Source: Arctopsyche grandis (Eukaryota > Arthropoda > Insecta > Trichoptera > Hydropsychidae). Taken from it: 64,000 bases of DNA. The position numbers and the translations under genes are program-made. The stretch covers positions 20,599,501 through 20,663,500 of the forward strand of contig NC_135359.1 in NCBI RefSeq assembly GCF_051622035.1, in the 5' to 3' direction. The notes below the pieces were generated by a model. The model did not search any database, was not told the DNA's origin, and was given only the letters and a program-made list of their open reading frames with translations. Shown here piece by piece: positions 1 through 64,000 of this stretch. Position 1 is the stretch's first letter; the number at the start of each line of letters is the position of its first letter.

Positions 1-2194
1 TTGAAAGTGTATGTAGTTGGATTTAGTAAATTCATTTATATAACGTTGTAATAGTGAAACTTTATGCTGAACGTATTAAAATTTGAATAAAATCTACTGT
101 AAGATTTTCTATTCGATGTTAAATTGCGAGACGTATTCAACCGCATTGACATTGATCCAAATGAAAATTGATATATGATATAATTATGGCGAATTTATAA
201 CGACGATGAGCGAAGAAGGCGGACAGAGAACAAAGTGTAACTTTTAAATATTCCATGAATGTGAAAATGAAGAGAAAGTTACGAAAAAAAAAAATGAAAG
301 CTGACCAAATGAAAAACTTGTTTAATAAAAGTTCCGTTTAAATGTTTTTATGAGCTTGCACGAAAGCTCGACTTTTTCCGTTTGAAGCATCGCGTTTAAT
401 TTGTTTGTTATTTTTATTCTGCGTTCTAAACGCTCAAACTTAATATATGCAAAGCTATGAAAACGAATTCGGTTATTCAATCTGATGAGGCAGCTTTGCT
501 GCTTCCATGTAAATATCGTTATATAAATATTAAATACGAACCGAATTCGACTTCTTTCGAAATGAATTTCACAAACAAAACGCTTAATTTGCACTTGCAT
601 AAACATCGTTAAAACAAACTGCATATAATATTTCATGTCATATAAAAGTAAATGAATATATAGTATATAAGTTTACAAGATTGCGGGGTGACCGAAAAAT
701 TTACTAATTTAAACTTTTCGTCGGCTCCACTCTTTCATGCATTTAATGTACCAATTTAACTTTGAAATTTATTAGACAAGTATCATAATATATAGAAAAG
801 GTACTAACTATTGTTTTGGATTATATTATAATTGTTAAACCCCAAAATGAAATATATTTCAATTGAATTCATTAAAATATCTATTTTATTTTGATATGTT
901 TGTGTAGTTTAAGTTGAGTTTTCATCTTAAATATTATAATTAACGGCCTACAATGTACGGTATTGTATTGTGTTGTAAAATATTTTAATACTCTAAGTTG
1001 AATGCGACGTTAAAAAAACTCGTTGTAGATATCAAATTGTGAAAATATGTACATTCAGTGTGGTTTCCGGTATATTAAATGTTTAAAAAAAAGTGGCACG
1101 ATACGACAAAACAAAAGCGAGACAAACAACAGCCCTCAGAGCTTTTTACTTTGCCTTTACGGCTATCACAAACGTAGTCTTCAACAAAGCCATAATTTTC
1201 CAGGGGTTTTTCCTAGTTTTCCCCCGAGATACGGCGCACACCGTCGCCTACAAACCACGCGCGCATATCCCCGTAAAAATACAATTACATCGACTATAAA
1301 TTTCAATATTTTTCAAGAGCATATATATATACCAGAATCGTATACAGGGATTTGTTTTATCGGTATTTCGAGACAGAAGTTTAACCGATATTTCGAGTCA
1401 AAGGTAACCCGTTACGGTACATTAAACACAAGGACCAATTATAACCTTTTGAGTTATCGGCTGCTTAGTAATAAGACGCTTTGATCATTTGAAAGATGCG
1501 AAACCTCAACATAATTACCCGTAGAAATGTCATAGTAATTAAAGAAATGTTGGTTTTGTAATTTATAATGTATCGTAAGCTTATTTATGTTTGTGATATT
1601 TCCACAATAAAAATACATACATACATTCATACCAATGTGGGATTATTGAATTAATAACGACAATGAAATGTGTGAGAAACGCTCGACCGCACATTTGGGC
1701 GAGTCCTTAAATCACATTGTCGAGAGTCAAAGGGTAAAAAGTTTTGCCCTTATTAAAGCATTGTACTTCAAACTCTTTGGTCCTGCCATTTCATTGCCTG
1801 AATATCAATTATTCTCTTCAGCCGCTCGTTTGATACCTACACTGATACATTATTCGTTACTTTATAAACCTGTATATTTATATACAGGTCTAGTCACGGT
1901 GATATTATTGCTTGAGTGACCAGCACAGCACGTTCCTTAAAAATGTATAGCGTTATATTTTTAGGGGTGTCACACTCAGTGATTATTCGCCATTGATTAA
2001 TTAGTGAGTGGATTCTTGGTCAGATTTTTGGTCCGAGACAAGTGTCTCTTACATTTCTTCAAATATGGGATTCATCGTTATCGATCACTATCAAGCAAGG
2101 ATAAATACAAGGCTAAAATATCACCGAAAACGCTTCAGGGGGTGATTTTTGGGACTGTATAACATGTATATGGGCTAAAATTATCTAAAAAACA

Positions 2195-2440
2195 CGAACC
2201 ACGTACCATTCAGTGTGTTTTCACCCATATTGTGACAATATTAACTCGAAGATACGACGCAAGAAATATTGCACCATATAGTCGCACTCTGTCATGTATA
2301 TGTAAACCGATTTTGCCTTGTCCAAAACAATCATGAGCGTGCCGAAAACGGGCGGTTCTCTATAGTATGAATAGGACTAGTCTCTCCCGTGCAGTACTGT
2401 GCCGATCTGTTAACGTTCAATACTGGACCGAATTTATGCA
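2195..2440 (-). repeat. Dispersed repeat family A, partial copy
   Basis: This block matches, by eye, parts of 40313-40810 (same strand) and the reverse complement of 32500-33000. Shared features include the stretch around TTTTGCCTTGTCCAAAACA and the phrase CCGTGCAGTACTGTGCCGA. No protein or tRNA-like head is visible, so the class (MITE, SINE or LINE tail) is undetermined. Confidence 0.6.
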
Positions 2441-4489
2441 AACATCTAATAGAATTTTAAGATTGAATTAGAGTATTTTAATGATAATTTAGTATTAATA
2501 AAAGTTAAATTATTGAGACTATAAATTAGAAAGTAGATATATTTTATTGCTAGTACATATAAGGGATAATTGTTATTACGATGAAATGTTTCCTTTCCCT
2601 TGAGTCTCGTCAAAACCAAATTTTACTGCATTAGTTGAGTAAAGTTTTAATATAACTGATATATATATTATATGAATCTATTCATTAAGGGAAATGTTTG
2701 AATTGGAGTAGTAAATGTAGTGAAGATTCCGCAGACTTTTCTCTCTAGTAAATGTCAATTGCCCCATTGCTCATTGAGGTTTTTTCGTATTTTAGAAAAT
2801 ATAAATATATTTTTGAACTACATTATATGTACGTCAAAATATATTCTATAACTTCAAGTCTCACAATTTTATTTTGTATCAACATTGCCTTCTACTTAAT
2901 GTATCCGGTTATGGAAGAAGGGTAAACACATTTCCTTTTATTTGATTTATCACTGGTTCAAAGTGACAAAACAAACTTAACATTTATTTGACGAACAACC
3001 CTTTATAACACGCGGCACTAGAAAACTACCCTTCGAACGTGAAAAGTAAGTGCTATTATTTCATTTTATTGCCCGCTATGCCGGTGATTGTCAGATCTCA
3101 ACCAACGCACATCAAACCATCGATAGTAGTACCTTTAATACGCTTCATTTAACACATATCTTCAAGAAAAAAGAAAAAAACCCACATACTTTCACATCCA
3201 CATCCTGGATAGGAAATAAAAAAAAATAATAATGCCAGAATGAAATCCCTGGAGTGCGATTAAAAGACTCGTACAGCTCAGACCGTTTCATATTGCCCGG
3301 TCGTTTGTCCGGCAGTTCAGACCTTATATTATATTAAAATGGATGAAAAGTGGAAAGTTTTAGCTGAAGAGAACACTGAATTTGACCCATTCAATATTAA
3401 ACCATTGTCGCACGTAATCTTCGTCGTAGAAAATCGCTGAAATCTCGTACTTATTGCCAGTACTCTGGAATCTTAAGTATCTATGTCTTCTTTCTAAGCT
3501 TTGTACGTATATGATTATTATATACGTATATAATATTTTGCTTGGAGTATAATGTGATTTGATTACTACATATAATCTATGCTTAGGTACACAATTTAAG
3601 ACTTTAGTTTTCAATATTGTAATGGTAGAGTTTAAAAGTGCGACTACTAAAGTCTTCTTATCACTTTGGAATTTTAGATCATTGAATTTTTGATGCGTCT
3701 AAGTCTCTTATTTTAAACCGCGACATTCCTTTTCTACATTAGCTACATACTCGTATATTATACATTTATTTCAAGCATCAAATCATTGATAGTAAGACCA
3801 TAACAACTATAAAACCACAGCTTAAATTGAATATTCGCAGCAGGTAGTCAATATCACGCGTAGGTCTATTTTATTTCAACCTCATTGAATCACATCACGT
3901 CCCAATATTTATTCGTATAATCAAAAAACAAATGTGAAATGCGACATGCGTAATCCAGATCGACGAGCGCAAACCACGCTCTCGTAATCCCACCACTTGC
4001 GATCTGTCGCGGATTATACAAATTCGCACGTGTGAATGTGGCTCGTTACTGATGCGATGGCGCTCTTCGTGACCTATCTTGCTTGTCCATTTTAATGTTA
4101 AAAGCGGTAATTTGTGTGTTTGCGTCACATTTTTGAAGAGTGAACACGTCCCATCGCTCTGTTCGACGGCTCGGAAAATGACATGTGTTGTTTGTTCACT
4201 CATCAATATTCGCATGTTCAGCCACCGTGCTAACTGCTATCCTCGTTCGTTTTGGTTTCACATGCGATTAATGTTATCTATGTATGAAAATTGCGCGCAC
4301 TATGGTGTCTTCAAGGATCGTTTGAATTTTTAAAGTTAATTATTATCAAGCATACGCTGATAACAGTTTCTTCTCTCCATACATAATTTAGTATGTAATG
4401 AAAATTTTACAAAAGAAACTCATTTTTATTTTTAAATCAAAAATTCAATTTAAAATAGGAAATTTAATTTAAAAAAGAAACTCGTGTTG

Positions 4490-4850
4490 CGTAGGGGTGG
4501 GTGGAGGATCCAAGTAAAAGGCCAAAGTCACGTCACGACATTTATTGGTGATTAAGGAGATACACGCACTGCTAGTGCTCCGTCCATGTCTTGTCTTGTC
4601 TGGTCTTGATATGATATAAGTACCTTCTTATAAAGGACAGGTCGCTCAGGGCATCTTGGACGTCCGGTTACTTGTTTAGTCACGTACTCGGATATGCAGC
4701 CCCACGCTTTTCGTGTTGTCAGTTCTGAGAACTCCACGGGAATGCGACCGAGTGCCGTTACATTCGGGGGTCTCTCATTGTTAGCCGACTTGCACTTAAG
4801 CCTGGAGATAATCCTCGAAACCAATTATAACGGCGGCTCCTTTTAACATA
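4490..4850. other. Higher-GC block, unidentified
   Basis: GC-richer than its surroundings, with a 90-codon open frame on the minus strand (4552-4824) that matches no family I recognise. It could be a fragment of a mobile element or a conserved non-coding element. I see no terminal repeats or splice structure that would decide. Confidence 0.2.
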
Positions 4851-5723
4851 CGCTACACTCGTTTGTTTTGTTTATGATTTTGCAGCTTTTGATAATATTA
4901 TTTAACTTTTCCTCTCTGTATCAATTATTTTTAACATATTATTTATAATTAAATAATATATGTATATGTACATACAGTGTATATTACAGTCGAAATGAAC
5001 ATGCTAGTTAATCATACACGAACTATTAGTTTTAATTTAAGTGTTAACAGTCAAAAGCTATCTTAAAATAGACTTAAAATATAAATTTTTGACTGTAAAA
5101 GCTTTTGAGCTGGCAAAACCTTTAAGATGTCAAAACGCCAAGTATTTAAAAGGGAAATCGTATGGAAACCACATTACAACGTTGCTGTAATTACGGTTTT
5201 TACTAATTTTAAAAATATTGCAACCTAGGGTAAGCATACAATATACATACATATGTATGTACATAGAGGATGGGACAAACGATTGAAAATACTTAAACTT
5301 ATGCTTATAGTTTGTGTCTGAGCAAACAAGTTTTTTTTTTGTGTAGGCTATAACTGACCAGATTGGATTGGTTCACGTATGAACAAACTAGTATGTTCAT
5401 GAACGAACAAAATGTACGTACATATACATATGTACGTATACACTTGAACATATGTACAGACATACGTATAAGTAAAAATAAGTTTTCCAATTACAATTTA
5501 AAATTTAAATATGAAATTCCTAATTTTAATTTAATGGTACTTTTTGTATTTCCAAATGTGTTTTTATTCTACAAGAAATTTGTACATAAAAAACTTTTGC
5601 TATAAAAATTTTTCTCTTAATTAAATTGCATCACAATAAAAAATATATAATATATTTATATCAATATTAAAAAGGGTTTCAATGTAAATATTATAATTTT
5701 ATATGCTTTTTGTTTCAGACGTG

Positions 5724-7201
5724 ATGTGGCAATTAAGAATGGCCGCTTCCGGTCTGATGCTGGGAGTGCTAGGTTTGCTGGCTGTCTCTAAAGCTGATCC
5801 CATACCATCATCTCATTTACCCACAATCAACCAGGCTATCGAACAACGACAGGTTAGACATGTATTCAGATCAAAGAGTTTCATCAACAGTTTTTATAAT
5901 GTAACATGCAAATAACAATATTTAAAACGACGTTTTCAGTTGGAAGCATTAAACTCGGAAATAGAAGACGAGAAACGCGCATGGAATAATTTGCATGGAG
6001 GATGGGGTAAGAGAGGATGGTCAGATATGAATTCGGCTTGGGGCAAAAGAGCATGGCAAAACTTGCACGGTGGATGGGGAAAGCGGGGCTGGCAAGATAT
6101 GAACTCGGCATGGGGAAAGCGAGGCTGGAAAGACATGAATTCAGCATGGGGAAAGCGGGGCTGGAAGGATATGAACTCGGCATGGGGTAAACGAGCATGG
6201 GACAACCTTCGCGTAAGATCATATCACTAAAATTACAAAATACACATACACATACATTTTAGGGTGAAATTAAGTTGTATTTTATATTTATAGGGAGGAT
6301 GGGGAAAGCGCCAATGGGAAAAATTGAACGGAGGCTGGGGCAAGAGGGAAGCTGATGATCTATATGATGGCTCATACCAACCAAATTACGATTCAGATTT
6401 ATACGACAGCAACATTTATGATCAGCTACAAGAATCTCCCCTGACCATGAGGGTATTTATTTTTTATTACATACCTCCTTTACGATTACAATTCAGGAAA
6501 AAGTTTGCCTCTTATCCGATCGTTTTCATACTTTGCCATATTGCTCATTTTGGTCATCAATATAAGTAAATGGATCCTCCACCATTACGATGGTGCAAAA
6601 ATATCGTGTAAGACGCGTTTGATATCTGCCCGGCGAGATAGTCGTTGACGTTTATCCATCGTTTGTTTATTAGTTTTAAGCATAGATGGCGGTAGTAAAA
6701 TAAAATTATTGTTTTTGTTCAAAATAATAATTTTATATACAAATTATAGAAGAGGTATGTTTTTAAAAAACTTTTTTTTTTGTAAGTGTATAAATTTTAT
6801 AATAACATTTTTTTTTTAATTTAATGTAATTTGTAGTTATTGAACAATAAGGAAGCTGAGGAACAGGACATGGCAATTAAAGGCGCGAAAGCTGCAGCTC
6901 AAAATATTAAAGGTACTTACATATATACATTTAAAATTTAAATTTAGAAAATTGCGTTCATATTTAAATAAATGTAATTAAATTTTTTGATGATTTAGGA
7001 GCAATGGATAAAAGAGAACCTGGCTGGAATAACCTTAAAGGACTTTGGGGAAAGAGAAGCGTTCCGGATTACTTGGATGGTGCGTTTGAAATTTAAAATT
7101 TCAATATGTACATACAATTTAGTTGATATAAATCCATCATTGAATCTACTGATTTGGTTTTCTTTGCAGAATTACAAAGCGAAGACAGGCGAGAGGAATA
7201 A
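5724..7201 (+). CDS. Mip: Myoinhibitory peptide / allatostatin-B (prothoracicostatic) precursor
   Basis: Secreted neuropeptide precursor. Processed MIPs are C-terminally amidated and act through the sex peptide/MIP GPCR family to inhibit muscle and endocrine targets. Coding exons: 5724-5852, 5940-6212, 6294-6452, 6837-6912, 6999-7079 and 7170-7201; all introns are GT-AG with matching phases, giving 249 codons plus TAA. Residues 1-24 form a signal peptide (hydrophobic core LMLGVLGLLAV). After an acidic spacer there are nine peptides, each followed by GKR, which supplies the amide glycine and a dibasic cleavage site: AWNNLHGGW, GWSDMNSAW, AWQNLHGGW, GWQDMNSAW, GWKDMNSAW (twice), AWDNLRGGW, QWEKLNGGW and EPGWNNLKGLW. 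All show W(X6)W. The seventh spans the intron at 6213-6293. The start chosen is ATG 5724, just inside the acceptor at 5717-5718; an in-frame ATG at 5703 would lie in the intron. A 5' untranslated exon is expected further upstream. Confidence 0.96.
6469..6760. mobile_element. MITE in Mip intron 3 (family B)
   Basis: A 292-bp insertion with short terminal inverted repeats ACATACCTC and GAGGTATGT, beginning 16 bp after the splice donor at 6453. A related copy lies in reverse orientation at 62406-62728 (ends ACAAACCTC and GAGGTTTGT). They share the phrase ATAGATGGCGGTAGTAAAAT and the adjoining CTTATCCGATCGTTTTCATA. Without it the intron would be about 92 nt, the size of the other Mip introns. No transposase is encoded. 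Confidence 0.7.
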
Positions 7202-8531
7202 ATATAGTGCTCGAAATCAGTTACTTTAAAAATATCAATCCGATGCAAAAGTCAAGATCATGCTTACACCTATAGTTAATAATACATACTACATAAATAT
7301 CAATATATTATGCATATACGAAGTCTTTCCTCAATTTTATGGCATTTAAACAGATGAGTAAAAGTTTACCTCATGTATAATATGTAGAAATACGTATATA
7401 CATATACCTAATTTTAATTTCGTATTATAATATATTTTGAGTGATAATTTTGATTAATTTTTTGAATTTACAAAAGAATAGTACCAAAATATTGATATTA
7501 ATTTAACATAAATTGAGGATGGGTCTGTAAATGTGTATGTATAGACGTTTTAAAGGTTTTGTAATAATTTTACACATAAATAAATATCTAGTAATTATTT
7601 TAAAGTAATATGTTGCTCTACGAATATAATATGGCCTGATAAATGAAGTGTTACAATTATGAATTTATTAATGTAAAGAAAACAAAAAGAGTCATTTAGT
7701 ACTGAGAGTATTACCTAATCTGTATTATTATTTACTCAGTAAGTGTCTCATAAATGATATCATAAATACTGAAATGAAGTACCAGCCAGTCAACATTGTT
7801 GAAAACTTCGTTTTAGATAATTTATGATGTATCGAAGTTTAAGTAATCATTAGCATTTAAAGTTTACCTGTAAATTTTTCAAATCATGAAAAATTACCAA
7901 CAATTTTTTCAAATCAAAAAATTATACCTAGATGTTTATAAGTGAAAGCATTTGTTATTTTGATTTTCTATACAACTGACTGATACTAAATTGTGAATAG
8001 GAAATAATGCTACAATTATTTTCAAATACAGAATAAAACTCCATATACTAATTTAAAAGATACGCCCTTGCCGTGTCAAAGCAAAATGTAAATATATGGA
8101 TAAATTTAATATATTATACATACACACATCAAATTATTTCACTTGTAACATATTGACTAAAAAATAATTGAAAATCAATATGAACGTTAGATTATTATAA
8201 ATTTTAAATGTTATTTTCATAAAAAGAGATATTTAATATTTGTTTTAATATGTGTAATTATAAATATATTATATTTGCAGTACTTCTCAATGTAATCATA
8301 ATAAATCTAAAAAAAAAAACTGTGAAATTCCTCTAAATAAAAATTTGTTGTGAATAATTTTATTTGTGAAATAAATATTAAATGTACTGTACAAGCATCT
8401 ATTTTTTCTTTTAATTCTACATAAATAAATATATTATATTAGTGAAAAGAAGGACAGAATAGTGAAAGGATTATATTATAATATTTTCAGTGAATAACAA
8501 AATTATAATATTCATTGATGCTGGTTTAGAT
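7202..8531 (+). other. Probable Mip 3' UTR and AT-rich spacer
   Basis: Begins after the Mip stop codon. Candidate poly(A) signals are AATAAA near 7577 and 8030, but I cannot say which is used. The rest is AT-rich with no coding signal. Confidence 0.4.
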
Positions 8532-9317
8532 CAGGGCTTTGGATCGCTTTAAAATTTTCCGTCTCCGACCTGACTTTACCTTATTTTATTTTAATAGACA
8601 TACATATGTATACCACAGTGTCTTTACAGGTTACCCCAATATGTCACTGTGGCCAGATAATACATAAATAATACACATTTTGTATAAACATACATACATA
8701 TGTATGTACATATAAAATATATAAAGACACATTCAATTTTATTTAACAAAAATTCAAATGCTAACCAAAAAATGTAAAGAAAAAAAATAAAGATGAAAAT
8801 AAAAAGCAATAAAAATTAAAAAATTAATAGATTTAAATTAATCTAAAAGTAAAAAACAATAAAAAACGGATAGATTATTTGTTGAAATATTGAAAATATC
8901 AATATGATCGCTGGCCAAATTCAAGCAATGTAAGGCCCGAGCAATTGGTGAAAAAATTAAGAACATTAGTTCTTGCTTTTATAGTATAATCAATGAGTCG
9001 AGATGGAACTCATAACTTAATTTCTTCAATATAGTTGGGTTGCAAATATAATACCTCTTACTAATTTAAAGAAATGACACACAAGAAGCATATCCTTCCT
9101 ACAAGTTAGAACTATAGCCCATGGATCCCGGTATAAAATCACTGGGATACAGTAGAGTAGGGGTTCCCAACCCCGTGCCCGCAGGCATCATGGCGCTCGC
9201 TGACTGATTTTAACGAATTTCTACAATACTTATTTAATAATTATGTAATTTGAACTCATTTGTCAGCATAATTCGACATGTTTATGTTGTCAACACTATA
9301 CTGGGTACTCAATAGAG

Positions 9318-9886
9318 CAGAGCATCGTAACCAGAGAAATGTTATAATAATAGAAGTGACTTTAGGCGTTATATTGTTGTCAAGTGACGATTGTCCACAG
9401 ACATTCTTAAATAATGTTAGCATCAGTCGTAGTTGATGCTTGGTTCTCGACTTATGTCCGATAAAAACTTATCTGTTTGTTTATATTACTCGCCAGATGG
9501 GTAAACATCGTTAAAAATTGCACAATGCATTCAAAAACACACAATAAACAACATGGGATACATTTTTATAAGTAAATTGATCTGATTGTATTCCGTGTGT
9601 TGTAGCGTAGTTATGGAGATGTACCGCGTAATATTGACACAATTTATTTATTCGTAAGGGCCCTTCTATTATTATAACATTTCTCTGGTCGTAACCTGTG
9701 CTCCGCGGTAATATGTGTTCTCCGAACAGCAGAGGGAGAAAACCGATGTTAGTTAGTGTTTTGTCCCTACGCATATACGGAATAACTAGCGACTGCCGAT
9801 GAAGTACATATGTATGTACGTAGCTGACAAACTCCACGAGTCATAAACAATGTGTGCCGCGAATATCCAAAGGTTACGATGCTCTG
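9318..9886. mobile_element. Non-autonomous hAT element with perfect TSD
   Basis: 569 bp bounded by the 15-bp inverted repeat CAGAGCATCGTAACC and flanked by a perfect 8-bp duplication, CAATAGAG (9310-9317 and 9887-9894), which is diagnostic of hAT insertion. Inside it, 9657-9684 is an inverted copy of 9332-9356 (core AGAAATGTTATAATAATAG), so the left end can form a long stem. No transposase frame is present. Confidence 0.85.
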
Positions 9887-10133
9887 CAATAGAGCACTAG
9901 ATGGGGGGGGGGAGCAAAACAGTAATATAAATTAACTCTGACCTCTCATTTTTATCTTCTCTTCGTTTGCGATTTTGATTGCGATTGCGATTGCCGCGTC
10001 GATCGGATCAGATTTGGCTGGTGGATTTTGGTTTTATTACATACTTCATGGAAAAATTGAATTCTTTAAACTTGGGAGCTATAGGGAAAAGAAAAATGTA
10101 TCTAAAATGAGGTTCTATAAACTCATTTCTGTC

Positions 10134-10655
10134 TCTTGTGCATTTCCCAAATATAAAGGAAATGACAGGTGACAGCGAATTCAACGTGTCATTATTGGTT
10201 AAACACCTTCGAATGCTCAAGAGCAGTTTGAAAAAAGAGATTTCAGCAGTTTACTATAATCGAGTCAATGGTCTACATTTTTATCAATCCTTTTACTTGC
10301 CAAATAAACATTATGGAAATATGAAGCTTTATACATTGCAGAGTAAGGACTTCATTTGCTGGAGCTAGAGATTTTGGACCTTCAGAATGATATGCTAACA
10401 TCCTTTATACCAGATGAAGACTTCTGGAATACAGTGGACAGAAAAGTTTCCATTCTTAAAAAAGCAGCATACAAGATAAAATCATTTTTCGGTTCCACAT
10501 ACCTTTGCGAATCATTATTTTCAAACATGAATTTAATAAAATCAAAATATACATAGATCTCACCGATGAGCATCTTTATGATTGTTTACTAACAGGAATA
10601 TCATCATTATCTCCTAATTACGAGGCACTGGCCAATGAAATGCAATGCCAATGAT
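10134..10655 (+). pseudogene. hAT transposase C-terminal fragment, frameshifted
   Basis: Three frame segments read as the C-terminal dimerisation region of a hAT/ZBED-type transposase. The second (10356-10553) contains FWNTV followed by KSFFGSTYLCESLFSNMN and IKSKY. After a frame change, 10556-10653 continues with DLTDEHLYDCLL, the usual next block of the family. At least two frame breaks make it non-functional. Confidence 0.7.
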
Positions 10656-10959
10656 CACACTGACTTTGAGATTGATATTATAATTTTTAACAAGGCTTTT
10701 ATATATTTATTTCATTTCGGTAATGGTTCAGGCAATATTCCTACATTCTTCCGATCGGTTTGAAACATTGCCATTTTGGGCGGTTTGGCTAACGATAGAA
10801 ATTTTGTATGATGTAACCATGACGTGTATTAATTTTACATAAGAATATAAACAATAATTTATATATTTTTAAATTTTTTTTGTCCACCACCTACTATTTG
10901 ATTAGCACCACCTATTATTTGAAAAAAAGTAATAGGTGGTGCTCGCCGTCCTACTGATA

Positions 10960-11100
10960 TTTTAGAATATGCTCTAGGGTACAAAAAGGTTAGGAAGCCA
11001 GTAAGTAGAGGATAGTATCCAAACTCTCTCATATATAGGTACATACATATATGTGGATAACGAAAGAATTTACTTTGAACTCTTTCAATTTTTAGAGTGT
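10960..11100 (-). mobile_element. Jockey/CR1-like LINE fragment
   Basis: Minus-strand translation includes KIERVQSKFFRY and MREFGYYPLL, which parallel IEKVQKAFLRFLY and KEYGYYPYLYP of the longer copy at 48976-49497. Strongly decayed and truncated. Confidence 0.5.
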
Positions 11101-11752
11101 TTAGACTCCATATTATGTTTCGACTCAGACTTTTCGACTTTTCTTGCCAACATATGAAATTGTTAGTGAAAAAAACAATAACGATTTTCAAAATATAAAA
11201 CAAAGGAATTGAAAAAATCGTTTTCAAGCTAAGAAGAGGTATGTAAAAATTGACATGTAACCTAATTTATTGAATTATTGAAATAAAAAGTAAGTAAATT
11301 TGTACACAAACGAATCAATTTAATAAAAAAATATTAATAGTATGCTCACCTTCAATGCTCTATCTAGCAATATTTTCAAACTACAATCAAACAAAAGACA
11401 AAAAGCTTGCTTCATTTGTTTGAAATATTATCAAAATAATTTTTTGACATGTTAACTGAATTTTAAATGGAATTATGTACATATATCTTAGAAAAATAAT
11501 TGCTTCTACTAAATCTTATCGAAGCGTTTATAGAAGCTATCAAATCAGATTTAATTATTTCAAGTATGGAAAACAAACATTACTGAAACTTGCGTCGGAG
11601 GATTAATAAAAAAGTCAGTCGGTTAAATTTTTACGATTCCGCTTGAAATGTAACGACTTTGTGACTACAAATCCGATTATGAGTCCACAGCCCTGGCTAT
11701 AATGGAAAAACATATATAGTAAAATATTGAAACAGCGATTGAATTAATAACA

Positions 11753-13326
11753 CTTTTATTTTCGGATATGTATCTCGTTTTACATTATGTATTATTTTTT
11801 TTAATAGTACTACACATTTTTCAGGACAGTATGATACATTTCACGGCATGAAAGTTCATTATAAATGTATAAAAAAAAACTTAACATTAGTATCTATACA
11901 GGAAATAAATAAATAATTTGCATATTGTATTTTTCCTATGAACGTTATTTTTCGTAAGAGATATGATTCCATTTGGAAAACACTAAATAAACTAAAATGT
12001 AGATCAAAATTTTACAGTTTGATTGCGTAATATCAGACTTTACACTATTATCAGAACGATTAAATGCTTTTTGTTTAAAATAAATACTGAGATATACATA
12101 CATATATATGTTTACATATATACTTCATAGTAGGAAACAACTTTATGTACACATATATAACAATAATATTATGCTAACAAAGGAATAATACATACATATA
12201 CATATGTATAATAAAAGCAGTATCGATTTACAAAATATATGTTTATGTTTTACACTTTTATATTAAACATAAATTAAATATGAATCAGAACATACTTCTA
12301 ATTCCGAATTTAATATATAAATACACATAAAACGAAGAGTTTAATACGTTCGCTTCGTATTATAATCGACTAGATCTATATTATACCTTAATACAGTCTT
12401 CTGTACAATATACTTCGTGGATCGTCAGTGAAAATTTATTTTCTATCATAGTCAATATTATTTTCAATTGGCAATTTTTAATTATTACAAAGTAACGAAA
12501 GCCTCACAATTATTTATAGACAACATGACACGTATTTACACTTGTCTAATAGTTAAATTAAAATAAAGATTAATTTACTCACAACGCTATATGTATATAC
12601 TTGTCATTAAATACAGCTCTAAAGAATACATTAATTTACAACATTATCAATATATTATAAAACTTCTAAGTTTTCATTCATACTTTTCAATTTTCTAACC
12701 AATATCACGAATTCTTAATTATTGCTTAATTTTAAACCTATTTCAGCACTAGAGTATGAATGACTGATCACAAGTTTCTTTTACTTTATTTTCACTTAAC
12801 AACATTCAAAATGACTAACAATTTTCATACACTATCATTAACTATTATGTTTTTAGATAAATATAATATACATGTATGTAGACATCGCTTGCAAATATCG
12901 TACGAGAATATTTTTTTAAAAATAATCAGAAAATCGTTGATCAGAAAATTCTCAATTTACTTGTCTTACTTGACCTCGTTCGATAATATGGCACAGGTAT
13001 TCCTTTAAAACAATTCACCAGCATTATTTGCAAACGACACATACATATGATTCATAATGTATGAAACAAAATAAAATTTATGTTTATCTGGAATAAAATA
13101 GTTTCACGTGAAAAGTTATACAATTCGACTTTTACTATAACTATTATATAATGATAAATAATCGCTAATGTGTTATTTAATTGCACATAAAAAGATAAAT
13201 CCATTGCTGTAAACAATACGTTAAACTTTTGTGCATCCCCTGTAATAATTTAGCATTCATACATCACAACAACAGGATCAATTATCATCGTATATTTATA
13301 ATGTTTCATTTACTATCATTTAAAAA
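11753..13326 (-). other. Probable robo 3' UTR
   Basis: AT-rich, apparently repeat-poor sequence directly after the robo stop codon (13327-13329). On the minus strand an AATAAAA lies at about 11753-11759, just before the right end of the decayed hAT element. That makes a 3' UTR of about 1.5 kb possible; internal signals could be used instead. The 82-codon plus-strand frame at 12760-13008 shows no recognisable features. Confidence 0.35.
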
Positions 13327-14687
13327 TTACATTTTCGTTATGGGACTTCCGGTTACATATCCAGATCCTACAGTAAGTTGACTATGATTTGAACCAGAGT
13401 TTGTCATTTGACTATTAATTGTGTGACCTGGACGTTTATCTATAAAAAAAAAAACAATTATTTTATTTTTATATATGCATGTACATTAAAGAATAATAAA
13501 AAAATAAAAAAAAAACGGTGAAAAAGTCATCCACTAACCAGTATGGCATTTATTCCCCTTCTTTTCATTGGAAGACGTATAACTTTTCCTCTCCGAGCTC
13601 TTCGACCTTGATCGATGACTCTTAGCACTACCTCGGCTTCCTTTACCAGAGCCAAATCCAGGACTTCTTCCCCTACCACTTCCATTGTTATTTCTACCAT
13701 TTATAATATCATTATTTTCGAAATAACTAGAATCAGTAGAGTAATCGGGACTGTACGGCCTTCGCTGAGTGTGACTCGGCGAACGACCGGCCTTATTATT
13801 GAAAGCGTTGGGATTTTGAGTTCCAGCATTCTGGATAGGATGCATCTTTGGACCGCTTTGTACGTTTATTTCTTGGGTTGGAAATTGATCAGCTTTGTAT
13901 GGCGCAACTGGAGTTTGATTCTGCTGCGAGCATGCTTCCGGCGACGGACAAGGATACTACACATAAAAAAAAAACAGCGATGATATAATGAACAAGTCAA
14001 ATTTCAGATTCAAACACATATTCGTATTGAATAATCACCTGATCGCCACCACAGCTACTAGTAATATCACTTCCAGAACAACTGCAATCGCATTCATTAT
14101 AACTGAAACAGTTAGTTTCACTCTCCCCGCCGAGATTTGATGACGTGCAATCCTAATAAAAAAAGGTTTGCTTTTAGTATGCTAGTTCAAATATAATCAT
14201 ACATATATTAGTTGTAGTCAAAATTTTACTTGTGATATGCAATCCTGCGGTTCCATTATATCTTGGTATTCAATATCTTCTTGACAGTGATTGTTCGGCA
14301 TTGGATAATTCTGATTTGGATGGTGTCTATACATTATTTCATCGGGCAATTGTTGCTTGGAATGTATTTGACCGTGCGGTAGACAACCGGTCGCTTGAAA
14401 ATTATGCGGGAATGAAGGTATCTGAAAAGTATGACATTTATTCAAGTAATTAATTTTAATTTTAATGCAAATATCATTGTTTAACAATTGCGAATGTAAT
14501 TACAGGAGGCGGCTGCCCAGATGGAGGATTAAAACGACAGTTAAACTGTTGATTGTCTCCTTGATTATCCAACACTTGTTCCATAATTTGCTTTTTATTA
14601 GCCGATGGCGATGAAGGAATAGGATTTGACCTAATATTTATATTTCCGGCTTGATTTGTTGGTTGATTGTTTTGTTCATTTCTCATA
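13327..14687 (-). CDS. robo1: robo exons: C-terminal tail
   Basis: Five exons (14687-14504, 14421-14230, 14152-14039, 13956-13539, 13439-13327). The sequence is Asn/Gln/Pro-rich with NPPSGQPPP, a cysteine-rich segment ([11 protein letters not shown]), and an Arg/Ser/Gly-rich stretch ([20 protein letters not shown]). It ends [10 protein letters not shown] then TAA. I found no clear CC3 polyproline motif. Confidence 0.85.
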
Positions 14688-17600
14688 CTGAAATTAAATA
14701 CGGTAATAATTAAATTAATGTATAACAAAATAAAAAAACAAGTTAATATAACTAATATTAAGTGAAAACCAGAAATTAAGTACAAAATATGCCTACCGAT
14801 AGTCTCCGCAACTGCCGTAAGGTTGCTCAGGTGGCGAAGGAAGAATATCCCTCAAATTGATTCCACAATTTCTACTGTCCTTTCTATATCCATCTTGTGC
14901 ATGACTGGTTTTCGTGTTGCCTTCCATTACAGAACTATCAGAGTAATGATTAGCAAAGTTCCCATGGTGAGTGTTGGTCTTATTAGGATAATATCCCCTA
15001 TTTTCTAAATTCGGATTGCTAAAATTAGATCTGCCATGAGGCTCATGAGTTGTCATGCCCCTTGGCATGTCCAAATTGGGGTGCGACACAAAATTTCCCA
15101 AATTAGGATTGCCGCAACCGTTGTAATTGACTTGTGCCGACCTTTCATAGCAATTGTTGTCGCGTGTGATGAAATTATCCCTTTCAGAATTGGAATACTC
15201 CCCACCAGAATGAGGAATATCGGCATAGTTTCCCGAATTCGACGAATTGTACGATCCGGTATTCTGCTGTATAAAAGTTCCTCTCTCGTTCGGATCTTGG
15301 CATGGATACTGCTGTCGTCGACAGTGTGACATTTTATTATTTTCGAACGGGAGCGATGACGGTTGAATCAAATGATCCGAATATGGATTCAACGGTATCC
15401 TTTCATGATACGGAGGACCGTTGATCTGGTTGCGATTCTGAAAATTGTGAATAAATAAATTACAACATCGTTTTTTCAATATAAATAAATGCAAAATAAA
15501 TTCTGACAAAGACCCTTAAGCTAAGCAGGTTTGTATTGTACTGAGAGGACTTGAACTAAGTAGGAGTAGGAGCAAATGTTTTGAAACACCGCCTACAATA
15601 GTTGCAAGGACTCCGATGAAAGCAATGAAGCGATAAATATTATATGGTTTAATATGAGTATGATATTTATTACCATCGGTATGAGATGATGTGTGGTATG
15701 CTGGTGTGAGGAAATAAGGAGTTCATTGTCAGTGTATTCTGATGAAGATGGACTCACTGTGGACTTGACACATGAATCGTCAGAGTTCATTGCATCCTAG
15801 TAGAAGAAATAAATAAAATGTTGCAATACGTACACAACGAAATGAACCAAGTAAACAAACAACAGGGATAGCAAAAAGTACAAAATGATAAAATATTGAA
15901 GACATTGACACAAGGAATAAAAAAATAAATTATAATAAAAACACACATAAGAACGACGTAATGGATGATTGTGCAGATGAACTCTGTAGTGTGATTGTAG
16001 GTTTTTTTTTTTTTTTTAAGTTATCTTTTCATTCTTTCGCAATACTTACCAGTGATCTGGGACCTTGGTTTGGCACGCATAAAGCAGTTGTGGCATACGG
16101 TTCAGGAGGAGCTGTTTTGTTGATAAGATTTCCACCGGCGTTGTTCCCTTGATAGAAAGTGCTCAGATTGACTTCGGCGTATTCTGAATTGGTTCCATCG
16201 CCAGTCGGGTGTTGCAACCCTGGTGAATTATATGAATAAATAAATAAACATGAATTTGAAATGATTTTGCAACGAAAAATGTATACACAACATACCTAGA
16301 GCTCCTTGTAAGAGCTTGGTTTGACAGTCCTTGTCGTCTATTCTACTTGGAGTGCTGTCCCTTGTTCGCCAGCCCCGTTCTAACCACAAAGATGAATCTT
16401 TATTTAAAGCACATATTTCTGATGCTGTTACAACTGGGACTAAATATACAAAAGACTCGTTAATAATCATGTCCTCTTTTAAATTATGTAAAATAAAATC
16501 AATATAAGTATACCATTGAAATGTCCGAGTTGCTTATCGGTGGTTCGTCGCTTCTTGAAGTAGACTATAGCCATCACGATGGCGAAAGCTATAAGCACCA
16601 CGCACAAGCAGAGGGTCACAAACCAAGGTTCTTTCACGACCTGCGTCACTGATCCATTCGGAGACGGACCCGTCCTATTAATCAAACAAACAAAAAAAAT
16701 ACTATACATATCTGACATCAAATATTAATCATTCAAAATAAATGTTTATACTGACTTGATTAGTTGGTTGATTGTGTAGTTCGGGTCCATAAGTAAAGTA
16801 GTCGGTGCACTGAACGGTCCTGCACCTTTGGAAGTAGCTGCAGCAACACGTGCAGCGTATTTATTACCACTGGTCAAATTATTTATGACTACTGATGTAG
16901 TTGTAGCGTTTAATGTCATCTGTGCCAAAATTTTTCCAGTCTCGTTTGCCTTAATTTGTATCTAAAAAGAAAAAAATAATATATTTTAGTACATATGTAC
17001 TTTGACTTAAATTAAGGCATGTTTGAAAATGAAACAATTGTATGAGATAATAAGCTCAAAATGATTTAGTTCAGAGATTGTAGTTAGCATTCCGAGGACG
17101 AAATTAATGAAATAACAGTATTGTTATAAACACGGATGTTTAATATAACGTGCGGGAAGAAAGTAAAGTAGTAGCCACCAACTTGATCGAATCGGTTTAA
17201 ATCGCAGGATAGCAACCCAAAATCGACCATGTCGTAGAGCCTTTACAGAATCAAAGAATATAATTTTATTTTCATAATTACCTTGTAGCCCAGAATTAAG
17301 CCATTTTGATGTTCCAAAGGCGGCGGAGACCATCTGACAAAAGCGGATGTATTATTGATCATACCGAGGTTGACTTTATCTGGTGGAGCTGACGGTACTG
17401 TAAAAAGAAAGAAAATATTTGTAAATGCAATTTTTACGTCATAAATAATTAAACAATAGGTAACTAAGGGTTTGTTTATTATTTGTTGGAATATCAAAAT
17501 TATTCGTATAGGGATATAATAGAGTTCTAGAAAGAAATATGAAAATTTTACATTTTGATGTTATTATTCTTGGTAACACAATTTCAGGTATGGTGTGTGA

Positions 17601-20600
17601 ATATAGGACAAAATTTATTGACAACTTTTTATCGACGAAAAATTTTTTCATAGGAATATTTGCTGAAAAGTATTTGAAGGAAAGGCTCGGTAATTCAATT
17701 GACATTCTTTTGCTCGACCACATATCTTGTCATGAAAAATCATTGAAAATCAATAAAAAAAGAGCTGATACAAACGTTCAGCTAAATGGATTTTGTTGTC
17801 AAGATGGAGTGAATACTTTGGTATTGTATATTAAATTTGACGATATTTGACGTTTACGTATTTGAAATTCCACTTAAATTCAATTCTATGTAAAGTTTGT
17901 CTTTGATTCAATTATTTCAGGAAAATTATTCGTTTATTAGAAAATTTGGATATCTTATGAATCTTCCGATGATAGCAAATAAATATGACCCAATGTGTCA
18001 ATGTATAAATAATAAAATTGACAGTATATTCAATCTATATGCAAACAAGGATAGTCTGTATTCAATTGAGAGTCTTTTTAACAAGTTTGCAACATTTCTT
18101 TATATTAACAGCTTTTTTTTAAACATATTTAATCATTTTTAAATACAAGAAGTAATTTATAGAATAGAATTTCATCAATGGTTGTCGCAATTGGATGATT
18201 TAGAAAATGAAGTAAATTTCAAAGAAAGTAAAAATCACCAAATTTTACTAAACCAGCTAGATAGCACATCTGCTATGGAACATCTGAAGAATTACATATT
18301 TACTTATTGCGGTAGAAAAGTTGCATCTGAATTAGTGAAAGAAGAATGTGGGATGGATGCCAGTGAAGTAATTAATATTTTGTTGTTTCCTCTTTAAAAT
18401 TAAAATAATTATAATTCTTATAAGTGAGCGTGTGGAGATTTCTCTTTTACATTATATACAAACGAGAAGATGGAACAAAATCGAATTGCGAGGCTATAAA
18501 AAAGATGAAAAATGCATAGCAGCTGAAATCATCAGCATTGACAAAACGATAGATGGAATAATATTGAAAACTCAATCGAAAGACGTTGAATATCAGTGTA
18601 ATATGTTATTGATGGCATTACCTGTTTACAAAGTGAAAGGTATATCAAATAAATTAAGCTAATATAAACCATGTAAAAAAGTTTGCTAAAAATAAGAACC
18701 ATTTAATCACTTTCAATAATTGATAAAAAAATCTGTAAATAATGACGATTTTAGAAATTTATATTGATTCAACTCTCATGTCTGATAAAGAAAGGATGGT
18801 TATATCGAGCATGCATCACCATCTGTTGAAAAAAGTTACCATAAGCTATGCGAAATGTTTTTGGCACGGCAAAGACTTTACGACTTTAACGACTTTAGAC
18901 GAACCATTGTGGTATAATTTTTTAATAATCCATGTAATATGGTTATTCGTATAATGTTTATCAATATTATATCAAAATTTTAGGAACATTAAGGTGGGAT
19001 CTAATTTAAGAAGATCAAAAACATTACATAAGTATGTCTTTCAACAGCCTTGCATTACAGGATATTACAGGATAAATTATAATGGTAAGATAATTCCGTT
19101 AGTGGTCATAATAAAACAGAATGTATTATATAAAAATAAAATATTTAGAAGTTGGGGATGAAAAATCTAAGCAAGATAAAATAATTGAACAATTAAAGAG
19201 AATTTTTGGGGAAGAATCGAAGAATTTCATTCAATTTACAGAAGAATGGGTTGCAGGCGCTGATATACCGAAATTGGGGCATTTTCATGGTATTTCAAAT
19301 ACTTTTGTACGACATAATATATTTTTGCAATCATTAAAAATGCCGTCTAATTCCAGATTTATTAAAAATGTTAAATAGCAATAGTGAATTAGGAAAAATC
19401 GAATGGAGTGCATTAGATTTATACAATGGGTGTGATTTAGAATCATCTCTACGAGCTGGATATCTGAGTGTATTCAACACAATGTATGCTCTAAGACCAC
19501 AAGTAAATAAAATATTTTATTACATTTCACATATTATATCACAAATATCAAAGAAATGTTGCAGATAATTTATAAATACAATGTTTCAGGCAATAAGCAT
19601 CAACGATATTTTCATGATATATCCACCGAGAGTCCTTCGAGGATTTACAATAGCCAGATTTATTCGAAGCATCAATTTAAAAATGTTAATCAAAATTTGG
19701 ATGCTATCATCTTATGCTTTTCTAGCATATAAAATTATCAAATTTCTTATAGACATGTTTAAGTAATAGTTTAATATTGTTTATATTTAAATAAAACCTA
19801 CCATCTTCTATTGTTTTTCCAATTTTGGCATTGGAAGGCTTCCCTTGAAGCATTTTATAATACGGAACTAAGAATATGTCATATTTGGTATTGGGTCTCA
19901 AGTTTTGAAGTAGAAAACTAGTTGAGCCACCATTTCTTGCAGATACAACGGAATATTCTTCGCTCGCATTCAAGGGACTGCCTGTAATCTTCGGTGGTTT
20001 TTCAGTCTCACTCTGGACCTCAATTCTACTTGTATGCCTCTGTTTTATTACTTCTATTTCATTCGGAAGCTCCTTATATCTAATATAAGTGCCTTCTAAG
20101 TATTCGTCATAATCAATCAACAACTGAAACATATAATAAACATTAATAAATTATATATTTTTAGTTATGATACATTTTTATTGTAGTATACTCACATCCC
20201 AAATCACTTTTAAAGATGTAGAACTTAACGGTATGACTTGTTTCAACGATAGTACATCGGAATCGAGGAATTTCCTTGCTTCGACGAGTTCGAATTGTGT
20301 AATCGGTTGAATATCTTTCTGCCAGGTTAGTACGGGTTCGGTCATGTCGCTCGGGGCTGATGCTCCATATTGATTCCAAGCTCTCAAAACAAAGCGATAG
20401 AGCGTTTCAGGTTGTAAACCCGTCACCTAAGAATGTTCAATTTGTTAGTTTCAGTTAGATAGTTGACGTTAACATATGTAGTTAAATATGTATGTGTGTT
20501 ATAAATACCGTATATGCTTCCTCAAGTATTCCTTTGCTTGCAACGATCCAACCAGTTTGCAAAGTTGAACTAAAGTATTCAACAGAGTAACTGAAAACAA

Positions 20601-23600
20601 GATACATATGTAGATTGAGGATTCAAACACAGACATATCAAAATGTATTGATATTTTAAAGATTCAACTTGGAATGTATGTATGTATGTAATATTTACCT
20701 GAGAACGCTTGGATGCTTTTGCCAAGTAAGTGTGACACTATGAGCTGAAAAATTATGAGGAGTTGGTCTCGGAGGACGAGGAGGAAATAGTGCTGCGGAA
20801 GGAGCTCTTTTAGGAATAGTTCCGACTCCACCTCGTACAACATCAAGCCTAGCTTGAACGGTAGCACTACCACTTGAAGATTGCACCGTACAAACATAAA
20901 CACCAGAATCACTTGTGTGCAAATCTAAAATGATATAAAAAGATTAATACAATATTGAAAATAGTCATAGTTTCTTCAAACTAAATAGAAATAGATGTAC
21001 CGTCGATGAATAGAGAACCATTGACAGCTATTGTTATCCGTCTATCTAAATCCCCATCAGGTCCTAGTCTAGCACCTTGTTGACTCGCTTCATAATTGAT
21101 ATCGACACCATCTTTAGTCCATTTGGTCGATGATGCACCGATAGATGTGCACGTCATTTGAGCATTGCTTTTCAAAGGTAATGTTTGGTTGGATGGACCG
21201 AACTGCACTATCGGTGGAGGTGCATCTTCTTTGGTCAATACCTAAAATATACGTTTATTACCACATTTTCTCATAATTGTATTATATTATATAATATTTA
21301 ATATGATATATAATGTTATAGTATAGTTACATGTAGTGTTATTCTATGAGATGCACTTCCGGCTGCATTGACGGCAGAACATGTTAGAAAACCTTCGTGT
21401 GATCTCCTCGCTGCTGATATGCGAAGTGTACCATCAGCTATTACTGAAAGACTTCCTCCAGGGCTTTGACCAGGAAACATCAAATCCTGAAATGTAATAA
21501 TAATAATAATAATAATATAGTATGATGTTGTCTTTTGGGGAGAGTTGTGCATAGAAATGTCGTTTTTCTCTTTCAGAGCAATGATAAAATCCGACGTATC
21601 ATTAATCATAGCAAGCAGAGAGAAGGGAAATATGAAAAATCGGAAAATGACAAAGATATAAATGAGGGTGATTTTATTGAAAAAGAAACTATCATGCCTT
21701 CAAGGATGGATAGGAAACTGAGTATCGTTTGAATATTTTATATTATGTATAATATATTGAGTGACTGTTTACGAATTTGATACTTGTTTATACTTTTACT
21801 GTTATTTATACTTTTAAATTATTATGCCAAGATGGTCACGAACTTATATCGCAATAGCCTGCAGTATAGATCGGTGGTTGCGTTAATGCTTACCACCGAG
21901 AGGTTCCCGGGTTCGAGCCCTGGGTTGACCTCGATTGAAAAGAATTTATTCCGAGTATATTATTAGTCGATCGTTTCTTATTACATAGATCTTGACAATT
22001 TATCTGATTTCATTGTTGAAACGGTCCTTCATCAAATTGGCAAAACCATCCTGCCTAATATGCGAAGAAGATTGTAAATTTAAAATCTATAAAATGTATC
22101 TACATATATACATGTGTATGTACAAGTTTAATACTATAGATGCCACTCAGGAGCAACTCGCAATGATAAAAAATGTCTGTAAATTTGTACATTTATGTAT
22201 GTGAAAAATAACCATCCGGGTTTATTATGCTTACGAATATGAATTTGTAATTGAAATTAGCGGAATATAATATTTGCATGGCTATAAATATTATACGTAA
22301 ACAATTAGTAGCTAATCATATTTGATACCGTGTAGAATGGTAACGAAGAGAACGAAAACAATTCAAATAAACAAGTGGCACGTTTATTTTATATCAATAT
22401 TGAGACAATAATTATATATACTGAGATATATAAAATGGAATAAAATCATAAATACATTGAGTTTTATATACAAAATGTTTTACGAAGGATAGAATCAAAA
22501 ATTTTAGGTAGAAGTGATGACGATGAAAGCAAAGATATTCAACGTACTGAATATTTGCAACTAAAGTACTATTCATACTATCCAGCATTGCAAAGCAACA
22601 GCCCGGCACAATAATGCACGGAAAAGACTACTTATTTTTATATTATACAGCAGCGCACGTTGAGAACTTTCACTAGTACGGGTGCACTCGCTACGATGAC
22701 GTCACGTCAAGCGTGAACATTTCCACAGTGGCCAAAATAAAATCAGTTCTGCTCGATACATTTCGGTAACATCGGAGATCGTGTCGGTTGCTGCTGTTTA
22801 GGATACGCCACGTACACATATGAATGTGTTCATATATGTATAATGTATCAAAGAATACTATTCGTCCTGTTGTTTACGTACAGTTGTCGGTCTATGCTGT
22901 GTCAGTATGAATATATTGGCATATCAATTTTGCCATAAGTATCGGCACTACTATACATACACACCGTTGATCAAGAAAAGTGTACTTTGTATCTTCTTAT
23001 TTTTAAAACTAGGAGCTAACTACTACTTATTATCTACTAGTTGTTTTACCTGGCTTCGCTCAGTATTTGAAATATAAACAGCTTAAACATAGCGAATCTA
23101 ATAGTAAATATTCATTTGTTTTTTTTATTAAATTTATTTGAATCGGAAAAAATATAGATAATCGAATCGTCATCATAGAAACTTTGTTTTGTTTTCGAAG
23201 TTCCCAACCAAAAATACTTACAAACATACAAACAAAGTCTCTTTCGAAATTATATATTAGATTATTTACTACTTCTACTACTTATTACTAGAGCCCGGAA
23301 TCTGAAGGGGCTGTTTATTGTTCAAAGATTGTAAATGCATTGTTAAAGGTTTGCCGAACCTTTTTTACAAAGGATTTACAACAATGGAACAAAAGGCGGC
23401 ACGTTTCCGGCCCCTTCAGATTCCGACCTCTACTTATTACCTATTACTTACTACTACTACAACTTACTACTTATTTTTAAAACTAGAAGAAAAGTTTCAT
23501 TTGCTAAGCCTTTTATGTATTTAAAATAATCAAAAAGGCATTGAGACGACAGTATTCTGTCATCAAAAACTACCCTGTGTATTGAAAAAATAAATGGAAA

Positions 23601-26600
23601 CGTTGGGCAAGTGGTCTCTTAATTAATGTTTTCCGCTGTCAAATCTGAGAAAAGCCCCAGCAGCGTTAAATTTCCTTCGGCGCTAGATGCAGAAAAGTGA
23701 GGCACAAGAAGGGGGACGACAATTTCGAAGCTTTTCATCGCTTTTCCTCGCGGAAATTCTAGTCGCTTTCCACCTCCTTTTGTAGCACCCCCTCGCTGTC
23801 TGCGCGAGGGGAGAAAAAAATCTTTTGTTGCGGAACGAAGAGCGAAAATTTCGACAGAAAAGCAACTTAAATTGGGCTCGGAGGCAACGGCGCATAATTA
23901 TGCGTATTAATGAATAATTAATGCGATTCCACGACCATAGCGGCGACAATTAATTGGACAACACTTGATCGAGTCTACACAGCGAGAGCGAACCAAATCC
24001 AAAAGTTTTAAACCGATAAAATATTCGAGAGTCAGTACCAGCGCCACTCCAGATAGACTAACAATAAGTGCACTTCAGATTCCACACAAAAAAGAGAAGT
24101 ATTATGCTCTTATAAATATATTTATCTTGTACTGGCATAACTTTGTTTGCATTTCAGAGGGCATTGCAAAAGGAAAGTCTGAGAAAACCTTTGAAATCGG
24201 CCGGAGAGGACATACATCACCGTTGAGCTCGAGATGTTTGTCCAATTTGCTAATGACGGTGGATTTTCCCATTTCGTCTCGGAAAAAACTTTTCAAGCGA
24301 GAGAATTTTCAGGCTTTCAGTCGCGACAGTATCGATCCTAGAGGATGATGCCGGGGCGCCTCACCAGCAATGTTGACTGAATACGAATTGCTTTTTTAGA
24401 TGAAAATAAAGCCTTCAGACCTCATTTTCACGCGAGTACACGTGTAACAGACACTAAATGAAATATTCACCCAAATGTGACAGAAATTTCAACAGAATTT
24501 TTATTACACTTAAGTCGTCCGTGGAAGCTTTTAAAAATTTATTTGAAAAAATAACTCGATTCATTAAGCAAGCGCTTATCAAAATATGTTTTTCGTTTTA
24601 GATCAAACAAGATAGGAAAGTTTTCAAAGTCTACATAGTTACCAAAATGAGAAAGTCGCATGGATGGTGACCTTATCTCGTCACGTAGACGATTTCGATT
24701 CAAAGCGCAAAAATTGTTCAACCAAAATAATTTAAGACGATATTATGGCTTTATATGTATATGATCAAGTTTTAATTCAAATTAGTATACATAAAGATAA
24801 TAACTCATAAGACAGTATGCCAAGACGATCACGTTTTAATCACAATGTAATAACACCAAATGTATTTATAGCACTTTTCAGTATGTACTTGATTTCAAGT
24901 CTTGCCAATTTATATGTCAATTAACATTTTTAAGAAAGAGCAATATACATATATAAGTATGTACGTACAATATATGTATATTTTATTTACTTACATAAAT
25001 CTTCTAGAGTAAAGATCCGAAGCAAATTAAAAGTTATCTATTTATATGCACTTAATACGGCGCATCTCTATGAAGATTAGACATTAATTTAAATAGCAAT
25101 CGTTAGGATTATTTTGAATATTTTTAGGCACATTAAAGAAAATATTTGTTCGATAATAATAATTAGATATTATCATTTCCAGTCATTCACAATCCACTGC
25201 TGGACGAAGGCCTCTCCAACACGCTTCCATTTTTTTTGTTTTGCGCAACTTTCACCCATCTCACCCCAAACATTTTTCTAATTTATCCACTTAAGGCCGG
25301 GCCGCACCGTGCAACTTTGTCGGCCGACTAGTTGCGCGACACGAAAAAATGAATGGAAATGTGTGCGACAAGCAAGTTGACGGGTGTGGCATGTCCCATC
25401 TACCTGCATGCATTGGTCTGGTCGCCCTCAACCAAGTCGCTCGCAAGTCGCACGGTGCGGCCCGGCCCTTACATATGTTCCTTGCAGCTTCCTAATACCC
25501 TTTTACATTATCTTGGGTACCATTTAAGCCCTTCTTTTGTCCATCTTCTGTGACCCGCCTATTGCCATTTCAATCTCTTCACTCTCTCCACGATATGAAC
25601 TACCCATATCATACTTCTCACCCACACATTCCGTTTTCTATCTCTCCTCATTATGCCAAGCGTTTCATACTTCTTTCAGAAATCTAATATACTATATTTC
25701 TGTACATATTTAGTTTAGAATAAAAATTACATTGGGTAGCCAAATCATACAATGAAAATTACTCACTTGAGCTCCTTCTCTTGACCAGTACAGTTGAGGA
25801 CTAGGAGTACCGATAGCAGTGCACGGTAAATCAACTGGTTCACCTTCCCAAACGGTCAGATCTGAAGCTACCTTCGTCCAGGTGGGTCGAGCTGAAAACA
25901 AACATAAGAAATACTGATTAAAATTTTCATATACATATATATGTACATATGTATAGATTGCATGAACCAAGACTCAACAAATCGAACTCTCCTCCACGAG
26001 ATTCGAATCCGATACCATATTTCAGACTTTCAGGCGTCAGGGATTAATTGGTAAAAGCTGAATCGAAACGGAATCGTCGAATGGGAAACGGCAGCTTTTT
26101 TGCCCCGATAAATAAAACTGGTCGTGTGTACGTATGGATTATGGCCGAGCAATAAAACCGTCAAACCGTATAAATTAATTAAACCAGGGAGGGTGCGGAG
26201 GGAGGGGAAGAAGATTTAGCGGATTTTTCCCATTTCTGGAATACGTCCAGTGAATGGGGATTTTACAAAGCGAGCATGCAAACCTACACACGTATGTATG
26301 TATGTATGTATCTTCGATTCGTTAAGACAGACGCGTTCTACATACTGTATTATAAAATAATACAGAATGTATTGTATTTGTGTTTATAATTTAATTGAGC
26401 GAAATTCGCAAACAATAAATAGGAATTATTTACGTTGCCGAATTAGCAATGCAAATCGCACGAAGGGACCAAAACAGACTCAACAGAATTGTATATTGCA
26501 TTATTTTGGTTCGTACAAAATAAATTGTCTGATAGTCAATATATGGAGCACCTTATACAAGTAAAATAATAATTAAAACGCCCGCACTTTTGAATTAAAC

Positions 26601-29600
26601 CCACACCAAAATACTTCAGAAAGGTTGCACATACGAGCTATAAAAATGCATTTATATTTTTATATGCATTTCAATACAATAAAAAAGCGTTGTTATGGGT
26701 ACATATTAATTCAGCTACTGTTATTTTTATATGTTAATTAATGTATTTCTTGTATGTAATATGTAAATAAGCCAAAAGAAAATTTATAAAACTTAATAAC
26801 ATCAAACTATATGTATATTATAAAAAATGTAGTCTAAATCTTCGTCACGTATGTACATACAGTAGAAGTAAAACTTATTTTTCAATGAGTATAAGAAGAA
26901 GACGTCTCGACCTTGAAAGTTTACTGGCAACGTTACAAGAGAATTTTAACTTAAAAAAAGATCCATAAAGTTAATGCAAAAAAAAATTTGCACCTGACTA
27001 TGCACCCAACTACGCTTAGACCTAGTGGCCTAAGCGTAGTTGCCCGTAGTCGCTCTTGGTCTCTCAACTCAGGCGACCAAAAGCGACCAAGAATATAGTC
27101 CCATGTATTCATATCTTTTTGCTATCGACTAATCACCAAGTGTGGCATCGATCAATACAACGATATACATTTTGAGGATTCATGCTGGTCACTCAAGCAA
27201 TAAAATCACCGTGACCAGACATTCTGGAAACCGAATTTCTGGTCGAATTCTGGAAACCGAATTCAACTGGTTGGGTGATTTTATTGCTAAGGCAACCAGT
27301 GAGTTGTTCGGTATGGCATGCTTCATACAACTACATACATTACATCTGGTTGCGCAACAAAGTCGACGACCAAGTTGCTCGCCCAGTGTGGCCCGGTTCT
27401 TATATGTAGATATCATCATCATCATCATTTACAGCCATTCGCCATCCACTGCTGGATGAAGGCCTCTCCAACACGCTTCCACTCGTCTCTGTTTTGCGCA
27501 ACACTCATCCATCTCATTCCGCACATTTTCATAATTTCGTTCACCCATCTTCCTTGCGGTCTTCCTTTTACTCTTTTGCCTTCTCTCGGGTACCATTCAA
27601 GCACTTTTTTGTCCACCTTTCGTTCATCCTCCTAGCTACGTGACCCGCCCATTGCCATTTTAATCTATTCACTCTGTCCACTATGTCCACTACCCTTGTC
27701 ATACTTCTCACCCACGTGTTCCGCTTTCTGTCTTTCCTCGTTATGCCAAGCATACAGCGTTCCATACTTCTTTGAGTGCATTGAGTATATGTAGATATTA
27801 AGTTATATAATTTGTACGAATAAAATAAACTTTATTATATTTACCATACATAAACTATGTAGTTATAGTATATATGTAGTACTGAGAGGTATTTCAGCAA
27901 TAAACGGAAAACATTTGAAATGCGTAACTTTCTCCGGTAAAGTCCGGTCGCAAAAATTCCGGATGTTAATTTTCTTTGTAAATAATAAATATTTCCACAG
28001 TTTGTTTCCTCAGCGAGATAGCGGTCGTGGTTTAAAATAAATGGACAATAGATGTCACCTCGTAAAATTATATTTTTACAACGCTAGATTTATGTAGTGA
28101 TTCGCAAAAGCGTAAATTTATTATATACTAGATAGGTAAAATATACATGCTTGTATGAGCATTTTGAGATTGTGGTTGGGTAGTGATAAATCATAGAAGA
28201 CCTATGTACATAGAGGCGGACATACGTACATATGTATGTTATATGTAGGGTGAGGTATAAATTCACCATTATATTTGGAAAAAAAATTACGTTGGATGAA
28301 AACATCGCCAAAATCTTCCGATACAAATTTTTAATAGAAATTCATTCGACTAATTTTAAAAAGATCGAAAACATATACATACACACGAATTATAAATGTG
28401 TTCTGTGAATAAAAGAAAATGATGAATCCAAATAAAAATGTAAAAGTTGAAGTAATAATACCGGATTGACACAATAAAAGTGCACTCGGACTAGTCCATT
28501 TATTTGATCGCTAGGACGTTACACGGATGTTATTTGGACGTTGCCACGTTACGAGTAACATCCGAGCGACCCAGTCAAGGTTAACTCATATCGTGTTAAC
28601 CCGGTATGAATGCTGAAAGCACAATCGGATATTAAATAGCCAGCAGTATGGCGCGGTGGTTGCGATAATGCTAAGCACCGAGAGGTCACCGGGTTCGATC
28701 CCGTGAGCTGATCTCGATTGAAAAGAACTCATTCTTATTTATATATACTATTATTATTTATATAAAGATTGGATATTTGTGACTCCAAGTAGATCGTTTC
28801 CTTTCAGAGTTCGCCAATTTATCTGATTTCATTGTTGAAACGGTTCGTCCATCAAATGGCAAAACCATCGTACCGACTATTTCATCACTATTTGAATATG
28901 ACTTCAAAATTTTACAATTTACACATTTCTATATGTACAAGTTTAATACCATAGACATTATCCAGGGGGCAACCCTTAAGGACAGAATGGAAAATATAAA
29001 TTAAACTATATGTATATAAATATACATATATACAAATTATTATATATTATAATACAAATGTTAATATAAGATACATATGTATGTATGTGAATATAAATCA
29101 TTCAAAAACAAGCGTAATAAAAAGTTATGCAAATTAAATAAGGAACGATTCAATTCGAAGACTTCGATTTATGCGGCCATTAATATTAATTTCGATAAAG
29201 GGCCCCTCCGATTTACAAGCCATTTAAAAGGGATCAAGACCTCAGCCTTCTCGCTTTGTTTTTTCTTTATTGTTATTTTTCCTTCGCTCAATTGAATGCG
29301 AAGGAGGCGCGCGTCGAAACACGCCACAATGCGACCATGTCACGCAAAAGCGCACACAGCCGAACATTTTTATTATTTGTTTACCCGCGCGTTTTGTTGT
29401 TCGCTCACGATTTTGTTTTTATCGTCTTGTAAAATAACGGACATGGCTATCCGCAGCAAGGAGAGGGGGAGATTTCTTCCCGAAGAAAAAGAAGAGGAGG
29501 CGTACAAAAAAAAATGGGAAGAAAAAGAAGAGGCGGCGAAAAATATTTACGAGCAGTTTCCCAGCGGGCGGCCGGGAAATAAAAACGGCGCACGGTCGGA

Positions 29601-32600
29601 CAATGGACGAGAGGGAAAATATAAATAAAAAGGTTTCGGCGAATGGAAAGGGAAATTTTTCAGCGAGAGTGGCAACACTGCTAGATCATAAAGCGCGGGA
29701 AATGTCTCATTTGAATAGAAAAGGCGGGGGTGGTAGGGATAAGGAGCGGGCGCGTCGCGAATGGCGGGAAACATGTTATGGCGCCAAATTACATTATTTT
29801 TTCAAATACATCAACCCTCAAAGCACGGTCATGGTGTGAGCTTCATAAAAAGACAATTTGCCATATGTAAATACTCGCAAGGGGAAGGGTAGCCTACACT
29901 TTGGAACTCATCGGAAGATATTAATAATAGGTACTTAAAAATCAGGTATGTTTGAGGTAACGCACGATATTAGTGAAATTCATTTGCCGTTTAGTATAAG
30001 AAAAAGCAGTGACGGCTGGTGAAAAATTACATAAAGTCATCTAGGTTTAATATATGTATGTATATAGGTAGCATAGATCGGTGGTTAGAGTGTAATACTT
30101 TCATTTTTGTGGTCACAGGATCAATCCCTGCCTTTGTGCTACTGGGCAGACCTTGGATATGTGACTCCAAGGTAGATCGTTTCCTATCAGAGTTTGCCAA
30201 TTTATCTGATTTCATCGAAATGGTTCCAACAAATTGGCAACCCTGTCCTATTTCTCACAAAATTCGAGTCTACAGTATTTCAAATTTTCTGATTTATAAA
30301 ATGCTGCAAACTTTTCCATTGAGGTATCTATGATTGCTAATTTATGTTTGTAATTGGCCTTAAATAATACTCACAACAATTATGTACATACATACATCGA
30401 TGTCGTGTAAAATAAAATAAATGGGTATAAATAAATAAATATTTTTCAAATGTGTTGAAATGCGTCTTAATGTATGATTTGAAAGTGTGTTCTCACTCAT
30501 TTTAATATTAAAAAAAAGACAAATACAAGCAACGAACAAAAACAAAACTAATTGACATCAAAATAAAATAAGATCTAATAACTAGATTAGGTTATTTGAT
30601 TTTGAGGCGTTATGGTTATTGCTTCCTTTTTTTTTAGCTCTATTAGATTCAGCAGTGTTGGAACTAGGGTTTCTGATTTCCCGTACATTTTCAATTCCCG
30701 GGAAACGGGACGGAGCCCGGGATCGTTCCCTGGATTCCTGGGATCCCGGGACACATTTAAATAAAACTTTTTTTCTCAATTTAATATATTTTTTATTATT
30801 AAAAAAATATCTATTTGTTTACAAAATATAAAAAAAGTAAACAATACATAATATATCTATTAACTGGAAAAAATGTAATTATAAACTTATGTAAAGTAGC
30901 TTTTTAAGAATACTAAAATATTTAAATGAGAATTCGAACGCCGAGTTTCTCTTTCAGCAATCTCTTTCAGAGCTTAGGCTTCTTCTTTCTTCGATTTTAA
31001 TTTTCAATTCTCGGAATAATTCATCGGTAAGGTCAAGTCCTTTGGTATTGAAATTTTCCAAAAATATAATATAATTACAAGAAACGATTTTGGCCAAACG
31101 CACAGAACCATTATGGTCATAAAACTTCCACGTTCGGGGATTGCGCTGTACTAACTGCTAAACAACAAACCTTTGAGAATATTTTACGATTCTTTGTTTA
31201 TTTGATTTATTATTTCCCTTCGTGCAGTCGTGAAGATTTTGTATATTTTCAAGATTTTTTGAAATCTAATTCCCGGGATTTGAGATAAGAATTCCCGGGA
31301 CACGGGACAACAAAAATTCCGTGAATTCCCGGGTCGACCCGGGTCAGAAACCTTAGTTGGAACGTGTGTTGTGAATTTCCATTGCCCTAATCACCATCTG
31401 ATACCTACATAAGTAGTTAAAACGAAACCGATCTTCTTTTTTTGAAATTTTGCATTCAATGCAAGCAAGATGAATAGACGAAGGGATCGGAAACTGTCGG
31501 GGATGATCAATTACATCCGTCACTCGAAATATCTTTTTATTAAGTATGAAAATGTTTCTGATAGATCAGGTTGTATTTTTTTTTCACTGAAAGCTCTAAA
31601 GATAAATTCATAAGAAAGATATATTAAATAAAAGAACCTTGTAAAAAGCCTTACTCCAAGCCAAAGATGAAAAATTGTCATGTAAGTACATTAGGTCATT
31701 GATGTGGAATACGCACTGGAATTTATTGTGATTTTCGTTTTAATTAAAATCTGCTTATTTATTATTGGTATAAATTTTAAGTGGAAGTTCCCCACATTAG
31801 CGCTCTTTACCGTTCCTAAGTCTCGACTGAAAATTTACTCCCAACGCAACGACGTTTCATCTTCACTTACGTAGTACATATATGTATGTATATGTAGTAA
31901 AATCATTTCACAAGCTTGCAAAGGGAAGTTCAAATCCGTGGTTAATTTTAGATGTCTCGCCAGTCGTACATAGGTGTTTAATCGTGACGAAAAAATGGTA
32001 AATAGACGTTGCAGCAAGAACAAATGTTAACATTGTAAACGGTGACTGTTCCGGCTTTTGTTTCGAGCTCTGCCAGCCGGAACCCAACCGAGAATTTTAA
32101 TACGAGAAGGCGATAAATCGAGGACGAAGGACGATAAACGTCACAGGGGGGCGGCGGCTCCGGGGGCCCCCGTAACGTCACGTCCAAACGCCAATAATCT
32201 TTATGGGTTCGCAGAAAGCTCGGCTCGGATGAAACAAACCGAGTCGACACAGCTGTTTACAACGATGACATTCTGACTAGTGGGTACTCGTTTGGATCGT
32301 TTCAGATGATTACATCAGGTGGTACGTAAGTACATGCAAATGAGTACCTTAAGATAATTCAATATAGTATAAGACAAATATGCATTATATAATTTAATAT
32401 TAATTATACGCTCAATATGATAATGGGAGTGGATTTTCAGTATAAATATTGTTTTTTTTTTGTATTCTACATATGTATATATATATGTATTTTTATTTAA
32501 AAATATCGTACAAAACATTCCGGTTGAAGGTCCATACGCCAACATCTCGGCACATCATTTCATGAAAAAGATTTCACAAATTTTCATACTACACAGCACC

Positions 32601-35600
32601 GCCTCTTTTTTGGGGCACATTCATACTTGCTTTAGACGATTGCAAGGCGAAATCGGCTCACATATACATTACAGAGCGCGACGGTACAGCGCAATATTGC
32701 TTGTGTCATATCTTCGAGTCAATACCGTCACAAAATGACGTTTTCGCTAATATTCATATGCACATGGCAACACTAGTACGGGTGCACTCGCCACTGTGAA
32801 CATTTCAACCGGATCCGCTTGATACGTTTCGGTGACATGTACTGCTGTATAATATGAATACATTGTGTCGGCTACTGCTGTTTCGGATAAGTCACGTACA
32901 CATTACGGAATATATGAATGTGTCCATATGGATATGTAGAATGTATTAAAGAATATTTTTCGTGTTGCTGTTTATGTACTGGTATAAATGAACCTTAATT
33001 GTTTGAACCCTAATCGAAAAATCGGTATTCTTATGAAGAATACGCCTAATCCCTATTTATGCAAAGCAGTCAGTAAGAGATAAAAAAAGTTCCTGCCGAA
33101 ATATGCTATTTTCAAATATGAACACATGTTATTTTCTAGAAAAATTTTCTATATAACTAGGTAGCTAAAATTATATAAATAAATAAATACATTAGATAAA
33201 TTTATACTAAGTGCCCCAGTGCCCAAGTCAGTGCACGTATGTACATACATATATAGATAATAAATTATCACAGATAAAACAGTACACTATATTATCGACG
33301 TACCATAAAAATTTACAAATATGTACGTAAATATATGAAATAATTGAATTCAAATCGATTTCATAAGCATATAAATTAAATACAAAAACAGGACAAATAG
33401 TGAAGCAGTCGAACCTATTTTCGAATCATTCCCAGAGTTTTATTTAATCGTCCTAAATCTGGAAAGGCTTAGAGCTTACATATACATATAAAGACCGTGA
33501 CTGTTACGTTGGCTTTACACTGGTCTATTTTCACCTAATCGTATCGACACGCAACTTTCGTGTCGTTTAAACCTGCCGGTTTTTTCACGGGGTACGGTGT
33601 TACGTTGCACGTGAAACGGCGTTGCATTAATGCACATTTCCCATTAACGTCGTTATAATAATACGGCTCGTTATAACGGCGACGGGCACGCGACCCATCG
33701 CCGGTAAATATGAGGTTAAGCTGCTTCCGCGGCACCCGACGATATAATTATGTTGTAATAATGTCGCATTATTGGATTAACATTGACATGAGCGCGGCGC
33801 GCATAGGGTTAATGCGACACCGATCTTCCGTTTAACGCCTTGTTTATTGCTGATTATAATATTACATATTTACAATATTTCCTTTATTGAATTTCAATGA
33901 CTTGTCTTATTGGTATGTAGTATTGTGGGCTATGAAGCTTATTTTGTATTGAGGAGATGTGTTGATGTGAGATTCTAAGATGGTCGATCACTATTTACAT
34001 TTATTATGTTTTGGTGCATCTTGATGGTATTTGTGTATGATGCAATTTATTTGAAAGGTTTTTGAAAATTAAAAAGGTCTACGAAAAGTAAGAGAAATGA
34101 TCAATTTTCATCGGAACTGAGGAACTTCAGTACCCCAACCAAATCGGGTTTTGTATGAAAAAAAAACATTACTACTATGTATTTCCGAAGTGGTCGAAAG
34201 TAAATTTTCATCAGATTAGATTTCATTTGAAAAATTCAAATCTAAATTATTGACAAATTATTCTGAAATTGATTGAGCTTGGTTATTATGGTTATATACA
34301 GTGGGTATATCATCAACATCACCGTTTACAGCTATTAATCTTCTACTGCTTGATGAAGGCCTCTTCAACAAGCTTCTATTTATTTCTGATTTGAGCAAAT
34401 CTCGTCCATCTCATCTAACACAATTTTTCTAATTTTATCCACTTACATCTCCTTTGTGGCCTTCCTTGCACCTTTTTACATGCTTTGGGATACCATTTGA
34501 ACAATACTTTCATCCATATTTCGTCTATTCTCTCCTCGTTATACTGGGAATACAGCGTTCCACATTTCTATGAGGTCATTAGACTTTATATTTATTTATT
34601 TTTAATAAATACTTTTCCAGTATGCCATCACGGGTTGCCCCTGAGATACACCTATGGAATTAAACTTGTGTATATATAAATTTATAGATTATAAATTTGA
34701 TATTGCCAATTTGATGAGGAATCGAGAAAGGAGGCTTATGAGGAGCTAATGGACTCTCCACAATATATAGAGAAAGAATTCTTTCATACTTTGGCCATAT
34801 GGCCAGGAAGAATGTGGAGAATCTGAAGAGGCTGGTAGTCACCGAAACGCTGGAGAGAAGGGAAGTGAGAGGACGGTCTGCCAAGATATGGTCTGACCAA
34901 ATCAAGGAACTGGTGAGATCGTCCCTTAACCTGTATATTCAGTTTAGGTATTATAGCCGTTTAATAAAAATATATGCATAGTCGTAATAACTTTTAAGTA
35001 ATGTGTATAATATAATACATCATAAATTTTAAAATGAAAATAAAAATACAATAATATCTTCGATTGGTAACATAGTTGTCAACGCTTGTTTATGACTGTT
35101 GAATTATTGAATTTATCGTTATTGTGAGCTTTCACTGACCACCGGTTTCGATTTATAGCCATGATTTTAAACGTTGTTGTTTTCGAAAACGCGTGGGAAA
35201 TCGCAATGAATAATTGACGAGTTTCCTTCGATAGCTGTATAATCTCGCTTTTATTGCACGCGCGTAAAGAGAACGATTTTCGGCCGATCGTTTACGCTCC
35301 CGCCATTTTTCATATTCATTTTACGACCGCGCGCACTCTCGCTCCAACGCCCTTCTTTCGCATTTGCCAAAGCGAAATAAAAATAAAATAAAAAAATGAC
35401 GGGGATGAAATAAAACGGCGTACGGGTTACGCGTAATTTGCATAACGCGGTGGGTAACGCTGCACCGTTTGATGCGGAGCGATGGTCCCGCGAGAGAAAA
35501 CTCGCGGGAGAATTTTCCGGGAATTTTCGCGCGGGAAAAAATTGCATCATCAATTCCGGCGGCTGAGTTAGGAGCGAATACATTTCGTGGGGGAAAGATT

Positions 35601-38600
35601 TAACGCGGGCGCCTACGTTGGAAAATTCGACGCCTTTGTCGCCGATTTTTCTTCACCCCCATTCTATTTTTAGGTTTTCCATAAACAAAGTACAAAGTTG
35701 GTACATTGATATTATGATTGAGCTAAAGCCTTATGGGTATGTCTTCGCTAGGTGTTTGTCGATATTTACATAATTATATTGTATATTTAAAATATTACTC
35801 AACTTTCCAAAAAATATTATAAAACAAAACAATATTGAAACCTAAATAGTTTCTGAAACAATCAATAAGATGAAAAGGAGAATTGAAAGTACAGTCAACG
35901 TTAGAATAAGAAATGAGTTTTTATATACATATAAATGAAGCAATCAATATGGTCAGTAATATTATAAAATGAGGAGCACAATTCGTGTTATACAAAAGTA
36001 GTACATGAATAATTATTTACAAAAGGATTTAAATAGAATAATGAACAGCGAATTACGGACAGATCTGAAAAAACACTAAAAATGATAATGAAAAAAGTAA
36101 CTTTTACTGCTCTTTAATTGTGTTATGAAGGTGCGGTAGAAAGACGCGTTTGGATAGCTAGCTTTCATCACTTCGATCTGACACAAAATTCCGATTAAAC
36201 TTTTCTAGCTTCGTGTCAGAGACACAGCTGATTAATTCAAGTTTAGCTAAACCCGTATATCAGTGGTTCAAAATCAGATCACAAATTTTGACGACCAGAA
36301 ATTTCATGGAACTAACAGAGTGAAGCTAATAAAAAGGATCTTGTTAAGGTTATTCAACGAATTATTCAAGTTTAAATACGAAGCAAATATCGAAAATCGT
36401 CCTATCAAGCTGCAAGGAATTGGAATTTTAATTTTTATGAGATTTCAGTAGAATTGCCCGGCGTAGCTTGGGTAAGTCAAAATTGGAAAAATTAAATAAA
36501 AAATGTAACGTTTTCAAACATTTTTGTGATCTACATACATATGTATGTACTATTTACGTCATGATTAAGAACATCATAGTATGTTAAATATGGTAGTTCT
36601 AAATTAATAACCGTACATTTGCTTAGTGAAAAAACAAGCACACGCACATATTTTATTTATATAAACAAAATATGGAATTGGAGAAAGTCTAGTATTTTGT
36701 TAATTTTATTCGGTTTAGGCAATCAATCCATACAGTATTCAAAAACTCCAAATGATTTTGTATAATATGAATAAAAAAACTACTTACAGTGAATTTCCAG
36801 AGTAGCATTGGCCGTGGCGCTTCCAGCCGCATTTTTGGCGCTGCACACATAAACTCCAGCATCAGATCTCTCCGCTTTCTGCAACTGCAACTGAGCTGCA
36901 GTGCCGGGCGCCGATTGGGGCAACCCTGCTGTAGTTCCGGTGCTGATGTCAACCCTGCCTGCCGGAAGTTTCCCGTTCAATTTGGTCCACACCACTTCCG
37001 GCGGCGGATCTCCACCGACCTACGTTCACAAAACATTCCACACGTCAAGCCATGTTGGGCGATGCAAATTGTAAAGAGCGTGACTCGGAAATACCTGGCA
37101 TTTCAACTCGACGGATTGTCCCAGGAGGACGGCCGTGCTGACCGGCCTCGTGAGGAAGTGAGGTCGTTGCAACACGGTCAACTGAGCTGGACGTGACTCC
37201 CTCAGGCCGACGACACTTTGAGCTGCACATCTGTATGCACCGGCATCTGCAGGTCTCACTTCTGATATCATCAGACTTCCACCGTCGACTATGCTCATCC
37301 TGAAATTAAAAAAAGCCGGTCAGATAGGAACAGTATGGAAATTTGTTCATTTGTTCAAACCAATGTGCCATATCCGTAGTATAGACCAGCGCTTCCCAAC
37401 CTTTTTTGACTCGCGTACCACTTGGTAGTACATAATGCTAAATTGTACCACCATATAAAAATGATTGTTTTTCATGAAATTTGTTTTTGCAAGTGTAATT
37501 ATTATATATAGTATTTGCATGGTAAGGAATAAGAAGACAGGATACACGTAATATGTAGATCTGTTTTGGTAAGAAATTTTGTGAAAAAAAAGTTATTTGC
37601 GGAGTCACAATTATAATATGCTCAAAGTTTAATATATTTATCTACTATCTTGTCTAATTCTAATTTTCTAATCATATGTACTTTCAATTTTATCTGCAAC
37701 ATTAAAGATTATTATAGAACTGTTCTCAAGTGTCAAATTCAAGTTATTTATTTATTGAAGCGTGAACGCGGTAGATTTAAAAATGCACTCCAAAATCCAT
37801 GCCGGATCTGAGGAAACCTTTTGATTGCCAGATTTTCGATCATCGACTGTACGTACATATTGACGTCGACGATGACTAATTAAGATAATGTTTATTAGTT
37901 TCTAGTTGTTTTACCTGGCTTCACTCAGTATTTGTAATATAAACAACTTAAACATAGCGAATCTAATAGTAAATATTCATTTGTTTTTTATAAAATTTAT
38001 TTGAATCGAAAAAAATATAATATTCAACCAATTGAATTGTCGTCATAAAAATTTTATTTTGTTTTCGAAGTTCCCAAACAAAGATACAAACTTAAAAGTC
38101 TCTTTCGAAATTATATATTAGATATAAAAAATATTTCTATTTTTATGATTGTAAATCATTCATTCCTGCACGTCCGCCATTGCTGATTTTTTTTCGCGTA
38201 CCACCAACCATCAACCGCGTACCACAGGTTGGGAAACGCTGGTATAGACTAAAGAGGTTTGAAAGACTATTCCTAACACTGGTCAGAATTCATTTTATTA
38301 TCGAGATAATCCCATACAAAATTGGAATAGAACTATAGGTGCAGAAACACAAAGTGGTACTCGATACAAGTTTTTTTTAGATATCTTTGCATATGCAAAA
38401 AAAGTTTGGCACGCTTAGTTTATATTGTCGCGATCCTTGGCCAAGATTACATATGGAGTGATTTCGGTGATATTTTATCCTTCTATTGACATATCCAGAA
38501 GTATGGCTCGGTGGTTACATTTGGGTTTGCTACAAATGGTTGCAAACCACGCGACTGCATGCTCATTTCGATTGAATTTTGATTGTTTGAATTTCAGCAT

Positions 38601-39828
38601 GTACGAAAGACGATATATTCATGGGGTTGCACAGATGACATTTCGATGTACATTGATGATTGGCAATTCTTAAAATTGAGTTGGATCTTTCTGGCAAGTT
38701 TAAAATGGCAAAAGCCGAGACAAAAGTATGAAATCGGCATGCAGCGAAATGAGCATGCGGCCACGTGGTTTGCAACCATTTGTAGCGCAGCGGTTACGTT
38801 TATGTTAAGCAACGAGAGGTTACCGGGTTCGATCCCGTGCTAATAATTAATGCTGCTGGTCAGACTTAGATATTTGTGACTCCAGGTCGATCGTTTCCTA
38901 TCAAAGTTTGCCAATTTATCTGATTTCATTGTTGAAACGGTTCCTCCATCAAATTGGCAAAAACTATTCTACCCACTATGTCACCAATATCAGAATTTGA
39001 TGTATGTACAATATGTAAAAATTTATGTGCATGTCTAAATCCATAGATGTCTCTATGGATTAATTCATTAATTAATTAATAGTTAATTAATTCAGCATCT
39101 CGAAACTTGGCGAGTTACGTAATAAAAAATGATGCAATGTTTGTAATTGGCTAGGAAGGCGCATTGCGGTTTACCTGTTAGGTTTTACTAGTAATCTGTA
39201 TCTATGTATGTAAAAATAAAAATAAATAAATAAATTTGACAGCGATCGATGACGGTTATTTTCATATTTGAATAAATGTAGAATAAACTTGTCGAAATAA
39301 TAAGATCGTACGAATTAAAAATTACATGACACGCCTATCACAGCTGGAGTCTACTTAGACGTGTCATGCCACACTTTTGATTGTTTTCTTACCATTAGGT
39401 ACAAATCGATAGAGTGATGGTATTATATGTGAAGAGCCGTAGGGGTGTGTAGAGAAGGATAAAATATTAATCCGTCTGAACACGTGTTCATGAAAATATT
39501 AAAGACTTATGTCTCACAGTTATCAATGACTGTTATGTCTTTTATACAGTCGTAAGCATTACGTAAATATATAGCAAAACGTGTAAGCAGATAGACTGCG
39601 ATACATGCGTCCATTTCTATGTGTTTGTCCCATTAACGAGTAAATTTTGATAATTAGTTGAATTGATTAATTACCTGGAGTTGGACTCCATGTCAATGTT
39701 CTGTCCGTTCCTTGTCCAGTAAACTGTTGGTTCAGGATTGCCCTTTGGAGGGCCGCATTCCAAGAGTGCCGTTTCACCTGCAGCAACCCTCGTGTCATGA
39801 GGCTGTGATCGAAAGTCATCTCGTAGAA
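13327..39828 (-). CDS. robo1: Roundabout axon-guidance receptor (Robo1-like), 5' partial
   Basis: Single-pass receptor for Slit on growth cones. Twenty-two exons, 5' to 3' on the minus strand: 39828-39675, 37299-37095, 37019-36788, 25891-25767, 21486-21331, 21241-21001, 20924-20699, 20590-20509, 20426-20196, 20123-19802, 17397-17282, 16961-16756, 16674-16514, 16439-16296, 16219-16050, 15796-15674, 15437-14797, 14687-14504, 14421-14230, 14152-14039, 13956-13539 and 13439-13327. All junctions are GT-AG and all phases agree, giving 4,556 nt, about 1,517 codons. Order: Ig2, Ig3, Ig4, Ig5, three FN3 domains, one membrane helix, then a cytoplasmic tail with CC0-, CC1- and CC2-like motifs. The first exon seen starts in Ig2 ([20 protein letters not shown]), so the signal peptide and Ig1 exons lie beyond the window. 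Retention of a CC2-like site favours Robo1 over the Robo2/3 type; that paralogue call is inference. Confidence 0.93.
14797..15796 (-). CDS. robo1: robo exons: cytoplasmic linker and CC2-like motif
   Basis: Exon 15796-15674 is serine-rich. Exon 15437-14797 is a long Asn/Ser/Gly-rich, low-complexity tail segment ending with [16 protein letters not shown]. By position and flanks this corresponds to CC2, the Enabled-binding proline motif; one proline of the usual proline run is serine here. Confidence 0.85.
16050..16439 (-). CDS. robo1: robo exons: cytoplasmic CC0 and CC1 motifs
   Basis: Exon 16439-16296 holds a tryptophan-rich juxtamembrane stretch ([17 protein letters not shown]). Exon 16219-16050 holds [12 protein letters not shown] (CC0-like tyrosine motif) and [10 protein letters not shown] (CC1; PYATT is the hallmark, and its tyrosine is an Abl substrate in flies). 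Both motifs are intact. Confidence 0.9.
16514..16674 (-). CDS. robo1: robo exon: transmembrane segment
   Basis: Encodes [19 protein letters not shown] followed by [15 protein letters not shown]: one hydrophobic helix with a basic stop-transfer flank, as expected of a type I receptor. Confidence 0.93.
16756..17397 (-). CDS. robo1: robo exons: FN3-3
   Basis: Two exons (17397-17282 and 16961-16756) encode [32 protein letters not shown] and then [19 protein letters not shown], a standard FN3 fold ending in the juxtamembrane segment. The intron before this domain (17398-19801) hosts the antisense oxidase-like gene. Confidence 0.92.
17539..19766 (+). CDS. Divergent monoamine-oxidase-like flavoprotein nested antisense in robo
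   Basis: Ten inferred exons: 17539-17587, 17654-17820, 17921-18071, 18168-18367, 18429-18639, 18755-18911, 18984-19084, 19149-19289, 19357-19502, 19590-19766. Introns are 61-115 nt and GT-AG, phases agree, and the total is 1,500 nt (499 codons plus TAA), close to MAO length. Order matches the flavin amine oxidase fold: Rossmann start [19 protein letters not shown] then IDILLLD; a helical substrate region ([11 protein letters not shown]); [20 protein letters not shown] with [19 protein letters not shown] (MAO has FW-K-K-D); [36 protein letters not shown] with RAGY; then a C-terminal helix [20 protein letters not shown] like the MAO outer-membrane anchor. Losses: the second glycine of GxGxxG is Thr, the GGR block is not recognisable, the SGGC flavin cysteine is absent, and the aromatic-cage tyrosines are not retained. 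The donor at 18071 and acceptor at 18428 are the least certain joins. A further upstream exon is possible. Catalytic activity is doubtful. Confidence 0.72.
19790..19795 (+). terminator. Poly(A) signal of the nested gene
   Basis: AATAAA 24 nt after the stop codon of the nested oxidase-like gene. Cleavage 10-30 nt downstream would fall inside the robo FN3-2 exon (from 19802), so the two transcripts would overlap in antisense. Confidence 0.45.
19802..20924 (-). CDS. robo1: robo exons: Ig5 end, FN3-1 and FN3-2
   Basis: Four exons (20924-20699, 20590-20509, 20426-20196, 20123-19802). FN3-1 contains VTLTWQKH, then [18 protein letters not shown] and [21 protein letters not shown]3-2 contains LKVIWD, then [19 protein letters not shown] and [20 protein letters not shown]. 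The donor of the last exon (plus positions 19800-19801) lies 34-35 nt past the stop codon of the antisense nested gene. Confidence 0.92.
20999..21486 (-). CDS. robo1: robo exons: Ig4 end and Ig5
   Basis: Exon 21486-21331 completes Ig4 ([20 protein letters not shown]). Exon 21241-21001 starts Ig5 with [16 protein letters not shown] and the cysteine in AQMTCTSIG. The Ig5 second cysteine lies in the next exon ([19 protein letters not shown], 20924-20699). Confidence 0.92.
21861..22170 (+). mobile_element. tRNA-derived SINE, copy 1
   Basis: The head has a Pol III A-box-like GATCGGTGGTTGCG and a B box GGTTCGAGCCC, then the linker CTCGATTGAAAAGAATT. The core shared by this SINE family follows (ATCTGATTTCATTGTTGAAA and CATCAAATTGGCAAAACC). 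Confidence 0.75.
22640..22960 (+). repeat. Dispersed repeat family A, copy
   Basis: Shares CACTAGTACGGGTGCACTCG and later segments (GATAC.TTTCGGT.ACAT, CACGTACACAT, GAATATATTG) with 32760-32990, and with the complement of 40370-40560. Coding capacity is absent. Confidence 0.65.
23038..23272. repeat. Repeat C (LINE-tail-like), copy 1
   Basis: About 230 bp nearly identical to 37903-38132, starting CTAGTTGTTTTACCTGGCTT and ending TCTTTCGAAATTATATATTA. The phrase TTTTACCTGGCTTCGCTCAG resembles 3' tails of insect LINEs, which is inference only. Confidence 0.6.
23289..23432. mobile_element. Foldback hAT-type MITE
   Basis: 144 bp with inverted ends of about 23 bp (core GGAATCTGAAGGGGC). CTTATTAC lies on both sides (23281-23288 and 23433-23440), as for an 8-bp hAT duplication. 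The flank is itself a TTAC/CTA-rich simple repeat, so the duplication is slightly less certain. Confidence 0.7.
23600..24340. promoter_or_regulatory. Higher-GC intronic island, candidate regulatory element
   Basis: Clearly GC-richer than the surrounding intron and free of recognisable repeats, with a homeodomain-type cluster TTAATGAATAATTAATGCG near 23907. The open frames on both strands overlap each other and lack family features, so coding is unlikely. Confidence 0.3.
25171..25680 (-). mobile_element. RTE-like LINE 3' fragment, split by a MITE
   Basis: Matches the copy at 27413-27783 (GCTGGA.GAAGGCCTCTCCAA, then CTTGGG.ACCATT and TATGCCAAGCGT). The match is interrupted at 25293-25474 by an inverted-repeat element. 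Coding similarity is to the C-terminal end of an endonuclease/reverse transcriptase. Confidence 0.7.
25293..25474. mobile_element. MITE nested in LINE fragment
   Basis: About 180 bp with near-perfect inverted ends: GGCCGGGCCGCACCGTGC at the left and its complement at the right (25452-25472). It splits the LINE fragment cleanly. Degenerate relatives of the right end are visible near 27370-27400 (CCAGTGTGGCCCGG). Confidence 0.75.
25767..25891 (-). CDS. robo1: robo exon: Ig4, first half
   Basis: Encodes [20 protein letters not shown] with the Ig cysteine in [15 protein letters not shown] and ends at REGAQ, which joins in frame to DLMFPGQ in the exon at 21331-21486. It sits alone between introns of 10.9 and 4.3 kb. 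Confidence 0.92.
26030..26290. promoter_or_regulatory. Higher-GC intronic island
   Basis: Lies just upstream (in robo orientation) of the Ig4 exon. Non-repetitive, with paired AATTAATTAAACC and GATAAATAAAA phrases. Candidate conserved non-coding element; no direct proof. Confidence 0.25.
27182..27302. repeat. Short inverted-repeat element
   Basis: The left arm contains AGCAATAAAATCACC and the right arm carries its complement GGTGATTTTATTGCT. A related single arm occurs at about 1885-1925. Probably a MITE; its limits are uncertain. Confidence 0.45.
27413..27783 (-). mobile_element. RTE-like LINE reverse-transcriptase C-terminus
   Basis: Best copy of the family. Two overlapping minus-strand frames read [20 protein letters not shown], then [20 protein letters not shown], then [20 protein letters not shown] and IQQWMANG, the standard C-terminal end of insect endonuclease/reverse transcriptases. 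The frame changes within 27568-27616, so it is dead. Confidence 0.8.
28458..28607. mobile_element. Small MITE-like inverted repeat
   Basis: 150 bp with ends ATACCGGATTGACAC and the complement of ATACCGGGTTAACAC (13 of 15 match). No coding content and no clear target duplication. Confidence 0.45.
28645..28990 (+). mobile_element. tRNA-derived SINE, copy 2
   Basis: Head GGCGCGGTGGTTGCGATAAT with B box GGTTCGATCCC, the same linker CTCGATTGAAAAGAACT, and core TTTATCTGATTTCATTGTTG. It ends near CAGGGGGCAACCCTTAAGG. Confidence 0.8.
29150..29800. promoter_or_regulatory. Higher-GC purine-rich intronic island
   Basis: Non-repetitive and GC-rich relative to its flanks. A 110-codon plus-strand frame (29296-29628) encodes a Lys/Glu-rich low-complexity stretch with no signal or domain. 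I treat it as chance within a purine-rich regulatory candidate. Confidence 0.25.
30064..30345 (+). mobile_element. tRNA-derived SINE, copy 3
   Basis: Head GCATAGATCGGTGGTTAGAG with a degraded B box (GGATCAATCCC). The core is intact: GATCGTTTCCTATCAGAGTT, TGCCAATTTATCTGATTTC and CAAATTGGCAACC. Confidence 0.75.
30666..31355. mobile_element. hAT-type element with CCCGGG-rich ends
   Basis: 690 bp. The ends are TAGGGTTTCTGATTTCCCG and the complement of TAAGGTTTCTGACCCGG. It is flanked by a perfect 8-bp duplication GTTGGAAC (30658-30665 and 31356-31363). Both subterminal regions carry repeated CCCGGG hexamers. A related element in the opposite orientation lies at 49567-50243. Confidence 0.82.
32500..33000 (+). 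repeat. Dispersed repeat family A, longest copy
   Basis: About 500 bp. Its left half matches the complement of 2195-2440 and 40570-40810; its right half matches 22640-22960 and the complement of 40313-40560. It ends near TACTGGTATAAATGAACC, a terminus also seen inverted at 39972 and 40313. Confidence 0.7.
33520..33860. promoter_or_regulatory. Higher-GC intronic island
   Basis: Rich in CG-containing words and homeodomain-like TTAATG/CATTAA (GCATTAATGCAC, CCCATTAACG, GGTTAATGCG). Non-repetitive and without coding features. Candidate enhancer of robo. Confidence 0.3.
34318..34590 (-). mobile_element. RTE-like LINE fragment
   Basis: Diverged copy of the 27413-27783 family, recognised by GATGAAGGCCTCTTCAACA, GGGATACCATTTGAAC and GGAATACAGCGTTCCACA. 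No open frame remains. Confidence 0.6.
34617..34915 (+). mobile_element. SINE tail (-) abutting a second LINE fragment (+)
   Basis: 34617-34720 carries the SINE core end in antisense (TTGCCAATTTGATGAGGA). 34725-34915 reads, on plus, [20 protein letters not shown], then [20 protein letters not shown], which resembles the C-terminal tail of a LINE reverse transcriptase distinct from the 27.4-kb copy. Confidence 0.55.
35090..35660. promoter_or_regulatory. Higher-GC intronic island
   Basis: GC- and CpG-rich relative to its flanks, non-repetitive, with the phrase CGCGGGAGAATTTTCCGGGA and TTACGCGTAATTTGC. The minus-strand frame at 35251-35583 lacks domain signals. Candidate regulatory element. Confidence 0.28.
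36788..37019 (-). CDS. robo1: robo exon: Ig3
   Basis: Begins [11 protein letters not shown], a typical Robo Ig3 phrase, and ends with the Ig3 F-G strands ([16 protein letters not shown]). It is followed by a 10.9-kb intron (25892-36787). Confidence 0.93.
37095..37299 (-). CDS. robo1: robo exon: Ig2 end and Ig3 start
   Basis: Carries the second half of Ig2 ([20 protein letters not shown]) and the first strand of Ig3 (VELKCQ). It is separated from the next exon by an intron of only 75 nt (37020-37094). Confidence 0.93.
37387..38241. mobile_element. Non-autonomous hAT element with perfect TSD
   Basis: 855 bp with terminal inverted repeats CAGCGCTTCCCAACCT and AGGTTGGGAAACGCTG, and an 8-bp duplication GTATAGAC (37379-37386 and 38242-38249). 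Subterminal GCGTACCAC repeats are present. Repeat C (37903-38132) sits inside. Confidence 0.87.
37903..38132. repeat. Repeat C, copy 2
   Basis: Near-identical to 23038-23272 (shared phrases AACATAGCGAATCTAATAGT and GTTTTCGAAGTTCCCAA). It lies within the hAT element at 37387-38241. Confidence 0.6.
38525..38787. mobile_element. Foldback element with ~42-bp inverted repeats
   Basis: The left arm starts GCTACAAATGGTTGCAAACC and reaches GCATGCTCATTTCG; the right arm (38744-38787) is its complement with about three mismatches. The flanks are tRNA-like SINE heads, so the element apparently inserted into or formed within a SINE. Confidence 0.65.
38778..39190 (+). mobile_element. tRNA-derived SINE, copy 4
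   Basis: Head GTAGCGCAGCGGTTACGT and B box GGTTCGATCCC. The core is the cleanest in the window: TTTGCCAATTTATCTGATTT, then CATCAAATTGGCAAAA, with an 11-bp complementary stem. Confidence 0.78.
39675..39828 (-). CDS. robo1: robo exon: Ig2, first half
   Basis: Encodes the start of Ig2, with the first cysteine in [18 protein letters not shown], a near-invariant Robo Ig2 signature. The exon enters with two bases of a split codon and leaves with two, joining to [13 protein letters not shown] in the next exon. Acceptor CT on the plus strand is at 39829-39830; donor AC is at 39673-39674. Confidence 0.93.
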
Positions 39829-40312
39829 CTGAAAAAAAAATAATAAACAGATTTAATATATCTGATAAGAAAACACAATTGAAAGAAATCAAATTTTTTT
39901 TAGCCTAATTTAGTTTTAAGTACGAATCAGTAATAGGATTTATAAGTTATAACAAAAGCCTACTTTTAAAGGATCGTTTATACCAGTGTAGCTCAAGCTA
40001 GTAACTGCACGTAAACAACAATACGAAAAATATTCCTTAGAACATTCTATATTGACATTTCCTTCTAGAATTTCTACAGCTAAGTCACCATAAAATGGTT
40101 TAATTATAACTCCGCTACAGGAAATTTTATAGTTTCATTTGTGAGCTTAATCTTTGCTAGAAGATCAAAGTTGGTGTTTAATACTAGAAATATTTTGTTG
40201 TACACTTGATTAAGTTTTTATTTTGATTTTCACTTAATTGTATGCTTTATTTCATGTATAACTTCAACGGCGAAGATTGTTCATAAAACATTCTTTGGAA
40301 ATAAATTTTAAA

Positions 40313-40810
40313 TAAGGTTCGTTTATACCAGTATAACTCTAGCCGGCAACTGCAGTACGAAAAATATTATTTAATACATTTATGTAGACACATTCATATG
40401 TTCCGTAATGTGTACGTAGCTTACCGAAACAGCAATAAACGACACGATCTATTCATATTATAAAGCAGTACATGTCATTGAAACGTATCAAACAGTTATG
40501 GAAATACTTGACACTATGACGTGACGTCATAGTGTCAAGTGCACCCGTATTAACGAAAGTGCTGTGATGCGAATATGAATATTTTTAGAAACGTCATATT
40601 GTGACGATATTGACTCGACTCAAGTAATATAGCGCCGTATCGCCACGCTCTGTAATCTACATATACAAATATAAGCCTATTTTGCCTTACACTTGTCCAA
40701 AACATGTATGAACGTAACGAAAACGGGTGGTGCTGTATTATATGTATAGGAGGAGTCTTTTCCGTGCAGTACTGTGCCGAACTGTTGACGTGCGGTGTTG
40801 AATAATATAA
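40313..40810 (-). repeat. Dispersed repeat family A, copy with perfect palindrome
   Basis: Inverted relative to 32500-33000. A detached terminal fragment of the same family lies at 39972-40040. It contains a 33-bp perfect palindrome at 40507-40539 (arms CTTGACACTATGACGT around a single G). Confidence 0.68.
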
Positions 40811-41099
40811 ACGGATCTTAAAATGTATTAATATATACATATAATTCAAGTTTATTACGAAAGTCTGATATTGTTTTATGTGGTGGTCATATACAATAAT
40901 GTTTATAGCAGATGCATGTTTTGAATGGTTATGATAGAATCTCACTTACGACCCATTTTCACTTTGATCTTCATTTTATATGATCGTTCTTGTTTTGATA
41001 TGTACATACATACTTATAAATGAATGAAATATTTAATTCAATTTTTGAAATGCTAGTCTATGAATTTGTAGTGAAAAATAATTGGAGTGCAACCAGTTG

Positions 41100-41720
41100 C
41101 AAGTTTCCTTGATATAATGCTTTTACGTAAGCCGCGAGCAGCGTTCATTGGAAAACTGTTGCTTTGACAAATGCCACAAAAGTTTCGCGCTAAATGGATC
41201 ACCATGTATTATACATTGAAGCGGTTTCGAATCGACAGAACGTGCATTTCGCTCCGAGCACACTCTATCGTACGAAAACAACGCATTCCAACCAACTCCT
41301 ACTAGAACACGACTATTCGATTCGGTTTTATTTTATTTTCCCTTTCAGCTTTTCGTATCGGGTCGCCTGTTTTTTTTTTACATTTATTGAACCCCGTTCG
41401 GGATAATCCGGGAATGTAAACATCTACGAAAGCCGGAAGCCCTGCGGTCGGGGTGCAGTCAATATTCGCGGCGCAGTAACGGATGTGCGGTCATTTTGCG
41501 CTCGAGACCGCACTTACGGCAGACGCTGTATAAACACCGTACCGAAATAGTTCACAGGGACGGAACCGTTTATGAGCTATTCGTCGACGACGACAGGGCC
41601 TCTCAAGTTGATGGGTAAATATAAATTGGACCGCACCCACTCATATTAAATTTGACTGGGAAAACGCTATGCGAAACATGCTTTTGAACGACTTTAAAGT
41701 ACTATGCTTCTAAGTGGGCC
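41100..41720. promoter_or_regulatory. Higher-GC island
   Basis: Non-repetitive and GC-richer than its flanks, about 300 bp to the left of the tRNA gene. The 70-codon plus-strand frame at 41194-41406 lacks recognisable features. Candidate conserved non-coding element. Confidence 0.25.
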
Positions 41721-41996
41721 GTTTGCTGAAATTTCATGCACACTTGAAACGTTTATATCACGGCTATTAAAATCATAGCGTATATACATATGTGGTTCGA
41801 AGAAGACATTTCGAAAGATGCCATCGAATGAGCTAACATAATCGAGTGAACTGTATTATTTTGAGGGGTGTCAGTTATACAGCTGTTATAAATTCAAACA
41901 TTTATTGACAGTGTGTTTATAGTGCAAACGTTGAAACATATGTTTAAACATGTTATCGAACTAAGTAGTCGTTAACTAATGTCTATAAAACAAGCA

Positions 41997-42078
41997 GCTG
42001 AGGTGTCCGAGTGGTTAAGGAGTTGGACTTGAAATCCAATGGGTTCTACCCGCGCAGGTTCGAATCCTGTCCTCAGCG
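41997..42078 (+). tRNA. tRNA-Ser (anticodon UGA)
   Basis: 82-nt class II tRNA. The acceptor GCTGAGG pairs perfectly with CCTCAGC (42071-42077), with discriminator G. The anticodon stem TTGGA/TCCAA encloses CTTGAAA with anticodon TGA. A short variable arm (GGGTTCTACCCG) and a T-arm with B box GGTTCGAATCC are present. The A box is intact. No intron. Confidence 0.96.
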
Positions 42079-42080
42079 AG

Positions 42081-42090
42081 TTTTTTTTTT
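42081..42090 (+). terminator. Pol III terminator of tRNA-Ser
   Basis: Run of ten T residues starting 3 nt after the tRNA 3' end. Confidence 0.9.
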
Positions 42091-42946
42091 ATTAAATTAA
42101 ATTATCCTTATATGTAATATTATATATAACAATATATAATGTTATGCTGTATTATATGATATTTTAGTAAAGCCGGAAAACCTCCGCGGAAAAACCTTTA
42201 ACATTGACTGATAGGGGTTGCTTCACATAGAGGCTTTTCTTTATTTTCTGAAGAACGATTTGATATGAATATTTTCATGAATAATTAAAATGTATAATAG
42301 TTTGGTCAGGCAATTAAAGCAAACATTTTATCAGCCGTTATATTTGAAAGTGGCATAAGTCCATTTCTCTTTATTTCGAGAAATATTTTGCAAAACATTA
42401 AATTTAATGTACCTATTGCATTTAAAAATATTCAAAAATACTGGTGGTCTGTAATACGTTTATTCTGCTTTTCCGAAATTCTGGACATATCGAATTAAAA
42501 TAAGTGATAGCAATTTATAAATTAAGTCAAACAGAAATAGTGTTTTTGGAACTGAAAATTGGACTTCCGCCGCTTTCAAATATAACGGCCCATCTTTTAA
42601 AGAAAATACAAACGCAAAATAAATGTAAATAAAGATACACTCCAATAACTTCAAAATATTTAAAGATCGAAAGTAATTTGCAATCGTGCTAGTAAGATGG
42701 TCTACAAAGTTTTGGAGTTCTGTAACTTTGAAATCTAAATGACAATACGTATAAGCAAAAAATAAATCGAATAAGGTAATGGGTAATGTAATGTAAAGTA
42801 CAAGTGATTTTATATACAAACTATACATACATAATATAATAGTAAAAAAAGCGAAAGCAAGCTAATAAGAGGTTTGTAAAAATATAGATCATCATGCTAA
42901 TTTATTTATTTATCTTTCCTTAATTTAGGCCATTTAATTTAGCCAC

Positions 42947-43385
42947 ATTGTAGCGCACTGGTAGAGCATTTGCATACTAGTAGATAGGTCGTGAGTTCAA
43001 ATCAGCTGCTAGCGAGGTCTTGTGGTTATTAAACTAAACATAGATCGTCAGTCTCCTGTTAGAATTTTCCAATTTTTCAAGCTTTATTGTTGTGACAGAT
43101 GCAATAAATCGGTTTCTCGCGAATTCCAGTTATTAGCATCTCGAATTTGTTGAATCTTATAAATGCATATAATATACATAATGTACATCTCGTAAATTTG
43201 CTGTGTATCAAAAATTTGTTGACTGTCCATAAATGTCTTTATTTGTGTTATATGTATGTGCTGTTATGTTTTAAAAATTGTAAGTACTTATACATACATA
43301 CATTTATGTATGAAAATTAATGTAATTATATGTGTCGCCTTGGGACAATCCTTGTCATGGCACATATGATGTAAGTATGTATGTA
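42947..43385 (+). mobile_element. tRNA-derived SINE, different head
   Basis: The head TAGCGCACTGGTAGAGCA, then a B box GTGAGTTCAAATC, resembles tRNA-Ala/Ile-type sequence. A diverged core follows (TTTCCAATTTTTCAAGC, TTATTGTTGTGACAGA). It ends near GGGACAATCCTTGTCATGGC. Confidence 0.6.
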
Positions 43386-43589
43386 AAACTAATAATAAAA
43401 CAACTAAATCGATACAAATATTTTGCTTCGGTGATTATTCCGCAAAAAGCGATCTCGCGCACGTCACTAAAATCTCGATAATGGAACATCTGGCACCCAA
43501 AAACTCCATCAATCCCCACTGAGATGAGAATATGCCAATTTAATAAAAACGGCCGATCTGAATTAATAAAATAATCTTACAGATCTTGC

Positions 43590-43705
43590 AAACAGTGACA
43601 GACGTACTCGTAATCATCGATAAAATCAAATAAATACTTCGATTCCAGCCGGGTTTGAACCCACTACTTATAAGCAGTTGTTTAACCAGTGAGCTACACT
43701 GTGGC
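43590..43705 (-). mobile_element. tRNA-like SINE head
   Basis: Minus strand reads TGTAGCTCACTGGTTAAACA (A box) and GTGGGTTCAAACCCGGC (B box). No paired acceptor stem, so it is a SINE rather than a tRNA gene. Confidence 0.55.
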
Positions 43706-44684
43706 TTATACATACATATGTATGTAGTATGTACATACATAAAATGACAATTATTTATATTAAAACTGGCAATATCCCTGGTTAGTAATTATTGCGATTG
43801 AGTTCCCAAGACGATGTCCATTAAATCATTCGCATCTGCGAGTAGGTAAAGAGGCGTGAAGCTTTGGTCTTTTGAGTGCGCTGAAGGCCTGTGTAAACAT
43901 TCCCGCATATATATACATACATATGTACCCTGTATACGTAATGCACATTCACGAGAAGGGAGTTGAACGACATGTATATTAGCTCCAGGGTAAACTTTGC
44001 CAAGTTTACACGGTCAGGTGGAGACGAAGACTCGCAATAATATTCCCGACATCTCAATCAGCTCCTCCTCTTTACAGCTGACTCATTACGGCTCAAAAAA
44101 GACACCCAACTATACGTATATTCAGGTGCAACTTTGACTTCAAACGCTGGCGCAATGCAATATGACATAAATGAGTTCTCGGTAAGGGGAGATGCAACGT
44201 TCCGAATGAATACGTAGCTTTACTAAAGATAAGTTTTGAGAAGACTTTATTGAAATGTGGAAAGGATGATCATTGTATGGAGATGGCATTAGAGAGTAGC
44301 TTCACATCTGAAATTCTCACAAAATAGTTTTCAAAGAAGTCAAGTAATCTTTAAAAGTTAAGTGGTTACTATTTATGTACATCAAAAAAAGATCTTTAAT
44401 ATATTGCTTTTCGATATATGTATGTACATATGTATGTATGTAAGTACATATGTATCTAGGTTGGTGCAAAAAGCTATGATACGACCCAACAGATGTGACT
44501 TTCTCGGATCAGAAAGCAGCGTAAAATTTTTGAAGAAAAGTATCTATGATTCATCTATGAAATGTATGTATATATTCTTGTTGTATATTATTTAGGTAGC
44601 AAAGAGGAAATAAAGAGACGTGTGAAATTAGGATAGAATGCATTTGGGCCAATGAACGCCGTTGCATTTTCGATTTGAACGTCG

Positions 44685-45065
44685 TTCAAATCGAAAATGC
44701 AACTTTGAAGAAAAAGACCTTCGATCAGTGTGTTGTGCTAGTGATGACGCATAGATGTGAAACTTGGTCATTGATCGCCAGAATTCTGCATAAAGTACAA
44801 TGCACTCAAAAAAGTATGGAAAGCTGTATGTTCGGCATAGCGAAAAGAGATTGGAAATGGAATGGCATTGGGTGGGTCACGTAGCTAGAACACTCGAATG
44901 GTTTAGAGAATGTAAAAAGTTGGAAGGAAGGCTACAGGGGAGATGGGTGGATGGAATTAAAAAAGAAAAATGTGTGGGATGAGATATAGATGAAAGTTAC
45001 TCAAAAGCAGAGAAGAATGGAAGAAGTGTTTGGAAAGTGATGAGATAGTAGATGGCGAATGACTA
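44685..45065 (+). mobile_element. RTE-like LINE fragment
   Basis: Plus-strand translation has KTFDQCVVLVMTHRCETWSL, then MESCMFGIAKRDWKWN and, in another frame, WHWVGHVARTLEW, parallel to the 27.4-kb copy but extending further 5'. Frame breaks make it non-functional. Confidence 0.75.
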
Positions 45066-46009
45066 TAAATTATGATGGCGATGATATTATTTGTATATAT
45101 AATATTTCATTAAAAAGAATTGTTAGTATCGATTATACATACATAATACATATGTATATAATATGTATGATGAATAATAATATATATAAAAACGGAACGC
45201 GTCGACCAGTATGGAGATTTCAAAAAAAAAAAAATTTAGAATGCCAGTAGTCTAATGTATATGTTGTGCCTAGAGATATTTCTAGAGATATATACACGCG
45301 AACGAGGCGCACAACCAATCAGCTTGAAGTGGTCCACGTGGACTAAAACGTTTGACCGATTAGAGCAAAGACGATACATTCTGACCAATGGGTGCATTTT
45401 AAGCATCCGCTATGGGGATGTGGCGTGACGACCGATCATGTCGAAGAGACGCGGGGACGCGGGGGGTGGAGCGTCTGATATGTGCTCCTGATATTGAGAG
45501 CCTGATTTGGAACAGGTGACGTCAACGTCACATGCGCTGCGCGAGAGCGTACACACATACACACATCTACGAAGACACACACATTCATTAATAATTTCGA
45601 AGAGTGAATGGGTTGGATCGGTGAGCATATAATATATAATGCGCGCACTCAACGTTTTACTATTAATATGTGCGCGTGCGTGCCTATAAATTACCTTACA
45701 TTATGTTTATATATCTTTATTTTAATTCGTGTATCAATTACTTTCCGAAACCACCCGTTGAAAAAAACGGGCACAACACAGGTATGCAATATTAAAAGAA
45801 CAAACAAGCATTGCATCGAATCAGTTTTGGAAACACTAGACAATGAAGGTCAGAAAATATATGTCTGTGCGTTCAATTTGATTAATACTAAAATGCTTGT
45901 CAATCGCGGAAATCATTCGATTTCGAAGCCGAACATAGTCAGGGGTGTTGGGAAATTATTCAGTAGAACAACCCAGATTATATTCGGGAATGTATTCAGA
46001 ATTTGAAAC

Positions 46010-46400
46010 CTCGCACAATGGAGAGGGCTTCCGGGCCAATTTACCACGTCAGAATTTACGAGTTTGTGATACCCGAAGATCGCCTCTACAGAATCGGGTA
46101 ATTAGGTGAGCGCCTAACCGCACAAAAGCGTTCTAATGTTCGAAATTTAGAGGCATTGTGAACAATGGCGCCCGGAGGAGCCCTGCCTGCGGCTGATGGC
46201 GAAATGTTTCGTTAATTATTGCAACAATGGCCCCCTCGTCCCGGTTGCCTCGATGTGATTGATTATGGGAGCCCCTATTGTTGAGCTTTTCATTTAAGAA
46301 CACAAGAAGAAGAAGAAGAAGGTCGATTGTTTGGGGAAAAGTGGAAGGCTTTTTACGGCCGAATCGCCACAAAGATGTGACATTCAATCGACCCACATAT
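46010..46400. promoter_or_regulatory. GC island with clustered SOX-type sites
   Basis: Non-repetitive island. It contains a head-to-head pair CATTGTGAACAATG (46154-46167), CAACAATGG (46222-46230) and CTATTGTTG (46275-46283), which fit the SOX consensus (A/T)(A/T)CAA(A/T)G, plus TAATTAGG and TTAATTATT homeodomain-like words. Candidate neural enhancer of robo; inference from motifs only. Confidence 0.35.
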
Positions 46401-46739
46401 TATATACATAGATACTTTTATAGGACACGTTCTATTTTATGTGGGGCAAAAGTAAGGACCTGCAAACATATATACATATTTATTTATGGATGTATAGCTC
46501 ATTATAAATTCTTCGAAGAGATAATCAGTGATATTTTACTATCGTATTGACAATCATATGTATATATCGACGAAGCGTTTATGTACACATACGCGCCGAC
46601 CGCCTCGGCTCGGTCGACCCCCCATGGTAACTTCACAGCAGAAATCCTTCAATGCCATCGACGCGTCCAGCTTTATCTGTTTAAACCTAAAAAAGGGCAA
46701 CAAATTAAATGGCAAGTATTTTAATCAATTTCGGTAAAT

Positions 46740-47250
46740 CAGTTTTCGGCCAGTATTTTATTACAAAATGGTCAGTATTATATGTATGTCAGAATAAATT
46801 ACAAATGGACAGGATAAAAATCTGACGTTTATTCGCCAGAACAAATAATAATGCCTATTGGATGGAATTGTGTATCAAGATCGTACCAATCCTGTGTTGA
46901 TACCAATCAAAAAGTAATACTGTCCATTCGTGAAAACAAAACGTAACATTAAACATTAATACTGACCATTTATGTTTAAATACTGACCATTTGTTTAAAT
47001 AATTTAATATAAATAATGACCTTTTATTATTTATATTGACCACTTGTATACTGAACGATGGATATTGGTCGTTTAATATAAATATTGGCCATTTAATATA
47101 AATACTGATCTTTCATATTTAAATACCGACAAAAATAGACTAAAATACTTACCAATAAAATACAAGCCCTAAATAAATGTGATGCATTTGTAATGACAAT
47201 CAAGTCCAGAGTAAATTTAGTAGCATTTAATGTAAATATAAATCGCTAAC
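46740..47250. repeat. Degenerate minisatellite
   Basis: More than a dozen imperfect units of the form TACTGACCATTTAATATAAA (variants ATTGGCC, ATGACC, CTGATC), spaced roughly 18-25 nt. The array is decayed and irregular. Confidence 0.6.
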
Positions 47251-47344
47251 TTTATATAAGAATAACGACGGATGAGAAGAAGAATCAATTTATATTTCAA
47301 CTATTTATTTTATTTTTACATAATTATATACATTTTTTAAATCA

Positions 47345-47525
47345 TATTCAGATAGTCGTGACTTGGCGGGCAGGATGGGAAGCGTTTCAACAATGAAATC
47401 AGATCAATTTGCAAACTTGCAACAGGAAACGATTGACTTGGAGTAACAAATATCAAAGTCTGACCAGCAGCATTACAGACAATACTCGGAATAAATTCTT
47501 TCCAATCAAGGTCAACCCACGGTTC
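47345..47525 (-). mobile_element. SINE core, head missing
   Basis: Antisense copy of the SINE core: TTTCAACAATGAAATCAGAT, GGAAACGATTGACTTGGAGT and ACTCGGAATAAATTCTTTCC. The tRNA-like head is not recognisable. Confidence 0.7.
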
Positions 47526-47729
47526 ATGTATTCACTTCATGAAGGCCAATTTTATAAATTCTATGGTGCATTTTTTAAATGTATTCGAAACAAGTAAGTG
47601 AAAATTAGAACTCATTAGTAAATAAGAATTGTAAATTATCTTAATACTTTCACTTATGAAATCTGTGTATTCACATATACATACATATGTACATAGAGTC
47701 TTTGGACAAATCTGAGTACGTAATTTATA

Positions 47730-48030
47730 GGCTCGGTTTATGTGGAACGCACATATAATACAATCATCACATCAACACGGAATCGATAAATCATTAGCAT
47801 AGTGCCATTCCTTTTGGCATCACGAGGCGTACATTATTGCGTGTCATCAATCATACTAATGCCGCATAAACGGTTTTAACAATATAGCCCCATCGCACCA
47901 TAATTGACGAAAAGCTCTCAGGAGAATTATCGCAAATTTATTAGCGGGCAATAACGATAAATAATCAAAAAACTTTGGCGAAATTGGGAACCATTCATAG
48001 CCATAATAACATCAAGAGGTCGTAATGTAC
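47730..48030. promoter_or_regulatory. Repeat-free island with homeodomain-like motifs
   Basis: Rich in ATCGATAAATCATT, AATTGACG and GATAAATAATC words. No repeats or coding features. Candidate conserved non-coding element. Confidence 0.25.
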
Positions 48031-48655
48031 GTAAGTGAGCTCTGAAGCGATCGAATCGAGGTTTATTTACAGACGACATACATACATACATACGATATAC
48101 ATATGTATGTAGTAAAACAAAACGGTACGATATCGATTAAACCAGGTAGTAAACTAAACTTTCGCGGTTTGTATTCGAAATAGAAAGGTTTCGCAGTTTA
48201 GTGGGAAAATTTTCAGCAGGGTTTGATTTATGTATCATCTGGCGCTCTTTGGGACGTGCATGAAAACTTTTGCAAAAGCTCCAGGTGTGCTGCCCAAAAG
48301 ACGACTAATTGAAAAGCGCTGTCTGCGCATTTCGAAAGGTACATAGTTTCCATTTGATACTTTTCGAATTAATTAATATACTAGTGCATCCATATATATA
48401 TAATACATATGTACATATGTATATCAGAATGGAAATTTGATTTTATTGGCATTTCAAATCTTATCTACGTTTTTTTATTATTTTAAAGATGTAAAATAAT
48501 TATAATATGATGTTAAAATCAGTGCTTATTACATACATGCATATACTTATGTATGCAAATTGTATATGGAAAATTTGACAAATAATAAATTATAAGTACA
48601 TAGTTTTGATATACATACTTTACTAAATTTGGAAAGTATGGGTCAGACACGATGA

Positions 48656-48681
48656 TTTATTTATTTATTTATTTATTTATT
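48656..48681. repeat. (TTTA)n microsatellite
   Basis: About six perfect units. A similar tract lies at 54447-54473. Confidence 0.85.
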
Positions 48682-48699
48682 CTAAACAGACCATTGTGG

Positions 48700-49500
48700 C
48701 ATAACAGGAATTCCTAAAGCGCCACAATGGTCAAAAAATATAACACAAAATAACAATTAAACATAAACATAAATACATCCATACATAAACATAAAAAATA
48801 GCATTTAATAATAACAGATAAAGTAAAAATATCAAATAAAATATAGCATAAGGAATGCCTTGCACCTACAGCCAGTTTCAATAAATATGTAAGAAACAAC
48901 TACAAATACAAAACATCCCTGTAAGGCCCAAATGGAAGAGAGTTAATCAAAATTTCACTCATAAATCACAATCAATCATGAAAACAATGATGAGCGCAGA
49001 CTACCAGATAAATGGGTTAGAGTAATTTCCGACAATTTACGCTCACTAAGGTGGAAAATATCACATTCAGTCTCGGCAGCAACGATTTCATTAAGAAGTC
49101 GGATAGCTCTTGGAATAGGAGCCATTCGAAAAAGGACTGTGCGGGCAGGAGGTACAGCCAGCAAATGATGATGTCTACCACGCACATAGTGATTAGGGAC
49201 ATAAAGTCCCAACTGCTCCAGCAACAACGGGCATGACGTATTACCACGTAAGAGCAGGAGAACGAAACGAATTAATGAGAAGTTTCTCCGAAGTTCAAGG
49301 GAATTATACCCAAGCATGCCCAAAAGGAAAGGAGTGGGGTAGAGATATGGGTAATACCCATATTCTTTCCTATATAGGAAACGAAGAAATGCTTTTTGCA
49401 CTTTCTCAATCTTTACATGTACATATATACAAATCTCATCTGCTATTCTTAGATACATGCAAAGCCCTAGCGTAGATGGGGGCAGAGGGGGCAGCATGCA
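48700..49500 (-). mobile_element. Jockey/CR1-like LINE 3' end
   Basis: A 173-codon minus-strand frame (48976-49497) reads IEKVQKAFLRFLYRKEYGYY, then LLGMLGYNSLELRRNFSLIR, LYVPNHYVRGRHHHLLAVP and RAIRLLNEIVAAE. This is the characteristic C-terminal tail of jockey/CR1-type reverse transcriptases, open over this length, so a fairly recent copy. 5' truncated. The 3' side ends in AT-rich sequence with (TTTA)n at 48656-48681. Confidence 0.8.
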
Positions 49501-49566
49501 TGATTTTAGTGACTTTTCGAACTAGCTACATATTCTTGGAACGTCACTGCATGTATGTATCAGCTC

Positions 49567-50243
49567 TAGGGATTCTGCCCGGGTCGACCAGAGACAAAAA
49601 TTCCAAATTCCAGATTCAAGGAAATTTCGATGTCCTGTGTCCCGGGAAAAGTATTTCAATCAAAACGTTCTTGTAATGGTTTAATAAAGGTGAATATATG
49701 TCCTACGATGAAGTTAATATGAAGCGAGAGTATCCTTCTTGTATTGTCGATTCCGCAATGGAAGGAACTCTTTTAGATTCTAAGATGAGAATCTAAACTA
49801 TGCACATACAAATGTGTTTGAAGATGAATATATAATTAAATAAGGAAAGACACCATATAAAATGATGCGAATAAAATAGCCTTGATTTTAAAAAATAAAT
49901 GGAAATATACATGATGATAGGAGAAAAAACAGATAATTAAAAAAAAATTGTTTTCGTTCCTATTGTCTCTAATATTAACTTGAACAAAAACTGAGTGTTT
50001 TCTATTGCTGGAAATATTTGTGTCAAATATAGAAATAGGCTTTCGAATTCTCATTTGGTATTCTTAAGAAGCTATTTAAAATAAACTTATTTTTATAATA
50101 ATATTTTTTCCAATTAAAAGACGTATGTATTGTTTGCTTTTTTAAATAAATAAATTAAATTGAAGATATTTTGTCCCGGGATTCCGGAAATACCGGGAGT
50201 CCCGTGTCTCGGGAATTATAAAAGTCCAGAAAATCAGAAACCA
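49567..50243. mobile_element. CCCGGG-rich hAT-like element, inverted relative
   Basis: Ends TAGGGATTCTGCCCGGGTCG and ATCAGAAACCACA match the termini of 30666-31355 in reverse orientation, with CCCGGG/CCGGGA words near both. I did not find a clear target duplication. The interior differs. Confidence 0.55.
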
Positions 50244-50479
50244 CAGTCACCACTATTATCGATACATGCATCGTTGCTGATCTTGGACAATTGTACAATT
50301 CGTTGTAAATAAAAACATTGTATTGTTACTAAACTCGATACGATAAAACTTCATTGAATTTTTATACTTTTATAAAAGTGCCCTAACTGAAAGTACTCAA
50401 TTCTAATGGCTACAGAAGTTATAAAAGACGCATATTTTACAGAATGAATATAGCAAAACCAATATTCGAAAAAAGTTCT

Positions 50480-51330
50480 CTAACTTTTCACATTTCGTGT
50501 AAATTTGATAAATTTTTTTCCGTCACAGGGCGATATCTCAGCCTGACACAAACGGAATTACACCACTTTCGGGCTGAACACCTAGTAGGATATGAACGTA
50601 AAATTTGATTCATCGATTCGTGGACACGTACCCATCCAAAAGGGACACGTTTTAATGGGCGACGAGCAAAGCTTGACCAATTGCCGATAATCCCCCTAAT
50701 ATGGGCGACGCGGTAAACACGCACGTTGAGCAAACACCAGGGGTAATATTCACCCCCTGCATGAACATTGCTTTAATGTTTCAATGCGGGGTCAAATTAA
50801 GACTTCCAGTTCCGCGCGAGGGGAGAGACCAATCTTCGTCGCAGCATCACGCCAACTCGAAATTAATAAAAATAAATAAATGAGTAACGCAAAGTCCAAT
50901 TAAATGTGGGTACGAACGAGAGCACACTGTCGCAAGATAAACGCAATTAAACGCCATTGTTCCGTGTTCTTGGAGCTTATCCCGGGGTTACTCTCGTGCC
51001 ATGCGAACGTTATAACATTACTTACAGTTTATCTTGAGAAACTAGCTGGGGTTTTCCAGGACGGCGGACAAAGACTTGGAAGTCGCAAATTCCGAAACGA
51101 CCGGCATATTTAAATGCGGCAATTCTCTAATTGAGTACGAAAGGACCGGACCGGGGGATTAAGCGCAAGGTCACATGGGGTCGTTTTTCTCGACAATTTC
51201 CCGACGTTAAACCTGTCGTACATTTCCCGGTCGTCCCTCGGGATGAAGTCCGAGTGTCAAAAGCTAACCGCCTAAGCGCCAAAACCCATCCCGTTTCGGT
51301 TGTCCCTTGTTCGAATTTATGACTCGATGA
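50480..51330. promoter_or_regulatory. Long higher-GC island
   Basis: About 850 bp without recognisable repeats. Short frames on both strands overlap and have no domain signature. Candidate regulatory element, possibly more than one. Confidence 0.28.
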
Positions 51331-51944
51331 CGTACATATATTAAACGACTAATCTGAAGTTTATATACCTTTACATTGTATTTTGCAAGATACCCAATGT
51401 CTACAGAATGAATTTAGAGTTTTAAGTACCGGGCTTCGTTCAGGTATAATTCGTATATATGTATGTAGAATAATTTATATTACATTTTATTATATATCAT
51501 AATAATAATTTACAAAAAAGGTCATATTCTTGATTAGGATAAGATTATACTAGATTGATAGCTACATATGTATATATGTACCTATTCTTTTTCTCATACT
51601 AAACTGGCATTAGATATAATGATCTAGATTCTAGATCATAATCAATTTGTTTTCCTAGTCTATTGAGACTTAAAGTTCCTATAAAAATATTAATACATTT
51701 ATTTATTTTGGTAACAAATAATAAATCTACAAAAAAATTTGAAACTGATATGAACTTGAACTCTTAAATTACATCATCGATATCATTTATTTTCCATTAT
51801 GTATGTACTCATCATCATAAGCCTTTTACTGATAAATATGATGACATTTGACACTGGGTCATTTGTTAATATGTTTAATATCTATTCGGCCTTCCATACA
51901 TCCTCTTGTGTACCAATTGTGCATATATTATCATTTTTTTCTAC

Positions 51945-52195
51945 TTAAACAAAGTATGGAACATAATATAATCGATATAATGAGGAGAAACAGGAAACGT
52001 TGGTCAGAAGTATGATAAGAGGAATAGTAAAGTGGAATAGGAAAGTGCTCGAATGGTACAAGGAATGCCACAGGGTGGATGAGTGGATCAAATTAGAAAG
52101 ATGCATGAAGTGAGATGAGGAGTGAAACGAATGAAGGGTGTTGGAGAGGCCATAATCCAGGAATGAATGGTGAGTGACTGTAGATGATGATAAGA
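51945..52195 (+). mobile_element. RTE-like LINE fragment, very decayed
   Basis: Plus-strand remnants of the 27.4-kb family: AAAGTATGGAACATAAT, GTGCTCGAATGGTACAAGG and AGGGTGTTGGAGAGGCC. No open frame. Confidence 0.55.
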
Positions 52196-53496
52196 TATGA
52201 AAAGTATCATTATAAGAAATTTAGTATTGAAGCTTCACTATATGTAGAAGTAGTATATTAGTTTGTAGTGTAAGTAAATATAAAAAATCAATGTGAAGCA
52301 AGTTGATTCTAATATGTAGTATCACATTCAACCAAGAAATAAATAAAAAAGCATCGGATAGGGGTGCTGGTACAAAATGTATGCTCATTCATCACTGATA
52401 TCGTTCTTCCGGTCGATGAATTCGACCGATGGTTGTGACTTTGTTGCCACCCCTTACACGCTGTCGATATCTTGATTGATCTCACCCTGGAGCGATTTCA
52501 TTATCCGCCAAATAGGCGCTTCAATTTATTTTTCCGAGCGATTTGGTGGGTAAAGCTTCGCGATATTGCGACACCCCCGACCCACCCTCCATGTGCCAAT
52601 ATACGATATTAAAACCTGTCAACGAGAACCCTTTTTGACTCCAAATTGGAAATTTTATATTGAAATCCGTATAGATTTTGAATAATTATAAAAAAAATGC
52701 TCTCCAGTCCGAGTTCAGTATTCATATTTTAAAAAGTTTATATTCCAGTTAGCTGGTACCCGACTTCATAATAATAAAGCTTTTGCTCATATTATACTAC
52801 CTATATATAAACTTTATACACATTGAAATATCTGTTGACCCATCAGTACAAATAGCTCTGACATCCCATCACTGTCCACCGACAAGATAAATGCATTACT
52901 GCCGGCCACACACTATTGGGCGCCGGGTTTAGGGGTTGAAATACGCCGGTTGAATTATGTACAAACAGCAAAAAACAAATACAGTGACGCAGTATGTTTT
53001 TTTGATGATACTGTTATGTATCATAAAATTTTTCTAAATAAAAAAACAAGCTTAAAAAGTTAATATTTAATTTTTAATCTTGCCTTGTCCGTCTGAGAAA
53101 CATTTAAAATTAGTTGGTATAAACGAAAAATATACTGTAGTGATTTTGCGTTATCTTAAAGAAGGCAATGAATGGAAATATTAAAAATAGATGATTTTTT
53201 TTGATACGCAATATTTAATAGACAATACATAATTTGAACTTCAAATAAAGAAATCTCGATAAATTTCGATTTTTCTAAATAAAGCTAAGGGATACATTAT
53301 TGGTACTGTCCAATTATTTTTATAATAAAAATAGACTGGCGGTAGTAATTAGGTTAGATTAATTCTATATTGAATGAACTTGAGAGCTCGCACAGTTCTT
53401 AAAAAAAGGCACTCACAATTTTCCATGCGCCTTGTTGGTTTATTTATTTGAAAAGTTGATTAAACCTTTCTATCTTACTGAGAATCAAATCATGAA

Positions 53497-53604
53497 CCTT
53501 TCAATATGTATATAAAGATTATATATGTAAGCTGCGATTCAATATAAATTCCTTTCAATATGTATATAAAGATTATATATGTGAACTGCGATTCAATATA
53601 AATA
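53497..53604. repeat. 54-bp tandem duplication
   Basis: Two adjacent 54-bp units beginning CCTTTCAATATGTATATAAA (53497 and 53551), differing at only a few positions (TGTAAGCTGCG versus TGTGAACTGCG). Confidence 0.85.
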
Positions 53605-55244
53605 AAATGTAAATGTTGTGTATTTCAAAAAAAAAAAAATAACTAGAAAGTCGAAAATAATTTCATCGCAACACAAAAGGTATTGCGATGAAATACAGTA
53701 GAACAATTCGTTAAATATTTTTGTAGTTTTCATACACATGTAAATAAAAGTTTTTTGCGTTACTCTACCGAGCTTTTTGCGATGCCACTTCTATATGCAA
53801 ATGCTCCGTCAAAAATTCACGAAGAGAAAAAGCTACAGTCGGCCAAAATAGCTACGCGGAAAAATCGACGACGATAAGGAAAATTCTTCAGATTTCCAAG
53901 CACTTACGCGCTAGAGAATTCGCACGCAAAAAGACGAACACACAAAATCGAATCTACGCAAAAAACTGTAAAATATTCATAAAAATAACTTCATCCCACA
54001 CACAATAGACTGTAGAGAGAGGGTTGTACAAACATATAAAAAAATAAAAGATGAAAAACGTCTACTAAAAATATTTAATAAATTTCCACAAATCTGATCG
54101 ATCAACGTTATTAAATTCCGATACAATTTCGTTCATCACATATTTGAAATTCAACCGAGCGTGAACGCCATTGTATCCAATGTGACCCAAATTCAAAGCA
54201 GACATAGCGATTCGGATAGAGTTGAGTACCCCTGATCGGGGATGGATCGGATTTCGAGCTTTTAGCGACGGAAAGCTTTCACCGTCCCTACACATACATA
54301 CATACTATATGTGTATTATTAGGTTAGTATTTGCCTTACGAAAAGAAAGATACACTTTTGCGAGCGTATTATCGTAATCGAACTAGCCGGGGGTTTCTCT
54401 GAAACCTGAAAACAAGATATTGAGAAACTTACGCGTTTGTTTTTGTACATATTTATTTATTTATTTATTTATTCAAGTTAGACGAGCGTTACTATTGACC
54501 CAACTGGCGGTTGGCTTACACGTACATATGTGTAAAAAAAGCTCGGGTGTGCAACCGCGTACATCTGTTTTATTCTGACACACGTACACCCCTTTCCATT
54601 CAAGCAGTAAATGTTTTGCTAAGCGACAAATATAAAATGGTGTATGCTATGTCTGCAATGGTGGTCAGAGGAGTCACGGTCGAATATGGTAAAGTGGAAT
54701 TTTATGACTAGATATATCCGTCTGAAGATGCGCATGGTCAACGCAAATGGACCATGAAAGTAATAACTAGCCATGTATGTGCATACATACATATGTATAT
54801 AAATGATGCACATATTGTATGAATGAATATGAAGAATATGACTAGTTTTTGGCAGCGTTAAATGAATTTATTGTATATTTTAAAATCAAAGATGCAGTAT
54901 GTCTCTATAGTCTATGCTTACATACATATTTCATTTGTCGTCTATTTTATTTGGGAATATAGTGTTACGTTTAATCTAAAGTTGGTAGATTTTTTTACGG
55001 TTAGGTCATGTAAATTAAAAAAAAAGGTTTTATACTATGTATTTGAGACAACATCAAGTTCATTAATAGTTTGATTATAGCCTTGACTGTTGAGTTCATG
55101 TTATAAGATAATGACATTTTAAGTCATTCACCGTTCTTTTATTAAAACGATATTTTATTAAAAATCCTGATTATATAATATATGTAGGAGTGATAAATGA
55201 AATTCATTAGATTTAAAGTATATTTTTGGACCATTTCATTTTAG

Positions 55245-55650
55245 TCATCATCATTTACAGCCACTCAACATTCACTGCTGGATAAGAGCCTCTTCAATAC
55301 GCTTCTATTCGTCTCTATTTTGGGCAACTCTCATCCATCTCACCTTACACATTCCCTTGCTTTCATCTACCCATCTTCCTTGCCACTTTCCTTCAAAATT
55401 CTCTCGGGTACCATTCTAGTACTTTTTTTGTCCATCTTTGGTCCATTTTTTTAGTTACGTAGCCCGCCCATTTCAATCTCTTCACTCTCTCCACTATCTA
55501 TATCCACTACTCTTGTCATACTTCTCACCCATATATACCATTTCCGATTTCTCCTCGTTATGCCAAACATGCAGCATTTCATACTTCTTCAGTGTCCAAC
55601 TGCTTTGAGTGTCGATACTTCTCAATATCCAAGTTTCATATACATGTGGT
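55245..55650 (-). mobile_element. RTE-like LINE fragment
   Basis: Same family as 27413-27783 (ATCATCATTTACAGCCACTC, TCTCGGGTACCATTC, GTTATGCCAAACATGCAGC). The frame is broken. Confidence 0.7.
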
Positions 55651-56397
55651 TGTTGAGGAATGCCAGTGGTTGATTTTGCCAATTATAAATGTGAATGATA
55701 GTTATTTTTTATGATTTTAATGATGTTGTGTTAATATTGTTATTATTATTGTTATCATGTTATTATTATTGAATGACTGGCCACAGTGAGGCGTTGGACC
55801 TCTCTGTAATGTCACTGTGGCTAATATGTTAAATAAAATAAAATAAATACGTCATCACTTTCAAAACACATTGATCGGAGATATTTTTCATTAGGCAAAG
55901 TGGCATTATTTATTTAAAAACGGTGTTCAATCGCTCAAATGTACTACATCCTAATTTAATACGTCTCATCCTACTTTCTTCTTTTTTATATTACCGTACA
56001 TTTTTATTATTTGCTCTAATTATAAATATATACACACTTTAAGTAATGACAAATATATACAATTTCTGCAAATAAAGAGTAATGAAATGGCCGAAATTAG
56101 AAAAGTCACAATTTATATTTCAATGCGTTCTACAATCTATGTACTATATATGTATGCATGTAGATTGTAGATGTTTGTAGCAAGTCTAAAAAAAGCTTGA
56201 AAATACGTACAAGCACATGTAGATGTGCATATACAAAAATATCCGTTGCAAAGTTTCGGGCCATTAACGCAAAGAAATGCGCAAATCTCGACGAAGCGGA
56301 AGCTTTGCAAAGCTTCTCCTCTCTGGAGGGCGCGTTATCCCCGTTCCTGGTCGAAATCTAAGTCAAAAAACCGGGCGCTTCGACGATAAAAGTGAGA

Positions 56398-56520
56398 GCG
56401 AGAAAGGGGAAGATGGATGGTTAAGCCCAAACAACAACACGACGGTCCCATCTGTCGGGATTTGAGCCCGGGATCTGTCTCCTGTCAACTTACCGAGTAG
56501 ACCTAGCTACTGATAAGCGC
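56398..56520 (-). mobile_element. tRNA-related sequence, possible SINE head
   Basis: Minus strand shows CAGTAGCTAGGTCTACTCGG and B-box-like GGGCTCAAATCCC. No acceptor stem can be formed, so I do not call a tRNA gene. Confidence 0.3.
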
Positions 56521-57639
56521 AAACATTGTCGACATACGATGCGAGAGGGGTGATGACGTACCACGCCAAATGCATACATTATTAAATGTAAACGTATACG
56601 TACATATATAACCTTCTATTCAAAATATGCAATATCGGTAACTATGCAGTTCGAAGCCTTTGAAGTTTGACATCACGAAAGACAAAGAACGACAGCACGA
56701 TTTTACAAAGGAATGTGGACGCTATTTTAATTAAGTGATGCCAGGATCGTGGACAATACGTACATATAATGATGAATAAAAATTTGCCTGATAAGTCTCT
56801 GCTCCTTGTTTTGAAAAAGTTGCAAAATTGAGCCTTCTCTTTGTACTGTATTGAAAAGACAATGCAGTGACGTGAACAATACATCCAACGTAATTAAAAA
56901 TGTATTGAGTTTACGGCAAGAAGCCCTTTTGTTATATTTGGCCGCAACATTGGGGTAACCTGTGAAGACACTGGTATATTTGTATTAAAACAAATAAAAA
57001 AAATATGTGCCAAAGTAAATATTGCACGTTTAATAAAAATATTATATATTATAATTTAAGTACATTCATATATGTACATTATACATGTACAAAAAGCATT
57101 GTAATAAGCGTTTTTTTTTTAATTTTGTTCCTCTTAAATGTAAATGTGTCAATTATAGATTACGATTCTAGGATATTTTATCGTACGACCATTTCATCGC
57201 CGACAGATTTCATTAATTATTTTTTTAATCATACTTTACGGCAGTTAATACATTTGAATATCAGTTTCAATTATATGTATACTTCAAAAAGTAAAGCTAA
57301 AATAAAATTAAAGATTAACATTGTGGATGAAAAACATTTGCATGGAATCTGTCAGTGAGCAATGAAATGGTCATGCGATGAAATGTCCGGACACGAAAAT
57401 TACTATTACTACTACAATATTTTACTATTTTTTAAGAAAACACCAAGTCGACAATTTACTTTGTATGTCATTGAAAAAATATATGTGATATCCAAACATT
57501 GTAAAATGTATGTGAAGGAAAAGTTATCGGACCAAAAATCAAGATTATACGAAAAATATACATATATATGCGTTAGTATTTTTGTCTACAGGTTTGAGTT
57601 TCAGTCATATATTTTTTAGTGTACCGAAAAAGTTCGATT

Positions 57640-58030
57640 CACCTCTGGATTGTGGGCCTGAATTGGAAAACTCCCCAAAATCGACGCGAAAATCGGACTC
57701 CGGTTAATCCGGACACTGACAAGAGGAGCTTTGAGTCTTGTTATTCAAATCGGGACTGCGTTCATTACTCGCAACAACAACTCTGCTTGTTTTCACGAGG
57801 ACTAAACAAATTGAAGCGCTCGAGTTTCAACGAACTTTTTATTATTCTTGAATTTAAAAAAATAAAATAAAACTCGTGTAAAACACATCGTGCGAAACGG
57901 CACGTTTGTATATTTGTACGCGGAGCTTATTTAGATTACGAGCTGCACATCTGTTCGAGCTTTGAAGTCCGAAAAGTGCAATTCGATACACGCCGATTGA
58001 TCTATACGAGCTAATTATGTATATAATCAA
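57640..58030. promoter_or_regulatory. Higher-GC island
   Basis: GC-richer than its flanks, repeat-free and not convincingly coding. Candidate conserved non-coding element. Confidence 0.22.
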
Positions 58031-58559
58031 AAAACTATTTTAAGCGTGTAATTATAAAAATAAAAGTATTCCGAAAAGACGTATGGCGTTGAGATGTGTT
58101 TAGAGTGGGAAAAAATTTCCGGCATGTGAAATCGTTGGTGAGGTGGGTGAGGGTTGACGCTGAAGATAAAAGGATAAAAACGTCAAATGGTAATTTATAA
58201 CAGCTTGGCGTTCGAGTGCGCGCACTTCCTTACCGGAAATAAATCATCGGAAGAGAGAAAGAGAGAAAGAGAGAGAAGCTCCATGTGAATGTTCGTGTCC
58301 TATTTGCACTCGGAAAAATCTTTCACTCTATCCAAATTTGAGATAGATAGCGAAAAAGGCGCGAAGCTTACATTAAGAATGTACATATGTACATACATAT
58401 GTTAAGATATAAACAAATGCAGAATATTAATGGTGATTATATAATGATTTTAAGCCTATGTTTCACAAAAAATCTGTGCATATTGATAAGAGGTTTCTTA
58501 TATATGTAAATAACATATTATATATGATTCATAAAATAGAATGAAACTAAACATGAAAA

Positions 58560-58880
58560 TTATTAACCTATGCATCACCTGTATGGAATAATGCCTCCGA
58601 TACTAACCTTTCCATGTTTCAAATAATACAAAATAAATCCCTAAAAATAATTTATAAAATACCCATGTATACTAACTTGAAAAAACTGCATGCCATATAC
58701 ATATAATATTCCATTAGTCACAGAAATACATATAATATTCCATTTTTAACAAACTACCCAGTAGATATTATCACTAATAACCATACTAACAACACACTTG
58801 TGAAGAGTCTTAGTGATTACAACAAAATGTCTATACCCTTCACGTATAAACAAAGGTTACCCAAACACAGTCTGCTTTAG
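58560..58880 (+). mobile_element. Jockey-like LINE fragment
   Basis: Plus-strand translation LTYASPVWNNASDTNLSMFQ, then IIQNKSLKIIYKIPMYTNL, matches the region after the reverse-transcriptase domain of jockey-type LINEs. It has decayed downstream. Confidence 0.65.
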
Positions 58881-59663
58881 ATCGTCGACTTTAGAGAGTT
58901 TTTAGTTAATATTATGTATTAAGATGTATTATGAACATTTATAAGAATTTTAAATAGGTTTTTGAGCTCTTTTCTTATTATGCTGTACATTAAAATTACT
59001 AACAAAATTAAATTAAATTAAATCAGTAGACCAGTAGCTATTAAAATAGATATAAGATGTATTGTGAACATAATTTATTAATAATAAAGAGCATTTAAAA
59101 ATCAACAAAAAAACATGGAAATTAAAACGAGAAAAAAAGATTGATACTGAATAAAAATCAGTTACAATCTTAAGAAATTTAATTGTATTTATCCATCGAT
59201 ATTTCATAAATATGTAGATAAAATAAATATTTTTTAAAAAGTAAAATACGAATAGTATTTATTTTTTTGCCTTTTTATATTATAGGTATAATTTATTAAT
59301 AATCCTGAAGAAGAACAGAAACAAGTATTTAACACAAACTTCCCGTATAAATGCCGCAGTGCGTACAGCAGAGTGCATTTAATAATTTAAATGCATTCTT
59401 GAGAGTTTAAACACTGCATTATATAAGAAGTTAACTCAGGAAATAGCGGTTAACAAACAATTAAAACGATTAAAAAATCATCTCTAATTTACCTACCACT
59501 ATACACTTCAGCTCGCCCGGGACAATATACCCGATTTCAGTATGAAAAAAAATTAAAATGTAAAATTTTAAACGTCATAAAGGGCTAAAATTATGCGGAA
59601 GCACCCTTTCTCCGCTGAATAGAATAGCGAAAACCCTCATATATTATATTATATTGGTAGGAT

Positions 59664-59683
59664 TGTGTGTGTGTGTGTGTGTG
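59664..59683. repeat. (TG)n microsatellite
   Basis: Ten perfect TG units. Confidence 0.9.
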
Positions 59684-60719
59684 AGCGCAACAAACGGTCC
59701 TTTTTAATAAGGCACAATGGCGTATGATTGATGGTGCGTGGATGCGAGATAACGCCATTAAATACGGCCCGCTCGCAAATGAGACATGAAAAATGTACAC
59801 ATACATATTCACATGTAAAGAGTACACTGGGGTGTGGACATCGTTTTCACGGTGAAAAAAATGCGAGTGGGACACCCTGTGTATTCTCGTGAAAGCGTGT
59901 GTACGTGAATACATGAAATTATAATATAAGTCCTTTCGGGAAAAGTAAGTCTTGAATAAACATAGAGGAAGTGTAGCTGTCATCCAAAACGAATAGTAGG
60001 GGATTTTATGGAAACCATAAAACAATATTTATTTATAATTGTAAGGGTAGTCAAAAAAGTAAAAGCTAATTTAATTACATATACCATATCGACATAAAGA
60101 ACTAATGAGGGAGAAAAGGGGTGTGCGTCAAAGTCAAAAATCCGTTAAATAATAGGCCGGCATGCATCAAAACTGCTGCAGCTGTGTGATCAATCATTTT
60201 TTATGAGCATTGCGTAACCTGGCTTATTCTTGACGAAAATGCCAGGTTCAGATTACGTTAGTAAGATCGTATGCAAATAATTCAAAATATTAAAAAATGT
60301 AGTCCGAGTCCGATATGACACAATTTTTGTGTGAACTACATATGTTCACATTTGATTTACGAAAATTACATACATAATTCAATTTTTTACTTATTTTTAT
60401 TTATTTATATAAGAATACTTTGGAAGTGCTCAAGTGGCATAGTTGTTATATCCAAGAGGTTTGTTTGTTAATACACAAAGTTATAATAAAAAAAATACAA
60501 ATATCAAATATTATAAAAAAAAACTAAAAAAATCAAAAACAAAAAAGAAAAGATATATAAAGAACTCAAAATAGTGGCAATAAATTAAAAAAAAAATGAC
60601 AATTAAAACAAAGAAGAGAAAATGTTAAAGATAAACTGAAAAAGGAAGAACTATCAAACCCATCTATTTCAAGGAAATCATCAAATTTATTTTTAAAAGA
60701 GGTTAGGTTAATTTGTAAG

Positions 60720-60945
60720 TCTCTAATCAATTGGATAGACTATTTCAAATTTGGTCACTCTATTTGAAAAGAAGGTCTCTAGATATAAAGCCAGTTTCAA
60801 TGTCATTAATAAAAATTGAAAATAAAATGGGACCTAAAATCGAGCCTTGGGGAGCACCGCTGAGGACAGGGACACAGGGTCCAAAGAATAGGAAACAGTC
60901 CCCACAGAAAACACCCGTAACCTCTTTCCCGTCAAATTGATGTTA
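60720..60945 (-). mobile_element. LINE reverse-transcriptase fragment
   Basis: Minus strand reads PVLSGAPQGSILGPILFSIF followed by INDIETGFISRD, the conserved RT block ahead of the catalytic YxDD motif in jockey-type elements. It is truncated on both sides; YxDD is not present. Confidence 0.78.
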
Positions 60946-61016
60946 AACTATATTTGCTTATTAAACCAGTCTACAAGGGTTTCTCTAGTTATTTTTATTT
61001 ATTATTAATATTTTAC

Positions 61017-61224
61017 CATGATGGCATAACAGGTTTTACCCCCGAGTGATACATACGGTATTAATCTTGGAAACTAAGAAACGATCGACTTGGAGTCTCA
61101 AATATCAATATTTGATCAGCAGCACTGCATAAATACTCGGAATAAATTATGTTCAATCGATGTCAACCCAGGGATTGAACCCGGTAGCCCCTCGGTGGTT
61201 AGCATTAACGCAACCAATTGAGTT
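61017..61224 (-). mobile_element. tRNA-derived SINE, copy 5
   Basis: Antisense copy with head at 61170-61224 (complement of GGTTGCGTTAATGCTAACCA and B box GGTTCAATCCC), linker ATTTATTCCGAGTATT in complement, and GGCATAACAGGTTTTACCCC at its 3' end. Part of the core hairpin is deleted. Confidence 0.7.
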
Positions 61225-62246
61225 GAGATGTAAAAATTTTAGCTACATACACATATGTACATATATAGTGTTAATAATTTTATCAAATTTTTAGTTAGTG
61301 AATTTCTACCACTAAAGGCATATGTATTTGTAAAATAATGAAGTAATCGGTATGACAAAGGATAACTACATGACAAGATGGATACGAAAAGGAAGTGTGC
61401 ATACACGTATTATAATGTTCGTAAAGTAATAAATACACATGCGCATATGTATGTATAATCAAAGACACAATGCAATAAAATATTCAAACATTGAGTGGAT
61501 TGCTTGTCGTTTATTCACAGAATATCCGTTCTCTTATTAATGTCCGTCTCAGTTTAAAAATTCACACGACTTCCGAGAAAGTACGTTCGCCTACATGCGG
61601 TAAGTCGCTAGGAAAACCTCTAATTTTCCGACAGCATTGTCGAGCTGGTAAGTGCACGTGCAGTCGACACGGACTCGAGGAAGCGTCCGTTTCCGGAAAA
61701 GAAAATAACGTATGGTTGTTTGGAAACAAGCGTCGTCTTGGCGACCGCCTTTATCAAATAAACAGTTAGATTTTCCGCGAACGACGCACGCTTTTCCGGT
61801 TTGACGTGCCCTCAGAAACGTCGTCGCACGTCAGTAAAAATGTCACGCGAAATTTTTGCTCACTGTTTCTATACGCGATTTCTATACTGTGTGTATGATT
61901 TATAAGATTTGCATCAAGATACGAATTGCTTGTGATGTTAACTTTGGATGTAAGAAAGTTAAAAGTGAATACAGATGTATATATGTACATATGTATATAT
62001 ATATACATATATATATATATGTTTGTTCACAAATCTTATATATATGATAATATTACATGGTTGAAGACAGCCCCACTGAACGGGTTGAGACGATACGTAG
62101 TACACTTTGTAGATAATACATACATAATTCAAAAGGGAATATTACTAAAATTATGCAGAAACTTGATAACTAATTCAGAGACGCGTATGAAATTTTGTTT
62201 TACTTTTTGTCACTATTTGTTCTAGTATGTATATATGTATCTACAT

Positions 62247-63291
62247 CAGTGCTACTCAAACTTTTTCAGCTGGCGGACTAGTGTATATTTTTCAGTATTT
62301 CTCACGGGCCAGCATCGTATTTTAAAATAAAAATGCTATATACATATGTATATGGTTGAAAACTTGTAAACAAATAATTATAATAGATGCAATTTTTTTT
62401 TTAAAACAAACCTCTTTTTTAGTTTTGTATATAATATAAGATATATAAATTATTATTTTGAATAAAAATACCAATAATTTTATTTTACTACCGCCATCTA
62501 TGTATAAAACTAAAGACTACATAGACGTCACCCAGATTTCAAATTTGCAATCTTCAAACGCGTCTTTTTATTTAATTTTATAATTTAAATATCTATCTTA
62601 ATGGCGGAGGATCCATTTACTTATATTGATGACCAAAATGAATAATATGGCAAAGTATGAAAACGATCGGATAAGAAGCAAATTTTTTCCTGAATTGTAA
62701 TCGTAAGTGAAACGTAAAGGAGGTTTGTAAAATTAAAATAAAAATCCAAGTAGTAAAATTTATTTTATTGAATTCAAAGAAGTACAATATGTACATATGT
62801 ATGTATATACTTAGACAAAGATAAAAAATGAAAATACAAAAAAAAACATATGAGCTTGTTTGTTATTAGATAAATTATCCAGTCGTGATTTAATCGAAGA
62901 CAATGCCACACGCAATGGATCATAAATATCCGCACTATTATGATGTTTTGTTTTAATTATACTCATGGTTGAGAAACCAGTCTCGCAAAGGTAAATTGAT
63001 GCAAATGGTAAAAGATTTTTCACTGCAAGTTCATAAATATATGGGAATTCTACTTTTAATTTGATCCAAAAGCCTGCAAGTGAAGTTGTGGTTTCAAAAC
63101 ATTTTTTTTTATTCTAGATCGATAAATTAAGGTCATTCAAAATGCAAAAAATATCTGTCAAATAAGCTATCTTGGCTATACAGTCTATATTTTCAAATAG
63201 TTATTTTTTTAATTACGTCTTTCTCCGCGGACCGGCTACCACTGATCCACGGACCAGTAATGGGCCGCGGACCTTAGTTTGAGTAGCACTG
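62247..63291 (-). mobile_element. hAT (SPIN/ZBED-like) transposon, internally deleted
   Basis: 1,045 bp with 16-bp terminal inverted repeats CAGTGCTACTCAAACT and AGTTTGAGTAGCACTG, and a perfect 8-bp duplication ATCTACAT (62239-62246 and 63292-63299). The minus strand retains the transposase C-terminus (about 62830-63080): FWIKLKVEFPYIYELAVKNL, then LLPFASIYLCETGFSTMS and IIKTKHHNSADIYDPLRVAL. The N-terminal and catalytic parts are missing, and MITE B is inserted at 62406-62728. Confidence 0.88.
62406..62728. mobile_element. MITE family B, nested in hAT element
   Basis: Inverted relative to the copy in the Mip intron (6469-6760), with ends ACAAACCTC and GAGGTTTGT. Shared interior phrases include AAAACGATCGGATAAGA and GGATCCATTTACTTATATTG. 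Confidence 0.7.
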
Positions 63292-63654
63292 ATCTACATA
63301 CTACATATGTATGTATGTAGTAGTCGAACGCGAGTTTGTACAAGTTTATATGTACAACGAAAGTATTTATTTTTATTATTTACATATACTAACATACATA
63401 CATATGTATTATTAATGATTGGTTGACGTATTGTTTTTATGATGACCAATTTTATACAATCATACATATATACGTAGTACAATACATGAAATTTTGTCAT
63501 TTTTTTAAATAAATATAGGTTCTATTGTTGTTATGATTAAATGATATAGCATTATTAATTTTGAAAAATTCTAACCGTTGTGGCATTGCGCCAATGCAAA
63601 ACAGAAAATACATATATGTAATATGTACATATGTAACATATGTATGTGTATCTA

Positions 63655-64000
63655 CTTCATCATCATTATCATTTACAGCCATTCACCATTCAATGCTGGA
63701 TGAAGGCCTCTCCAAGGCGCTTCCATTCGATTGTTTTGTGCAACATTCATCCATCTTACTCTATACATTTTATTATTTATTTCATCCACCCATCTTCATT
63801 CTAGTATTTCTTCCACCCTTTTACATTATTTTGTCCACCTTTCGTCCATTCTTCTAGCTTCGTGACCCACCCATTACCATTTCAATCAATATCTTCACTA
63901 TAACCCTTATCATACTTCTCACCCACACACTGTTTCCTATTTCTTTTCGCTATGCCAAGCATAAAGCGTTCCGGACTTTTTGAGCGCATTGGATTTTGGT
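63655..64000 (-). mobile_element. RTE-like LINE fragment, cut by window edge
   Basis: Same family as 27413-27783 (GCTGGATGAAGGCCTCTCCA, CTATGCCAAGCATAAAGCG). It continues to the end of the window. Confidence 0.7.

Follow-up and report, generated by a model that had tools for sequence, protein, structure and literature searches.

A single-copy gene of monoamine oxidase descent, probably encoding a pseudoenzyme, lies antisense in a roundabout intron of Arctopsyche grandis

Monoamine oxidase (MAO) sits in the mitochondrial outer membrane. Its Lys296 belongs to the active site, its GGRT and GTE motifs make flavin contacts, its Cys397 carries FAD covalently, and Tyr398 and Tyr435 form a cage. MAO activity in insects is described as limited, with N-acetylation used instead (PMC4394704, PMC6070697), and a gene showing the fate of MAO in such an insect lineage would make MAO loss traceable. 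Antisense nesting of genes occurs frequently in insects, and most such genes have no relation to their hosts, according to one account (PMC3786989), which also treats the Drosophila gene 2mit within timeless2. Here we describe a locus of Arctopsyche grandis (Trichoptera; Hydropsychidae) that we interpret, with moderate confidence, as a single-copy protein-coding gene which descends from MAO, is placed antisense within an intron of roundabout and most likely now encodes a pseudoenzyme. If that is what it encodes, a MAO pseudoenzyme would put the fold to a new use, and the gene exemplifies a class that annotation can readily overlook (antisense, nested, short-exon and fast-evolving).

The nested gene and its roundabout host

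The window, meaning the whole stretch of 64,000 nucleotides analysed, covers positions 20599501-20663500 of contig C5 (NC_135359.1) in an assembly of 476 Mb. Its minus strand carries a roundabout gene, from which the protein used for tree building was taken (16800-39830). Joining its exons by eye gives matches to insect roundabout proteins among candidates of 0.55-1.75 times the query length, the best among the matches listed being Nilaparvata roundabout homolog 2 (41%). In a 30-row robo tree with long branches, the window protein shares a long branch with a sax-3-like protein of Trichoplusia (Lepidoptera), with support of 100/100, Prorops being next (92/93). The host intron (17398-19801, minus strand) separates two fibronectin-III exons and has proper splice ends; the exon upstream (19802-20121, minus strand, upper border set by eye) encodes a peptide ending in GKTIED and the exon downstream (17281-17397, minus strand, lower border set by eye) one ending in GYK. 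These flanking peptides match insect roundabout proteins, in agreement with the preliminary description of this DNA, which named robo as the host. Low-complexity open frames at 13534-15515 (minus strand) may represent the roundabout cytoplasmic tail, and ARAGORN places a tRNA-Ser (tga) at 41997-42078 (plus strand), within or adjoining the roundabout gene. Open reading frames at 5916-6400 on the plus strand of the window contain repeats such as AWNNLHGGWGKR and GWSDMNSAWGKR, which we take to resemble a myoinhibitory peptide/allatostatin-B precursor.

On the strand opposite roundabout, ten exons and nine GT-AG introns of 64-115 nt, rebuilt by hand, give one frame of 502 codons plus a stop, from an ATG at 17539 to a TAA at 19764-19766, with a product of 502 aa. 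This coding sequence (17539-19766, plus strand) lies wholly within the host intron and spans 93% of its 2404 nt, with 141 nt of intron ahead of the ATG and 35 nt beyond the stop. An AATAAA at 19790-19795 (plus strand), 23 nt past the stop, is a possible poly(A) signal. The rebuilt model thus retains what was first reported, namely a ten-exon open frame over this span, antisense in and nearly filling an intron whose ends are proper on the minus strand; the upper intron size of 115 nt also stands, the minimum of 61 nt becomes 64 nt, and about 499 codons become 502.

Exon 1 (17539-17587, plus strand like the nine that follow) carries the ATG and the first Rossmann strand, GNTISG. Exon 2 (17654-17820) has an uncertain 3' border, and exon 3 (17921-18071) has two uncertain borders and a weak donor, GTCTTT. 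One profile match crosses the join of exon 4 (18150-18367) and exon 5 (18438-18639), and the longest includes exon 5, exon 6 (18755-18911), which carries a lysine aligned with Lys296 of MAO B, and exon 8 (19149-19289), identified by the exon model and the profile match. The own codon frame of exon 7 (18984-19084) ranks second of three; exon 9 (19357-19502) lies outside the profile match, in a stretch covered by global alignment only, and exon 10 (19590-19766) encodes the C-terminal hydrophobic segment (residues 480-498) and the stop. Selection of the splice model was partly visual and made with MAO as the expectation. Of 614 splice variants scored, the best attains 44.5 bits, compared with 41.4 for the model used here, the borders around exons 2-4 being unfixed.

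Monoamine oxidase ancestry and coding signal

The spliced protein scores 21.2 bits (E 2e-4) against the Pfam family Amino_oxidase (PF01593), whose cut-off is 19.8, in a match confined to residues 226-377; this places the conceptual protein inside the FAD amine oxidase superfamily. This similarity appears only once the exons are joined, with none of nine raw stop-to-stop exon frames matching the family, and an NCBIfam search with the nested protein returned none above a cut-off. Solved structures yielded 13 matches with E no higher than 10; every one is a MAO A or a MAO B, the best being rat MAO A (4.5e-5). A profile of 23 MAOs (19 vertebrate and four prokaryotic) gives three colinear matches, at residues 5-27 (3.4 bits), 125-203 (10.8 bits) and 222-382 (23.9 bits); these segments and the hydrophobic maximum at the tail agree with the earlier claim of a MAO likeness running from the N-terminal strand to the C-terminal hydrophobic segment. 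Decoys for this profile comprised 1000 shuffled chains, 154 other windows, 2000 sequences with shuffled residues and one reversed sequence, of which those longer than 20 aa were searched and 1398 gave a score. Judged by these profile scores, the nested gene descends from an animal MAO, with a resemblance beyond chance, because the model reaches 41.4 bits and the best decoy 3.9, and a chain chosen for length only still reaches 28.9. Single vertebrate MAOs score 8.5-24.6 bits each against the nested protein and the four prokaryotic MAOs at most 3.1 bits. By structure matches and single-sequence scores, it is closer to MAO A/B than to the other amine oxidases compared. An HH-suite comparison of a bacterial profile with the single nested sequence gave a probability of 2%.

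Coding signal was compared with chance in several ways. A length-maximising search for open-exon chains yields 1641 coding nt in the real host intron, against at most 1152 nt in 1000 dinucleotide shuffles of it, none of which reaches 1509 nt. Chain length alone is weak evidence, because two of 78 other windows of the sequence, with higher GC, give chains of 1527 and 1551 nt; among the 12 windows whose GC does not exceed 0.31, the longest chain is 1011 nt. GC content is 0.309 in the nested exons and 0.216 in the nested introns, a contrast equalled by three of 2294 shifted exon masks. Codon scores were trained on 1874 codons from roundabout and three further genes of this genome; by these scores, the gene's own frame is best of three in nine of the ten exons and best of six in seven, compared with 44% and 28%, respectively, of 5845 exons from shuffled chains. 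The overall codon score is equalled by 94 of 1000 shuffled chains and by one of the 78 other windows.

Identity of the nested protein to 19 animal MAOs is 18-20%, which fits the strong divergence noted in the preliminary description. The frame was maintained through most of its divergence, because about 44 stops would be expected if its codons were random in its composition, and after only 3.2-3.8% unconstrained substitution one or more stops would be present with a probability of 95%; this statement is read from one genome and applies to the past only. The selection argument originally put forward is accordingly narrowed: an open frame does not carry it by itself, since chains of equal length occur elsewhere in the window, and an open frame at 18-20% identity to MAO does.

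Relatives in the genome and in databases

Searched against the genome, the nested protein gives 10 matches, all at its own locus, and the host-intron DNA is single-copy in a search that skips common words; the nested gene is single-copy in the 476-Mb genome. Matches to the Pfam amine-oxidase family fall at 11 places in the genome with an E limit of 0.001, and at 16 with a limit of 10. Three frames taken as representatives are spermine oxidase-like or protoporphyrinogen oxidase, the places on contig C7 are LSD1-like by eye, and the remaining rows on C2 and C5 were grouped by position, one weak row on C4 (E 1.14) being left out of the identification. With a fish MAO as query, three places come up at an E limit of 0.01, and all of them belong to the two spermine/polyamine-oxidase loci. 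No ordinary MAO was found in exon-by-exon genome searches with the fish MAO and the Pfam family; a very diverged copy could be overlooked, because the searches proceed exon by exon and missed the nested gene itself. The LSD1-like exons on C7 occupy 25756517-25776686 and 26368541-26368678, about 0.6 Mb apart, and may belong to one very long gene or to two, or may pose an assembly question. On the plus strand of C2, an open frame (1-753 of the extracted locus) adjoining a polyamine-oxidase-like gene resembles, by eye, a piece of retrotransposon reverse transcriptase.

A search of 5.8 billion proteins, insect annotations included, yielded 6760 candidates for the nested protein and none at E up to 0.001; the search uses at most 100 exact words, and distant orthologues may escape it. 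Viral contigs searched with nested exon 5 gave 33 pattern matches, none of them confirmed. A literature search, with subscription journals mostly outside its coverage, returned no description of such a nested MAO-like gene, which is consistent with the gene being previously undescribed.

State of the protein and comparison with described systems

Among 16 MAOs, 59 alignment columns are invariant, and the nested protein keeps 16 of these, the alignment being weak after residue 383. Retained positions include the first and last glycine of Gly-x-Gly-x-x-Gly and the equivalents of Lys296, Tyr301, Phe305 and Trp306; those changed include the equivalents of Gly13, Glu34, Arg38, GGRT, Trp388 and GTE. 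The nucleotide-binding motif reads GNTISG, with threonine for the middle glycine. Leucine aligns with Glu34, an aspartate standing three residues further, and SCHE and ALD align with GGRT and GTE. The lysine aligned with the active-site Lys296 is Lys289, within the best profile segment. Cys397, Tyr398 and Tyr435 are absent in the global alignment, in a stretch outside the significant profile segments. The part of the protein that corresponds to MAO B residues from about 188 to 232 falls short of it by some 25 residues. The hydropathy maximum of the nested protein, 1.45 against 1.73 for MAO B, falls at residues 480-498, the position of the MAO membrane tail, and in MAO B too the tail is the most hydrophobic segment. 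A working MAO seems unlikely, because only 16 of the 59 invariant residues are kept and most of the flavin-site residues are lost. An oxidase function for the product is unsupported on the same grounds. A fast-evolving, still active flavin oxidase, binding FAD non-covalently through altered contacts, would account for the two motif glycines, the Lys296-aligned lysine and its neighbours Tyr301, Phe305 and Trp306; we nevertheless consider it improbable given the loss of the equivalents of the middle glycine, Arg38, GGRT, GTE and Trp388 and the shortening around MAO B residues 188-232.

The main rival to the pseudoenzyme is a recently silenced gene, in which the protein was kept until lately and what remains is an unexpressed pseudogene still without a stop. 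The weak donor of exon 3 and the failure to find annotated relatives among 5.8 billion proteins at E up to 0.001 speak for it, and a frame may stay open for about 3% neutral divergence; ten exons that are all open, nine introns that all have GT and AG, and a codon frame signal in nine of ten exons speak against it, and on balance we regard silencing as rather unlikely, while giving it more weight than any other rival. A locus whose antisense RNA disturbs the transcription or splicing of roundabout, its protein being incidental, would suit a gene that fills the host intron on the opposite strand, and its transcript end probably overlaps a host exon because the AATAAA lies 6 nt away. Such RNA would not retain a 502-codon frame and its codon signal, however, and nested antisense genes in insects are common and mostly unrelated to their hosts (PMC3786989), which makes this explanation very unlikely. 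Least credible is chance, that is, open stretches with favourable splice sites that happen to resemble MAO: single exon frames lack a Pfam match and long open chains occur elsewhere in the window, but the model's profile score far exceeds that of every decoy and largely persists in the chain chosen by length.

The product is most likely an expressed, tail-anchored MAO pseudoenzyme that would have lost catalysis and kept scaffold and tail. Its transcription would start in the stretch of roughly 140 nt that separates the ATG from the host splice acceptor, and the transcript would be spliced nine times and end at the AATAAA at 19790. The protein would be held in a membrane by its C-terminal tail and would use what survives of the substrate-side scaffold to bind a partner or ligand; it would not oxidise amines with bound flavin. 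More tentatively, the MAO lineage may be represented here by one flavin-less, tail-anchored pseudoenzyme only, its scaffold selected for a non-catalytic job that is possibly tied to the neural expression of the host.

Animal MAO A/B is the closest described protein: the nested product shares its length of about 500 aa, colinearity over residues 125-203 and 222-382, an aligned Lys296 and a hydrophobic C-terminal tail, and differs from it in its low identity, in 43 of the 59 invariant residues and in lacking about 25 residues of a FAD-domain segment. The spermine/polyamine oxidase, LSD1 and protoporphyrinogen oxidase encoded elsewhere in this genome have the Pfam domain family in common with it; the three spermine/polyamine and protoporphyrinogen oxidase proteins tested differ in scoring at most 0.2 bits against the nested protein. 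In its genomic setting, the gene is comparable with 2mit, likewise a complete protein-coding gene that lies within an intron of its host and antisense to it (PMC3786989), whereas 2mit belongs to another protein family, has two exons instead of ten, and has a known expression and phenotype.
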